Shown piece by piece: positions 1 through 64,000 of a stretch of DNA of 64,000 bases (position 1 is the stretch's first letter; each line of letters opens with the position of its first letter). The stretch is from an uncultured bacterium. Lineage in GTDB: Bacteria > Patescibacteriota > Gracilibacteria > Absconditabacterales > Absconditicoccaceae. The stretch covers positions 1-64,000 of the forward strand of contig CALMFT010000013.1 of the NCBI GenBank assembly GCA_937862565.1. The letters run 5' to 3'. The notes beneath the pieces are model-generated. The model was not told the origin of the DNA. It did not search any database and saw only the letters and a list, made by a program, of their open reading frames with translations. The translations under genes and the position numbers were made by a program.

Positions 1-241
1 GTACTAAATATGTATACTTTAATTTATACAATTTGTGACAATAATAGAGGATAAAATGTTAAGATTTTTATAAAAGAAGATAAGTTGTTTATGATATGCG
101 TAAACAATGGATTATATAAGATAATTATAAAATATTAATATGTCAAATAAATGTTAAGAACAGTGCTTGTTTTTGTTTTTGTATTGAGTATGAACTGACA
201 AGTTTTGAACATTTTATTTATAAAATTTATAACAATCACTT

Positions 242-598
242 ATGAAAAAATCATTCTTATTAATGGCATTAGTATGTACAGTAATTTTAGCTGGATGTGG
301 TATGAATAAAAATACTACAACTACAGGTAGTGGAGATGCAGAAGTTAAAACAACAACCGCTGCAACTGAATACTCTTTTGAAGATGCAAACTGTCAAAGT
401 TATGTAGATCTTATGGAATGTCTTATCGACAAAACTCCAGAAGCTTCAAAAGAACAAACTCAAAAATCATTTGATCAAGTAATGAGTATGTGGAAAGGAT
501 TGGATGCTACTCAATTGCCTTCAACATGTAAACAAACTATGGATATGTTAGCAAATCAAAAAGAAGTGTTTGCAAACGCAGGTTGTCCATTAAAATAA
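242..598 (+). CDS. Small lipoprotein of unknown function
   Basis: The 118-residue product begins with a lysine pair, a hydrophobic stretch and the lipobox LAGC (Cys19), so it should be lipid-anchored on the outer face of the membrane. After a Thr-rich linker (about residues 22-42) comes a small helical domain with four further cysteines (Cys51, Cys60 and two near the C terminus), which could form disulfides. No enzyme motif is recognised. The upstream 240 bases are very AT-rich and hold no other gene; they presumably carry the promoter. A second lipoprotein with a similar leader lies near 41.8 kb. The lipoprotein call is firm, the function unknown. Confidence 0.85.
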   Translation: MKKSFLLMALVCTVILAGCGMNKNTTTTGSGDAEVKTTTAATEYSFEDANCQSYVDLMECLIDKTPEASKEQTQKSFDQVMSMWKGLDATQLPSTCKQTMDMLANQKEVFANAGCPLK

Positions 599-788
599 TT
601 TATACTCACAACATGAGAGAGTTATTTTTTAAGGAATAAACTCAAATGTTTTTTTGAGAGATTATTCCTGTTATTTCTAACAAAGAAAGCGAAATAGAAA
701 GATCAGAAGAAGAGAGTCAAGAATCCTTTAGGAGTTCCTCAAAGTTGAGATCTTTAAAGCTCAATTTCTCTACTATTGTTCTTTCGTT

Positions 789-1649
789 TCAAGTCAGATC
801 GTGTATCTGGCTTTTTTCTTGCTTGGTTTCTATGTTGTTGTTGCTAAAATGTAGTTTGAGAAAGCTTTGAAAATCATAGATTGCCTGTATTTTGGATTCT
901 GAAATATATTTATTCACTCCCTTGGAACTTTGAGTATATATATCATAAGGGCTAGCGTAGACTTTTTTATTCATCTGAATAGCAAAATCTACCGTAATTA
1001 AACTCCCACTTTTTTCGCTTGCTTCAGGGAGAAACAAACAATCACACAGTCCTGCAATAATCCTATTTCTTTGAGGAAAACTATAATCGGTAGGTCTAAA
1101 TCCTATCTTAAATTCAGAAAGTATCAATCCTCCATTTCATATTATTTTTTCTATTATATTTTTGTGATTACGAAGATAATAGGAAATGCCTCATCATAAT
1201 ACGGCAATAGTGGGAATATTATTTTCTATGGATTGATTATGACACAGATAATCTACACCATCGGCGAGTCCAGAAATCGTCACAAAATTATATCCTTTTC
1301 CAAGCTCAAGTAAATCACTCACTACCTGTTTTCCATAGTTTGTGATCAGACGCGGACCTACTATTCCGAGAATATCTTGGTTGAGAAGATTTATATCTCA
1401 CATATAATAGATAATCTGAGGTTTTGATTTTATATTCAAAAACTTATAATGATAGGAATTTTCTCCAAAGATGCAGTAATGAACATTATTTTTATGAATA
1501 AATTCTTGTAGAGCCTTTATTCTGAGAGGATCAAAGATAGGTGGACTATATTCTGGTGACTGCAACTGTTTTCGAGTTACTTTTTCATCGAGAGAGTATA
1601 ATCGTGGAAGGGGAATTTGATTTAAACTGGAGGAAAGGATTTCTTGCAT
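789..1649 (-). CDS. dprA: DNA-processing protein DprA
   Basis: DprA loads RecA on incoming single-stranded DNA during natural transformation. Read with UGA as glycine, the 286 residues run unbroken from ATG to TAA. The Rossmann-like core is clear: GPRLITNYGK, then ISGLADGVDYLCH, VLGGGISYYLRN (two of the three glycines are UGA), the GLILSEF segment, FPQRNRIIAGL, and a closing PEASEKSGSLITVDFA. These match the family's SGxAxGxD, RNR and SGSLIT signatures. The N-terminal 90 residues are more divergent. Under the standard code it would look like two fragments. It stands alone between a lipoprotein and metG and is the only obvious competence gene in the window. Confidence 0.93.
793..817 (+). terminator. 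Hairpin with T-run, plus-strand orientation
   Basis: A 7-bp stem (GTCAGAT pairing with ATCTGGC, one G-T pair) and 5-base loop is followed by six T. It overlaps the last codons of the convergent dprA. The 600-790 interval before it contains two more hairpins (about 633-668 and 714-745) but no convincing ORF, so a short untranslated transcript could end here. Confidence 0.45.
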
Positions 1650-1804
1650 TTGATTTGAGCGAGGATTTTAGTATAAATTCATTCTCTTGATAGTTGTTTG
1701 AATTCAGAAAAAAAAGGAATAAGTGAAGAAAAGATGCATAAGTATATCAAAACACGCTTCAGAATTCAGATTATAAAATATTTATTTTTCATAATAAGTT
1801 TACC

Positions 1805-3562
1805 ATGTGAAAGAAAAAAATCATAACATCAGCATTACCCTATCCAAATGGTCCTTTGCATCTCGGACATGTAGCTTGAGTTTATCTCCCAGCTGATATT
1901 TATTTTAGATATTGTAAGGCACTTGGAGAAGAAGTTATCCATGTGTGTGGTACCGATGATCATGGTGTAGCGCTCGAACTTGCGAGCGAAAAATATGGGA
2001 AACCAGTCTCAGAACTTGTAGGTGAATACCGTGAATCATACAAAAAATGAATGGAGAAAATGGGTATTGAATTTAGTATATTTTATGGTACCGATACGCC
2101 TCAACATGAGGAGATAGTCCATGATTTTTTCCGAAAACTTTATCATCAAAACTTGCTTGAAGAAAGAGTTATCAAACAAATGTACTGTAATACAGACAAC
2201 AAATTTTTGCCAGATAGATATATTATAGGAACTTGCCCAAAATGTAAAACTCCAGGTGCAAACGGTGATCAATGTGAGTCTTGTGGAAGTATGATTGATC
2301 CAGAAACCTTGATTGACCCACATTGTAAGACCTGTGGAGGGAATAATCTCGAGCTTAAAGAGTCAAAACATCTGTTCTTTTTGTTGGATAAATTTCAAAA
2401 TAATCTGAAAGAGCGATTGGAAACAAAATCGGATTGGAAACAAAATGTGTTGTCGACTTCACTAGGAAAGTGGATAAAAGACTCATTGCAACCAAGATGT
2501 TATACGAGAGATATCAAATGTGGAATCTCGGTGCCGCTGGAAGGATTTGAAGAAAAGACGATTTATGTGTGGTTTGAAGCGCCGATTGGATATATCAGTA
2601 TTACTAAAAAATACTTTGATGATCTGGGGAAGCCTGAATTATTCGAACAATATTGGAAAGACCCTGAAACGGAGTTGATCGAATTTATCGGTAAAGACAA
2701 TATTGTCTTCCATAGCATTATCCGACCTTCATTGTTGATGGCTTACAATAATGGTGTAAACAAAGATGGTGAGACGAATAACACTCCGTATTTGTTACCA
2801 ACAAACATTCCTGCCAATGAATTTGTAAACCTTGAGGGTAAGAAATTTAGTACTTCAAGAGGGCGAGCAGTGCGACTCAATGATATTGTCGAAAACTATA
2901 ATCCAGATTATATTAGATATTATCTTACTTCTATTATTCCAGAAAACCAAGATAGTGATTTCAAACGAAAGGAATTCCAAGATAAGTGTAACAATTTGTG
3001 TGATACTTTGGGTAACCTGTTTAGTAGAGTTATGAATCTGTGTATCAAATACTGTGATGGGAAATTTGAAAGCTTTGATAGTGTGGAAAGCTACATTGCA
3101 GGACTAGATCCTCAGTTACAAAGCTTGATTACAGACTTTGTCTGACATTCTTTGACAGCAAATACGACAATAATCTGACACCTCAGACAGTTCCAATTTA
3201 GAGAAGGACAGTTGGCATTGATGGATAGTTTTTCAGCAGCCAACAAATTTGTGAATGATACCAAACCTCGAGAATTAGTAAAAACTGATCTCGTGGCAAG
3301 CCAGAAAATCCTAGGAATATTGGGTTGGTACCTAGTAACGAGCGCTTATACGATGGAAGCTTACCTCCCATTCACGAGTAAAACTCTTATCGATACACTG
3401 GTAAGTCCTGAAACTAAGAAAAACAACAATATTGGAAATATCCAAAATCATGTAAATTGGGATTACCTTACTATCGTGGATAAACCTGAGTATTTGTTTA
3501 TCAAAATTACTGATGAACAGATGGAACAAGAAATGAATAAACTGACTGAAACTATCGCCTAA
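1805..3562 (+). CDS. metG: Methionyl-tRNA synthetase
   Basis: The enzyme charges tRNA-Met with methionine in the cytoplasm. Read with UGA=Gly the protein is 585 residues. The N-terminal class I motif is PYPNGPLHLGH (HIGH-type), followed by the GTDDHGV segment. A connective-peptide zinc region has four CxxC-like pairs around 2233-2335, and the KMSKS-type loop reads KFSTS (near 2850). The C-terminal half is the helical anticodon-binding domain; no C-terminal tRNA-binding (Trbp111) extension is present. Several UGA codons occur, including codon 2 and the GVYLPADIY segment. The start is the ATG at 1805, followed at once by UGA. Neighbours are unrelated. Confidence 0.96.
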
Positions 3563-3686
3563 ATTACGCTTTATAAGGATCTTTCAAATAAACTATATAT
3601 TGTTTTACCAGATTATCTTATTGACTTATCTGGTTTTTTTCCTATATCAAAAAAGTCACAATGTTGTGATACAAAAAATGCATGCT

Positions 3687-4451
3687 ATGAAAAATTTATT
3701 ATTTTTGATAGTTTTTACTATCACATCGTTCTTTAACACTGCCGTTTCGCAAACAATTTTCACTAATCCCTTCAATGGAGAGGAGGTGGAACTCAATGAA
3801 AAACAACAAGAAAAATTCACTGCCAAGGAGAGGTTTATTCTCTCTACAAAGAATCATTTTACTTGGACTGAAGTTTATATACTTGATCCTGCTGCAAATC
3901 TCTGCATAAATCAAAGTTTTGGATATACACTACTCTATTATTTAGTTGTGTTATCCTTAATTCCTTTTGCTTTCAATCGTGTATATCGCAATCACGAAGG
4001 CAATATGTATAAACAAAGATTTTTGTATCTGACTTTTCTATGTTTTATTGGAATAATTGCTCTTTCTCCCTTTGAGGCTTGGAAGCTTTCAAGTATTATT
4101 TTATATTGTAGTATAGGAATTATTGTATGTATAATTTTTATAGCTGTAATACTTTATTTTACTACTTTGGATAACTTCAAAGGTGTGCCAAAGAAAATTC
4201 TTGTTTTGAGTGCTTTAATTTTCCTCATTGGTGGGGTAAGTTATTTTACTAATTCTATTGGTTATGCTAATTTCTTTAGAGAAGTTCTGGCACCTCTAAT
4301 AGTATGGATGAGTATTTTCTTCTTACTAAGAATTATTAATGAAAATGTCTTGATAGAATTTGCTACGGAAAGAAAACAAGTCAAAATGATTGTTCACAAA
4401 CAAAAATTTGGAACGTATGATGAAGTATGAAATAGTCAGAAATGACGATAG
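3687..4451 (+). CDS. Multi-pass membrane protein, unknown
   Basis: The chosen ATG begins a signal-like leader (MKNLLFLIVF, then a cut near AVSQ). The remaining protein has a soluble segment of about 60 residues and five or so hydrophobic helices in the C-terminal two thirds. With UGA=Gly the reading frame passes TGA at 4428 and 4443 and stops at TAG (4449), giving 254 residues. An in-frame ATG 87 bases upstream exists but would hide the signal peptide. The family is not recognised. The 3' end overlaps the next small gene. Confidence 0.65.
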
Positions 4452-4614
4452 CTTCCTTGAGGATGCTAAGCTTATCGACGTAAGTACCTTTGACTTTGAT
4501 TCTAAGGAGTTTAAAGATGCAGTGGATAGATCTATTCGACGTCAAGAAGAAATAGATGCTATACAAAATGCACCTATAAATTGGGAACTAACTTGTAATA
4601 TTTGATGAGTATAA
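4417..4614 (+). CDS. Small acidic hypothetical protein
   Basis: An ORF of 65 residues starts at one of two adjacent ATG codons (4417 or 4420), overlaps the upstream membrane-protein gene by about 35 bases, and ends with two UGA glycines, a valine and TAA. The product is acidic and likely helical (segments such as KEFKDAVDRSIRRQEEIDA). It is followed at once by a strong terminator, consistent with being the last gene of a two-gene unit. No family is recognised. Confidence 0.5.
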
Positions 4615-4625
4615 TTTTACAGAAT

Positions 4626-4656
4626 AAAAAAGCGTTGGAATCTCCGACGCTTTTTT
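4626..4656. terminator. Bidirectional intrinsic terminator
   Basis: An 8-bp stem (AGCGTTGG with CCGACGCT, one G-T pair) and 5-base loop is flanked by six A on the left and six T on the right. It sits between the convergent small gene and the sigma-factor gene and can serve both strands. Confidence 0.85.
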
Positions 4657-4679
4657 CATATACTAAAATTAGATCATCA

Positions 4680-5330
4680 TTAATGAGTTTTGAGATAATG
4701 ATTATATACTTCTTGCGCTTTTCCTGTTGCTTGCTTAATTCTTTGCTTAATTTCTAATTCACTCCCTAGATGCAGGACTTCTTGAATTTCTTGAACTTTA
4801 TAATTCTCCTTGTGCTTAAGTCTAAGAATTCTTTGATCTTGTTTGTTGAGCAATGAAAATATAGTTTTTTGAACTTCTATAAGATTATTTACAAAGATAT
4901 GTTTTTCTTCTGTAATAAAACTTTCATCTTCTTGGGTAAAAGATCCTAATCATTTACTGTAAATATAATTATTCTTTTTTGTGTTTTCACTTTTTTGGCG
5001 ACGAATTTGATCGACTAGTTCATTTCTTATTACCAAATAAAATCGAGACTTAAATTTTGTACGTTCTTTAATTGTATCAAGTTTATCAAATATTTTGAGA
5101 AAAAGCTGTTGAGCATAATCTTTTGCATCATCTTCATTAATTTGATGCGCATTATAATAAGTCAGAGCTTTAGAAAAATATCTTTTATAGAGTTCAGAGT
5201 ATCCTAAATTCTTTTGTAATATATCTCTTCAATTCAAAATAAACTGAATAATTTCTTCATCATTATAAGCAACTAATTCATTATTTGATAACAACGAATT
5301 TGTAGTTTGATCTGAAAGATGATTATTCAT
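4680..5330 (-). CDS. Sigma-70 family RNA polymerase sigma factor (ECF-like)
   Basis: Using UGA=Gly, a 216-residue protein runs from ATG 5330 to TAA 4680. Region 2-like sequence is visible (DDAKDYAQQLFLKIFDKL, then FKSRFYLVIRNELVDQIRR), matching the helices that bind core polymerase and the -10 element. The C-terminal part (LLNKQDQRILRLKHKENYK) resembles region 4, the -35-binding helix-turn-helix, and is followed by a lysine-rich tail. Both UGA codons sit in loops. The gene is divergent from rnhA, with about 100 AT-rich bases between them. No anti-sigma factor is adjacent. The call rests on the overall pattern; the regulon is unknown. Confidence 0.7.
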
Positions 5331-5432
5331 ATTTAAAAATATATAATAAAAATTACTATCAATTGAATATTGTATACAATTATTAATAAATATGTCAATA
5401 CTAAATTTATAAAATACTTCAGTTGTGATATA

Positions 5433-5894
5433 ATGAGTCAGATTATAAAAATATATACAGATGGATCGTGTATCGGAAACCCTGGACCTGGAGGCTGGTG
5501 AGCGGTACTTTTGAACACAGGAAAAGAAGACATAAACAAAGAAATCAGCCTTTCAGGAAGAAAATCTTTCACGACCAATAATGAAATGGAACTGACTGCC
5601 GTATTGGAATCTGTAAAATGGCTTGATAAAAATTTTCCTGATGAAACTGAAAGACCTTTGATAGAGGTAATTTTGGATAGTGAATATGTGAGAAAATGAG
5701 TAGTAGATTACTTAGAAGATTGGAAAAAAAGAGGATGGAAGACGGTCAAGAAAAAGCCAATAAAAAACCTGGAATTACGACAAGAAGTAGATCAATATTT
5801 ACATCTTTTTGATATCCAATGGAAGTGGGTAAAAGGGCATGCAGGAAATAAATATAATGAGATGGCAGATAAACTGGCTACGAATAAACTATAG
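5433..5894 (+). CDS. rnhA: Ribonuclease HI
   Basis: RNase HI cuts RNA in RNA-DNA hybrids. The 153-residue protein has the expected order of acidic catalytic residues: YTDGSCIGNPGPGGWGAVL (Asp10; the Gly of GWG is UGA), NNEMELTAV (Glu), LDSEYV (Asp) and, near the end, GHAGNKYNEMADKLA (His and final Asp). Under the standard code the gene would be cut at the GWG glycine and again after YVRK. Length is normal for the family. It is followed by der after about 75 bases. Confidence 0.95.
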
Positions 5895-5970
5895 TAATTT
5901 GACAGAACATAACTATTAACTACAATATTCTGAATTGTGAATACTTTTGATTACTTAATTACACAAAAAT

Positions 5971-7305
5971 ATGAAACTAGGACTAATAGGAGCAACCAAT
6001 GTGGGAAAATCAACTCTTTTCAACAGGCTGATAGGAACTCACAGAGCGATTGTGACTGACATAGCGGGAACTACAAGAGACATCATTACGGATAATACAG
6101 AATTTGGAGGAGTTACAGTACAAGTAAGCGACTCTCCTGGATTGGATAATTTTTCTGAAGAATTAGATTTTATTGGTAAGATTATCAAAAATTCTGATTA
6201 TCTTCTTTTTGTGGTGGATTTTAATATCGGAATAGGACCAAAAGAATTGGAAATTATACAATTGATTAGAAAAAGTGGAATGGAAGATCAATGTTTATTG
6301 GTAATCAATAAAGCTGATAAATGGATGAGGGAAGCGGATAAAGACGTTGCTCTTGCGGATTATTGGTCTTTGGGACTGGCTTCATTGGTGATGATTTCTG
6401 CTAAAAATGGAGCAAACGTTGATGAACTTGAAGAAATGTTACACTTGATTGTGTCTACTCATTCTTATAAAAAGATAGATCCAAAACATGAACTGATTGT
6501 TACTTTTGTAGGAAAACCAAATGTAGGTAAGTCTACTTTGCTCAATACTTTTGCTAAAGCACCTTTGAGTAAGGTTTCTGATGTTCCTGGTACGACACTT
6601 GATTATATCAGTGAACAGGTTTCTTATGGAGATACAGTATTCAAACTCGTGGATACAGCGGGAATTAGAAAATTTACAAAAACTCATGGTTTGGAAAAAA
6701 TCGCTTACGCAAAAACTTTGAAAATGTTGGAATATTATAAGCCAATTACCATCTTACTACGAGATTCTACAGAGGAAATTAGTAAACAAGATCTTCACTT
6801 GGTAGGAGAGCTTATCGGTATGGGATTGCCAATTGTAATTGCTCGAAATAAGATCGATGCGATTGATGAAAGCCAACTTGAAAGACTCAAAAAAGGAACT
6901 CCTGAAATGATGAACTTTGCGCGTTGGATTCCTGCCTGTTATATTTCTGGTAAACAAGGTAAACATCTTGATAATCTGATGAAGCTCGTGAAAAAAGTAC
7001 ACGACTTTAGAACTATCAAGATCTCGACCAACTCACTCAATACTACCGTACTCAATGCACAAACCATATCACCAGCTAAATTCCCTAAAAACAAGATCTG
7101 TAAAATTAGATATATTACACAAGTAGAAGGTCATCAACCGTCCTTTGTTTGCTTCGTAAATAATGCGGAAAAACTCAACTTTTCATTGGCAAGATGGCTC
7201 GATAATGTTCTCAGAAGAACCTATGGGTTTGATGGAGTTCCAATCAAAATTGATTTTAGAGGAAAGAAAGAGAAAGAGGAAAGAAAAACAGCTTCGGTGG
7301 ACTAA
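5971..7305 (+). CDS. der: Ribosome-assembly GTPase Der (EngA)
   Basis: Der acts in 50S subunit maturation and has two tandem GTPase domains. Both are visible. The first has G1 GATNVGKST, a TTRD switch, DSPGL (G3) and NKADKW (G4). The second has G1 GKPNVGKST, DTAGIR and an RNKIDAID G4. The C-terminal KH-like domain follows (about residues 350-435), ending in a lysine-rich tail. The 444-residue length is typical. No UGA codons are needed inside this gene, unlike most neighbours. Confidence 0.96.
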   Translation: MKLGLIGATNVGKSTLFNRLIGTHRAIVTDIAGTTRDIITDNTEFGGVTVQVSDSPGLDNFSEELDFIGKIIKNSDYLLFVVDFNIGIGPKELEIIQLIRKSGMEDQCLLVINKADKWMREADKDVALADYWSLGLASLVMISAKNGANVDELEEMLHLIVSTHSYKKIDPKHELIVTFVGKPNVGKSTLLNTFAKAPLSKVSDVPGTTLDYISEQVSYGDTVFKLVDTAGIRKFTKTHGLEKIAYAKTLKMLEYYKPITILLRDSTEEISKQDLHLVGELIGMGLPIVIARNKIDAIDESQLERLKKGTPEMMNFARWIPACYISGKQGKHLDNLMKLVKKVHDFRTIKISTNSLNTTVLNAQTISPAKFPKNKICKIRYITQVEGHQPSFVCFVNNAEKLNFSLARWLDNVLRRTYGFDGVPIKIDFRGKKEKEERKTASVD

Positions 7306-7405
7306 TATGATGGAGAGAGTAATCTCTCTTTTTTATTTGTTTAATTTCGTAACTTTGTAATTCTATTAGGTATAAGTATTTTCTTTTATTTTTGGTGTTT
7401 CCCTG

Positions 7406-7423
7406 CTCCGCTGAACAGCGGAG
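7406..7423. repeat. GC-rich hairpin, copy 1
   Basis: CTCCGCTGAACAGCGGAG is a perfect short hairpin that stands out in AT-rich DNA. The same 18-mer recurs at 7665 and 7747, and a variant with a different loop lies at 44000. Three of the four surround a larger structured repeat. Confidence 0.8.
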
Positions 7424-7439
7424 TTCTTATAATTCTTTA

Positions 7440-7655
7440 ATTTCTTTTTGCATTGCCCAAAAAGAAACAAAAAGTCTAGTCAAAAACAGAATTCTGCTGA
7501 TCAGTTTCGATTTTGTTAAGTCTTAGAAGTTGAGACGACCCTAAAAGATTCTGTTGATCCACGTCTCAACCGTTGTTGGTCAAGATCACAAAAGTTGGTA
7601 CCAGTTTGATCATTTTGTGTTTTTGACGGCTGTAGTGAGTAGGATTTGAGTGGAG
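7440..7655. repeat. Structured interspersed repeat, copy A
   Basis: This stretch contains no gene. It shares an ordered set of hairpins with copies near 43.8 and 51.8 kb: first a stem around CATTGCC, then GTCAAAAACA pairing at long range with TGTTTTTGAC, and inside it GTTGAGACG pairing with CGTCTCAAC. In this copy the first stem reads TTTCTTTTTG with CAAAAAGAAA, whereas the other copies have TTACTTTTGG with CCAAAAGTAA, so both sides changed together. The rest of the 7306-7852 gap holds GC-rich hairpins and no convincing ORF before 7853. Confidence 0.8.
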
Positions 7656-7664
7656 TGTTTCCTG

Positions 7665-7682
7665 CTCCGCTGAACAGCGGAG
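7665..7682. repeat. GC-rich hairpin, copy 2
   Basis: Identical to the 18-mer at 7406, immediately after the structured repeat; flanked by GAGTGGAGTG-type sequence that also flanks the third copy. Confidence 0.8.
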
Positions 7683-7746
7683 TTGACGGCAGGAGTGAGT
7701 GTGGATTGGATTGGCTCTAGTTATGCTGAATAGTATTGGGAGCCTG

Positions 7747-7764
7747 CTCCGCTGAACAGCGGAG
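7747..7764. repeat. GC-rich hairpin, copy 3
   Basis: Third identical copy of the 18-mer, about 90 bases upstream of the CorC/HlyC gene start. Confidence 0.8.
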
Positions 7765-7852
7765 TGGAGTGTCAGCATATAATTATATTTGTAAAAGCCT
7801 TCCAAATAACTACAAGTGGAACAACTATTTACATCAAATACCAATTTCTTCC

Positions 7853-9139
7853 ATGGCCCCGTGGCTTATTACCTTAAGTATTATCCTTATTAATGGGTTT
7901 TTTGTTGCTGCTGAATTTGCTTTAGTAAAAGTAAGAGGTTCTCAGCTCGATATTCTCATCAAACAAGGAGATAAAAAAGCAAAAATAATCAAGATGGTAA
8001 CTGAAAATCTAGATAACTATCTTTCCGCATGTCAGCTGGGAATCACGATTGCTTCCCTCGCTTTATGATGGGTAAGTGAGCCATTGATTGCTTCTCAGTT
8101 TGTACAGCTTAATGAATTTTTCAACCGAGGACTGAGTGATAGCGGAATCCATGCTATTGCTATACCTGTTACCTTTTTCTTCATTACCACCCTACACATC
8201 GTAGTTGGAGAGCAGGCTCCAAAGTCTTTTGCAATACGTGATCCGCTTGCCACCTCAAATCGAATTATACTTCCACTATATTATTTTTATAAGATATTTA
8301 AGCCATTGATTTGGTTCTTGAATATGCTTTCTTTGGCATTTTTGAGATTATTAGGACTCAAACAAGATCACGAAGAACATAGTCATTCTGAAGAAGAATT
8401 GCGTATGATTATTGCAGAATCTGAAGAAGATGGACAGATTAATTCTGATGAGATGGAACTTATACAAAATGTATTTGATTTTGATAATAGGCAAGTCGGC
8501 GAGATTATGACCGCCAACCATAAGATTTTTGGTATTGCAAGAGATCAACGAGACGATCAGATTATTAAAAAAATTGTTCAAGAAGGTTTTTCTAGAGTCC
8601 CAATTTATCAAGGATGAATAGATAATATAATCGGACGAGTTTTGCTCAAAGATCTGATAAGTTTCGCAATACAAGGTAAACCTTTGACTCTTGAAAGATT
8701 CATGAGACCCATTCAGTATGTGCCTGAAAATATGAAAATATCTGATTGTCTCAAGCTTCTTCAGCATTCTCATAATCACGTTGCTGTAGTAAGTAGTGAA
8801 CACGGGACGACACTTGGACTCATCACGATGGAAGATATACTTGAGGAACTGGTGGGAGATATCCATGATGAAGGGGATGAACAACAGGCCTTGGTGCAAA
8901 ATATCAATGAAAATGAATTCTTGGTAGATGCTACAGGGAGTATTTCTGATGTCAACGAGCTTCTTCCTATTTCGCTTCCTGAGCAGGAATCTTATGATAC
9001 AGTTTCTGGTTATATTAATACGCTTTTCGGCCGCATTCCTTCCGTGAATGAAAAAATTGAAGAATGAGGTTATCTTATTACTATTCATAAAAGAAAAAAG
9101 CAACGTGTGGATTATATTATATTAAAAATAATCTGATAA
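7853..9139 (+). CDS. CorC/HlyC family membrane protein with CBS domains
   Basis: The 428-residue protein has the CNNM/DUF21 architecture. About three or four transmembrane helices fill residues 1-150, with the conserved start LSIILINGFFVAAEFALVKV. A CBS pair follows (about 190-320, including EILEELVGDIHDE-type sequence), and then a C-terminal CorC_HlyC transporter-associated domain. Members are linked to magnesium or cobalt efflux and ion homeostasis. Four or more UGA glycines are needed (around 8066, 8615, 9065, 9134), the last just before TAA. The start ATG at 7853 gives the conserved N terminus. The gene stands alone. Confidence 0.88.
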
Positions 9140-9308
9140 ATTGTCTGATAATTTAAATTAGTTTAAATTCTTAAAACCTTTGGCAATAAAAGAAAAAGCG
9201 ATTTTTTAGCCATTATCTTTTTGTTAGAATTAGTATGCTGTGTCACAGTCGGCTGATTTGGTCGTATGTTGATTATATAACTCTTTATTTTATATTTAAT
9301 TAATATTC

Positions 9309-10769
9309 ATGTTTAAAAATTGATTGATAGCAGTAGCTGGATCTTTATTGTTGTGATTTAGTGTGATTGTGTCTGCAAATACAAACTCAATGGAACCAAC
9401 TTTAATATCTGTTGAAACGCCTCCGATGGCTTGTACGAGAGAATACAACCCTGTGTGTGCTGAAAAAATAGTACAGTGTATCACTGCGCCATGTAATCCA
9501 GTACAACAAACCTACGGTAACGCTTGTACAGCAAAAGCTGACGGTGCTAAAGTGCTTTATGAAGGAGAATGTAGAATGGATTCTGCTCCTATGACCAACC
9601 AAGATCTCGTATCACGAGCTTATGATAAAGGACTTACTTCAATATCAAACCTTAAAGATTTTAGTTTTGATTCCAAGGTAACAAGAGAACAAGCTGCAAA
9701 GATGATTGTAAACGCAATTGAAAATTCAAATGTAGTGATGTGGACACTCAAACTACCAGCTGGATCATGTGAATGGATGGATGTAAAAAGTATCGACACT
9801 ACGCTTCTTGCTTCTGTAAACCAATCATGTAAACTTGGTTTATTTAAAGGAGATAGAGGAAACTTTGTGCCATATGCAACTCTTACACAAGCAAATCTTG
9901 AGACAGTACTTTGAAGAGCTATACAATTTATACCTAGTTTGAAAGAATTCTATAACTCAGCAGTTAGCAAAGATTTGACTTCTAAATTTGTTACAAGAGG
10001 TGAACTTATCAAAGCTTTACACGCAGTTACAAACTTCATTACAAATGCAGGAGGAAAACATTCTCAAAACCAAATGGCACTTGATAAAGCTCGTACCTTA
10101 TGGAATAATTCATCAGTTATCCAATATGAATTTGTACAATCTAGAAGCTGTTTTTGTCCAGCTGAATATACACGTGCCATGAAATATAATATAAGTGGTA
10201 ATGTTATCACTGGCATGGTTAGCTATCAAGACGATGGTTCTATGGTAAGCGGAGATAAATATGAGGGTCTTATGACAGTGGAATCTTCATTCGATCTTAT
10301 CCAAGACGCTATCATAAATAACGTAGATTCACTTACGGTTCAGTATGATCCCACTTATGGATATCCTACAAATGTTTCAATAGATACTAGTTTCCAAATG
10401 GCAGACGAAGAAATGTATTATACCTTTAGCTTGGTAAATAAAACACCAAATCAATCCAACCTTGTAGGTTCATGGACGCTTACTAATTATAATGGTTTAT
10501 CTATTGATCATACTGGCGTTACACTTCAAATTGATGCAAATAACCGTATTTCAGCTCATATTTGTAACTTTATCGGAGCTAACTTCACACTAAGTGGACA
10601 GAATATGATGTTTGATGCTATGATGAGCACAATGATGGCTTGCAATGATGAAAAAATCACGAATATGGAATCTGCATTCAATAACATAACTACTGCAAAA
10701 TATATGCTTACGGGCGGAACACTTACTTTGGAAGCTAATCTCAATACTTGGGTTTGGACTAAGAACTAA
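9309..10769 (+). CDS. Secreted protein with Kazal-like, SLH-like and META-like domains
   Basis: This 486-residue protein starts with a signal peptide that contains UGA-coded glycines. Residues about 37-85 form a Kazal-type module with six cysteines (CTREYNPVC, then CITAPCNP, a YGNAC motif and a final GEC). Such modules usually inhibit serine proteases. Two SLH-like segments follow (VTREQAAKMIVNAIE and FVTRGELIKALHAV), suggesting cell-surface attachment. The last 110 residues resemble a META domain (LVGSWTLTNYNG, then RISAHICNFIGANF). The combination suggests a surface protein that may blunt host or neighbour proteases. Domain names are by motif; the Kazal part is clearest. Confidence 0.75.
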
Positions 10770-10995
10770 GTATTTATTGTAATTTTGATTGATGGCTTTT
10801 TACCTTGATGGGTAGGGAGCCATTTTTCTTAGTATAAAAAATATAAAAATAATCTGAAGAAGTCGTAGTAACTTGTAATTACTTACAAGAGGAGAATCCA
10901 TTGATTTCAGGTTAGCTATTAGATATAAACAGATATCATTAACATCTTTAATTAATCTCCAAATCTCCTTACTTTAGCCAATCTGTGATTATCAT

Positions 10996-11436
10996 ATGAA
11001 AAACTCCAGAGAAACTTTCAAACAACATGTAGATAAAAAACTTTCTTCAAGAATGAAAATATACTTCTTCATTTCTGTCATTATGATAGGAATTGTAGTC
11101 TATGAATTGGTGATTACTGACATCAATCCTCTGATCGTGGTGGGAATTTTCTTGGCCAGTATCGGCTTTGGGTTCTTGATGTCGCGTATGTTCCATATTT
11201 CTTGGAACGAAGATGAGCAAGTCGTTACCTCTCGTATTGATAAAATATGAGGGATTGTACTGGCTATCTATATCGTATTTTCTCTCTCGAGACATTTTCT
11301 ACTAGAATCCTACGTAAGAAACTCTTGGATTACAATCATTACATTCACAACTATTTCTGGCGTGATGGTGGGAAGATTCTTGGGTATGAGAAGGAAAATA
11401 TTTAGTGTTATCAAAGAACAAGAACTGCCTCAATAA
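10996..11436 (+). CDS. Small membrane protein, unknown
   Basis: The 146-residue protein has a charged N terminus and four hydrophobic helices. One UGA glycine lies at 11248, between helices two and three. The pattern resembles CcdC-like or septation-type small membrane proteins but no signature residue was recognised. It lies about 30 bases before a TfoX-C-like gene and could be co-transcribed with it. An uptake-like 9-mer lies just past its end. Confidence 0.6.
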
Positions 11437-11463
11437 TCCTTTTACTTACCCTGTTTTCAGATT

Positions 11464-11754
11464 ATGACAAAGCATCCCTATCGATCTCAATTTCCCGCTA
11501 TCGGTCCAAGAATGGTAGAAAAACTTGAGCTTTTGGGCATACATAACGAGAAGGAACTGAGGGCAATCTGAGCAGTGGGAGCTATGAAAGCGTATATGAT
11601 TATTCATGGCGGTTGGAAGCCTGAAATGTGCAGCTGTCTGACCTATCAATTTGAAGGGATACTCAGAAATACTGCACGAAATAAGATACCTGATGATGTG
11701 AAAACTCATCTCAAAAATGAAACTCACAGACTTAGAAAAGAATTTGATTCCTAA
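11464..11754 (+). CDS. TfoX C-terminal-domain-like protein
   Basis: The 96-residue protein matches the helix-hairpin pattern of the TfoX C-terminal domain: FPAIGPRMVEKLELLGIHN, then KELRAIGAVGAMKAY (one Gly is UGA), and a Cys pair followed by LTYQFEGILRN, like the LNLLYALEGA segment of the family. In Proteobacteria, TfoX (Sxy) is a competence regulator, but stand-alone C-terminal domains have no proven role. Here its position in a genome with dprA and an uptake-like repeat is suggestive only. It is followed closely by another small gene. Confidence 0.65.
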
Positions 11755-11760
11755 ACTCTC

Positions 11761-12117
11761 ATGGCTCAGTACTTCCGACAAGATCAATACAAAGATATCA
11801 TCTCAGCAATGAGAAAAATTTTCCACACATTTCCTGATGTCGAAGAAGAAGTCAGATATTATGGAATCAAACGAGTCTTCCCAAATGGCATGCGATGCGA
11901 TTTATTGTTTTATAAGAAGACGCATTCAGTGCTGAGATTTAGTCGTGGTGCTTGGATAGTCAGAAGAAACGCTGTATTCGGATGACTGTTTGATGAGACC
12001 ATGAAAGTCCTTTCCAAAATGACCATTCATTCTGTACAAACCATTGAGGATAAAGCACTGGCGGAGCTGATGAGATATCTTTCTGAATGCCCTGCTGGGG
12101 TGGGTGTGCTTGAGTAG
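11761..12117 (+). CDS. Hypothetical protein (118 residues)
   Basis: The gene starts six bases after the TfoX-like gene and contains one UGA glycine (GLFDE). The product is basic, with a helical N terminus (AMRKIFHTFPDVEEEVRYYG) and a beta-rich middle (RVFPNGMRCDLLFYKK). The C terminus (ALAELMRYLSECPAG) has a decayed, frameshifted copy near 14.01 kb, so the gene or its segment was once duplicated. No family is recognised with confidence; a small alpha-beta domain related to DUF1801-type proteins is possible. Confidence 0.6.
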
Positions 12118-12129
12118 GGAGCTACGGAT

Positions 12130-12477
12130 TTATAGAGAATTAAAAAATGTAAGAAGCTTATCTTTTACTTCTTTTTGATCAGATAAATTAAGAGTACCTA
12201 GTTTTCCTAGTAAAATTTCTTTAGAAATAGAAGTTATTTTAAATATCTTAAGAAGGGATATCTCCTTTAATCAATTTCCATTATCAGGATGTAGTTCTAC
12301 ATCATAATCTTCAATATTTTGTAACTGAGATGTAATTTTAGCTACTAAATAATCGTGTTTATTCTTTTTAAGAACAAGTACCGGTCTTTTTTTATATGAA
12401 CTTGGATCCTCTGAAAAAGGTAAATTTGCTAAGAGTATATCTCCAAATTTACAATTATTAATAGTTTGCGTAAACAT
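12130..12477 (-). CDS. MazF/PemK-like toxin of a type II toxin-antitoxin pair
   Basis: The 115-residue protein has the MazF/PemK fold pattern: FGDILLANLPFSEDP near the start, KKRPVLVLKKNKHDYLVAKITS in the core, and a late segment KITSISKEILLGKLGTLN that fits the family's C-terminal strand and helix. MazF toxins cut RNA at short motifs. One UGA glycine lies just after DNGN. The start overlaps the end of the upstream Xre-Panacea gene by 20 bases, the classical arrangement of antitoxin first and toxin second. Whether it is active cannot be told from sequence. Confidence 0.75.
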
Positions 12478-13261
12478 TGGATTCTTGAGCTAAGTCACTA
12501 AATATACCGCTTGCATTAATATCTACATAGTTTTGTTCTAGCTGTTTTAATCTTTCAATTGGAGAAAAAGGGTATTCACGATACTTAACAAACTCATAAG
12601 ATATAGGTTCCATATCCTTAGCCATTTGCCAAGGTTTATCATCATGAGATAGAGCACTAATTTCTGCTGCAGAACAATCTGAGTATCTTGTAAGAACTTC
12701 TTCAATACATTTTTTTTGATCAATACTTAAATTCGTACCTGCCTCTTTGTTGGGTATATATCTTTGTTGATAGTAATTTCCAAATGGAGTAATCACAGGA
12801 GTGATGCTCTTATCGTCTTCCATTTCCTCTATGAGTTGGTTAAAACCTAAAGGAGCAGGCCCCATAGGTAATCTAATAAAAGGGTACCCTGAAATGTGTT
12901 CTTGAGTTAACTCATAATAATCAAATTCAGCAAAATATAATAGTTTATAAAGAACGACTTTCCCTACGTTATATTTGGCTCCTACTTTATTAAGTATGTA
13001 GAGTATAAGATTTTTGAATTCTTTTTTCATTTCATTTCTTACTTTCTTAGGTTTAATATCTTCCCCAGCTAGTAAAAAATCTACAGTAGTATCAAAAATT
13101 TCTGCAACTTTTTTGAGTTCTTCCGCTTTAATTTTTCTATTTCCCGCTTCTAATTGAGCATATGTAGGCCTACTTACTTCAAGTATTTGAGCTAACTGTT
13201 CTTGAGAAAATCCATTCAATTCTCTTAGTTCTCTTATTTTACTACCAATATCAGTTTGCAT
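12458..13261 (-). CDS. Xre-type regulator with Panacea (DUF4065) domain, probable antitoxin
   Basis: Residues 1-65 form a Cro/C1-type helix-turn-helix (IRELRELNGFSQEQLAQILE and RPTYAQLEAGNRKI). From about residue 85 the protein matches the Panacea/SocA-like domain: VVLYKLLYFAEFDYYELT, GYPFIRLPMGPAP and, near the end, SALSHDDKPWQMAKD. Panacea is known as an antitoxin domain that neutralises varied toxins; here the partner is MazF-like. The start MQTDIGSKIREL is preferred over an upstream hydrophobic extension. It probably also represses its own operon. No UGA codons are needed here, unlike the toxin. Confidence 0.85.
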   Translation of the reverse strand: MQTDIGSKIRELRELNGFSQEQLAQILEVSRPTYAQLEAGNRKIKAEELKKVAEIFDTTVDFLLAGEDIKPKKVRNEMKKEFKNLILYILNKVGAKYNVGKVVLYKLLYFAEFDYYELTQEHISGYPFIRLPMGPAPLGFNQLIEEMEDDKSITPVITPFGNYYQQRYIPNKEAGTNLSIDQKKCIEEVLTRYSDCSAAEISALSHDDKPWQMAKDMEPISYEFVKYREYPFSPIERLKQLEQNYVDINASGIFSDLAQESNVYANY

Positions 13262-13449
13262 GGGATTGTATAATATTATAAATAGTAATAGACTAAATGT
13301 AAACAAAAACAAGAAAAATGCAATACTTTTTTTAAAACCTAGAATTTTAATGTTAGATTTTCAGAAATAAGATGTAAAATAGCTTGCAAATCTACTCAAG
13401 TATATATGTATATCGTGTCATGATAAAAAAATAATCTGATTATAATAAA

Positions 13450-13887
13450 TTAATCATACAGATGCGTAAGAATTTTTCATGGACGTGTTTTGTTTATACT
13501 ATTTTTTTTTATAATCTCCTCCATCTTTAATTTTACTATTTTTTTAATAAGTCATGTAGGTATTGGATTGTCAGGGGTAAAGCGAATTGTTCCTTTTCAC
13601 GTAGTGAACTTTTCTAATTCATTTTTGAAGCGCACCACGACAGAGTTTGTCCATGGATAAAATGAACATCGATCTTTAGCGACTGCATATCACACCAGTG
13701 GTCTTCACTTGTATTTGAAGGCAGGCATACCATAACTAATGACCTCTGCTGCAGGTGGACAAGTAGATTTTATCATGTTACGTATGTTTTGCATTAATGA
13801 ACGTTGTGGCTCATCTATATGCATAAGATATTCGTCATGAGTTGTAGCTTTTATTGTATCTATAACTCAATTTACTATTTCTGTCAT
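13450..13887 (-). CDS. DUF1801/YdhG-like protein
   Basis: With UGA=Gly a 145-residue protein appears from ATG 13887 to TAA 13450. Its motifs match the DUF1801 family: TTHDEYLMHIDEPQ, then AAEVISYGMPAFKYKGRPL, a CSFYP segment and a C-terminal GTIRFTPDNPIP. Members resemble frataxin-like iron-binding proteins such as Bacillus Fra (YdhG), but roles are poorly known. At least six UGA glycines occur, which is why it is invisible under the standard code. It has no clear operon partner. Confidence 0.8.
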
Positions 13888-14011
13888 CTATCATCTTAAA
13901 ATTAAAATACTATCTGCATATATAAAACTATCCTATTAAATACAAGAGAAATTCATTTTTCGCACAAAAAAAATGTGATTTTTTCATATTGTTTGAGATA
14001 TTGTAATGGGT

Positions 14012-14068
14012 CAGGATAAAGTATTGAGGAGGTGATGAAATATATTTCTGAGCGTCCTGTTGAGGCGG
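14012..14068 (+). pseudogene. Decayed fragment similar to the 3' end of the gene at 11761
   Basis: About 55 bases align with 12046-12100 (both contain AGGATAAAG, then a GATGA(A/G)ATAT block and TTTCTGA), with a one-base deletion that breaks the frame. The fragment lies in otherwise empty DNA between two minus-strand genes, so it is probably a relic of a duplication. Confidence 0.4.
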
Positions 14069-14138
14069 ATATGAATATGGTGTCAAGTTTGGAAAAAAGC
14101 TCATAATAGAATTCTATTATGAGCTTTTGATCTTTACC

Positions 14139-14543
14139 TTAAAACATATAAGGGGTTAAATTTTTGTTGCATTTCTCAAATGCTTCATAAATCTTTCCTG
14201 TTGGCGCTCCAGATAGAATTCCAACTAGTCCAGTTCCAATAGCAATAATTGACATATTTTCCTCAACCCTCATTTCGTTGAGAGCTTTCAAAATAATCTC
14301 ATCTGCATTGACCCATCCATTTCTTAAGGAATGACAAACTATTCCATGAAAAGTTTTTTCTCCAACAGTTTTGCTTAATACTTCACCAAGTTTGTTCCCT
14401 CCTGTTTCTATTATCTCAGGAAAGAATTTACTAGCTACCATTCCTGCAAAACCGCCGTCGTTAATGCCCTCGGTATTGAGCGCAAAAACAATGTGTTTAT
14501 CTTCAGTAGTGAAGATATCACCTCTAACTTCCGTAAGTACCAT
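14139..14543 (-). CDS. Possible macro-domain-like protein
   Basis: The 134-residue protein starts with VRGDIF and continues with a FALNTEGINDGGFAGMVA loop, resembling the ADP-ribose-binding start of macro domains (GDI, then NAAN and a glycine loop). Later come HSLRNGW and SIIAIGTGLVGILSGAP, similar to the second phosphate loop. The classical NAAN is absent, so binding is uncertain. It is the last gene before the proposed integrative element. Moderate to low confidence. Confidence 0.45.
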   Translation of the reverse strand: MVLTEVRGDIFTTEDKHIVFALNTEGINDGGFAGMVASKFFPEIIETGGNKLGEVLSKTVGEKTFHGIVCHSLRNGWVNADEIILKALNEMRVEENMSIIAIGTGLVGILSGAPTGKIYEAFEKCNKNLTPYMF

Positions 14544-14756
14544 ACTTTTTTCTTTAATTTTATTAATGCCTCATCTTGTTTTGGGTATCAGCTTACCCTA
14601 GTTTTAAATTTATATATTAAAACTTTTTATAATTACAGTTTAAATATAAAAAGTCAATAGAAAATAAATATTATATTCTAATTAAATAAACTTACATAAT
14701 TTCAGACAACAAAAAAATGTGAATTATCACATTATTTAAGTATTTTGGTGGGTCAC

Positions 14757-14891
14757 ATGACGATAAATTTATCAAACCCCCTCTATAATGTTATCAAGGA
14801 TTTTCAATATGAAGTACAGGTGAATAGTGATAAAATAGATTGTTTAGTTTCACTGATAAGAAAGGGGAAAATTAGGAGTATGGAGGTATAA
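14757..14891 (+). CDS. Possible small protein at the left edge of the element
   Basis: A 44-residue ORF from ATG to TAA has no UGA codons and no recognised motif. It begins nine bases after the proposed left junction. The following 250 bases up to the NYN gene show no ORF. It may be chance. Confidence 0.25.
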   Translation: MTINLSNPLYNVIKDFQYEVQVNSDKIDCLVSLIRKGKIRSMEV

Positions 14892-15139
14892 GCTGAGTGT
14901 TAATAAGCTAAAGTAGATACCTCTAGGATAATTATAATCCTATAGACTGTATAGAAGTGAAGTAAACCTTTTAATTATCATTAATAGTGATGTAATAGTA
15001 ATGAAAACGTGTAGAGTGCAGTACTTAACTAGAATATAGATCAAAAATGGGTTGTTTTTGATTATAATATTCTTACTATCAAGCTAGAAAAATCCTCAAA
15101 GCTTTATGCTAATACCATTATTTCTTATTATATTTAATT

Positions 15140-15970
15140 ATGCTCAAAAATTGAGAATATCAATATCCAGATATATTTGAGTTTCTAGGTGACAAAAAAA
15201 TAGGGGTGTACATTGATTTCTCAAATTTATATCACGCTAAATATACATTAGGTTGGGAGTATGATATGAAGCAATTTTTGTCTTCCCTTCTCCTAAATAG
15301 GAATATAACTCATGTGGGATTTTATTGAGCATATGATAAGCTTAATGTTAATCAGTTTAACTGGAAATTGGCTCTAGAGAAAAAATTTAATGATCAAAAA
15401 TTTCATTTCTATTTTAAAAAACTAGAGCTAAAAGGAGGTAAACAGAAGGGAAATGTAGATACTGAAATGTGATATGATATATGTGAACAAAAGGATAAAC
15501 GAGAAGTATTAGTACTGTTTTCGGGAGATGGTGATTTTCAATATATTGTAGATAAACTAATAACTAACTCCAGTAAAAACGTTGTTATTATTAGCACCAG
15601 AGGCCATATAAATCAAGAATTAATTAATTATACTCAAAAGTTCTCTTTAGATGTATGTAGGTTTATTGATCTTCATCAGGATAATGAAATTTCTTGACCT
15701 ATAAAAGAGAGATTAAAAAGTCATTCAAGATGAGTGTGTATACCTCCCGAACTTTATAAAAAGATTAGTGAGGCTACGCCACAAGAAATAACTAACCTTA
15801 AAGATTGGGTTGAATGCATATTAGCAAATGAACAAGATAAGTGTCCCTTGCCTGTAATTCTTTCTTGATTATTTAACAAAAACGAGCACTCAACCAAGAA
15901 AACCCTTCTCCACTGGAAGAAGGAAGAAAAGGAAGGATTACTTATATACTTAAATAGTTTATTAAGCTAA
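15140..15970 (+). CDS. NYN-domain (PIN-like) nuclease
   Basis: The 276-residue protein has the acidic pattern of NYN domains: GVYIDFSNLYHA at about residue 25, an internal KGNVDTEMGYDIC, and VLVLFSGDGDFQYIVDKL, which together supply the catalytic aspartates. It is similar to LabA/DUF88 proteins. A C-terminal extension of about 100 residues may bind nucleic acid. Seven or so UGA glycines are used (for example GFYGAYD, EMGYD). Such proteins cut RNA; the role inside this element is unknown, defence or RNA control being plausible. Confidence 0.75.
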
Positions 15971-16297
15971 TTTTTTGTATGCAAAAACACCCCGAATAAA
16001 CGGAGTGCCTCGCCAAATTAAGTACTACTAGTATAAACAAATTGCGAGGAAAATGCAAGTGTTTTTTCAAGGGGTATAACAAGGGGTATTTCAAGGGCTT
16101 CCCCTACATTTTGATCTATTATTGTTTTTATATATAAGACTTCTAGTTGTATAACTACCCAATTAAATCTTTAGATGCTGTAGTGGGGGGGGGGAAATAA
16201 CCAAAGTGTTCATTTATGTGGTTATACTCCCTAAAGCCAACGACAGTAAGCACCATCTAAGAGATATAATTACTACAAAATCTATTTAAGATTAACA
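15971..16297. other. Intergenic stretch with a G10 tract and short repeats
   Basis: No gene is seen. There is a weak hairpin at 15989-16007 (CACCCCG with CGGAGTG), two close direct repeats of CAAGGGGTAT (about 16070-16100), and a run of ten G at 16185-16194, unusual for this base composition. A promoter for the next gene probably lies here. Confidence 0.6.
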
Positions 16298-16909
16298 ATG
16301 CTCATCATGTGATTACGTGGATGAAAAGATACAGTTGATGATTATAAAAATATCTCAATAAAGGATTTTTACAAATGGAGATATATAGAGAAAGGATATT
16401 GAAAAGGAACTCTAAATTTCTCAAGAGCATGAAGACCTACGGGAAGTATATTCTTTATCGTGAATATAGGTGAGGAAGACTATATACAAGTAATATTTAC
16501 TTCCACAGATACCACTAATTGAAACAAAAAAGAGCTTAATTATAAGATAAAACTTGATAAAACATCAAGTAACTTCGGATGATATAGATACTGGTTCCTA
16601 TGTCCTTGTACGGGAAGAAGATGTACAAAACTCTACTTACAATCAAATTGATGGTTTTGTGATAGAAAAGCAATGAACTTATGCTACTCCGCCCAATTAG
16701 AAAGTAGACCCTTAAGAGGTTTTACTTTTTGATGATATCCATATCTAGAGGAATTATATAAATCCATAAAATATAAGTATAGAAACGGCAAGCCTACAAA
16801 GAAGTTTGCTAGATACTTAAGATTGAGTTGAAAACTAGATTTAGCGATGCATTTAATGGCTGAAAACATGAGATCAAGTAAGTTATATAAAAAGTATGGG
16901 ATTGTATAG
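16298..16909 (+). CDS. Zinc-ribbon-like hypothetical protein
   Basis: The 203-residue protein (UGA=Gly, many of them) contains RYWFLCPCTGRRCTKLYL followed by a WFCDRKAMNLCYSAQLES segment. This resembles a family found on plasmids and phages in which an FxCPxCGRRxxKLYL strand and a second Cys-containing segment with a LxYxSQ ending form a zinc ribbon. The second Cys pair is imperfect here. The N terminus has a GRPTGSIFFIVN beta segment. The function is unknown. Confidence 0.6.
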
Positions 16910-17059
16910 TTATTAAGTATAATCTACTCAGTTTATAGTCAACAAATAACATAAAAAATATATACCATAGCCTTATGATTTCGGCTAGAGTAATAGAGAA
17001 TAAATATCTCAAACATTTATACTATATACACTGCTCATTGAAGCTACATCACAAAGAAA

Positions 17060-17209
17060 ATGGATATTCAAAACCGTCATAAAGCAGTTTTAAAACACTA
17101 TGAAGTTTCTTGTAGAATGGAGTGATTGAACCTTTTTGTATGATGAAGTGGAATGAAAGTATGAGATGACATAAGTAGGCTTAATGCTATTAAACTTCAA
17201 AACTTATAA
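17060..17209 (+). CDS. Possible small protein
   Basis: A 49-residue ORF with five UGA glycines (LFVGGSGMKVGDD) ends at TAA, overlapping the 3' end of the convergent umuC by 20 bases. The glycine-rich middle could be a turn or nucleotide-binding loop, but it may be chance. No family is recognised. Confidence 0.35.
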
Positions 17210-18425
17210 AGTTATCTTTAGCCTCAGTCTTATTATAAATGGTGTTTTGACTTAAGGATCAGTTACTTATGCAATCTTTGCCATACCTTTTGTTTATCAT
17301 ATCTACAGTAGACTGTATCTTTACAGATCTTTGAGAAATATGATAAGTAAACAAGTCGTCCTTAGGTAGGTGCAATGTATCTTTCAGTGGTCAAAAGACA
17401 ATTCCTGTAGTTCTGTACCAAATCCAAGACTTGTATCATTGATCAAATAATGTTTTAATATGTTTGAGAAGTGTAGCTTTATCATTGGTATAGTGATCCA
17501 ATCGCATATCCTGACTATGACTAAGAAAATCTTTGTCCTTAAGTCTTACTCTGATATATCTTGTAGCTAGCTTCCATTTAATCATTTCACTATATGCCTT
17601 ATCCACGTTGTGCAACAGATGACACCAAAGTAATTCCTTATCCTTAGTAAATTCTGGATGAAACGATCTTGATCTTGTGATATTCTTAGGTTTTTGTGTA
17701 TTAGCAAAGCTTAGGATATTGTAGTTATGTAGCTCCATTCGTACTTTCAATCCATCCATGCCAAGTAGCTTCTTTACGAAGTTATGATCAGCATATTTGA
17801 AATCATAAACTGTAGTGTATCAGTGACTTCTCAGATGCTCAGACCTAGCCTCTCAGATAAAGCATATCTCATCCACATCTAAGGTCTTAAATAAAGCATC
17901 GTTCATATCATCATCTAATCACGCATATTCCCCAAATGATTTGTTGATGTCAGAAAATAACTTAGCAAGTAACTTAGTCCTTGCTACTCAAATACTCGTA
18001 GGAATACCAATCTCTTTCTTTATCTTTAGTTTGAGGTAATAGGCAAACTTTTCAGGTGTGAGTTTATACAATTCAGGTAATCAGGTTATATCACAAAAGG
18101 TCTCATCAATACTAAATACTTCAGTATGATTGACGAAGGAATCCAGAAACTGATTCAGCTTATTACTAATAATCCCATACCAAGCAAAGTCAGGCTCAAT
18201 AAATACTCAATGATTACCTAGTATCTTTCTAGCATCTCGGCTTGCTGTTCCTGTCTTAACTCAAAGCTTCTTAGCTTCGTAACTACTAGCCAATACAATA
18301 TCTTTATCTCTGCAAACACACACCGCTTTACCCTGTAATTTAGGATTACGAAGAATCTCGCAACTTGCATAAAAGCTGTCGCAATCAATCAAACAATAGA
18401 GTTTATTGGATTCTTGTAGGAGCAT
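17190..18425 (-). CDS. umuC: Y-family DNA polymerase, UmuC type
   Basis: The 411-residue protein is a translesion polymerase. The catalytic palm begins with YCLIDCDSFYASCE, and the second acidic pair is in FSIDETFCDITGL (SIDE motif). Helix-hairpin and little-finger regions follow. It lies directly downstream of umuD on the same strand, forming a polymerase V-like pair that is normally SOS-induced. More than ten UGA glycines are used. The carboxyl end is poorly conserved. It is cargo of the proposed element rather than a core gene. Confidence 0.88.
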
Positions 18426-18503
18426 ATTTTAGAGTAATAAATACATCGCCAAACACTAGGTGCAATCGTTGTATACTGAGTGTAATTGAATAGTAATATC
18501 TTA

Positions 18504-18884
18504 TTAGGTATATTTCCTCACCACAGCTGAAATAACACCAAATATAATAAGCTCCTCTTGTGGATAAATAGGTGGATAATCTGAGTTAGCAGGCTGAAGA
18601 TAACCCCTACCTTTATCATCAACCATATAGTATTTCAAAGTAAATTCCCTATCTACTTGTGCAATGATAATATCTCATGATTTGTGTTTGAGTGATTTAT
18701 CTACAATTACAAGATCATTCTCATGAATACCAGCATCTTTCATACTATCTCACTTAACTCTAACTGTAAATGTAGAAGAAGGATGATCAACAAGATAAGT
18801 ATTAAAATCCAATTGAAACTTAGTATCGTCTCTTGCAGGCGATGGAAATCAAGCAGAAATAGATTCAAAGTATGGAATAAGCAT
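18504..18884 (-). CDS. umuD: UmuD-like S24 self-cleaving protein
   Basis: The 126-residue protein has the S24/LexA-type pattern: a short N-terminal tail with cleavage site Ala11-Gly12, the nucleophile Ser47 in KGDSM, and Lys84 in DREFTLKYY. The Ser-Lys spacing of 37 equals that of E. coli UmuD (Ser60, Lys97). RecA-stimulated cleavage converts such proteins to the active partner of UmuC. Strikingly, both Gly12 of the cleavage site and Gly45 beside the nucleophile are UGA codons. The start is 25 bases downstream of a palindromic operator. Confidence 0.9.
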
Positions 18885-18908
18885 TGATAAACTCTAATAT
18901 TGATAAAG

Positions 18909-18926
18909 GTAGTACATTTGTACTAC
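18909..18926. promoter_or_regulatory. Probable SOS operator upstream of umuD
   Basis: GTAGTACATTTGTACTAC is a perfect inverted repeat with 7-base arms and a 4-base centre, placed 25 bases before the umuD start. Its size and position fit a LexA box. The sequence differs from the E. coli (CTGT-N8-ACAG) and Bacillus (GAAC-N4-GTTC) boxes, though it keeps a GTAC core. Confidence 0.6.
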
Positions 18927-19077
18927 TTGTAATAATTAAAAATATCTACCAATGCAAGGAATTTTTTATTGAATGAAATCCTCCCTATACTCAATGCTCA
19001 TTTAAATATAGTCTAAATTACACAATTATGCGAATTAATGCAGTAATATCATTGCGTACTTTTCTGATTGAAAAAAC

Positions 19078-19277
19078 ATACGGGATATGTAATAATCGTT
19101 ATGCGACATCATCCATAACAATAACCTTACGAGAAAAAGAGGGCAATTTGCGGTTCAACGCAGTGCTCTCTTGTAGGGGATTGTGGATGGTGTCGCAACC
19201 TAGAGCCGTAAGTTGTCCCCTTATTCTGATTATTTAACAATAAGATATAGAGGAACGGCTATTAAAGGTCGTTTTTT
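19078..19277 (+). ncRNA. Structured RNA candidate with terminator
   Basis: The region folds into nested stems: GCGACATCATCCA (19103) pairs with TGGATGGTGTCGC (19184) with one G-T pair; inside, GAGGGCA pairs with TGCTCTC and TTGCG with CGCA around a GTTCAA loop; outside, ACGG pairs with CCGT. It ends at a terminator (19254-19277, AACGGC with GTCGTT, then six T). A 69-codon ORF over part of it is less convincing than the fold. It resembles no RNA family I can name; a 6S-like long hairpin is one possibility. Confidence 0.4.
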
Positions 19278-19295
19278 ATTATTATTACTATACTC

Positions 19296-20492
19296 ATGAA
19301 CCCGCAAACAAGTTTTAAAAACAGATGATGGCACAGGTTGTATAACGTAATATTTGTGCTTCTAGTCATGATTACTGTATGAATAATTATTATGACATAT
19401 GAAGATACAAATGGCAATATACTGCTGTACTGATTATTATTCTTGCTTATAGTGGATATAATATACTATGAAGGAATAATATATATAATCTATGGTGTGT
19501 CATGAGATAGTTTTCTCAGAAGGTTGTTTAGGTGAATACTTAGTCAGGGAAAAGAGGTAGAAAACCAACAAATCGAAACTCAGGATGCTGAATGAGGTGA
19601 TTTTTCTATCAATCCATTTAGGGACTCAGTTTTTATAGGGGAGAATGAATCAACTTCTATGCTACAAGTAGCTGACTGTTATCATTATTTACTTATGATC
19701 AAACCAGATCAAGAAGAATTAATCGAATCATTAAAAAAATCCTTAAAAGATGCGAACGTAGATGTAGAAACACTAATAAAATCATATAATGATATGGACA
19801 TGACCTCCATATATCAATTTATTTTATATTATTTAGGTAATAATCATAGCGATTTAGTATCACGTAATGATTGAGAAGGATTTGGAGATCGAATCAAAAA
19901 TGAATGATTGGATCTGTTTGAAAATGAAGATATTGAAGTTATGTTAAAAAACGTAATGCTTTATATCAATGATAAAGTTGAAAAAATAGAAGAAATTTTT
20001 GATGATTATTTTAGAAACCATATTCATGGAGAAGAGATAGAGAAACTATCAAATAATGCAATTCATTTTGATGAAAGTAAAAGCATGGAAGATCGTAAAA
20101 AAGATGTGGAGAAATATTTAGAGTTTTTAGAGTGAGCTAAAAAAAAGTACGATGTTGGGATTGAAGTTAGTTCGCTTCTAAAAATAATTAGTTTCTTCAA
20201 TCAACTAGTAGATAGGCTTCCTAATACTACTAAAAAAGAAAACTTAAAAGATCGGTCTTTGAGCGTTAATTTATTGTATAACGCCTATCAATGGACAGTC
20301 TATTACGTTGATTGACACACAGACTGCGATATGGGTATAGCAAATTCTTTAATAAATAATGATTACGACAATCAGGCAAAAGTTGGGAACATCAATTTTA
20401 AATTTGTGAATCCTATATTATTGAATAAAGTCATAGATTCAATGCCAGATATAAGGTCGGCAAAAAGGAAATTAGAAGATGCTCTGCTATAA
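19296..20492 (+). CDS. Membrane-anchored hypothetical protein
   Basis: The 398-residue protein (UGA=Gly) has two hydrophobic helices near the N terminus (about 15-35 and 45-70), then a long acidic, helical soluble domain (for example VEKIEEIFDDYFRNHIHGEEIEKL). The C-terminal third contains a YNAYQWTVYYVDGHTDCDMG segment. It follows the RNA candidate's terminator by 18 bases. No family is recognised; its place in an element suggests a membrane-associated accessory role. Confidence 0.6.
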
Positions 20493-20560
20493 TTAATGCT
20501 GTAGATTAGAAAGATAAAAAAGATGATACTCAGGCAATTTAATGATAAATCATTTGTATT

Positions 20561-21013
20561 ATGCTACATTATGGAGACGAAGCTCTCAAAAAACATGCTA
20601 AAGAATTGGAGGAGTACGAAAAAAAATACCCTAATGAATCTCGAAAGACTAATCTCACTCAAGAAGAGATTGAGATGTTTGAACTACAAAGAAAGGTATT
20701 CCCAGAGGGTATTTCCTATGCAGAAAGACTAAGAATTTTGAAGGAGTTGAGAAAAGCACCTGCACCTAAAAAAACACATCAATCACCTGCTATAATTAAA
20801 ATACCTGCAAGACACAAAATAGAATACCAATTAATAGAGCAAATAGATAACTATTGAGAAACTTATTACAAAGCATCCTCAACTCAACTACCATGATTTA
20901 GAGTAGAGTGAAAAAATGATGAAGAGATAAAAAAAAAGATAAGAGCTTATTTGCCAATATATATCAAAAAAATCACCATTAGAAACTTCAACCAGACACA
21001 ATGACTAAAGTAA
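20561..21013 (+). CDS. Hypothetical protein (150 residues)
   Basis: Charged, helical N-terminal half (DEALKKHAKELEEYEKKYP), a proline-lysine linker, and a C-terminal beta-alpha segment after UGA glycines (QLPGFRVEGKNDEEIKKKI). The shape suggests a DNA- or protein-binding accessory factor, but no family is recognised. It follows the membrane protein gene by 68 bases, same strand. Confidence 0.5.
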
Positions 21014-21115
21014 AACCAGATTGAAACTAACTCTAATATATCTATAAGCTCAGTGCAACATCCTAAGTTCGTTTTTTATTTTATAGAGTATTGAAAAGAA
21101 TAGATTAAAGATGCA

Positions 21116-22141
21116 ATGCTCAAACTAACTTTAACCAATAACTCAATAATTAGGGAGATCGGAATTGATCTTAGGTTTCAAGCACCTATAAGCTATGAAG
21201 AGTATTGTAGTAATTCAGAATATGAAGATATTATGGATAGTGAATCTGTCTTATGGTCAAAGTTTATTATTACTAATAGATCCTTTTGGTCATGATGGGA
21301 GCATGAGGATATGAAGTCTTATGAATTGATACTAACAGATTTGCTTGATCATAGCTACATTGAAACATTTGAGGATGTATTTGAACCAGAGTACTTCATG
21401 TACTTAGAAGAAAATAGTTACGAGGAGCTCATAAAAGGTAATATAACTGACCTACGTTCATTAAATTATAACTTGAACTATATAAAGCATTATCTTACTA
21501 AGAATAAGTTCTTTTATTCGACAAAGCAATGATCGATATTTAAATCTGCAAAACTGTTAGTTCCTTATATTACTAATTCTATTCAAATGAATGGAGACGA
21601 GGCAACTAGCAAGATCAAGAAAAAGGTTAAATTTTCCCAAGTTCAGTTTGATAATAAAATAGCCGCATACTTACGATTCTTGACCATAGTTTCCGATTTA
21701 AATTTGTTTTTAGTTATTGATCCCTATGATCAAACTTATACGGTTATTGAGGATATTGATTTGCATAAATACGCTCCACTCTATTTCCTATGTATTAACC
21801 TTTGAAATGGATTTAGGGGCTTAACAAATGATAACTCCATCAAACTCATAGAATCTATTAAGTCTAAGTATAGCAATTTATGAAGAACTCAAATGGTAAA
21901 AGTATTTCAAGATATACAAGAAGCTATAAATACAAAAGCGAGCTTTAAGATTAAATTAGATATTAATAAGGGAGATATTAATTATTTAGATGCTAAGTTC
22001 AGAGATCAGGACTTAAGTAAGATAAATGAATACAAATGATTCATGAATGATGGTAATGTTACATCTAGTACAACTATAGAAGAGTATAACTGAAAGCCAA
22101 CAGCCATAACTGGATACAGAAGAAAGAGATATAAACAATAA
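21116..22141 (+). CDS. Hypothetical protein (341 residues)
   Basis: Read with UGA=Gly, this is a continuous 341-residue soluble protein without signal peptide or membrane helices. It is rich in acidic and aromatic residues in the first half (FEDVFEPEYFMYLEENSYEE) and becomes basic at the C terminus (TGYRRKRYKQ). No catalytic motif is seen. It is the last gene before a new promoter at 22157. It probably belongs to the element's cargo. Confidence 0.6.
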
Positions 22142-22156
22142 CAAAAGTATTTGCTT

Positions 22157-22184
22157 TTGAGTGCAAGAATATTACTGTTATAAT
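22157..22184 (+). promoter_or_regulatory. Probable sigma-70-type promoter
   Basis: TTGAGT, a 16-base spacer and a perfect TATAAT precede the 46-residue gene by about 80 bases and could drive the small gene, the Xre regulator and the recombinase. Confidence 0.5.
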
Positions 22185-22262
22185 ATCTCTTTGGTGAGAA
22201 TCTTTATGAGACAGGTTGTATACTCCTATGATAGGGTCAAAATAACCAAAAATCTTATAAGT

Positions 22263-22403
22263 ATGAGCTTAGAAAAAGCAAAAGAACTTCTATGATCTTT
22301 TGCTAATAACTATACAGACGAAGAAATCATGCAAATGATTGATTATCTTATGGCTATTGCAAACATTGTTATAGAAAATCATTACAAGAAAAGAGGCTAT
22401 TAA
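22263..22403 (+). CDS. Small conserved-looking protein near the recombinase
   Basis: A 46-residue ORF (one UGA glycine) reads as SLEKAKELLGSFANNYTDEE followed by a hydrophobic helix and a basic end. Small proteins of this pattern (KAKELLG, then a TDEEI motif and a long helix) are common beside serine recombinases and Xre genes on mobile elements. This is from memory and no function is known. Its stop codon lies within the following terminator. Confidence 0.55.
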
Positions 22404-22414
22404 GCCTTTTTTTT
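22394..22414 (+). terminator. Intrinsic terminator
   Basis: AGGCT pairs with AGCCT around a 4-base loop and is followed by eight T. The stop codon of the small gene is inside the loop. Confidence 0.75.
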
Positions 22415-22499
22415 CATTTTCAATTATAGTTGATTTTCCTAATATAAAAAATAAAATATATCGAACTCAGAATTATTTACTCAATAATGCTTAGATACT

Positions 22500-22706
22500 A
22501 TGATAAAGAATAATATAAAGAGTTTGATAAAAAATAAATCAAAAACACTCATGCAAGTTTCTAGAGAAACAGGCTTATCATTTCAACAATTATCTAATAT
22601 ACAAAATAACAAACCAAGTAAGATATCTTATCAGACTATGTGAATATTAGTAGAATACTTCGAATGTTCTTTTAATGATATATTTGAAATGGCCAATGAC
22701 TACTAA
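22500..22706 (+). CDS. Xre-family transcriptional regulator
   Basis: The 68-residue protein is a minimal Cro/C1 helix-turn-helix: LMQVSRETGLSFQQLSNIQN is the recognition region, and SYQTMGILVEYFECSFNDIF is the closing helices typical of the YozG-like subgroup. One UGA glycine is in YQTMG. The gene overlaps the recombinase start by 11 bases, so the two are translationally linked, and it likely controls excision. Confidence 0.8.
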
Positions 22707-24483
22707 AAAGAAGTCCTATAAAGAAAATAGATGACACTACGACATAAGGACTTGAAAGATAATTAAAAAGGGTGCTTTAGTTCATGATTGAGCATACAGA
22801 GCTATTGCTTATGTAAGGGTTTCTGATGAAAAACAAGTTAAACTATGATATGGAATGGAAGGACAATCATCCACTATAAAAGTATTTTGTAAGGATCATA
22901 ATTGGGAATTAGATAGAGAGTTTGAAGATGAAGCAATCAGTGGTGGAGAATTAAAAAGAGAATGATTATTGGCAGCCATAAAGTATCTGGAGGAAGAGAA
23001 CAAAAATTATACTAAAATTCATTACTTTGTTATCACTGAGTATTCTAGGATATCAAGAAGTGATGATTTATGAGCTACTTATGAAATACATCAAAGAATA
23101 GAAGCTACAGGTTGTAAAGTAGTAGCTACTATGAACCCTATTTTATGAAATGATGAGAATAGCGAACTAATACAAGATATGAATTATATGTTTGCAAAGC
23201 ATGAAAGACGTAAAATTAAGGTAAGGACTAAGAATGGAATGAGGGCAAGAATATTGGAATGAAATCGACCATTTCCAGAGCCTGCATGATATACTAGAAT
23301 AAAAGAGAAAGTAGGTCATAAATTAGTAAGTAGGATCATTAAACAAGAGCCACAAGCCTCTATTATTAAGGAATGATTAGAGATGTTTGCTAATGGAGTA
23401 ATTGTCAATCAAACACAGCTTATAAATTACTTTAATGAAAAAAAGCTGAGATCAAATAGTCACTCCGCTAACCCATGAAAGCTTTATATAGACTTTGCAA
23501 ATAGATTGTTTGAAATAGAAAAATTGATGTTTTATACTGGTCATGTGATATATCCTGCTTATGATGTTATTGAGCCTATTAAGGGTCACCGAGAGCCATT
23601 AATAAGTATATCAACTGCTCATAAAATATTGGATAGACTAGATAAAAAATGAAACAATAAATACTGACCTAGAAAGGATACAAGCGATAAGTATCCATTA
23701 AGAGGATTATTATTTTGTCCAGAGTGTGAGATACCTTTTACCGCAAGTCCCTCAAAAGGAAAACTAGGAAAATATTATGATTACTATCTTATTAACTCGA
23801 AAAAAGCTCCTAAGGAACTTAGAAGAAGTGTTTCTGTAGACAAAGTGCATGAGGAGTTCAGAGAATTATTAAAGCTACTTATACCAAAGCCAGAAATTGT
23901 GTTACTTTTAAAGGAGATATTTAATAGTGTGGTTGGTCAAAAAGAAAGCCTATTTAATAGTGTACTATCTCAAAAGAGAGCTAGGATAAGAGAGATAGAA
24001 AAGAAAGTAGAGTTACTACAATCTAAGTTCTATATGCTTACAAATCAAACATTGATAAAGAAAATGGAACAAGAGCGATGAGAGTTAGAACAAGAGAAAG
24101 ATTTATTAATTGAGGATATTGCAAAGGAACATTTAACGCAGAATGAGTTTGATTCAGTTTACAATGATTTTATAGATATAATAGAAAATCCTTTAGCCGT
24201 ATGGGACTTACAGGACGTTGATACAAAACAACTTTTAATTGGGGTTCTATTTGGGGGTAAAATTTACTATTCAAAAAAAGGATCTTTTCAAACCCCTCAG
24301 AAATCCCTTATATACTCTATTTTAGACCGCATAGGCGGTGTTAATAATCCAGTGGGTCGGCCTACGAGGATCGAACTCGCGACAACAGGTACCACAAACC
24401 TGTGCTCTACCAACTGAGCTAAGGCCGACATATGTCTCAGAATAGTAGAGAAGAACGCTCAAATATCAAGATATTTTGATTAA
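22696..24483 (+). CDS. Large serine recombinase (site-specific integrase)
   Basis: The 595-residue protein has a resolvase-type catalytic domain (AIAYVRVSDEKQ with the nucleophilic Ser, then EGQSSTIKVF and ISRSDD), a recombinase domain (IKEGLEMFANG), a partial zinc ribbon (RGLLFCPECEIPF; its second Cys pair is not evident), a coiled coil (about residues 420-500) and a tail. About fifteen UGA glycines are used. ATG at 22696 overlaps the Xre gene; the usual family N-terminal VRVS follows 40 residues later. The last 45 or so codons run antisense through tRNA-His and end at TAA 24481, so the tail depends on the chromosomal junction. Confidence 0.88.
24353..24429 (-). tRNA. tRNA-His (GTG)
   Basis: The minus strand gives a full cloverleaf: acceptor TCGGCCT with AGGCCGA, D arm with GGTAGAGC, anticodon loop TTGTGGT (anticodon GTG) on stem CAGGT/ACCTG, and a T arm with GTTCGATCC. 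The extra G-1 opposite C73, specific to tRNA-His, is encoded, as is CCA. Its 3' end is the proposed integration site. Confidence 0.95.
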
Positions 24484-24771
24484 GAAGCATGCTTTTATGT
24501 AAAACGTAGGTAAATAGCTTGTTTTGAGACATAAAATACGCTCTGTTTGACATGTCAACCAATCTACTTATATTCAGATTATTCATAATACTATTATCAA
24601 ACCGACTTTCATCATTTCAATAGGAAGATGTGAATTATTTGTAAAATGTCAATATCTGTATCGCTTGAATAAGCGTGAAATTTGGTTTAAACTGTCTTAA
24701 TATATTATGCAAAATTTGCAAAATACTCACTTTGGTTTTGCTTTTTTTATTTAGATTTTATAACTTATCAT

Positions 24772-25752
24772 ATGCCAGTATTAGGGAAAAAGAAGGTAAC
24801 AGACGGTATTAAGCTCAATGATAGCGGTTCAGTTTTTTATGATTTATATGTTCAACAAAAAAGAGCAATTTGGTTTCCTGAAGAAATTCAAGTTAGTCAG
24901 GACTTGATGGACTGGCATGGCATGGCAGACAAAGAAAGAGCGATGTTTGAAAATCTTATTGGTTATTTTGTAACTTCAGAATTGTTGGTTCAAAATGTAT
25001 TGGGAGAATCTTTTTATCCGTATATCATTGATCCTAGAGTAAAACAAGCAATGACTGTACAGATGTTCATGGAAGACATCCATAGTGATTTCTTCGAGAT
25101 CATCTTAAATACTTTCCAAATGGATAGAGAAAAAGCATATAATCTGACTTCTGTTCATCCATTGTTGAAGAAAAAACAAGATTGGGTAGCTCAGGCAGCA
25201 GATAAGATTAGTATTTCAAATGGTGGTATTGATCCAGACTCAAAAGAAGGCAAGAAAGCTATTCTTCATGCAATCTTACTCAGTAGTATTATTCAAGAAG
25301 GAATTTTCTTCTATAGTGCTTTTGCTTTATTCTTGGCATTTAGAGAGATGGGGAAATTAACTAATGTGAGCAATGGTATCGATTTGGTGCTGATTGATGA
25401 GAGTTTCCACTTGAAATTGGGTATAGAACTTATACTAGCTATATTAGAAGAGTCACCAGAAATAGCACAAGATGAAGAATTTGTCAAGCTTATACAAACT
25501 ACTATTGTGGAATGTACAGAACTCGAACTTGAGTTTGTAAAAGAACAATTTGAAGGAAATACTATCAATGGATTGAGTTATGCAGAAATGGAACAATATT
25601 TGAAATATGTAACTGACAGAAGACTCGAAGAACTAGGATTTAATGCGTACTATTTGATTCCAGATAATCCATTAAGATTCCTCAAGAAACAAGATCTTAC
25701 TACCTTACAAAACTTCTTTGAGACTACTCCTATCAATTACACAAACTTCTAA
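24772..25752 (+). CDS. nrdB: Ribonucleotide reductase class I beta subunit, class Ic-like
   Basis: NrdB holds the metal cofactor that starts ribonucleotide reduction by NrdA. In this 326-residue protein the ligands are Glu70, Glu101, His104 (EDIHSDFF), Glu176 (IIQEGIFF), Glu210 and His213 (DESFHL), with the family's normal spacings. The position of the radical tyrosine (His104 plus four) is Phe108, and the first ligand is Glu, not Asp. Both features match the Chlamydia trachomatis class Ic (Mn/Fe) type. No UGA codons occur. It opens the deoxynucleotide gene block. Confidence 0.93.
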   Translation: MPVLGKKKVTDGIKLNDSGSVFYDLYVQQKRAIWFPEEIQVSQDLMDWHGMADKERAMFENLIGYFVTSELLVQNVLGESFYPYIIDPRVKQAMTVQMFMEDIHSDFFEIILNTFQMDREKAYNLTSVHPLLKKKQDWVAQAADKISISNGGIDPDSKEGKKAILHAILLSSIIQEGIFFYSAFALFLAFREMGKLTNVSNGIDLVLIDESFHLKLGIELILAILEESPEIAQDEEFVKLIQTTIVECTELELEFVKEQFEGNTINGLSYAEMEQYLKYVTDRRLEELGFNAYYLIPDNPLRFLKKQDLTTLQNFFETTPINYTNF

Positions 25753-25786
25753 TCAGATCATAAATTATTTTATAAATTATGCTCCT

Positions 25787-25972
25787 ATGTCAAATATTAC
25801 TACTTACGATGAGCCTAAAAAACCAAAATGTTGTGAAAATTGACCAAGTCCATCTTGTAAGTGGAAAATGAGTTGTAAAAAAGCGCAATGGGAAATATTC
25901 AATGAATTCATGGAAAATAAACAGAAAGAAGAACAAAACCTAGAAACTAATACTGATCAAATGGGTGCATAA
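25787..25972 (+). CDS. Small cysteine-rich protein in the nrd block
   Basis: A 61-residue ORF contains KPKCCENGPSPSCKWKMSCK, in which four cysteines could bind zinc or an iron-sulfur cluster; one glycine is UGA. The C-terminal half is an acidic helix. It lies between nrdB and tdk on the same strand with short gaps. No family is recognised. Confidence 0.55.
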
Positions 25973-26016
25973 ATTACAGAGGAATATTATTGATTAATTT
26001 GGATAAAATTTGAAAA

Positions 26017-26595
26017 ATGAAAAAGCAAAAAACACTTGGCTCAATCGAACTGATCTGCGGATCAATGTTCAGCGGTAAAACAGAGGAGTTTATCCGCAGA
26101 GTAAAAAGAGCCGTGATTGCGAAACAAAAGATCATATTATTTAAACCAAAAATCGATAATAGGAGCGAAGCAAACCATATTATATCTCATGACGGAGCTA
26201 AATTGGAGTCCATCATGGTAACGAAAACAAGTGATATCGTAGAAGCAATCAAGAGTACAAACTACGACGTAATTGGAATCGATGAAATACAGTTTTTTGA
26301 CCAACATATTGTGCATTTGTGTAATAAATTAGCTGACGAAGGAGTGAGAGTAATATTGGCGGGGTTGGACTTGGATTCGAAGGGGAGACCTTTCGGACCG
26401 GTACCAAACCTCATGTCTATCGCAGATACAGTGATAAAACTTCATGCTATCTGTACCAAGTGCGGTGCTCATGCTCACTACAGTTACCGTATGTCGCCTA
26501 TCGATAAGCAGGTACTCGTAGCTGGATCTGATGCGTATATGGCACTGTGTAGAAATTGTTATAGCGAGACAGGAGATGGAAATATGGACAAATAA
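26017..26595 (+). CDS. tdk: Thymidine kinase
   Basis: The enzyme phosphorylates thymidine to dTMP in the salvage pathway. The 192-residue protein has the type II kinase P-loop GSMFSGKTEEFIRRVKRA, the DEIQFFD Walker B/lid motif, an ILAGLDLD segment and a zinc site of four cysteines (CTKCG and CRNC). Length and order fit bacterial TdK. The GC content at the start is slightly higher than its neighbours. It uses no UGA codons. Confidence 0.95.
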   Translation: MKKQKTLGSIELICGSMFSGKTEEFIRRVKRAVIAKQKIILFKPKIDNRSEANHIISHDGAKLESIMVTKTSDIVEAIKSTNYDVIGIDEIQFFDQHIVHLCNKLADEGVRVILAGLDLDSKGRPFGPVPNLMSIADTVIKLHAICTKCGAHAHYSYRMSPIDKQVLVAGSDAYMALCRNCYSETGDGNMDK

Positions 26596-26638
26596 TTAAA
26601 TAATATATAAGCTGATTTTATTTTGTTTATACATCATT

Positions 26639-26953
26639 ATGAAAAAAACTATCGCTCCAGAACAAGAAATGGTACAAGGTTACTTATTTCCAGAGGAAGA
26701 AAAAAAAGATCTAAAATTGCTTGAGAAATCAAAAGAGGAAACGGCGAGAGCTCTCGCTGTCACTTCTAAACAAAAGGAACCAAAGAAGTATGTTCCCTCT
26801 AAATTCGGGAAAGGGGGTGACTATGTAAATCCTGAAGGCGACGTTAAAAGGAGAACTACTTCAAAAAAACTTGACCAAAACAAGAAGAAGAAAGGAGAAA
26901 ATCTTCGAAAAACTGAAGATGGACGAAAGCCAACAGGAGGATTTGACCATTAA
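26639..26953 (+). CDS. Basic, probably disordered hypothetical protein
   Basis: The 104-residue product is dominated by Lys, Glu and Gly without hydrophobic core (for example KKLDQNKKKKGENLRK). It starts 43 bases after tdk and is followed by nrdA. It may bind nucleic acid. The family is not recognised, but the clean ATG-to-TAA frame and same-strand position support a real gene. Confidence 0.55.
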   Translation: MKKTIAPEQEMVQGYLFPEEEKKDLKLLEKSKEETARALAVTSKQKEPKKYVPSKFGKGGDYVNPEGDVKRRTTSKKLDQNKKKKGENLRKTEDGRKPTGGFDH

Positions 26954-27052
26954 TCTTTAAGATTCCCCACGAATCATTTATCAGAATATATTTTTTCAAT
27001 ACATAATTTATAGAATACTCAATTTTATTTTAACTCTAATCTCTAATCCCAA

Positions 27053-29617
27053 ATGGCAAAAACAGTTATTCACCGTGATGGAAGAATTGAACCATTCAAA
27101 ACAGAAAAGATTATTGATGCAATTAGATATCTTTTTGAAGGAAACAAAATTATGGATCCTTTTATGATGATGTTTAAGGTAATCAAGAATTTTGAACTTA
27201 AACTTCCAGATCAGGTGTCTACTGAAGAAATTGATCATCTCTTATTGAAGTCACTCGAAGGACTCATTCCTGAGGACCCAGAATATGATGCTCTTGCTAC
27301 AAAGCAGGTAAATAAAATGATTGAAAAATCTGTAAATGGTAAATTCCAATCTTTTTCTGAATACGTGAATTACGGTATCAAACAAGAACTTCTCGATCCT
27401 AGATTATTAGAATATGACTTGTGAGCATTGGAGTTGGCTATGGACTATACAAGAGATGGATTGTGGACTTACTTCGGTTTGGATACAGTAAAACATAGAT
27501 ATATGGTAAGAGATTATGATAAAAGTTTACTTGAAAAACCACAATGGATGTGGATGAGAGTGGCTATGGGACTGAGCTACAATGAAGAGGATAAAGAAGG
27601 ATTTGCTCTCAAAATATATGATAAGATAAGCAGATTTAAATATCTCCACGCTACACCAACTTTGATGAACAGTGGTACGAAGTTCCATCAGCTTATTTCT
27701 TGTTTTATTGGTGTGGTAGAAGATGATTTGGTGAGCATTATGGATAAGGCTAAAGAATCTGCACTGTATGTAAAGTATACTGGTGGAGTAGCAATGTCTA
27801 TCAATAAACTTCGTGCATTGGGTTCGCCAATTAGATCGATAAATACAGGTTCATGCGGTCCTATTCCGTTTATTAAAATTTTTGACACAACTATCAATAG
27901 TGTGGTAGTAGGCGGTAAAAGAGCTGCGAATATTGTAGTATATATGGAACCATGGCATAGAAATATCTACGACTTCTTGGATTTGAAAGAAACAAATGGT
28001 AATGATGCGGTGAGAGCAAGAAAAATCAACACTGCTTTGTGGATTCCAGATTTATTCATGAAACAAGTAGAAGTAAACGGAGATTGGTATTTATTTGATC
28101 CAGGAACGGCTAAAGGACTTGATGAATCTTGGGGAGATGAATTTGAAACTCTCTATTGGCACTATGCTGAATTGGCAGAAAAAGGAGAACTTAAAAATCG
28201 AGAAAAAGTAAAAGCACAAGAATTATACAAAGATATTCTAGTAAGAGCTGCTAAAACTGGTAACTATTGGCTCAATTTCAAAGATGCCCACAATCGTGGA
28301 AACCAAGCTAAACCGTACGCCATGATTCATAGTACGAACATGTGTACAGAAATTAGTATCGCAAACAGACCAGACAGCACAGCAACATGTACGCTTGCTT
28401 CACTCAATCTTGGTAGATTCACATCAAAACCAGGAGTGGGAATCAAGGTAGCAGATTTGAGCTTTGAAGAAAAGATAAAATTGTTTGACTGGGATGAACT
28501 TGAAGAAACAGTAAAGATCGCTATTCAAGCTTTGGATAATGTTATTGATATCAATTTCTTCCCTACTCCAGAATCGGAGAAGAACTCGTTTGACTTGAGA
28601 CCACTTGGACTTGGAATCATGTGATTTGGTGAAATGCTTATCGAACTCGAAATAGCATATGATAGTAAAGAAGCAGTAAAAATCTCTGATATGCTTGGTG
28701 AATTTATCTATAAACATGCATTGGATACCAGTAAAGAACTTGCAAGAACAAGAGGAACCTTCCGTGATTATCATGAAGGATATGGATATGAGCCAAGAAG
28801 AAATATCTTGTTGCTCAGTATTGCTCCTACAGCAAGTATCAGTAATATTGCTGGTACAAGTAGCTGTATTGAACCATATTACGCAAATGTGTATTCGAGA
28901 GAAACCACATCTGGTAAATTCACGATTGTGGTAAAACAACTTATCAATGAACTCAAAGCAAATGGTCTTTGGAATGAAGAAATCAAGAATAAAATCATAG
29001 AATATTCTGGAAGTGTACAATTCATCCCAGAACTTGATGGTGTTATCGACAAATCAATTTATAAAACAGTATATGAGTCAGATCCGCTTGCTCAAGTAGA
29101 CATAGCTGCTGCATGGCAAAAACATATTGATCAGGGTATTTCTAGAAATATCTATGGTGATGAAACTTGGAGAGATAGACTTGGAGATGTATACATGTAT
29201 GCATGGAAACAAGGGCTCAAAGGAACGTATTATTGCTTTATTGAAAAGACTATTAAAGGAGAAAAATACACACAAGATGTAAATAAAAGAGGAGAAAGAA
29301 AGGGATTCTGAATGGGAACACAAAATCTCACTGAAGCTCCTGCTTGCGGAATAGATGATGGAAGCGCAGTGGAGGCTAAGGTGAGTGAAGAAAAACCTGC
29401 AGTAAGAGGATTTGGTGCTTCTTTACAAAGAGCTCAAGAGCCGGTTGTAGAAGAAGAGATAGTCTATAGCGGTCTTACTAAAACAGAGATTGAAAAGAAA
29501 TTGGTAGACGAAATGGGTGTAGAATATGTAGAAAAACTTAAAAAAGGAGAAGTATATGCTAAGGGAGAATGCCCAGTAAATCCTTTCGAAAAGGTGATGT
29601 GTGATGGTTGTCAGTAG
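27053..29617 (+). CDS. nrdA: Ribonucleotide reductase class I alpha subunit
   Basis: NrdA reduces ribonucleoside diphosphates. The 854-residue protein (three UGA glycines, at about 27422, 28622 and 29309) starts with an ATP-cone (VIHRDGRIEPFKTEKI). The reductase core includes the redox Cys in QLISCFIGVV, the catalytic NMCTEI motif (Asn, Cys, Glu), a PTASISNIAGTS loop, and an RGTFRDYHEG region. The C-terminal tail carries the CDGC pair that reloads electrons. An ATP-cone implies allosteric dATP control. It pairs with the class Ic-like NrdB 1.3 kb upstream. Confidence 0.95.
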
Positions 29618-29668
29618 TAGGATTTTAGAAATATATTTTAACCAAATTTTATCTTTGCCTTATCGTAG

Positions 29669-30558
29669 ATGACTGAATTAACAACATTCGATAAAAAAAA
29701 CCTTTGATGAATTAAAACAAACACACGATGGAATAGAATTTTTGGTCTGCAAGAGAAATAGAATCTTTATTTGGATATAGTGGATGGAAGAGATTTAAGG
29801 AGTTAATAAAGAAAACAGAAAAAGTTATAAAAGTATTATGAGAAGCATCATCGGTGCATGTTGTCGGTATCGAAAAGTCGCAATTATTGCCCACAGGGGG
29901 AGAGAAAATAATAAAAGAATATGACTTTTTACTAACCAGATTCGCATGTTACTTGGCAGCACAAAATGGTGATTCAAGCAAAAAAGAAATTGCAATAGCC
30001 CAATCTTACTTTGCAGTGCAAACTAGGATACAGGAGGTACATCAGGAATTAGAAAAAGATAAGCAAAGGATAGATACAAGGCATAAGATAACAGAACAAA
30101 ATAAAAAATTGATAGCCGTAGCGCAAGACCACGGAGTAAAAGATTTCTGAAACTTTCATGATGTGTGATACTTAGGATTATATTGAATGAGAAATAAAGA
30201 ATTAGTGAAGTATAAAAACTTATGAACCGATACAATTCTTGACAGAGCTAATATGACCGAGCTTGCTGCAAATTTGTTTAGAATAACTCAAACACAAGAT
30301 AAATTAATATCTAATAAGGCAAACTGACAAATGGATTCAGAAAAGATACATTTTATGATTGGTGGAAAAATAAGACAAACGATAAAAGATATAGGTTGAG
30401 TATTACCTGAAAACTTAAAAGCAGAAGAGCATATAAAAACAGTAGCAAGGAGAGTTAAAGAAAAGGAAAAGGCTCTATGAGATCAGCCTCATGAAGAACC
30501 TACTGATTTTCCTAGTATTAACTGAAAAGAGCTTGGGTTGATTAAAAAAACTAAATAA
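29669..30558 (+). pseudogene. dinD: DNA-damage-inducible protein D (DinD), two frameshifts
   Basis: From about 29744 onward the frame encodes a clear DinD: WSAREIESLFGYSGWKRF, then [11 protein letters not shown], an AELAANLFR-type segment (TELAANLFRITQTQDKL), a GGKIRQTIKDIGG motif and a lysine-rich tail. The N-terminal codons are in two other frames. One base too many in the A8 run at 29693 and one in the T5 run at 29739 must each be skipped to join them. The total (890 bases) is two over a multiple of three. It is either a recent pseudogene, a sequencing or assembly error in homopolymers, or slippage-controlled. Many UGA glycines are used downstream. Confidence 0.75.
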
Positions 30559-30633
30559 ATTCTTCTAAATATTTCAACCCTAACAAAATCTAGAAAAGAA
30601 ATAATAAAATATTTTACATTAATTCATTAAAGA

Positions 30634-31242
30634 ATGTCTCATAAATATATAGCATTTGAAGGACTGGATGGAGCAGGGAAAGATACACAAAAAAACCTTG
30701 CTCACCAATATATTCAAGATAAAGATAAGTATGCTTTTGTGCGACAAATGCGTGAACCTTCAAAATATACAGAGTCAGGTAGAAAATTAGCAGAACTACT
30801 CAAAGGAAATATCTTAGATCCAGAAACTGCTTTATCTTATTTCATCAAGGATAGAACAGAATTATCAACTCTTATTAGACAAAACTTGGAACATAGTCAC
30901 GTTATTTCATCAAGATGTTTCCTTAGTTCTTATCTGTATCAACAAACACAAGGCCTATCTTTCGACTATATCCACGACCAGCACCTCAATGAAGATATAC
31001 AGTATCCAGACCATATACTATTTTTTGACTTACCAGTAGAGACCTTGGAAAAAAGATTACTAGGAAGATGATCTGATAGAGAAATATTTGAAACATTTGA
31101 CTTTCAAAAAAAGAACCATGATATTGCTCATGAAACTTTGCCAAAAATAACTCAATCACCTATAACTATTATAGACGCTAGTGGATCTATAGAAGAAGTT
31201 TTCGAACAAGTAAAGCCAATTATAGATAAAATTATTTTCTAA
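30634..31242 (+). CDS. tmk: Thymidylate kinase
   Basis: Tmk makes dTDP from dTMP. The 202-residue protein has the P-loop FEGLDGAGKDTQKN, the DR-containing TELSTLIRQNLEHSHVISSRC segment (usual DRY/SS motif), an FFDLPVETLEKRLLGRGSDR lid region in which a UGA glycine lies at 31069, and a final helical part. Length is normal. It sits next to the NTP pyrophosphatase and folA genes, forming a dTTP-supply cluster. No thymidylate synthase is seen in the window. Confidence 0.93.
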
Positions 31243-31256
31243 TTTATTGTACACTC

Positions 31257-31781
31257 ATGATGCACAACTTTTCTCAGATTATTCAAGAAATAAAAGAAAT
31301 GAATACGGTTTTTGAACGTGGAGAAGGTAGTGGAGCTCATCGAGAGAATGAGTTTTCTTATTTTAGCCAAGAAGTGGATGAGCTGAATACGGCGAGACAA
31401 GAGTTAGATTTGATTGAAGTATTGGATGCATTGGTGGATATCGGGGTATTTACGATTGGAGCTGCTCACAAAGATGGAGTGGATATGCAAACAATGCTGA
31501 ACAAAGTAAATAGCGCTCAGTGTGTGAATCTACATGCCATAAAAGACGCCCAATCTTATGCTACACACATTTATGCTCTCATACATTCTGTTATCGCTAC
31601 TTTGACAAATCTTATCGATGAGAAGCTTGTTTTGGAGCTTTTTCATGAGGTGTATTTATCCAATATGAGTAAACTCAAAGATGGTAAACCGATAGCAGGA
31701 GATTTACCAGGAAAATTTGGTAAAAACAAAGAAACGTATTTTAGACCCGATCTCAAAAAAGTTCTTTTAGGTCACTCCTAA
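31257..31781 (+). CDS. All-alpha NTP pyrophosphohydrolase (MazG/PRA-PH-like)
   Basis: The 174-residue protein carries the acidic metal-binding helices of the all-alpha NTP-PPase group (SQEVDELNTARQELDLIEVLDALVDIG, with ExxE and ExxD pattern). A C-terminal SNMSKLKDGKPI and PGKFGKNKETYFRPDL are typical of phage and Bacteroidetes-type members. Such enzymes remove dUTP or damaged nucleotides. It starts 14 bases after tmk and precedes folA, so house-cleaning of the nucleotide pool fits. Confidence 0.8.
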   Translation: MMHNFSQIIQEIKEMNTVFERGEGSGAHRENEFSYFSQEVDELNTARQELDLIEVLDALVDIGVFTIGAAHKDGVDMQTMLNKVNSAQCVNLHAIKDAQSYATHIYALIHSVIATLTNLIDEKLVLELFHEVYLSNMSKLKDGKPIAGDLPGKFGKNKETYFRPDLKKVLLGHS

Positions 31782-31815
31782 TTCCGATTATTTTTAATAT
31801 AATAAATACACAATC

Positions 31816-32310
31816 ATGTATAAAGCAATTGCAGCTATGGATAAGAATAGAGTAATAGGTAATTCTCAAGATGATATGATTCCTTGGCATTTTAGTAAAG
31901 ACTTTGCATGGTTAAAAGAAAAAACTCTAGGAAGTCCAATTATCATGGGCGCTACTACTTTCAAATCACTAGGTTATAAGGGTTTGCCTAAAAGAACAAA
32001 TATTGTGTTGAGTAAGACATTGAATCAATCTGATTATCAAAATGTACTTATTTACAAGGATGTGCAAGATATTTTGGATAATCATAAAGAGGCTTTTGTG
32101 ATAGGAGGAGCTCAGATTTATAAATTGTTTGCAGAAATGGACCTACTTGATGAGGTAATTCTTACTAAAATTGAGGGAGAATTTGATGGAGATGTAAAGC
32201 TTCCAGAGCTCGAGAAAGGCATGAAGATTGTTGATGAACAAGAGATCGTAGATATGAATAAAAAGGATAATAAAGAATATAATCTGAAATTTGTGACCTA
32301 TAAAAAGTAA
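31816..32310 (+). CDS. folA: Dihydrofolate reductase
   Basis: DHFR regenerates tetrahydrofolate using NADPH. The 164-residue protein has AIAAMDKNRVIGN at the start, the WHFSKDFAWLK substrate segment, IIMGATTFKSLG (NADPH motif), a FVIGGAQIYKLF loop and a C-terminal EYNLKFVTY strand. All family landmarks are in place. It closes the nucleotide block. Confidence 0.95.
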   Translation: MYKAIAAMDKNRVIGNSQDDMIPWHFSKDFAWLKEKTLGSPIIMGATTFKSLGYKGLPKRTNIVLSKTLNQSDYQNVLIYKDVQDILDNHKEAFVIGGAQIYKLFAEMDLLDEVILTKIEGEFDGDVKLPELEKGMKIVDEQEIVDMNKKDNKEYNLKFVTYKK

Positions 32311-32319
32311 TTTTAGTAT

Positions 32320-32384
32320 AAAAAAAGTAGCCGAGTGTAATCACCGACTACTTCATACCATTTCCGAATGAGCTGTTAAGCTTC
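32320..32384 (-). ncRNA. Small RNA candidate 2
   Basis: On the minus strand TTGACT (32418-32413), a 16-base spacer and TATTAG (32396-32391) form a promoter. About 65 bases later a hairpin (32351-32327, GTAGTCG with CGGCTAC) is followed by seven T. The transcript includes a short AGCT-rich hairpin. No ORF of note lies in it. It is the second of two units with the same promoter design. Confidence 0.55.
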
Positions 32385-32390
32385 ATGTTT

Positions 32391-32418
32391 CTAATAAATA
32401 AATGCTTTCCAAAGTCAA
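32391..32418 (-). promoter_or_regulatory. Promoter of small RNA candidate 2
   Basis: TTGACT-N16-TATTAG on the minus strand. The flanking spacer shares ATTTATTTATTAG-like sequence with the promoter at 32544. Confidence 0.55.
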
Positions 32419-32440
32419 AGCAGACTAGGATTTTCTGCAC

Positions 32441-32537
32441 AAAAAAAGACAGTAGTATGGTACCACTGTCTCGATAGGGGAACCCTACCTGGAACAATTA
32501 AAACAACTTTAAAATCAAGAATGAAAAAAAAATTCTA
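32441..32537 (-). ncRNA. Small RNA candidate 1
   Basis: On the minus strand a promoter (32571-32544) precedes a roughly 97-base transcript with two hairpins: GGTAGGG with CCTATC, and the terminal stem GACAGT with ACTGTC (32470-32448) followed by seven T. No ORF is convincing. It lies between the end of the pilin-like gene and candidate 2, and could also be extended from the pilin transcript. Confidence 0.55.
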
Positions 32538-32543
32538 CTCACA

Positions 32544-32571
32544 CTAATAAATAAAACACCCTAAAAGTCAA
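32544..32571 (-). promoter_or_regulatory. Promoter of small RNA candidate 1
   Basis: TTGACT-N16-TATTAG on the minus strand, identical in boxes and spacing to the one at 32391, which argues against chance. Confidence 0.55.
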
Positions 32572-32586
32572 TAGTAATAGTTTTGC

Positions 32587-32952
32587 TTAGATTCTTGCAG
32601 CTACGATATATTGAATGAGTCTGATGATGGTATAAGAAAAGATAACGATACTGAGGCCAATAAGACTATATTTGATTCCATCTGTAGCTTTTGATGCTGC
32701 TTTGGGATCATTTCCACCAGCAAAAATATATCTCAATCCGCTTATAATAAGTCCCATAAACGCCAAAGTTCCTATAAAGAAGGTAGCTCCAAGAAAAATA
32801 TCTGCTACAAAAAGATTGGCATCGTTTGCTTCGGCAGGATCCATGTCTTTTTTGATACCGATGAGTTTATTGTAATCAAAAGTACACTGACCATTGAGTA
32901 ATTGGGCGCTATTACATTCTATGGCTGCTTGTGCGATGAGTGGTGACTGCAT
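32587..32952 (-). CDS. Type IV secretion pilin-like membrane protein
   Basis: The 121-residue protein has an N-terminal soluble part with two cysteines and two long hydrophobic helices: FLGATFFIGTLAFMGLIISG and SLIGLSIVIFSYTIIRLIQY, separated by GGNDPKAASKATDGIK. This is the VirB2/TrbC-like pattern (T4SS pilin family) common in Patescibacteria, where many copies occur per genome. It may build a surface filament. A related protein is at 41.2 kb, and a VirD4-like ATPase at 52.5 kb. Confidence 0.75.
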   Translation of the reverse strand: MQSPLIAQAAIECNSAQLLNGQCTFDYNKLIGIKKDMDPAEANDANLFVADIFLGATFFIGTLAFMGLIISGLRYIFAGGNDPKAASKATDGIKYSLIGLSIVIFSYTIIRLIQYIVAARI

Positions 32953-33139
32953 GGTAGAGACTAAATAATGAATAATTGAGTATACTCGGATGGGCGTGAA
33001 AATGCAAATTTAAAGGGCTTTTATTTTCTTATGAAAGATACTTGACATTCATAATAATATATTTATAAAATATCAATCTCACTGAGATTAGTTCTTTAAT
33101 ATCATCAATAAAATAAATAACAAACAAAAAAACAACAAA

Positions 33140-33577
33140 ATGAAAGAAGACGTAATTAAAATTGGCGTACGAGAAATGAAGAATGAACAGCTTAAACACT
33201 TTCATTTTCTGCAAAATACTCCTTCGTATCTAGAACTTGGGGTACTACTCAATAACATGGAGTGTATAAAAAAATCTCCAGGAAAATATCCTAGAGGTAT
33301 GTTCTTTGGAAGGAAAAGCTTTGAGTTCTTCTTAGAAAAGGAAGAAACACTCACATGGGAAGATATACTTCCTCAGATCAAAGTAGTCATGGAAAACTAC
33401 TTCAAAAAGGAAATTGAGTTGGTTCTTATGGGACCGTACTTCAACCCTTTGTATACTTTGTATACTGGACCAGGAATGAATTTTCTCTCTCCTGGATATG
33501 AGGGACAACGTACTTTAAATCAACCGCATAAACATCTTGGTTTTCCTGGGAGTGGAGAGGTTTCCTTCCCTAATTAA
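33140..33577 (+). CDS. Hypothetical protein, paralog 1
   Basis: The 145-residue protein shares a C-terminal motif with the next gene (LTWEDILPQIKVVMENYF, then ELVLMG), which marks a tandem duplication. It has no signal peptide or membrane helix, and the tail is rich in Gly and Pro. The leader is A-rich without a Shine-Dalgarno sequence. The function is unknown; it opens a five- to six-gene group of small proteins with the same leader type. Confidence 0.65.
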   Translation: MKEDVIKIGVREMKNEQLKHFHFLQNTPSYLELGVLLNNMECIKKSPGKYPRGMFFGRKSFEFFLEKEETLTWEDILPQIKVVMENYFKKEIELVLMGPYFNPLYTLYTGPGMNFLSPGYEGQRTLNQPHKHLGFPGSGEVSFPN

Positions 33578-33606
33578 AAATTAATAACAAAAAAAAATTA
33601 AAAAAC

Positions 33607-33948
33607 ATGAGAGACACAATCAGAATCGGAATCGACGGTGCACTTGAAACAAATTCAAAAAAAATTCGTATGAGTGTAGAAATTTACAAGCATAAGGATC
33701 TATTGCAAATGTTGCATAAAATCCAAGGAATACAAAAATCTAATCTTGGTTTATCTTCAGAAGAGGTGAATTATGCCGGTAAATATAGTTTTACTCTCCA
33801 TAAAGAGGGTAGATTTTCTTGGGAGGATGTCCTTCCAAAAATTCAACAAACTATTCAACAGTACTTCACAAAACCAGTAGAATTTTTAGATCTCGGAATA
33901 TTGAATAAAGCTTCTTATTTTGCCCTTCCGGCACCTAGAACAGCTTAA
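33607..33948 (+). CDS. Hypothetical protein, paralog 2
   Basis: The 113-residue product shares FSWEDVLPKIQQTIQQYF and the EFLDLG ending with its upstream neighbour. The gap is only 29 bases and very A-rich. The common domain is about 100 residues, alpha-beta, acidic and basic mixed. No known family is recognised. Confidence 0.65.
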   Translation: MRDTIRIGIDGALETNSKKIRMSVEIYKHKDLLQMLHKIQGIQKSNLGLSSEEVNYAGKYSFTLHKEGRFSWEDVLPKIQQTIQQYFTKPVEFLDLGILNKASYFALPAPRTA

Positions 33949-33970
33949 AAACACTTACATTAATAACAAA

Positions 33971-33996
33971 CCGGGGACTTTTGCCTCGGTTTTTTC
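33971..33996 (+). terminator. Intrinsic terminator, copy 1
   Basis: ACCGGGG pairs with CCTCGGT and is followed by six T. The same sequence closes the group at 35998. Confidence 0.8.
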
Positions 33997-34133
33997 TTAT
34001 CCTCAAAGTCTGACACACAGGAAGCATCTATTGACTTATAAGCATTTATAATTATAAAATATAGGCTATTGATGATAGCTCGTTCATTATCATTATGTAA
34101 ATTAATTTTATAGTTATAGAATTGGTTTGCTCC

Positions 34134-34171
34134 ACTGTCTTTCTCGTGGATTCCTCAAAGAAAGCGACAGT
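34134..34171 (+). promoter_or_regulatory. Leader hairpin before the LytTR gene
   Basis: ACTGTCTTTCT pairs with AGAAAGCGACAGT (a two-base bulge) around a 14-base loop, 50 bases upstream of the start. TTGACT-N16-TATAAA at 34032-34059 may be the promoter. The hairpin lacks a T-run and is not a terminator; it could be a regulatory leader. Confidence 0.4.
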
Positions 34172-34220
34172 TAAGTCGTAAAAATAATAAAAAAATTCTC
34201 AAAATAAATTAAAACAAAAA

Positions 34221-34652
34221 ATGGAAGTAGCAACTACTAGAGTAAATGAAAGCAATGAATTGCTTATTGTTAATACACAAACTGATGCAAATGATCAATT
34301 AAAACTTACAGAAGAAGAATTATCTTCATATGGATTTTTTAAAACAGGAGGAGAGCTCAATAAGTTTTACTTCTCTGAGTTGAAGTATTTGAAGAGTGAT
34401 CATTTATATGTTAAAGTTTTCACAAAGGATAAAAATTTCTTGCTAAGAGCAAAATTGAGTGATGCAGAATTTTTTTTGCCTTCAGATAAATTCCAGCGCA
34501 TTCATCAAAGGTATATAATCAATATTGATTATATTACTAAAATAACGGTTGATGATGTGTGGATAAATGAACTGGAGCTGCCTTTATCTAAACAATATAA
34601 GGCTGCACTAATAAAACGTCTTCGAGTATTTCCGTGATTAATTATCTGGTAA
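34221..34652 (+). CDS. LytTR-family DNA-binding protein
   Basis: The C-terminal 100 residues fit a LytTR domain: YFSELKYLKSDHLYVKVFTK, FQRIHQRYIINIDYITKI and LPLSKQYKAAL. LytTR proteins bind promoters of virulence, bacteriocin and competence genes in Gram-positives. No response-regulator receiver domain is present (143 residues in total), so the N-terminal 45 residues may sense something else. A UGA glycine at 34635 extends the protein by five residues to TAA. It lies in a group with A-rich leaders. Confidence 0.85.
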
Positions 34653-34680
34653 AATAAAAACTAAACAAAAAATTAAAACT

Positions 34681-35091
34681 ATGAATAAAAAAGAAGAAAT
34701 CGAATTGTTGACTACAAAATTGAGACATATGAGTCTTCCTGGGGAATTACCCTCGGAGCTCAGCTATCTCAAGCATTCTTATAAAGTACTCAAAGAGAAA
34801 CTTATAAGTGCCAATGAATGTAAGGATGAGTTTTTGTATCAAAAGCTTATTGATGAACTTGAGAGGAAAGCCCTTTTTTGGGCTAAAACTTCTCCTGAAG
34901 AATGGATCGCTGTAGAGGACGAAGAATACGAACGTATTTCTCATCTCATCGAAAGTGTTCCGCTTGAGCCGATAAGCGAACATAGCAGTTTGCATATCTA
35001 CGAAGAAAGGTATCTCATAGAAAATGAGACATATCGTTTGATATCACCCATAGGAGAAGATGAAAATCCTCTTATGGAAAAATTAATCTAA
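34681..35091 (+). CDS. Hypothetical acidic helical protein
   Basis: The 136-residue product is acidic, largely helical and without Cys-rich or membrane segments (EEWIAVEDEEYERISHLIE). It starts 28 bases after the LytTR stop with an A-rich leader. It may be a partner or target of the LytTR regulator; no family is recognised. Confidence 0.55.
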   Translation: MNKKEEIELLTTKLRHMSLPGELPSELSYLKHSYKVLKEKLISANECKDEFLYQKLIDELERKALFWAKTSPEEWIAVEDEEYERISHLIESVPLEPISEHSSLHIYEERYLIENETYRLISPIGEDENPLMEKLI

Positions 35092-35122
35092 TAATAAACT
35101 AAAACAAACTAAAAAAAATGCT

Positions 35123-35419
35123 ATGAAAGTTAATTTTAGTAATTTTACTGCACAACACTTTTTAACCTATGTTTTGTGGTATATTTTTTACCCTAAGAGG
35201 TTGAAGAGGTTCAGAAAAATTTTAAGGAAACAAAAAGGAAGCGCCATAAGTGTTGCGTTTTCTACCGCTAAGAGGAACCAACAAAATTCTTATGTACAAG
35301 CAACTTCCAACGGTCATATGTTTATAGACACAGAAGATCTTCTTAGAAGTAAAAAAGTACAGACTACCCTTAAGAAACTGAGGAGTTCCTCTCTTTTGAG
35401 AGGAGACGTAAAATGGTAA
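35123..35419 (+). CDS. Hypothetical basic protein
   Basis: The 98-residue protein has a hydrophobic aromatic N terminus (FLTYVLWYIFYPKRLKRF), perhaps a membrane-surface helix, followed by a strongly basic region and a helical end. No family is recognised. Leader A-rich; same strand and close to the preceding gene. Confidence 0.5.
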   Translation: MKVNFSNFTAQHFLTYVLWYIFYPKRLKRFRKILRKQKGSAISVAFSTAKRNQQNSYVQATSNGHMFIDTEDLLRSKKVQTTLKKLRSSSLLRGDVKW

Positions 35420-35439
35420 TAACATTGAATAAAGTACGA

Positions 35440-35640
35440 GTAAGTTAATCAGGGAATCAGATCGCGTCCTTATATCTGCCTGCATAAGACAGGGTAAAAC
35501 TTTATATAAGAAACCGTTTTGATTGAAACACCTGATGAATCCTCCCTTGAACTGAAACATCTAAGTAGAGGGAGGAGCTTACTTTTAATACAGTAATTAG
35601 CGGATTACCGCAGGAATATAAAAACAAACAATATTAAACA
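35440..35640 (+). other. Structured intergenic leader
   Basis: No ORF is seen. A perfect 8-bp stem (TCCTCCCT at 35540 with AGGGAGGA at 35569) encloses a 21-base loop, with further shorter pairings upstream. It precedes a small membrane protein gene and might be an untranslated leader or an independent RNA. Confidence 0.35.
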
Positions 35641-35659
35641 AAACATTAAAACTAAAAAA

Positions 35660-35992
35660 ATGGAATTAGACGCAGAAAACGTTTTTGTAATTACTTACAA
35701 GGAAATAAGAATAGCGCAAATCAAAAGGAACGGAATAATAGCAATTCCAGTCGTTTTATTTTGTATGGTATTTTCTATAATTAATTATTTTTTATCCTTT
35801 TGGTCTTCCTACTGGATATTTATAAGTCTTATAATAGTGCTGATAGTAGGATTTACGAATATTTTTGCCTTAGATGAAGAAAAGAATATTGCATACGCAT
35901 CATATCTACGCCAATTGGAAGAAATTAAGAAAGTGAGAAGAAGATCAAAAAGAAAGATATCGCTCAGAAAGTTTAAACACTTAGAACCATAA
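35660..35992 (+). CDS. Small membrane protein
   Basis: The 110-residue protein has two hydrophobic helices (about 28-50 and 55-75) between an N-terminal soluble part and a very basic tail (KKVRRRSKRKISLRK). This is the last gene of the A-rich-leader group and is followed by a copy of its terminator. No family is recognised. Confidence 0.55.
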   Translation: MELDAENVFVITYKEIRIAQIKRNGIIAIPVVLFCMVFSIINYFLSFWSSYWIFISLIIVLIVGFTNIFALDEEKNIAYASYLRQLEEIKKVRRRSKRKISLRKFKHLEP

Positions 35993-35997
35993 TCAGA

Positions 35998-36026
35998 AAC
36001 CGGGGACTTTTGCCTCGGTTTTTTCA
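35998..36026 (+). terminator. Intrinsic terminator, copy 2
   Basis: Identical to the one at 33971 over about 25 bases; it precedes the 3' end of the convergent PSP1 gene. Confidence 0.8.
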
Positions 36027-36039
36027 TGCTTTGAAAATA

Positions 36040-36936
36040 TTATTCTTGAGCAAGTTTGGCAGCTTCATGATTACTTATTCCCATTTGTTCTGCGACACTT
36101 TCTCTTGTTTTGGCTTTTTCAACGATTCTTGTCTGGCTCTTAGGTCCACGGAAAACATGTCCATCTTGAGCTTTTCAGACTATTTCTGATAAGATTGCAT
36201 TGTGTCCGATACATCTTCATTCTTGACCAGCATAAGAAATGGTGTCGCCTTTCTTGGGGTAGTCGGCTGTTTCTTCGAGGTATCGATATCTTTCGTAAAC
36301 TACACTACATTTGAGTTTTCCACATCTTCCTTTGAGTTTTTCTATATCTCTTCCTTCGAGAGATTGCATGACTACATTTTCCATATCGATGGTCGGAAGA
36401 GCTCCCATGCTGCAACATCCCATAGGTCCACATCCACATTCTGTAAGCCATTCTTTAGCTTGAGGATGAAGTCTTACCATATCTCTTGCTCCGACTTGGT
36501 AGAAGAAGAAATGGACAGGAATGAGAGGACGAAATTCTTTGAGGAAGTCTACGAAATTGAGTCTTTCTTCACAATGGAAATAAAAATATACGATAGAGCC
36601 ATTGATGTCTCATCTAGCACTAATAGGCTTTGCATTTGGGAATTTTCTTTTGAAGTGAGTTTTGAAAATCTCGAAATAAGGCTGTATTTTTGCCTGACTG
36701 AGAATAAACTGTTGTTTTTCATCATCTCTAGCAGTACGTACAAATTGACCTTCTTTGTGGGATTCGCATTCATAACCAATAACATTTCCTATCATATACT
36801 TTACCTTATTGTCTTCTGAAACGCTGTATATTATTTGATCTCCTGGCTTAAAATCACTGGAAAGTTGTTCGGGCTTGAGTGCTACGATCACAGGTTTTAC
36901 AGTAAGCCAATCCAATACATATAGATTATTTGACAT
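36040..36936 (-). CDS. PSP1-domain protein, RicT/YaaT-like
   Basis: Read with UGA=Gly, 298 residues. The N-terminal half has the PSP1 core (YFYFHCEERLNFVDFLKEF), followed by a CGCGPMGCCSM segment and CGKLKCSVVYERYRYLEE. These cysteines match the iron-sulfur-binding positions of RicT (YaaT), which in Bacillus joins RicA and RicF to direct RNA processing. RicA and RicF are not seen here. The C-terminal part after residue 240 (GRCIGHNAILSEIVG, then QTRIVEKAKT) is extra. It diverges from the pseudouridine synthase. Confidence 0.8.
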
Positions 36937-37006
36937 TATTTGTTTTTTAGGAACTGAAAAATCTCTTCGTATTGTAATTTTCTTGTTAATTCATACAACT
37001 ACAAAT

Positions 37007-37729
37007 ATGTTAAGGATTGATAAATTTTTGAGTAATATAGGTCGAGGTACTAGACAAGAAATTGCAGTAATGTGCAAAAAAGGTTTAATAAAATGCAATA
37101 ATCAGATTATAAAAAATTCTTCTAGCAAAATAAATTGGGGAGATGTGATATCTATGCAAATAGACGACGAAGTTCGTGAAGTGGAAGCAAAAGAATTTGT
37201 AAGTATAATGCTTTATAAGCCGAAAGGATATGTGTGTAGCGATGTAGAAGATGGAGGTCACCCTAGTTACAATGAGCTTTTACAAGACTGTCCTTATTGG
37301 TTGACCTTGCATGTAGCGGGAAGATTGGACTTTGATACTACGGGAATGGTGATTGCAACCAATGATGGAGATTTCAATCATCGTATTATTTCACCAAAAC
37401 ATAAGCTCGTAAAATCCTATTTGGTAAGCTGTGAGAAAGAAGTAACTGCTGATATGATCGCCCAGCTTGAACAGTGAGTAACTCTTGATGATGGATATGA
37501 AACTTTGCCAGCTGTGGTAATAATACCCCAATTTGGGAGAGATGGAAAAACAGATATTGCTAAGAAAAATATAAAAAATTTTATAGAACTACAGATCACG
37601 GAAGGGAAATTCCACCAAGTGAAAAGAATGTTGCTGGCAGTAGAAAATCGCGTTACTCATCTCCATAGAAAAAGTATTGGAGAGCGAACATTGGAAGGAT
37701 TGGCAGAAGGTGAATGGAGGTATATATAA
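37007..37729 (+). CDS. Pseudouridine synthase, RsuA/RluB type
   Basis: These enzymes make pseudouridine in rRNA. The 240-residue protein has an N-terminal S4-like domain (RIDKFLSNIGRGTRQEI) and the catalytic motif HVAGRLDFDTTGMVI (Asp). Later come PKHKLVKSYLVSCE and a KFHQVKRMLLAV segment. A UGA glycine lies at 37475. The length fits the RsuA/RluB group; which uridine it modifies cannot be said. Confidence 0.85.
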
Positions 37730-37863
37730 AAACTTAGTTTAAACCAGTTTTGGAAGAATATTTGATAGTGAGTTTGAATTATCATATTTGAACTGGTATA
37801 TTTGAAACCATAATAAATATTCAAAGATCAGTTTATTAATTTATACTACTCTTATACTATCCT

Positions 37864-38787
37864 ATGAGTGTCAATAAAACTACTTCATTCAGTAAAAAAT
37901 TTCAAAAATTCCGCACCAAAGTAGCGCAAATATTTCAGATTATTTGAAAATTTATATTTATGTCGAGAAAAGATATTATGCAGTCTTTGACTGATTTTTA
38001 TACTAACTCGAGTGAGAAACGATCGAGTACAAGAAAAAAACCATGGCCAGAATTTGATCATATTATTGAATATGTTAATAGTGTCGCGATCGAAAATCAA
38101 CAACTTGTGTGAGAAAAAAAATCCAAAGATGATGATGCAATTTTACGTATTCTTGAACTTGGATGCGGAGATGGAAGATTTGCCGAATATTTAGATAAGC
38201 ACCTTAAACATAAGTTTGTATATATCTGAATAGATAGTTCAAAATGACTTATTGATATCGCAAATAAGACAGAATATGCTAATGAAATTTCTTTTCAGGT
38301 TCACGATATGATGGATATCGTAAGCTATCAAGACCAGCAGTCTGTGGATGTTGTGATAAGCATAGCAAGCATTCAACATCTTCATTATAGACATAGACAG
38401 GCCTTGTGGAATGAGGTGTATAGAATATTGAATTATGGTGGAAAACATATTACTGCAAATTGGTCCTATTCTTGGTGGTTTTTTATGAAACATTGGAATG
38501 CAATAATTGCTGGACGGGTTCTGCAGATATTTAATCGTAAAACTTTTTCTGGGTCAGATTATATTATTCCTTTTCAGACTCCTCAAACTGATACAAACGG
38601 AAAAGAAGAGCTCAAAACAGAATACAGATTTTATCATATTTATGAACGTAGAGCTTTGAAACGTTTAGCCCGTGTCGCTTGATTTGTCGTAGAAAAATCT
38701 TGTTATATTTCCTCTGTCTGACACATGTCGGACACGTGGATTGATAGCAGAAATACCTTTATTGTGGCAAAGAAAGACGTAGTTTAG
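37864..38787 (+). CDS. Class I SAM methyltransferase, TRM9/ALKBH8-like
   Basis: The 307-residue protein (UGA=Gly) has motif I LELGCGDGRFAEYL, an acidic YIGIDSSKGLIDIA strand and SVDVVISIASIQHLHYRHRQ as motif IV, which resembles the HH-containing helix of TRM9/ALKBH8-type tRNA methyltransferases. A later YRFYHIYERRALKRL segment also fits that group (usually RYYH). The first 100 residues are basic and poorly conserved. The specific substrate is not certain. Confidence 0.7.
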
Positions 38788-38817
38788 TTCCCAGTATATC
38801 ATTATTTAATTGATTTC

Positions 38818-39786
38818 ATGAAACATATTGTAATAGCAATTGACGCGAATCCAGGTTTCCTAAAACAAGTTGGAGTAATGCTTTTCTCCTTACTAAAACA
38901 CAATCAAGATCCTATTACTCTTCATGTTCTTCATACTCCTGAGGCAAAAGATCCTTTTGAATTTCAACGAGAGCAAATTTCTCATTTTGTAGGAACTACG
39001 CAAGTAAACTTACAGCGACATGTAGTTACTCTGGAAAGCATAAAAAAACTAGGTTTAACCGTATATAATAATTTACCTTTGACGACCTATTTTAGATTGT
39101 TGATACCTAAGATATTGGGGGAAGATATTGAAGTGTGTTTGTATCTTGATGGAGACATTGTTATCAGAGGAAGTATAGACCCACTTTTTTCATTACAATC
39201 AACTCCAGAATGGCGAGCAGCAGCCGTAATGACAAACGTGCTTACAAATTATATGGATAATCTGAATTTGGATTGCTATTTCAATGCGTGAGTGCTACTT
39301 ATGAATGTAAAAGCCTGGAGAAATAATAATATCTCAGCTAATATCATCAATTTTATTGTTCAATACCCCAATTGACTCAAAGGTACCCAGCCCATCATGG
39401 GTGACCAGTGTGGAATAAACTATATTTGCAATACACACATTTCTGTATTGGAACCAATCTGGAACACGACCCCATTGTGGTTCAATCCTGACTACATGAA
39501 CATTCCTCTGAGTGAACAGCTTACTCATTTTGGGTATGATAATGATCAGATTCTACAATGTCAGCAAAATCCGATTATTTTACATTTCGCAGGCACCAAT
39601 AAGCCCTGTGATTGGATCTGTGTGCATCCACGGAAGATGGAATACTATCGTTATTTGTTTGAAGGTTGATTAATCACTAAAGTTGATTTTGCCAAAGTGA
39701 TTTGGCATATGATTACTTATCCGATGCGTATGGATCGAAAGCTTTTTCAGATTATTAAAAAATTAAGAAATATTGTAATCAACTAA
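38818..39786 (+). CDS. Glycosyltransferase family 8
   Basis: GT8 enzymes transfer glucose or galactose onto lipooligosaccharide or glycogenin-type acceptors. The 322-residue protein begins with VIAIDANPGFLKQVGVML, carries the metal-binding YLDGDIV (DxD), an FNAGVLLMNV stretch (its Gly is UGA) and the sugar-binding ILHFAGTNKPCDW. Length is normal. It follows the methyltransferase by 30 bases. Confidence 0.87.
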
Positions 39787-39874
39787 CAAAAATGTATAGT
39801 ATAAAACATTATTAAATTGAATATTCTTATATATCTTCGCTCATTATTTGGGGTTATCCGTTATTTTGTCACTC

Positions 39875-40234
39875 ATGTCTTTACAAACGCTTTATCAACA
39901 CATCGATACTTTAAATCAATCCGAACAGAAAGATCTTTTGGATTTATATGAGATACTTGCTTTGCTTCACAAAGAGCATGGAAATAAAATCCTACAGCCA
40001 AATATCTTAGAAATCATTGAAAACATAAGTCCAGACCTTGTGTCTTTGATTCATCTGACTCAAGAAAGTGCTGGTCTCGATAATTTGTCTCAGATTATTT
40101 CTACTCTCAAAAATAAAGATTTTCCTGAAATCAAAACAACACATGCTCAACATATTGGCGTAAAGGTAACTTCCAACACAGGTAAAAAATATGAAAGAAC
40201 TTTAGATAAAGATATTTTAAAGCTTTCACAATAG
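39875..40234 (+). CDS. Hypothetical helical protein
   Basis: The 119-residue product starts at ATG 39875 (an earlier in-frame TTG is less likely). It is helical, acidic and without motif (LNQSEQKDLLDLYEILALLH). It lies between the glycosyltransferase and a membrane protein. No family is recognised. Confidence 0.5.
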   Translation: MSLQTLYQHIDTLNQSEQKDLLDLYEILALLHKEHGNKILQPNILEIIENISPDLVSLIHLTQESAGLDNLSQIISTLKNKDFPEIKTTHAQHIGVKVTSNTGKKYERTLDKDILKLSQ

Positions 40235-40251
40235 TATTCACCCCATCAATC

Positions 40252-41124
40252 ATGAAACAAAAGGCTTACTTTGGTATCTTGTTTACTGCCTTACTCACAC
40301 TCTTTTTAGGAAGTTTTTTCCATTTAGTAAATATACCTTGGATACTCACTGCATTTGGGTTGATACTGGGAATGATGTTTTGGTCAGTTTCAGATGGTCC
40401 TGCACAATTTCGAGAAAAATATAAATGGCAGACTATTTTCACCTGTGTTTTGTTGAGTATAGTTCTAGCATTTACTCACAATATCTTTATGTCATTGAGT
40501 TTTTTAATTTTGATGACAGGAATAATTTATACATTTTGGGATTTGGATCATCATAAAAATAAAGTAGTCTCATTCAATACTTGGACTTTCTGTATATATG
40601 GTTGTTTTTCACTAGTGTATTTTATGTGATTTAGTGTAGCTGCAAATATTGTGGGAAATAAAAGTGCACTTGCCCTAGATTGTGATGATATCTATAAATA
40701 CTATACTGATATTTCAAATACTTTTTCAAGCAAAGCTCCTGATCCATTGATGACCAATGTCAAACTTAGTCGGGGTGAGCGTATTGAAAATAGTCTGAGG
40801 GAAACACTTCATGATTCTCCTGGGCTTACTCAATTGTATGGGAAAATAAAAGGTTATAAGGAGGATATTAGTATGAGCATTTCAGATCAAAAACAAATCA
40901 ATAGAGAAATATGCGACTTGGTGACCGACAGAATTCATGAGATATATACCTCATCCAACGTAAAGATTGGTTTAGTGCTTTTGCTTGGGCTCTTCTTATA
41001 TCCATTTTTTGTACTACTTTTGTACTTATACTGAATTGTGATATATCTTTTGTTTTTGTTGGCTATTCGCTATGAATTGTTTGTTAAAAAAATTAAAACA
41101 GTAGAAGTTGAGACTTTGGAATAA
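40252..41124 (+). CDS. Membrane protein, unknown
   Basis: Read with UGA=Gly, 290 residues: five helices in the N-terminal half, a soluble segment of about 100 residues (DCDDIYKYYTDISNTF and onward), and two more helices at the C terminus. UGA codons are at 40627 and 41032. No conserved signature is recognised. It starts 18 bases after the preceding gene. Confidence 0.6.
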
Positions 41125-41231
41125 TAGTAAATAATCTGAAATAATCAGACAGGTTAGATTTGCGCTTTGTACTCAACTTCAATATAATAAGCTAATTCTC
41201 TTTTCTTTTTGTTATATTTTAATTGTTTATT

Positions 41232-41732
41232 ATGAAAAAAATTCTCTTGTTGGGCTTAGGAATTCTATTTGTATTACTAGTTCATTCTAATTTGCAGGCA
41301 AACAATTTTCAAATTATTCCCGAAGTAGATGATGATAAAAAGGCTGCTGTGGATCAAGATATTTCCCAACCTCTTTTATCTGGAGATAATTTTTGGGACA
41401 ATTACAATAGTTGATTGAATGCACTCAATACCAAAGATGGTAATACAAAATATGGAGATAGACTGGCAGTGTGTATGAGGACAGGAGTATGTGGGCGAGA
41501 TGTAATACTTGATGTAGGAGTATATTTACTGAGATTTATTATGCAATTAGCTCTCGTAGTGGGTGCTGCAATGCTGATTTGGTCTGGATATAGTTATGTA
41601 CTCGTAGCAATAGGAGCCCAAGAAAAACCAGAAGAAGCATCCAAAGCAATCAAAAATGCATTAATCTGATTATTTATCATTTCAATTAGCTATACTTTAA
41701 TTAAACTATTACAAATGGCGTTCTTAAGTTAA
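41232..41732 (+). CDS. Type IV secretion pilin-like membrane protein
   Basis: The 166-residue protein begins with a signal peptide, continues with a soluble part containing two cysteines (VCMRTGVC), and ends with two hydrophobic helices separated by a QEKPEEASKAIKNALIG loop, as in the protein at 32587. The order fits VirB2/TrbC-like pilins of Patescibacteria. Two UGA glycines are used. It precedes a lipoprotein gene. Confidence 0.72.
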
Positions 41733-41759
41733 ACAATTTTATATTATTAGTCTTTCACT

Positions 41760-42287
41760 ATGAAAAAAACACTTCTTGGATTAACATTATTGAGTACAAT
41801 TATTCTTGCAGCATGCAGCATGAAGCCTTCAATGTCTGGAACTGGATCGGTAGACACTGGAGCTGTATTGGAAACTGGAGTAGTAGAAACTCCAATTACA
41901 ATGATCAACATCTATCAAGTTCAACTTGATGGAACTACAGGAACTGCTACAGGTACAGCAATACCGCTTGGATGTAATGACTTATTGGTAGAAGTGCCAG
42001 TAGAAGTGGATATGACAGAAGTAAATAAATATCCTAAAACATGGGATGCTATTGTAGACTATGATTTTGAAGATATGGGTCTTATGAATCCTTGGAAGAC
42101 TCAAGATGAAGTGGCATTTGATAGTTATGAAATCGTAGGTAGTACATTGACGGTAAATCTTACTGGTACTATCAAAATCGGTGGAGTATGTGATGTGCCA
42201 AGACTCAATGAAACAGTAAAAGCAACCTATAAAAACTTTGGATACGATGACGTAGTCGTTCTTGTAAACGGTCAAACAATCAACTAA
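41760..42287 (+). CDS. Lipoprotein with GerMN-like end
   Basis: The 175-residue protein has a lipobox (LAAC, Cys19) and a Gly/Thr-rich linker. The C-terminal part (GTIKIGGVCDVPRLNETVKATY, then DDVVVLVNG) resembles the GerMN/spore-germination-type fold. Such proteins are secreted and sometimes bind peptidoglycan. No UGA codons are needed. Function unknown. Confidence 0.65.
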   Translation: MKKTLLGLTLLSTIILAACSMKPSMSGTGSVDTGAVLETGVVETPITMINIYQVQLDGTTGTATGTAIPLGCNDLLVEVPVEVDMTEVNKYPKTWDAIVDYDFEDMGLMNPWKTQDEVAFDSYEIVGSTLTVNLTGTIKIGGVCDVPRLNETVKATYKNFGYDDVVVLVNGQTIN

Positions 42288-42322
42288 TTGAACACTGAAA
42301 TAACAAACCTTAATCTCAAAAT

Positions 42323-43372
42323 ATGAATATATTGGTATGAATTTCTGGATGAGTAGACAGTGCGGTTACTGCTTACTTATTGCAACAACAAGGACACCGT
42401 GTAGTCTGAGGTTTTATGTTGAACTATCTTGAGGAGGGGAACCCTGAATGTACAACCAAACAAGATCTGGAATCTTTCTATCAGGTCTGCAGTTTTCTGA
42501 ATATCCCCTATGAAGTATTGGATTTCCGTAAAGAGTACGAAGAAAAGGTACTCAACTATATCTATGAAGGTTACCTCAAAGGAATAACTCCCAATCCTGA
42601 CGTACTCTGCAATAGTGAGGTAAAATTTAAACTCTTTCTGGACGAAGCTTTGCTAATGGGATATGATATGATTGCTACCGGGCATTATGCTCAAATTGAA
42701 AATATGGATGGTGAATATGAACTTCACAGAGGCTTAGATCCTGCCAAAGACCAATCTTATTTTCTTGCTTGACTCAATCAATTTCAACTTTCCAAAGCTT
42801 TATTCCCAATAGGCGGAATGGAAAAAACCCAAGTGAGAGAACTTGCCAAAAAGATTGGTCTCCCCAATGCTGAGCGTAAAGACTCTCAATGACTGTGCTT
42901 TGTAGGAAATGTTTCTATGTCAGATTTTCTCCAAGATAAGATTGGTCAAAAACCATGAAATATTTTACTCGAAGATGGAAGTATAGTTGGCCACCATACC
43001 GGAGCTTACCAATTTACCATAGGTCAACGTAGGGGTATCGGACTGAACTTTCAAGCCTATGTAATCGATGTGAATGTAGCAGATAACACGGTAGTAGTAA
43101 GCAAAGATCCTGCTGATGAAAAACTTCATCGTAGTACTTTCCCTCTCAAAGCAGTCAGCCGAATCCATGAAGAACCAAGATTCCCAATGAATGCTTGGTG
43201 TAAGGTGAGATATAGACAGGACTTACAAGAATGTACGATTGAGAAAAAAGATAATCAGATAGTGGTACAAACAAAAACCCCTCAAAAAGGAGTTCCAAAC
43301 TGACAAATTTGTGTGATGTATGCTTGAGAAAAAGGTGATACTGTGATGGGCTGTGGGGAGATTACGCAGTAG
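42323..43372 (+). CDS. mnmA: tRNA-specific 2-thiouridylase MnmA
   Basis: MnmA puts sulfur on uridine 34 of Lys, Glu and Gln tRNAs. The 349-residue protein starts with the PP-loop [16 protein letters not shown] (two glycines are UGA), carries the first catalytic Cys in [13 protein letters not shown] and the second in SQGLCFVGN, and has the [10 protein letters not shown] and C-terminal beta-barrel segments. It lacks long insertions, so the minimal family length is met. About ten UGA codons are used. Confidence 0.94.
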
Positions 43373-43388
43373 AGACTTAATTTTTCTT

Positions 43389-43616
43389 TTAGTTGTTTTT
43401 ATCCACAATTTCAAAGGGTTTATGCAAAATTTCATGAGAGATGGGACGTATTTTGAGATCATTCATATTCCTAGCATATTCATCCGCCTTTGTAAGAGCA
43501 GCCTTAATTTCTTCATCAGTGACATTATTAAGCCTATCTCTTAAGTGTTTTTTTTCCGCAGGATCTCTTTGCGTATAAGGAGTGCCCATAATTCCAGTAA
43601 TAGGTTTGTTTTTCAT
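43389..43616 (-). CDS. Small hypothetical protein
   Basis: The 75-residue product is charged and helical in the middle (DPAEKKHLRDRLNNVTDEE). It is convergent with mnmA, 16 bases away. No family is recognised. Confidence 0.5.
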   Translation of the reverse strand: MKNKPITGIMGTPYTQRDPAEKKHLRDRLNNVTDEEIKAALTKADEYARNMNDLKIRPISHEILHKPFEIVDKNN

Positions 43617-43761
43617 TATAATTTAACTTTTTATATATATAAAATATGAAGATATAGTTCATATTACCAAATATTTATATGAGAGTATTAATCAAGATCG
43701 AGATTGTCCTCTTATCTTCATTAATCAGCTAATTTCTGACCGATGGTAGATATAGAATTAG

Positions 43762-43980
43762 CATTACATTAGGTTTTCTCTTACTTTTGGCATTGCCCCA
43801 AAAGTAACAAAAGGTCTAGTCAAAAACAGCATTCTGTTGTTACCTTTGTATATAGGTTCCCTTAGAAGTTGAGACGACCCAAGGGGACCCACGTCTCAAC
43901 TGGTGCTGGTCAAGCTTACAAAGTTGGTACTGAAATTGATCATGTTGTGTTTTTGACGGTCGGAGGGAGTAAGGAAACTT
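43762..43980. repeat. Structured interspersed repeat, copy B
   Basis: No gene. It matches copy C almost base for base over its first 70 positions (starting at CATTACATTAGG), and shares with copies A and C the stem around CATTGCC, the GTTGAGACG/CGTCTCAAC pair and the long-range GTCAAAAACA/TGTTTTTGAC pair. The 43617-44054 gap has nothing else except a GC-rich hairpin at 44000. Confidence 0.85.
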
Positions 43981-43999
43981 GTGTATGTAGTGTTGTCTG

Positions 44000-44017
44000 C
44001 TCCGCTGTAGTGCGGAG
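44000..44017. repeat. GC-rich hairpin, variant copy
   Basis: CTCCGC, a changed six-base loop and GCGGAG, the same stem base as copies near 7.4-7.8 kb, again next to a structured repeat. Confidence 0.7.
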
Positions 44018-44054
44018 TTGAAGTCATGGTCTGAGTAGGAATTAATTGAGAGGA

Positions 44055-44222
44055 CTATTCCTCTTCGTCATCCGTATTTCTTTTTGAAAGTATCTCTTTC
44101 AGATTATTTTTATTGTTTTGGGATAAAGCACTAAAGTATTCCTCTCTTTCTTCTTGAATGGTTTGAGCATTATCAGCTAATTCTTCTATGTGTTGTACAT
44201 AGAGTTGTTGAGTAGTTTCCAT
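44055..44222 (-). CDS. Small acidic protein after smpB
   Basis: A 55-residue ORF from ATG to TAG follows smpB by 25 bases on the same strand. It is highly acidic and helical (HIEELADNAQTIQEEREEYF). No family is recognised. Its position suggests it ends the long minus-strand run. Confidence 0.55.
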   Translation of the reverse strand: METTQQLYVQHIEELADNAQTIQEEREEYFSALSQNNKNNLKEILSKRNTDDEEE

Positions 44223-44247
44223 GATTATGATTCAATAATAAAGTGTT

Positions 44248-44715
44248 TTACTTAAATACGATGTTTCTGATTTCTCTATCTGCATCTCTGATTTGATCTT
44301 TTTCTTTGAGTATTGTTTTTTTGTCTACTTTTTTCATGAGTTTTACCAGACCAACGGTGATCTTAATATATCTTCTGTGATTGATGAAGATATCAATAAT
44401 CTTGAGCGTATAACCCGTTTTGTGAGTTCTTTCTGCAAGTTTTCTGATTTCAGGTTTACTCAACAAAAGCTGTCTTGGTCACTTTTGTTCATAGTTTCCT
44501 ATCTGCGCGAGGGAAGCTTTTTTGTATAAAGGAATGTCTATATTCTCTATCCAAGCGGTACCGTCCATGCGTACTTTTACCCAAGCATTAGTGATATTTA
44601 CATATCCTGATTTGATAGATTTTACCTCATATCACTTTAGTACCAAACCCGCAGTGTATTTTTCAATCACCTCATAATCATGCAGGACTCTTTTATTGGT
44701 AGAAATAATTTTCAT
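44248..44715 (-). CDS. smpB: tmRNA-binding protein SmpB
   Basis: SmpB delivers tmRNA to stalled ribosomes. The 155-residue protein has the family core TNKRVLHDYEVIEKYTAGLV followed by KGYEVKSIKSGYVNI, an AWVKVRMD-type strand, and a lysine-rich C-terminal tail. UGA glycines lie in LKGYE and QKGPR. tmRNA was not found in the window. Confidence 0.92.
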
Positions 44716-44747
44716 GGTGCGTAAATTTGGGTTATCTTAACTATGTT

Positions 44748-45920
44748 TTAGTTCAATTCAAATTTTAAAGTACTTGCTTCAAATTTTGCTCTCGCGCTTT
44801 CTCCTATCTGATTATAATTCCATTTCCTATCTTGAAAGGCTTTGATAGCAGTAATCAATTCTTCTTCAGTTTGGCTTGCTATGAGAATACCATCTAGATC
44901 TGAATCGATAAGCTCGACTGTGGCGCCTTCATTGTAGCCAAGAACCGGAGTTCCCACACAAAGACTTTCAGCAGTTACATAACCAAAGGATTCAAGTGTG
45001 ATGTTGACCAAGCCCTGCGCTTTTCAGATTATTTCAGCTTTTCTAGCCGCATCACTCATTCGTCCCAAGAACTCGATATTGGAATCCGCAATGGATTTTA
45101 AGTACTGTTCATCAGGTCCCGACCCAATAATCTTGAGATGGATATTGAGCTTATTGAAAGCCTTGATAATGGTGTCCACCTGCTTGCTAAATGTTACCAA
45201 CCTTCCTACAAATACAAAATAATCTGATCTTTGTGACTGAATGGCAGGCGTGAAGAAATTATTATCGAGTTTAGGGTATTCGATGGTGCTTTCCGCTATC
45301 CCATAAATCTTTTTCACTAGGCTAGAAGTATATTTACTATTAGTACTCATGTTCGTATATTCGCGTGCCTGTAAATCTCGTGGCTTGAGATAAGAAGCGG
45401 CAAATTGATAGATTTGTTTGATAGGAAATTTGAGTTTTGCAAGATTACTCGCGAAGTGGTTATGAATATACATAAACGGAGATTGGAGGCGGAGGAAAGT
45501 TTTGGAAGTGGAGTTTTTTGAATTGATTTTTTTAGAACTCAGTGGAAGGACATTCTTGGCTACTGCAAAGCTTGAGATATGAACTTCATCAGTATGAAAA
45601 GCGTTGATTTTTTTTCTGAGTCTATTTATCAACAATGGATAAAAAAACATGAGATTACGATAATCAAATATCTTGGAAAATAGGGGTGTTTTATATTTAT
45701 CGAAAAAAACAAAGGTTGAAAAAATCCATCTTGGAAGAGCAGTTATAATGGGGATTTTACGAGCATCAATAATCAGAAAATGCTTATCAGAAAACATTGT
45801 AAAGATTGCTAAGGATTCAGATTTGTCAGCATTTTTAATCCTGTCTTCAATCATCTCAAAAAAAACTTGTTCAGCTCAAGCAATATAATACAGTCGATCA
45901 TGGACGAATGCGATTTTCAT
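44748..45920 (-). CDS. Glycosyltransferase family 4
   Basis: The 390-residue protein (UGA=Gly, including HDRLYYIAGAEQV) has the GT-B pattern: a leading KIAFVHDRL strand, VFVGRLVTFSKQVDTIIKAF, KIIGSGPDEQYLKSIA and the nucleotide-sugar motif ESFGYVTAESLCVGTPVLGY (E-x7-E). It probably adds a sugar to a cell-surface polymer. The stop follows FELN. It lies between smpB and rsmE. Confidence 0.87.
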
Positions 45921-45933
45921 GGTTTATAAGTAC

Positions 45934-46626
45934 TTATCTTGTTTTGTTTTTCAACCACCATGCTCCGATTATCGCAGCAGACTCCGTTCTCAAAATAGAC
46001 TCACCAAGTTTGATACTCGTATACCCATTTTCTTGGAAATACTTCAATTCTGTAGGCTCAAATCCACCTTCAGGACCTACGATGATATTGTTTAAATCTT
46101 CATTATTTTTTTGAAGTTCCGCATGAGAAGTACCGTCTTGATAGGAAAGATATCCTTTAGGAATATCATTAATTTTTTTTACAATTTCGATTTTTGGCAC
46201 GCTTCGATTGTGAGATTGTTCAGCAGCTTCCACACAGATCAGGTTTATTCTGCCTATTTTATTTTCAGACAAATCTTGAATCACCGATCTTTTACTGGTT
46301 CGGATAAGGATTTTCTGAATACCGATCTCGCTCGCTTTCTGACAAATCAATTCCATCTTATCCCACTTATTGGTCATTGCTACCGTAAGAGTAGTTTCAT
46401 TTCCTGACTCTTTAGGCTGGGATTCTTCCATGAGAATTTTTACTTTCATGGATTTTTTATCTAGAGAATCGATGCTTGTTGTAAATCTTTGACCTTTGGA
46501 TTGTATGATAATCTCATCTCCTACTTTATATCTGAGGACTTTTGTACATTGATAAAGCACTCTTTCATCATTGATAATGAGAAAGGGGTCTTGTTTAGTG
46601 TATTGGTCTGTAATGAAAATTTGCAT
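45934..46626 (-). CDS. rsmE: 16S rRNA m3U1498 methyltransferase RsmE
   Basis: The SPOUT-type enzyme methylates U1498. The 230-residue protein from MQIFITDQY has the N-terminal PUA-like part (VLRYKVGDEIII), an ICQKASEIGIQKILI segment, VEAAEQSHNRSVP and the knot motif NIIVGPEGGFEPTE with ILRTESAAI. Six codons upstream, another in-frame ATG (46644) overlaps the sod gene; MQIF is the typical start. Confidence 0.93.
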   Translation of the reverse strand: MQIFITDQYTKQDPFLIINDERVLYQCTKVLRYKVGDEIIIQSKGQRFTTSIDSLDKKSMKVKILMEESQPKESGNETTLTVAMTNKWDKMELICQKASEIGIQKILIRTSKRSVIQDLSENKIGRINLICVEAAEQSHNRSVPKIEIVKKINDIPKGYLSYQDGTSHAELQKNNEDLNNIIVGPEGGFEPTELKYFQENGYTSIKLGESILRTESAAIIGAWWLKNKTR

Positions 46627-46636
46627 ATAGTAGGGA

Positions 46637-47230
46637 TTAAGCATTTATATGTTGTTCTACCTTATCTCGATTGATGAGTGACCACCAGTTTTCGAGGTAT
46701 TCAGGTCTACGATTTTGACATTTGAGATAGTAGGCATGTTCTCGAACATCTACTCCGAGGATTGGTTGTTTACCGTTCATAAGTGGGTTTTCTTGTTGCG
46801 GATAATTAGTAATAATCAGACTATCGCCTTCTTTTTCCAATCGTGTCCATCCCGATCCGAATACAGCCACCGCTTTCGTAGTAAACTGAGTCTTGAATTC
46901 TTCCCAAGATCCGAAAGTTTTTGCAATGATTTCTTGTAAGTTAGATGATGGAGTTGATCCACCTGGTTTCATGGTTTCTCGGTAGATATTGTGATTGAGT
47001 AAACCTCCACCGTGGTTTCTTACGATAGTTTGCACAGACTCTGGAAGGGTTTTAGTTTGAGAAACTAAGTCAATGAGACTTAAACTTTCAAATTCAGTAC
47101 CCGCGATTCCTGCATTGAGTTTATCGCAGTAAGTCTGATGATGTTTGCTATAATGTAATTCTACTGTAAGACGATCGATATGTGGTTCTAGAGCTTCGTA
47201 TCCATAAGGAAGAGCTGGAAGAGTGTGCAT
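46637..47230 (-). CDS. sod: Superoxide dismutase (Fe/Mn family, Mn-like)
   Basis: The 197-residue protein has the metal ligands: His26 in VELHYSKHHQTY, His in GGGLLNHNIY, and Asp/His in LGVDVREHAYYLK. The glycine before NH and the Gln in a YPQQENPLM loop fit manganese or cambialistic enzymes more than iron ones. It may protect an epibiont or fermenter from oxygen. It is in a minus-strand run with rsmE and a phosphatase. Metal use is inference. Confidence 0.92.
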   Translation of the reverse strand: MHTLPALPYGYEALEPHIDRLTVELHYSKHHQTYCDKLNAGIAGTEFESLSLIDLVSQTKTLPESVQTIVRNHGGGLLNHNIYRETMKPGGSTPSSNLQEIIAKTFGSWEEFKTQFTTKAVAVFGSGWTRLEKEGDSLIITNYPQQENPLMNGKQPILGVDVREHAYYLKCQNRRPEYLENWWSLINRDKVEQHINA

Positions 47231-47259
47231 GGGTGTAAGAATAAGAATTTAAAAGGGTA

Positions 47260-47796
47260 TTATAATTCTATAGTAGTAATTGATCCGTTTGAAAGTGAAT
47301 CTTCGGCTATATCCATTTTAAGTACTTTGGATAACATTCTTTTGAATCGTCCTCTGTGGCCAATCAGGAGAATAGTTTCCTCTGGTTGTTCTCTCAAATT
47401 ATTTATAAAATTTTCCGTTCTTTCATCCAATGATTCATCGGATTCTATTTTTAATTCATCCATTCTTTGTTGTCTTTCTTGAGGTGTCCCTTGATTAATA
47501 TCTACTCGTACTGATCTAGGCTGGTTAGTCTGATCTCACAAATCTCTTTCTTTCATCAGTTCAGAAACAATGATATCTCAAGTATATTGAATTTCTCACT
47601 TAATAATTTCTGCAGTTTGAATTGCTCTGTGTAAACTAGAAGAATATATTTTATTAATAACTTCATTTCTTAATAACTTCCCAGTTTCATGTGCTTGCGC
47701 AATTCCATTTTCTGTGAGTCCAATATTCAATCGTCCCGTACTTCTTTTATCAATATTGTTTTGAGTTTCTCCATGTCTTACTAAAATAACTTTCAT
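47260..47796 (-). CDS. Histidine phosphatase family protein
   Basis: The 178-residue protein (UGA=Gly) begins with VILVRHGETQNNIDKR (catalytic RHG), continues with IYSSSLHRAIQTAEII and ends with ETILLIGHRGRFKRML carrying the second His. The branch includes phosphoglycerate-mutase-like enzymes; the exact substrate is unclear. It lies between sod and the DUF2200 gene. Confidence 0.87.
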
Positions 47797-47922
47797 TTTT
47801 ATAACTCAGCTTATAAATATCTTTCTTCCTCTATAATAACTAAAAATTACTGAGTTTCAATCTTAGGACAAAAAGAAAGTTAAAACTCCGATACCCAGAT
47901 TAATCCAAGATAAATATCTTCA

Positions 47923-48279
47923 TTAATTTCTTAATATTTTATCCATGGCTCTGCCTTTTGCCAATTCATCAACTAATTTGTCGAGGTAGCGAATTTGTTG
48001 TACTATCTTATCTTCAATTTCCTCAACTCTCATTCCACAAATTACTCCCTTGATCATTGATGCGTTTGGGTTGATAGAGGGCGCTTGTGTAAAGAACTCA
48101 AGAAAGCTTGTCTTATTGTCAATTCTGTGTTGAATTGCTTTTTCATCATATCATGTCAACCATGAAATAACCTGATTCAACTCTTCTTGAGTTCTTCCTT
48201 TTTTTTCAATCTTTGTGAGATAATGAGGATATACTCCTCAGAAAATTAATTTGTAATGTTTTTCTATATCTATCTTCAT
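47923..48279 (-). CDS. DUF2200 family protein
   Basis: With two UGA glycines, the 118-residue protein fits DUF2200: PHYLTKIEKKGRTQEELNQV, ISWLTGYDEKAIQ, EFFTQAPSINPNASMI, GVICGMRVEEIEDKIVQQIR and a YLDKLVDELAKGRAMDKIL end. The function of the family is not known. It is followed by the phosphatase gene. Confidence 0.85.
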
Positions 48280-48306
48280 TTGTTGAATATGAACAAATAT
48301 AAATGA

Positions 48307-49185
48307 TTAAAACCATCAAAGCTTGAGAGCGATGACATAGAGGAAAAGTAAGAACCCAATGGCTGTATTTACCCAAGGGAAATATTTATATATTCTGAAA
48401 ACATCTGACCTAAAAGAGAGCGCCATAAGAACAAGATAGATTACTCCCAATCCCACGCTTCCCCAGCCCATCGCAGGAAAACTCAACAGGATAGCCAATG
48501 CGTAACAGACCATACAAAATATCAAAGTTCCTTTTCTACCATACAATGTTGCTACGGTTTGAATACCACTTTGAGTGTCTGCTTCGATATCAGGAATAGC
48601 AGAATAAGCGTGCATAGCCATACTTCGGGCTAGTCCCGCCAACAAAATCATCCAGTTTATTTCCGTTCCTCAGCTTATAAAATATCCTACAAACCCTGGA
48701 CTAATATAGATCAAGCCTGATATGACTGTATCCAAAACTGGCTTTGCTTTAGCTCTAAGCGGTGGCGCAGAATAGAAAACTGCACTCAGACAAAAGATGA
48801 ATAAGAACAAATAGGAATAAGGATTTGGTAAAATACTCAGTAATAAGAAGGGGGTATTGAGCACGATAATAGAGATCCAAAGTGCTCTTTGTTGTTCTGG
48901 CGCGATAGCAGTTTCATAGTCTTGTTTCTTTTGATTAAGCTTGTCCGTCTCATAATCAAAGATATCATTCACTCCATAAATGAGCAGATTCGCAGGGAAA
49001 GTGAAATATATGAGTAACCAAAGATGTGACCAGGTGAGAGCGTCCCAGATTGTTGACACGGAATCGATCGTGAAAAAAGCAGCAATAATTCCTATCAGAA
49101 AAGGTCCCAAAATATAGATCCAAAATCTTGGACGCGAAGTGGGGAGAAAGTTGTAGAGAGTTTGGAATAGTGATTGCACTGACAT
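48307..49185 (-). CDS. UbiA-type prenyltransferase
   Basis: The 292-residue protein has the UbiA signature NDIFDYETD (NDxxDxxxD) after helix two and SAIPDIEADTQSGIQTVAT as the second acid motif, with about eight membrane helices. UGA glycines are at 48668 and near the end. Together with crtB and crtI it suggests a carotenoid or lycopene-elongase-type role (C50), but a quinone or lipid role is possible. Overlap and spacing suggest one operon. Confidence 0.8.
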
Positions 49186-49234
49186 AGTTTGAATGTGTAT
49201 TTTTTAGATTTTATTGCAACCGACAATTATAGGT

Positions 49235-50101
49235 TTAATGATGATTGTGGAAGTATTTTTTGATGATCAGCAATAAGTTTTCTCTTTTGGAAGAACGTAC
49301 ATTGGCGGTAAAGACATCATAGTCTACAGATGCGATTTTATCCAAAATGGAGCAGTATAAAACACTCGCCCACTGTACTGCTTTTCTTCCTTGTGGATGG
49401 AGGAGCGCGATTCATTGATTTGCTTCTTCATACATTTTCTTGGTAAATCAGATTTCATTCTTCATAAAATGTTTCCAGTTTTCTCCTATTTTTCCAGTTC
49501 ATTCACAGTATTTTTTGATATCGTTTTGATCGAGTCAAAATGGCGTAAGCCTGTCTTGAGGAATATAAATTCTTTGGCGATCCATCCAGTCTTCTTTGAT
49601 GTCTCTCAGGAAGTTGGTATATTGCATAGCTTCTCCCAGCTTGCGAGCGTGATAAAACACTTTTTCTTGATCTTGGATTGGATATCAGATAATCTGACAC
49701 ATCATCAATCCCACTACTTCAGCAGAACCCACCATGTATGTTTGTAGCTGTTCATAATGTGTATAATCAATCCATTCACAATCACTTTTCATTGCTGCCA
49801 AAAATGTTTCCACCCACTCTTGCTCAATCTGTTTATTTTTGCACAATTCCACAAACGGAAGAATAATCGGATCATGAGGAGTAGACGTAGTATCTGGAGT
49901 TTGAGAAAAGATATTCTGAGTTCTGTCGATAAGAATTTGGATTTTTTCACACTGATCTTCTTGTTCATTATCCACAATATCATCAGCAACTCTTACAAAA
50001 GCGTAGAGTAAAAACACCTGTTGTTTTATAGTTTTAGGAAAAAACAAAGAAGCCAAATAGTAGCTGGTACCATGAGTCGTGATGTATTTTTTTATGTTCA
50101 T
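49235..50101 (-). CDS. crtB: Phytoene/squalene synthase (CrtB-like)
   Basis: The enzyme joins two prenyl diphosphates head to head. The 288-residue protein has the first Asp-rich motif VRVADDIVDNEQ, the second NFLRDIKEDWMDRQRIYIP, and an EVVGLMMCQIIG segment where UGA codes the Gly. Several more UGA glycines follow. The start overlaps the end of crtI by 10 bases, a translational coupling typical of these operons. Whether it makes C40 or C30 products is unknown. Confidence 0.9.
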
Positions 50102-51600
50102 TGAAGTAGATATTTTTTTAAAATTCTTTCAGTGACCAGCATTCCTGAGATCAAACACATAGGCATTCCTATTCCTGGGGTCGTGTAACCACCAGCATAG
50201 TATAAGCCTTCTACCTTCTTACTGTAATTGTCTGGTCTTCGTAATGAAGACTGGAAGAAAGTATGAGCAAGTCCGAGTGCCGTTCCTTTATAGGCATTGT
50301 AATAGGATTCAAAATCTGGTATCGAGAATGTTTGTGTAAATTCTATGCGTGAGGCAAGATCAGGAATCTTACAAGTTTTGGCGATATCTGCGATTATAGT
50401 TTCAGAATATTGTTTGATAGTTTCATCATTGTACTCGAGTCCAGGAGCAATAGGAACCAAGACAAAAAGATTTTCTTTTCATTCTGGAGCTACCTTGGGA
50501 TCAGTTTTACTCGGATTACAGATATAATAATTTGGGTCTGTTGGTCGTGAGGGTTTAGAAAAAATTTCATCAAAACCTTCTTTTCGATTCTCACTAAATA
50601 TAAGGGTATGATGCTGCAATTGAGGTAATTTACCATCTACTCCCAAATACAGTATAAATCCTGATGGGCTGATTACCTTCTTTCCCCAATAAGATTCCGG
50701 ATATGATTGATTAGTATCTTCCAAAAGTCTTGTTTCAGTATGATGCATGTCTGCATTGGAAACCACGATATCTGCCAAATAATATCCTTCTTCAGATCAT
50801 TTTTTTGTTTTTACTCCTTTTACTTTGCCGTCCTGTACTTCAATATTTGTTACTGCTGTATCAAACTCAAAAGTCACTCCAGCTTGAAGAGCAATATTAT
50901 ACAAGGCTTTACTCACTTCATAGATTCCACCCTCAGGATAAAACACTCCTTGATTGAAATCTACATGCGACATAATATTGAATAAGGCGGGAGTCTGATA
51001 GGGAGAAGTACCTAAGAAAACTGAAGGATACATAAGAATTTTTTTCAATCTTTCATCTTTTACAAATCTTGAAACGTATTTATACAGACTCGTAAAAATA
51101 TTGAGCTGCATACCTTCAATTGCTAACTGAGGAGTCAAAAAATCTCGTATACTATCAAAATTTTTGTTTACAAACTTATTCATAGCGATGTCATATTGAT
51201 GGGCGGAGGAAGCGAGATATTTGCGTAATTGCTCTCCAGCACCGGTTTCCATCGACTCGAAAACTTCCATTGCCTTGCTGATATCGCTGTACATATCTAC
51301 TTGTTGTGCGTCTTGTGCTGCGTCTTTGAAATATACTCTATAGCTTGGTGATAATTTTTGTAAGGTGAAATGATCTGAAATTTTTTCGCCAATAGCAGCA
51401 AAGAATTTTTCAAATGCATCGGGCATGAGATATCGACTTGGTCCCATATCCCATTTGTAACCTTGAGCTTCGAGAAGATTGGCACGACCTCAAGCTTTAT
51501 CGTTTTTCTCCAATACTTTTACCTCAAAACCTTTTTTAGCTAAAAGGATAGCAGTTGCTAAGCCTCAAAATCCAGCTCAGATTATTATGACTTTTTTCAC
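50092..51600 (-). CDS. crtI: Phytoene desaturase (CrtI-like)
   Basis: CrtI desaturates phytoene or diapophytoene. The 502-residue protein has the FAD-binding IIIGAGFGGLATAILLAKKG (three key glycines, two of them UGA), an EKNDKAGGRA turn, the WDMGPS segment and the C-terminal GLYYAGGYTTPGIGMPMCL bacterial-type signature. The start is GTG at 51600, giving an immediate KKVIIIG. The stop TAA lies after a UGA glycine at 50098. It is the first gene of the carotenoid group. Confidence 0.91.
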
Positions 51601-51695
51601 ACGGACTGTTAAAAAATATAAATAGGTTTATATTGAGTCTTGTGTTGTGGTATTAATATTTTTTTTAATTTCTATTAGAGTTGAGTGGAGTTTGA

Positions 51696-51912
51696 CATTA
51701 CATTAGGTTTTCTCTTACTTTTGGCATTGCCCCAAAAGTAACAAAAGGTCTAGTCAAAAACAGCATTTTGCGGTCAGCTTCTAGTGATTTTTACCTTAGA
51801 AGTTGAGACGACCCAAGGGGACCCACGTCTCAACCGATGTTGGTTAAGACTACGATGGTCGGTACTAGATTGATCATGTTGTGTTTTTGACGCCATGGAG
51901 GGAGTAGGATTT
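51696..51912. repeat. Structured interspersed repeat, copy C
   Basis: Almost identical to copy B over the first 70 bases, then divergent in the loop and identical again around GTTGAGACGACCC and the TGATCATGTTGTG end. No gene lies in the 51601-51986 gap. It is between crtI and the GNAT gene. Confidence 0.85.
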
Positions 51913-51986
51913 GATTTGTAGTATTTTTACAAAATAAAGCAGTGTTTATATTTAGACTTTATTTTAACTCTATCCTTATACATCCT

Positions 51987-52538
51987 TTAATTTCTTTTGA
52001 TCAATAATACTTTCTTTATAGTTTGAATTTTGTCTTTAGATGTTCGATCGTAGATGGATAATTCACTAAATCATTGTTTTTTATACCATGAAATAAGTTG
52101 AGGTAATTCATAATCTACATCCAACAACAATCATACTCAATGTATATTTTTAACTTGATTTATCAATGAGGATAAAAGCTCTATTCCAATTCCAAGTTTT
52201 CTAAAATTGGGTTTAATATAAAATCCTTGTATCCAAAATAATTTATAAGGATCAGATATTCAACTATCTTGAAGTAGCTGTAACAAATTCTGATAACCGA
52301 TTGTGCGCTCAATGTATTCTTTATTTAGGTTAAAATCTTTTCAGAATATGAATCATATATATTCATCATCCAATTTAACTATTGAATTTAAACATCCCAT
52401 GTGATAACAATTATCTTTCCAACTTTCTCCTCGTTCTTGCAAATTATCATTTGGATTGCCCCAAGCTTCTCTCAAGAGTTTTGCTTTGAGTTCGATATCC
52501 TTTTCGTCTTCAGGGAAAATTATTTGCTTATCTATCAT
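51987..52538 (-). CDS. GNAT-family N-acetyltransferase
   Basis: Read with UGA=Gly, the 183-residue protein has the GNAT core: LFWIQGFYIKPNFRKLGIG (acetyl-CoA motif A with RxxGxG), then ELLSSLINQVKNIHGVGLLLDVD and a SWYKKQGF segment. Several UGA codons are used. It is 1 base before the ATPase stop. Its substrate is unknown. Confidence 0.8.
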
Positions 52539-52539
52539 C

Positions 52540-54996
52540 TTACCCAGCTCCTACTCTATAGAATATCTCCTTCTCTACAAGTTCTTTTTTTCTGCCTCGT
52601 CTCAAAGCAGAAATTTCTTTGATAAGTCTTTTCTTCTCGGTCGTGTGGAAAGGCGGCGTATACGGATTGAGGATGTTGATACTGAAAGGTCTTGTTGGTT
52701 GTGTTCCCACAGAAAGCTTGATAACACCTTTAAATTTATCCATGTTTACCAAGTCGAGCTGAGTAAACTCAGGACCAAATTCTTTCTCCAAGAACTCAGC
52801 ATCGGGAGCTCCTACCTTGTAAGCCATCATCGTTCCTACGTTACCAAAGATAGCTTTACTTAGATCGATTTGCCCTCCAAGTCCTCCTTGTTTGAGCTGA
52901 TCGATATATTGATGCGCAACACAAAGACCAAGTTTATATTTTCTGGCTTCTGAAAGAATAGACTCAAATGATTTACTCACATAATTTTGAAATTCATCAA
53001 CGTATAAGAAATAAGGTTGTCTTTCTGATTCTAGCATACTTGCTCTTCTGAGTGCGGCTACTTTGATCTGCGTAGTGATGAATCTTCCCAAGAGCTGAGA
53101 GCTTTCTTCTCCAAGCAAACCTTTACTCAGATTCACGAGTACGATTTTATTTTGTTGCATAGCTTCTGAAAAATTGAAACTACTTTGAGGCTGTCCTACA
53201 ATATTTCTTACGATGCTATTGTCCGTAAATGGAGAGAACTTCGCTTGGAAATAAGGAATCATTTCTGCTTTTTCTCTGTCTCACATCGCGTTGTATGTTT
53301 TTTCTCGCCAAGCTTTTACAATTGGATTGCTGATATTTCCTACTTTAATTTTGTTGAATACTGGATCTACGAAGAGTCTTACGATCTCTGACATTGTACC
53401 TCCATCAGGTTGTTCCATGAGGCAATAACATGCATTACGGAAGTAATCCTGAATACGTGGTCCAAATACTTCGTGACCGTACATACTTACGAACATATCA
53501 ATCAAATCTGAAACCACCACATCTCTTTCTTCAGGAGTTTTTGCCTCGAGTACATTGAAAGCAAGTGGATTTTCGAAGTCGGCAACGTTGAAATAAATCA
53601 GATCATCAATTCTTTCTTTCGGGAAATAATCCAGCAAATGCTCACAAAAATCTCCATGGGGATCAATAAAAGTGAATCCTTTACCATTGATGAGATCGTC
53701 TTTTGCCATCACCAGTAAAGCAGTAGTTTTACCCGTTCCTGTTTGTCCAATACAGTAAAAATGTCTAAATCTGTCAGTGTCTGTTATTCTAATTTCCTTA
53801 TGAGCTCCTGCATAACTATTATATCCTATTAGGAGTCCTTCACTTGGTAAGTGATCTGGAGCTGGTACAATTTTGAAATTTTGCCATCTTATTCTTGGAT
53901 TTTTATTGAATTTACTATTGGGTAAATGATATAATGAGCTGAGTTCTTTGATGCTCATAAGCGTTCCTTTTGGTTTGGAAAGCGTCTTAAATCAGCTTAT
54001 ATTATTTTTTAAACTTCTATTTACGAGGCTACGAGCAAAAGTTTGGAGTTGTCATAAAGGCTTAAATTTGTAGCTATTGAGGCCTGAATAGCTATATTGA
54101 CCAAATAATCTGACCATATCTTGAGTCACTTGATTTGCTCTATCGTAAGAAGGAGAGGAGGCGAATATTTTGATTCCTACTTCAAATAATTCATCATCAA
54201 ATTTCTTATCTATATCTGAAGATTGCTGATTATTGTAATGTGATTTTTCTTCTTTTGGTGTTTCTTTATTTTCTTCTTTGGGCTTTCCTCAAGAAAGATT
54301 GGTAAATATTTCACCAAAAATTCCTAACACCCCTCCCAATATTCCTTTCCCTTTTTTCTTGCCTTTCTTTATCTCATCCAATCATTGCCTTTGCTGACGA
54401 ATAAATGACTCATCAATAGGGCTTATGATCAATTGAATAGCGAGTGTTTCATCATAGCTAATCTTACTAAATGATGATAAAATACTATCCATTGGATCTG
54501 CTTCAAATTGTTCATAGGTTTTTACTGGTAACTGAAATGGCTTACTGTAAACGATGTCACCTCAAGTTGCATATTTACCTTCCACGAGAAGTTTTGGCAT
54601 GCTTATGTGATCTACACTACAACCAGGGAAAAATGAACCTATTGATTGTTCGAGGTAACCCAAATAATCCTTGGGACATCCAATTACGAATTTGATAAGC
54701 TCTTCTTCGCCTATAAGTTCCAAACTAAAATAGGGCTGACCAAAAAGTTTGTGTTTCATGTCGTCCTGTCGCAAACTCATCATATTTTTGAGAAACTGAT
54801 TCATGAGTTCGATATTTTGTTTCATATTCTGAATGTTTGATTTTCCTTGGTCTGCTCCTGCTTCATTTTGGATTCTGATAAGTAGATATCTCATATTCTT
54901 TGCCTGATCTTCACGATGTTTTTTGCCCAACCATGAAAATACTTGTGATCAAGCATAGGCGAGTAACAATATTGAGATAAGAGCTATTCGTTCCAT
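52540..54996 (-). CDS. VirD4/TraG-like membrane ATPase
   Basis: The 818-residue protein (UGA=Gly joins what would be three pieces) has an N-terminal membrane helix and a 400-residue domain of unknown function with a Lys/Gly-rich linker. Next comes an FtsK/HerA-type ATPase: Walker A GQTGTGKTT (near 53735), Walker B YFLYVDEFQNY, and an ISALRRGRKK end. In Patescibacteria such ATPases sit with T4SS-like genes and may drive DNA or protein export, or pilus work. It follows a coiled-coil membrane gene on the same strand. Confidence 0.82.
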
Positions 54997-55033
54997 ATCA
55001 TATAATACTTAAAAGATGTTTGGTTTGCAAATA

Positions 55034-56005
55034 TTACTTCAATATTTTGTTGACAAGATTTTGATATCGTGTTTGCTTACTTTCTCCTGTGCTGACTACT
55101 GACTTACGAATAAGTGAATTTACATATTCTTTGATATCTTTTACCTGATTGAGTGATGTTTTTGTAGATTGTAATTCTTGAGTAATCTTCCAAGATACGC
55201 TTTGTAGGCCCGTAAGGCCTTGAATCTGTCCATAAGCACACAGCTCATCAAGTTCTTCTTTATCTTGCTTATCGAGCTTTTCGTTCACTCAGTCTATTAT
55301 TGTCTTTACCTTATTCATACTTGTGACCATTTGTGTGAGTTGTTTTGTGACATTTTCTAGATATCCACAGGTATACGCAGTATCTTTGTAGTCCATAAGA
55401 AGAACGCCATATTGATTTTCTATATTCTGAATATTATTGTGAGTAAAAATAAGCGCTTCCATTGAGTTATCTAGTCCTTGTAGATAGCTGCTCAAACATG
55501 TTTTGCTTTCTCCTTCTGGCAATAAAGTAATACGATTTTTAAACTTTTTTTTGGTGTCATCATATGCTCTCAAAATTCCATTGTACTCAGTTTTTATAGT
55601 GCTTATCGTATTATATCCTGAGCTTATCACATCTATACAATGACTAATCTGTCAGATTATTTTGATATCTTGTGCCTCTTTTAGTTGGCCAGAAAGCAAA
55701 GCAAGTAAACCTTTGTCCGTAGTCTTACTTACTGATTGTTGTAGGCTATTTATGCCTTCTTCAAGTTGGAGACTTTGTGTTCCCAATGAAGTATTAAGAT
55801 AATTATTGATGGCTTGAATTCCTGATTTGTAGGAATTAAATCAAGCGGTAGTGTTTCTAATTCATTGATATGAAAAAATGTTTTGTTGGCCAGAAACTTT
55901 GAGAAGTAACAAGCCTGAAAGAACAAGAACCAAAACTGAAAAAATAATCCATCAGGAAATATCTTTGGAATGAGTAGAGTTTGGCTTTCTGTAATTATTC
56001 ATCAT
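55034..56005 (-). CDS. Coiled-coil membrane-anchored protein
   Basis: The 323-residue protein has a single hydrophobic helix near residue 20 and long helical coiled-coil segments with Gln/Ser-rich surfaces (for example SLQLEEGINSLQQSVSKT). Two Cys pairs lie in the middle. It sits directly upstream of the VirD4-like gene (38 bases) and may be a structural partner. The family is not recognised. It overlaps the next gene by 11 bases. Confidence 0.6.
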
Positions 56006-56210
56006 GAGAAGAGTTTAGTAATTTACTTTGTAAAAACTCATGTAAAAGCTTAGCTTCTTCTTGCAATTTCATCAATTCATCAACATCTATAATCTGATCA
56101 GACTTGAGATACGTTGCAATGGATTGCAGACGTTCATAAGCTGTTTTGAAATCCTGGATCATTGCGTTACTATACCAAGAATAAATGCTTTTTTTGTATC
56201 TATCTTGCAA
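55995..56210 (-). CDS. xseB: Exonuclease VII small subunit-like protein
   Basis: The product of up to 71 residues (TTG start 56210, or ATG at 56162) has the XseB pattern: DFKTAYERLQSIATYL, then a SDQIIDVDELMKLQEEAKLL segment and a closing helix. XseB binds XseA to degrade single-stranded DNA. The large subunit is not next to it here. The call is by pattern of a short protein, so moderate. Confidence 0.5.
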   Translation of the reverse strand: MQDRYKKSIYSWYSNAMIQDFKTAYERLQSIATYLKSDQIIDVDELMKLQEEAKLLHEFLQSKLLNSSHDE

Positions 56211-56300
56211 TCAGATGCAATAAGATTATTTAATATCAGTAATTAAATCCATTTTTGTGATAATTTTGAATTTTATATTTTTGAATTTTTAGACATACAA

Positions 56301-57002
56301 ATGCAGTTTCCAATACATCTTTCACTCATCCCTGACGGCAATAGGACGCGAGCCCGCGCAAATAATAAATCAGTTTTTGAAGGATATCTTGAATCAGTGG
56401 ATAAGGGAGTAGAATTGATCAAATATGTATTCACAAACACACCAATAAAAATCTTATCTGGGCGATGAATGTCCACTGAAAATAGAAACAAAAGACCAGA
56501 AGCAGAACTGGACTTTTTATTTGGGATGTACAAAACTTGCGGTTCCTTACTCAATGATTTCCTCAAAGAGCAAAAGATCAATTTTCGTCGAATTGGAGAT
56601 GCTTCAAACTTACCACAGGATTTCTTAGAGTATATGGCAGATATGGTAAAAAATTTCACATTTGATACTGATAGAGTGCTAATTTTTGCTATCAACTATG
56701 GTGGCCAAAATGAAATTATCAGAGGAGTAAAAAAATATATAGAAGAGGGAAATAGCATTGAAAACCTCAGTGAAGACAATCTCGGAGAGTATATGGATCT
56801 TGGGGCGTATCCTCCTGTAGATTTGGTAATCAGAACAAAAGGAGACACTTCAAGCCGTATTAGTGGATTTATGTCCTGGTGGATAGGATATGCAGAACTC
56901 TATTTTGAAAGTAAACTCTTTCAAGATGTTCTTACTGCCGATCTTGATAAAGCTCTCGAATGGTATGGAAATGTTGCAGGAGGAAGAAACTTTGGCGCAT
57001 AA
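56301..57002 (+). CDS. uppS: cis-Prenyltransferase (UppS-like)
   Basis: The enzyme makes undecaprenyl diphosphate or a related chain as a lipid carrier. The 233-residue protein has the start IPDGNRTRARANN (substrate P-loop), a STENRNKRPEAE segment and the C-terminal VIRTKGDTSSRISGFMSWW plus GYAELYF. The usual SGE is KGD, so it is a divergent member. One UGA glycine lies in GRGMSTE. It could feed cell-wall synthesis. Confidence 0.85.
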
Positions 57003-57050
57003 AAACCCTAATATTCCAAAAACAGCACTTTATAATTTATTTTTTTGCTT

Positions 57051-57524
57051 ATGTTCTTATTGCGAGCTGGACTTATACTGGTGTATGTAGTTATTATTTT
57101 CTTACTGACTCTTACCGTAAACAAAATCAACAAAGATGCAAAAAAAGTATGGGAATCTGTTTCTGCTAACATCAATAGTTATTTCTTCGCAATCAATGCT
57201 ACTATAGCCTCACAAGATAAAAGTTCAGATAAATTTAATGATCTGATTGACGTCATCTATTCTAAGAAAAAATGGTTTATCAATAATAAAACACATAATC
57301 TGACTGATTGGTATGAGCTCTTCATCGGACTCAAAGATGATCTTCACTATCTGGGAGAATACACAGGAAGTGAGCTTGATGACCAAGAAGTAAACAAACA
57401 AACAGATAGTTTCTTTTCATTTTTGTTTAGTATTAGACCACGAAAAAGAACTCTCAAAGCAGTATTGACAGTTCTTACTTTAGGTATCGGAAGAGGCTTT
57501 ATCAACGATGAAATAAATTTATAA
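57051..57524 (+). CDS. Single-pass membrane protein
   Basis: The 157-residue protein begins with a hydrophobic helix (LLRAGLILVYVVIIFLLTLT), continues with a helical soluble domain, and ends in a glycine-containing hydrophobic segment (LTVLTLGIGRGF). It resembles LemA-like proteins in layout but lacks a recognised signature. It starts 48 bases after uppS. An ATG six bases upstream is possible. Confidence 0.55.
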   Translation: MFLLRAGLILVYVVIIFLLTLTVNKINKDAKKVWESVSANINSYFFAINATIASQDKSSDKFNDLIDVIYSKKKWFINNKTHNLTDWYELFIGLKDDLHYLGEYTGSELDDQEVNKQTDSFFSFLFSIRPRKRTLKAVLTVLTLGIGRGFINDEINL

Positions 57525-57600
57525 TCCATTTTCCGCTTCAGTTTCTGATTATTTTTTCTCTATAAATCGTTTCTATACGAGAATTATTTGAATGCAAGAA

Positions 57601-60435
57601 TTATTTCACAGGGAATAAATTACTCTTCAGTGTACCGCCATCATATTTTAAAGTACTGTAAATCATATCTCATGCCGCTACTGGAGAGAGAGTTTGTGTA
57701 AATCCGCAAGGACAACTTGTGCAATTATTGACAATATTGCTGTCGTCATCAAGCGCAACTTGCTTACTCGAAGCAATCACATGGGGACTAAGAGGAATGT
57801 TTGGTAAGCTGTCAATGTAGTCAGGAATACCATCATTATCACTATCTTCCGGTCAATCTTTTTTGTTGGGATTAGGATCACAAATGTCTCCAAATCCATC
57901 TCCGTCAGCATTTTTTTGATCTTTATTTGGGCTCGCAGGACAATTATCTTTTCCAGGATCAGGTAAAGTCGATTTGATACTACAATCAGGACTTTCACTT
58001 GTGATTATCCCAAGAGAATTTTTGATTCCATCTCCATCAATATCATCATCACAGACATCTGGAATTTTATCTTTATCCATGTCGCACTTCAGTCATTTGT
58101 TATCTTTATCAAGAAGCAGTATGCACAAATCCAAAGGATTTACCGTGATTTGACCTCCAAAACTTGCTTGTTTTCAGTCATTAAGAACGGCTACAACTCA
58201 CACTTCGTATTTTCAAGGCTTGTTGTAGATATGCTTTTGTTTCAGACCATTTCCATCACTATTTACACCTTGTCTATCCCCATAACTCCACACCAATGAC
58301 TTTATCTTATCGAGTTTATTTGGTACAAGTTCAAAACTAAAAGTATCTTTTGTAAATCCTATAAGCGGATTGATCTTGAGATTGGCGCTAAAACCATCAC
58401 TCGTGGTTTCTTGTACATCGAGCTGGATGACGTTGACCATAGTTCCTCAGCTTATAGTAGTAATAGTTTGTTTTACAATATGTACTCCTGGAATGAGATA
58501 AATATGAATCGTATTGAGAGATTTTCCATCAAATTTGGTATCATCTCCAAAATCCCAGTTTATATTTTTAATCTGAGTAAGTGTAATTCCTGTGAGTTCT
58601 GTCCTGAGCTTTACGGCATCTCCAATAAAAGGTCTAAGTTTGTCAGCTTCGAGATAGGAACTCATCTTTGATAAAAAGGTATTTGATACTACTACCACAT
58701 TGGCTTGTGAGATTGCTTTGATTTGATCGCCGCCATAACAATAGGCTTGGATAGTATGGAAACCTGGTGTAGCGAGTTCCATATTTACAGCATCTTCACC
58801 TTGTGATATGATACTCGCTTGCAGAGATTGATCTATAGACCAACCGATGGTATCACATTTTCCCTCTATGACAGGCTGAACTTTGGTACTCAAAGTATTC
58901 ATTCCCCACAATGGATTAGGAATAATCTGAAAACCTACATTATCTTTGTAGCCGCTACTTTTTACTTGGATAGTGGTATAGGCAATCGCATTTTGACAAT
59001 CTACAACTCCAATCTCATACAAACCAGCTTTGGGATATATAGTATTTACAGTTTTTCACTGCGCCGTCTGACCATTTCATAAATTCCAATAATAATCATC
59101 AACACAATCGTATCCACTATTTACTGCAGTAAGTTTTACTGGCGCAGGAGCAATTAAGCGTCCATCAGTTAAGATGTTAATCGTCAGCCCATTTCCTGTA
59201 AGTCATTGATTTTCACATCCATCTCAAAGACCATTATTGTTGAGATCAGCTTGAGAAGTATTGATTACAACCGGACAGTTGTCTCGATCACCTGGTGCAG
59301 CAAGATATTTTATGATATCCACGAATCCTCTATCGTTTATTACGCCTGGCGGATTAGGAACATTGTCACCATCTACGTCGTCATCACATACATCCCCGTA
59401 TTCGTCACCATCCAGATTGTTTTGACTAGGGTTTCGAATAACTGGACAATTGTCTTTATAGTTTACTATTCCATCTTTATCATAATCATTATCAAAATCA
59501 CACTGTACTGAATCATTGAGTGTAGATAGGTATTCTAAAAGCTGAGTACTGGTAGCCAAATCATATGATTTTACCTTATTTGCTTGTATAATATTGAGAA
59601 CTCATTCCTTCATCAATACATTCAATTCTGCTGCAGGCCATTGCCCTTCTTTCACATAATCCAAAGAAACCATGCCACAAGAACTCAGATTTCGAGTACA
59701 GTATTTGGCATACACATCAAATTCTTCTGGATTGGTGAGCAAGCATTTTTTGTTTTCACAGGTTGCTATTCCACTTCCGATAGTAGTAATATCTGTAAGT
59801 GTGAAATTTTTGTATGCTGCAGAATTTTTTGACTGCTTGCGTAACCATGTCTGCACATCTGTTCGGTTTATCGTATAGGTCGCACTTGGTTTAGTTTTTT
59901 TGATATTAAAAATAATCTGAATTATTTCGCCTTGCTTGACAAGATTTGACCCACAAAACTTTCCTGGGCAGAATGGACTTACTTCACGGGGATACCCATT
60001 GATAATACCTTTATCAGCAGCTTGTGCTACGCAATAGTAATAACTTTCATTGTTCCACACATAACTGTTCCACAATACATCATCAAAGTTATTTCCTGGA
60101 AGAGAGATAAATTTTTTCCATCGTATGGCATTATACTTATCAATTGTAGCTTGATCTGGATTGATACAGTCGTTACATTCTATCGTAGAAAGCAATCTCA
60201 CCACATCATTACGATACAGTGGCTGCTTATTTTCTAATATATTATCCGATACTCCAATGGCTTTCAGATCTTTTTTATAGCTCTCAAAATCTGCAAAAGT
60301 TTGCGGAACTTGAAACCATAATCCACCCACAATTGCTAATATTCCCAACAAACTAAAAGAAAAAACAGCTCATTGGCAGTATTTCACTGATATGAGTGTT
60401 TGTAATTTCTTAAAGATGAGAGAGTATATTTTCAT
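57601..60435 (-). CDS. Large secreted protein with thrombospondin type 3 and PKD-like repeats
   Basis: The 944-residue protein has an N-terminal membrane helix/signal (residues 20-45) and an SLH-like segment ([12 protein letters not shown]). Two blocks of thrombospondin type 3 calcium repeats follow ([36 protein letters not shown]) plus PKD-like beta domains ([14 protein letters not shown]). It is read across about ten UGA glycines, which would otherwise leave five pieces. It is probably a calcium-stiffened surface adhesin. An ATG two codons upstream (60441) is also possible. Confidence 0.82.
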
Positions 60436-60464
60436 TGTCATAACTTTCTAACAAATGAAGTGAA

Positions 60465-60866
60465 TTATTTGAGTACACATTCTAAAGCTGCATGATTGAC
60501 TTCCGAATTTTGATTGATAATCATACATACTTCGTCTCCACATTGAGCTTTGAAAAAAGTAACAGCAGCAGTATTGAGACTATAATTTTTATTGTCTGCC
60601 CCCAAAGCCATATATTTATTATTTTTTTTGTGAATAATGCCCATAATATGAGTGCGTGGCGCTTGTTGAATCAGCTTATAGATCATTGATCCATCTTTAT
60701 TGATAGCAAGTTTGAGTTTATCTCCAGGTACCAACATTGATTTTGATGCATAATTTGCAGGTACAGGATATTCCTCTTCGCTGATAGTTATCATGCAAGA
60801 ACCATCATACATTCCAGTAATCATAGTCGTAGTTTGAGTTTTTCAAAGAGTCGTGAGTGTTGGCAT
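60465..60866 (-). CDS. Hypothetical protein upstream of the TSP3 protein
   Basis: The 133-residue protein is rich in beta-strand (CMITISEEEYPVPANYASKS and LVPGDKLKLAI) and has four cysteines. There is no clear signal peptide. One UGA glycine lies near the N terminus (LTTLG). It is 29 bases upstream of the large surface protein gene on the same strand. No family is recognised. Confidence 0.55.
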
Positions 60867-61058
60867 GATTGCAAGAACAAATAAATAGATACTCTTATAA
60901 TACTGTGAGGCACTGATTTTTGCAAGCCAAGTATGTTGACAATGATCATTTTTTTGATGTATTAATCAATTTTCTTAAAGATTTCTTGAACAACTATTGA
61001 AAATGCTTTTTAAAAAGATACGCTAGTGGTACATTATTTATAATTTGTTATTTGTCTG

Positions 61059-61430
61059 ATGATTTTTAGAGGGAAAGTATTGTGGATCGGACCAAAAGAG
61101 TCTATCCAAAAGAATGACGGAACGAGTATGACTAAAATTAGTTTTGTGGTAGAAGAGCAGACTGATAGAGAGTATAAAGATACTATCTTGTTGGATATGC
61201 GAAATGATAAAGCTGAAATGTTTGCTAATACCTATAAAGAAGGTGATGTAGTGAGCGCAACATTTGGAGGTAGAGTAAGAGATTATACAAATAAAGACGG
61301 AGTTACTAAAAAAATCTGTTCATTATCTGCACTTAGAGTAGACTTAGAATCAGGTGCTTCTTCAAGCGCTGCACCAGCTCCTGCTGCTAAACCAGCTGCT
61401 GAAAGCGACGACGATGACTTACCATTCTAG
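61059..61430 (+). CDS. SSB-like OB-fold protein
   Basis: The 123-residue product has an OB-fold-like N terminus (IFRGKVLWIGPKESIQKNDG), a linker rich in Ala and Pro, and the acidic tip DDDDLPF that SSB proteins use to recruit partners. It resembles DUF3127-type single-strand binding proteins rather than the classical Ssb. It is followed by a terminator cassette. A binding role in DNA repair or uptake is inference. Confidence 0.7.
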   Translation: MIFRGKVLWIGPKESIQKNDGTSMTKISFVVEEQTDREYKDTILLDMRNDKAEMFANTYKEGDVVSATFGGRVRDYTNKDGVTKKICSLSALRVDLESGASSSAAPAPAAKPAAESDDDDLPF

Positions 61431-61441
61431 TAAGAACTCTC

Positions 61442-61500
61442 GGGAAATTTCCTAAAAAACCCAATTCATGTAGTTTTTTGTACTGTGTGAATTGGTTTTT
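61442..61500. terminator. Terminator cassette, copy 1
   Basis: A GGGAAATTTCC motif, a short A-run and a hairpin with CCAATTCA/TGAATTGG arms and a T-rich loop, followed by five T. The same cassette occurs at 62403 and 63669. Confidence 0.75.
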
Positions 61501-61559
61501 AATTTCTATTTGTTACGACAGTGCCTATTATGTATATTTATCACTATTAAATATTGGTC

Positions 61560-62378
61560 ATGACTGATACCCATCTCACCATCTTCCAAAACAAACAAAT
61601 GCGTCGCCATCGAGAAGAAAAAACTGAAAAGCGATATTTTTCTGTTATTGATATTGTAGAAATTGCGTCGGGTAGTCATGATGCAAGAAATTATCGAAAA
61701 GTACTTAAAAACCGTTTAAAAAAAGAAGGATCCGAAGTGGTTACAAATTGTAACCAGTTGAAAATGCTCGCATCGGATGGGAAGATGAGACTAACGGATG
61801 TAGCAGACGTGGAAACTATCCTTCGTCTCATCCAGTCTATTCCTAGTCCCAATGCTGAACCCCTTAAGCTTCGATTAGCTAAAGTGGGATATGAACGCAT
61901 GCAAGAAACCATAGATCCTGCAATGGGCGTAGAAAGAGCAAGAGAAAATTGGAAAAAACATGGTAGATCAGAAAAATGGATACAACAACGTATGATGGGT
62001 CAAGAAACCAGAAATAAGCTAACTGATTATTGGAAAGATCATGAAATAAAACCAGGCGAGGAATATGCTATACTTACTAATATTATTCATGAAGAACGAA
62101 CAGGACTAACTACTAAAGAGCATAAAAATTTGAAATGACTTAAGTCACAAAATCTTAGAGACCATATGTCTGAAGCAGAATTGATTTTTACCGCACTAGC
62201 GGAACTCTCTACTCGTCAAATAGCGGAAACAGTACAAGCAACAGGATTGAAAGAAAATAAAAAAGTAAGTAAAGAAGGAGGAGCAATAGCAAAGAAAGCA
62301 AGAAAAGAACTAGAAGATAAAACAGGTAAGTCAGTAATAACTAATCAAAATTATCTTAAACCACCTAAAGGAAAATAG
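61560..62378 (+). CDS. BRO-N/antirepressor-like protein
   Basis: The 272-residue protein has the Bro-N-type start KRYFSVIDIVEIASGSHDAR and RLKKEGSEVVTNCNQLKMLA, then LRLIQSIPSPNAEP, LRLAKVGYERMQETIDPA and GLTTKEHKNLKGLKSQNLRD. The pattern matches a group of DinD/phage-antirepressor-like proteins common in Patescibacteria and Bacteroidetes. One UGA glycine at 62136 joins the two parts. The role is unclear; some respond to DNA damage. Confidence 0.75.
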
Positions 62379-62402
62379 GCTTATTCCCCATCAAGCTCCA
62401 CT

Positions 62403-62461
62403 CGGGAAATTTCCTAAAAACCAATTCATGTAGTTTTTTGTACTGTGTGAATTGGTTTTTT
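62403..62461. terminator. Terminator cassette, copy 2 (bidirectional)
   Basis: Same cassette as at 61442. Here it lies between the convergent BRO-N and alanine racemase genes; the alr stop is inside its T-run, and the A-run on the left serves the minus strand. Confidence 0.75.
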
Positions 62462-63596
62462 ATATAATTTTTCTTCTGATATTACTCGCAATTCTTACTA
62501 ATACTTCATACACAATAGTATCACAGCAAGATGCGAGAGTTCTGAAATTATTCAGAACTTTGGGATTATCTGAAATAACACATACTTTAGCTCCATTATC
62601 TATACTATTGGATGCTAATCGACTGCTTAAGTTCATAGAAATACGACCCGCAGATGGAAGTTGCGTTTCTCCACTACTAATATTCCACAATTTGCTTGCT
62701 CCTCTTCGTAATCATTCAGTATATCCAAATGGAATTGTGGCTATTGTAGCCTTACTTGAAGTTATCTTATAAGTGCCATCATATCCTACATGATCATCCT
62801 TGTGGACCTTTTGTACGCCAATAATGGTAGACCAAACGGACATAACAGGTTGGAGGGCTTGTCCTTTTTCATAATTAGAATTGGTTTCCGATAAAGGATT
62901 GTACCCATATAAAGCGATTCCAACACGATGGGCAGTGAAAAACTCATCTTTTCCTTGCAAAAATCCTCCGCTATTATTGATATGTCTTCGAGTAGGACTA
63001 AATCCATGACTCAAAATGATATCATGCATGATTTTAAAACGATCGTATTGAGCAGTGACAAGTTCCATTTTCTCATTATCTCCATAGGCGAGATGAGACA
63101 TTACTCCCTCCACTTGAATATTGGAGTTTTTACACAGATGACAAAACTCTTCTAGATTTTCTTGTTGAACCCCTTCTCTATTCATTCCCGTATTGAGAAA
63201 AATATGGATACGAAATTTTTTACCTAAGGTAATAAGATGCTGAAGAGTAGAAAGATTATATACTGCTAAAATAGTACGCTTTGGATCAAATTGTTTATAA
63301 ACACTCAAATGACTTTCTCCCATGATTAATATATCACTTTTCAATTCTTTCTTAACAATTTGATATTCTGGATAGCTATCTATCGCCACCATAGTAGGCT
63401 GTAAGGAGGCTAAAATCTGACATACCTCACGCAGTCCATGTCCGTAAGCATTGGATTTAAGTACTGGAATAATATTAGCTCCAGACGCCAAAGATTCCAA
63501 ATATCTATAATTTCCGATCAGTGCGGCTTGATTAAGTTCCACTCGATTGAGCGTTTCCAACTTCGGGGCTAAGAAATTACGAATTTTTTTGAGCAT
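62460..63596 (-). CDS. alr: Alanine racemase
   Basis: Alr makes D-alanine for peptidoglycan. The 378-residue protein has the PLP-lysine motif VLKSNAYGHG, a GVMSHLAYGDNEKM segment, HINNSGG, FTAHRVGIALYGYNP and, after a UGA glycine (TEGLRRG), an AGRISMNLS motif (usually AGRICMD) near the C terminus. The missing Cys and Asp in that motif are unusual but tolerated in the family. The start could also be 63611. Confidence 0.9.
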
Positions 63597-63668
63597 TTTG
63601 AATATTCCCAACTAAATCTCTTTACTCTGGATATAGATATTTGAGTTTAATTTGCGAGTGGAAGTTGA

Positions 63669-63726
63669 CGAAATTTCCTAAAAAATCAATTCATGTAGTT
63701 TTTTGTGCTGTGTGGATTGGTTTTTT
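63669..63726. terminator. Terminator cassette, copy 3
   Basis: Same cassette with two base changes in the arms (TCAATTCA and TGGATTGG, keeping pairing by G-T) and the same loop. It lies upstream of the last, partial gene. Confidence 0.7.
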
Positions 63727-63839
63727 ATATTATTAGAGCATGAGAAAATAGGTAAAACGATATGGATTTTTGGTTTCTTTTAGATAATGTACAATTATTG
63801 TCTTATATATTTGATTTTATCAAAGACTATTATTCCACT

Positions 63840-64000
63840 ATGGCAAATCTTTTCAGTCACAAACTATTACAAGAAAATATAAAAAATCTTGTTATCCCAG
63901 ATATGGAATCGAAGATTGAGGTTTTGCAATTATGGGCTAACGCTATAGCAAATGGGAATATTAAGAAAAAAACAGAAAGTGAATGTGAACAAACCTTCAA
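63840..64000 (+). CDS. Start of a probable type IIG restriction-modification protein (partial)
   Basis: The 53 residues visible (FSHKLLQENIKNLVIPDMES, then a KIEVLQLWANAIANGNIKKK stretch) resemble the N terminus of large type IIG enzymes and N6-adenine methyltransferases, which begin with an IEILxxWxxxIxxG pattern. No UGA is in the visible part. The gene runs out of the window, so the catalytic part is unseen. Confidence 0.45.
   Translation, partial: MANLFSHKLLQENIKNLVIPDMESKIEVLQLWANAIANGNIKKKTESECEQTF

Follow-up and report, generated by a model that had tools for sequence, protein, structure and literature searches.

Two predicted small RNA genes on the minus strand between a pilin-family gene and folA in an uncultured bacterium of the Gracilibacteria

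The stretch of DNA analysed (hereafter the window) comprised 64,000 nucleotides of contig CALMFT010000013.1, from an uncultured bacterium of the Absconditicoccaceae (Gracilibacteria). A gene of the type IV secretion system (T4SS) pilin family and the convergent gene folA were found to be separated by a gap of 276 nucleotides (Table 1). No coding sequence (CDS) was present in the gap. On its minus strand, two units of promoter, short transcript and terminator were found in tandem, as the initial annotation had described. The distal terminator (T2) ended about 10 nucleotides from the stop codon of folA, which sits on the opposite strand, and no plus-strand intrinsic terminator for folA was found between folA and position 32587. 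Relatives of the T4SS pilin were present in 46 of the 49 family genomes.

Table 1. Positions of the genes and predicted elements at the pilin-folA locus, in window coordinates.
Feature	Position	Strand	Basis
T4SS pilin family gene	32587..32952	-	PF18895, Pfam 28.2 bits (cut-off 26.6)
Promoter P1, TTGACT-N16-TATTAG	32544..32571	-	exact match, TTGACTTTTAGGGTGTTTTATTTATTAG
RNA1, predicted ~98 nt	32440..32538	-	ends inferred from promoter and terminator
Terminator T1, 12-bp hairpin + T7	32446..32472	-	-14.6 kcal/mol; also detected by pattern scan
Promoter P2, TTGACT-N16-TATTAG	32391..32418	-	exact match, TTGACTTTGGAAAGCATTTATTTATTAG
RNA2, predicted ~67 nt	32320..32387	-	ends inferred
12-codon ORF MKLNSSFGNGMK inside RNA2	32348..32386	-	ATG AAG ... 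TAG, read from sequence
Terminator T2, hairpin + T7	32324..32354	-	-15.1 kcal/mol
folA, dihydrofolate reductase	31816..32310	+	PF00186, 137.9 bits

The recomputed lengths of the two predicted RNAs were close to the 97 and 65 bases originally proposed. RNA1 at full length was predicted to fold with -27.1 kcal/mol (z = -4.5 against shuffles) and contained a U-rich unstructured 5' half, followed by the hairpin GGUAGGG-UUC-CCCUAUC and the terminator hairpin. The full-length fold of RNA2 was predicted at -19.1 kcal/mol (z = -3.5), with a small 5' stem-loop, a single-stranded UCGGAAAUGGUAUG stretch and the terminator hairpin. Both RNAs had been taken to be free of open reading frames. This holds for frames of gene size; RNA2 does contain a 12-codon ATG frame, of which the ATG lies 5 nucleotides past the -10 box, in a leaderless-like position, and the stop falls within the 5' arm of the terminator. 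The two RNAs had further been proposed to be related, and here the alignment gave no support: the local score was 12 against a shuffle mean of 12.4, and 334 of 500 shuffles scored at least as well. A homologous pair of sibling sRNAs was rejected on this ground, and a duplicated unit was rejected since the promoters are the sole similarity between the two units. The mutual pairing of RNA1 and RNA2 was no better than that of shuffles (180 of 300 as strong), and among the 77 gene starts of the window neither 5' end preferred any mRNA over shuffles.

Both transcripts were found to end in a hairpin followed by seven T, as had been noted, so that T1 and T2 have the form of the Rho-independent terminator of an sRNA gene. 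Only 18 intergenic terminator-like hairpins were found in the window, and T1 and T2 were among the stronger ones.

The exact match of the two promoters to TTGACT-N16-TATTAG was confirmed, and the reported similarity of the spacer ends extends the identity to TTGACTTT-N8-TTTATTTATTAG. The first 8 and the last 12 bases of P1 and P2 were identical; the 8 middle bases differed at every position. A chance match had been considered unlikely, and when the intergenic region was shuffled 2000 times, no identical promoter-like pair arose; a 28-mer repeat at least as good arose in 2 of 500 shuffles. For the whole window, 0.15 identical promoter-like pairs were expected and 1 was observed; these pair statistics somewhat favour the pair, because the pattern tested was derived from the pair itself. 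In the 1.27-Mb assembly, the genome search suggested earlier returned P1 and P2 as the sole exact copies with N16. A third match to TTGACT and TATTAG had a 17-nt spacer and was located inside an ORF. Across the genome the motif class showed no enrichment (3 matches, against 4 with the reversed control), and in the one viral contig carrying the motif the similarity ended at the motif. Against the plain E. coli consensus, P1 and P2 each matched 9 of 12 positions, which is unremarkable, as 768 sites on both strands of the window matched at least 9 of 12. The significance of P1 and P2 comes from a genome-specific promoter model and not from the E. coli consensus.

This model was obtained by expectation maximisation (EM) from the regions 5' of the tRNA genes in this genome, starting from TTGACA/TATAAT with a free spacer of 15-19. 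The training was carried out on two disjoint sets of 17 tRNA upstream regions each and on the pooled 34. P1 and P2 were excluded from all of them, and a tRNA located through the P1/P2 motif (L078) was excluded from the unbiased runs. Both disjoint sets converged on a TTGA.. -35 box, a spacer of 16 nt in 86-88% and a TTATWAK-like -10 box, giving the consensus TTGAWWTT/TTATWAK with a strict 16-nt spacer. The spacer was 16 in 86-92% across all tRNA sets; ten shuffled sets gave scattered spacers. The tRNA promoters of the genome (loci L014-L043 and L142-L158) have a nearly invariant spacer of 16 nucleotides, one below the usual 17. Among about 128,000 window positions, P1 and P2 ranked 5 and 6 with the first set, 140 and 107 with the hold-out half, and 31 and 38 with the 34 upstream regions. 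A model from protein-gene upstream regions alone was less clear, and under it the two sites, at ranks 323 and 627, did not stand out. The genome-trained model thus predicts for each RNA a promoter of its own. Two tRNA genes in the genome were found to carry TTGATT-N16-TATTAG and TTGATA-N16-TATTAG outright, and the tRNA promoters at L029 and L078 (TTGAT[A/T]-N16-TATTAG) have the same spacer and -10 box as P1 and P2. RNA1 and RNA2 differ from these tRNA genes in that they are not tRNAs and have intrinsic terminators at their ends.

Judged by this model, the design shared by P1 and P2 is the ordinary strong housekeeping promoter of the organism, near its consensus, and its class is probably that of stable RNAs. 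Transcription of the two units is therefore likelier and a special co-regulation less so. The initial annotation had taken the matching promoters as a sign of co-regulation; they do not show it, because TTGA, the TT after the -35 box, N16 and the TATTAG-like -10 box are shared with tRNA genes of the genome.

High-scoring promoter sites were enriched between genes: the window has 46 model sites with a score of 11.5 or more, of which 18 were intergenic (8.3 kb) and 28 were in CDS (55.7 kb). Apart from P1-T1 (72 nt) and P2-T2 (37 nt), no promoter and terminator in the window were paired at a distance below 110 nt. When the 18 intergenic sites were placed at random, at least two such pairs appeared in 2.6-5.8% of trials, and for this reason the arrangement of promoters and terminators alone is modest evidence.

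The Rfam covariance search of the window returned just a tRNA at gathering score, with nothing meaningful in the region at E up to 10. Known Rfam families (SRP RNA, 6S, tmRNA, riboswitches) were accordingly rejected as the identity of the RNAs. RNA2 was also considered as an SRP RNA, since it has a UCGGAAA stretch; this was rejected because it lacks the AGCAG that is conserved on one side of the SRP loop, and Rfam yielded no match. In the whole genome, tmRNA and RNase P RNA were found and the small bacterial SRP RNA family was unmatched at E up to 1, in an assembly that is about 93% complete.

Conservation in relatives had been proposed as a check of the two genes. The full 288-nt query gave matches in A/T runs only among 59 relatives. 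For the RNA1 core, the search of 49 family genomes gave no credible homologue, the best match having E 0.006 over 18-28 nt, and for RNA2 none appeared in 353 class genomes, where the best match (E 8e-6) was inside an unrelated ORF. In 29 relatives, the region 3' of the pilin gene contained no counterpart of the gap. The outcome of the check is thus that no homologue was found in the family or the class, with the genus represented by one genome in the set, and this says only that the predicted RNAs would be young or fast-evolving. The literature searched contained no paper that deals with small regulatory RNAs or with promoters in Gracilibacteria.

Classical intergenic sRNA genes are short, non-coding and intergenic, with their own promoter and a Rho-independent terminator (PMC9438474). 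RNA1 and RNA2 resemble them in the location in a gap, the predicted promoter and the intrinsic terminator; they differ in that these predicted RNAs, of about 67-98 nt, have no known homologue and that no target was found for them. The MicX RNA of Vibrio cholerae is a 3' UTR-derived sRNA made from its own promoter (PMC9438474). RNA1 has the layout of such an sRNA: it follows the pilin gene in the same orientation, and no terminator intervenes between the pilin stop codon at 32587 and T1, which RNA1 would share with that gene. A difference is that P1 is located past this stop codon and not within the ORF.

We consider it fairly probable that two short transcription units, separate from each other, lie on the minus strand of the gap, that is, two predicted small RNA genes with housekeeping promoters and intrinsic terminators. 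The promoters, terminators and folds are supported by the analysis of the sequence; from these we infer that RNA1 and RNA2 would be transcribed and stable and would act by base pairing. P1 and P2, as strong promoters of the tRNA type, would drive both as stable RNAs. RNA1 would sit in the pilin 3' UTR, and T1 is probably shared with the pilin mRNA. Since the start of RNA1 is past the pilin stop codon and its end is at T1, the nearest terminator beyond that codon, the same stretch may serve as 3' UTR of the pilin mRNA and as an RNA in its own right. As constitutive RNAs, the two may use unpaired 5' or middle segments to pair with mRNAs, with the terminator hairpin shielding the 3' end; base pairing, taken by itself, is a tentative mechanism with somewhat less than an even chance. 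The two RNAs are likely to be ordinary lineage-specific sRNA genes. A bolder version, which we regard as rather unlikely, would make RNA1 and RNA2 the first small RNAs with a regulatory role from a Gracilibacteria lineage, produced from housekeeping promoters at levels like those of tRNAs; RNA1, acting from the pilin 3' UTR, would tie the expression of this surface pilin to other mRNAs.

T1 and T2 could instead be tandem terminators of the pilin gene. T1 would end the mRNA about 115-150 nt past the stop codon, T2 would be a backup guarding folA, and the promoter boxes would be incidental or weak. Pilin genes in several relatives (e.g., L053, L059, L060, and L070) have a single intrinsic terminator shortly past the stop codon, both T1 and T2 are oriented correctly for the pilin gene, and no other minus-strand element requires them. 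This explanation leaves two near-consensus promoters, each just 5' of a terminator, without a role, and the matched pair, which no shuffle reproduced, also counts against it; we consider it unlikely. An antisense or interference action against folA is slightly less likely still. Here an unterminated folA transcript would enter the gap, RNA1 and RNA2 would be complementary to its 3' UTR over their full length, and the promoters would fire against folA. The convergent layout, the closeness of T2 to the folA stop codon and the gap devoid of a plus-strand terminator agree with this, but every RNA encoded between convergent genes has this geometry, both RNA1 and RNA2 stay outside the coding region of folA, and two terminators would halt interference before folA.

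It is improbable that RNA2 serves as a very small mRNA, almost without a leader, encoding the 12-residue peptide MKLNSSFGNGMK; the distance of the ATG from the -10 box would permit a start at the A of the ATG and the in-frame stop precedes the terminator loop, but a frame of 12 codons opening with ATG often arises by chance if only TAA and TAG are stop codons. That neither unit is transcribed, the elements having arisen by chance in AT-rich DNA full of weak promoter-like sites (the 768 counted above), is most improbable in view of the tRNA-model ranks, the strong terminators and the matched pair.

Under the favoured reading of two small RNA genes, RNA1 and RNA2 would be two concrete candidates with exact predicted ends, and the promoter model (TTGAWWTT, 16-nt spacer, TTATWAK) is usable for finding more candidates by sequence in such a genome.

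Other terminators and short units were also observed. Two identical terminators, CCGGGGACTTTTGCCTCGGTTTTT, were located 2 kb apart at 33971-33994 and 36000-36023, with a series of small ORFs between them, among which is a gene for a LytTR-domain protein (34221-34652). At 61462-61495, 62422-62455 and 63687-63720, about 1 kb apart, the window has three hairpins of nearly the same sequence, CAATTCATGTAGTTTTTTGTACTGTGTGAATTGG, with a T run after each. A further unit of promoter, short RNA and terminator was seen at L159 (G000:C12:6700-7600) and L075; its promoter is TTGACTTT-N16-like, and of its two hairpins the second precedes ATG and T6.
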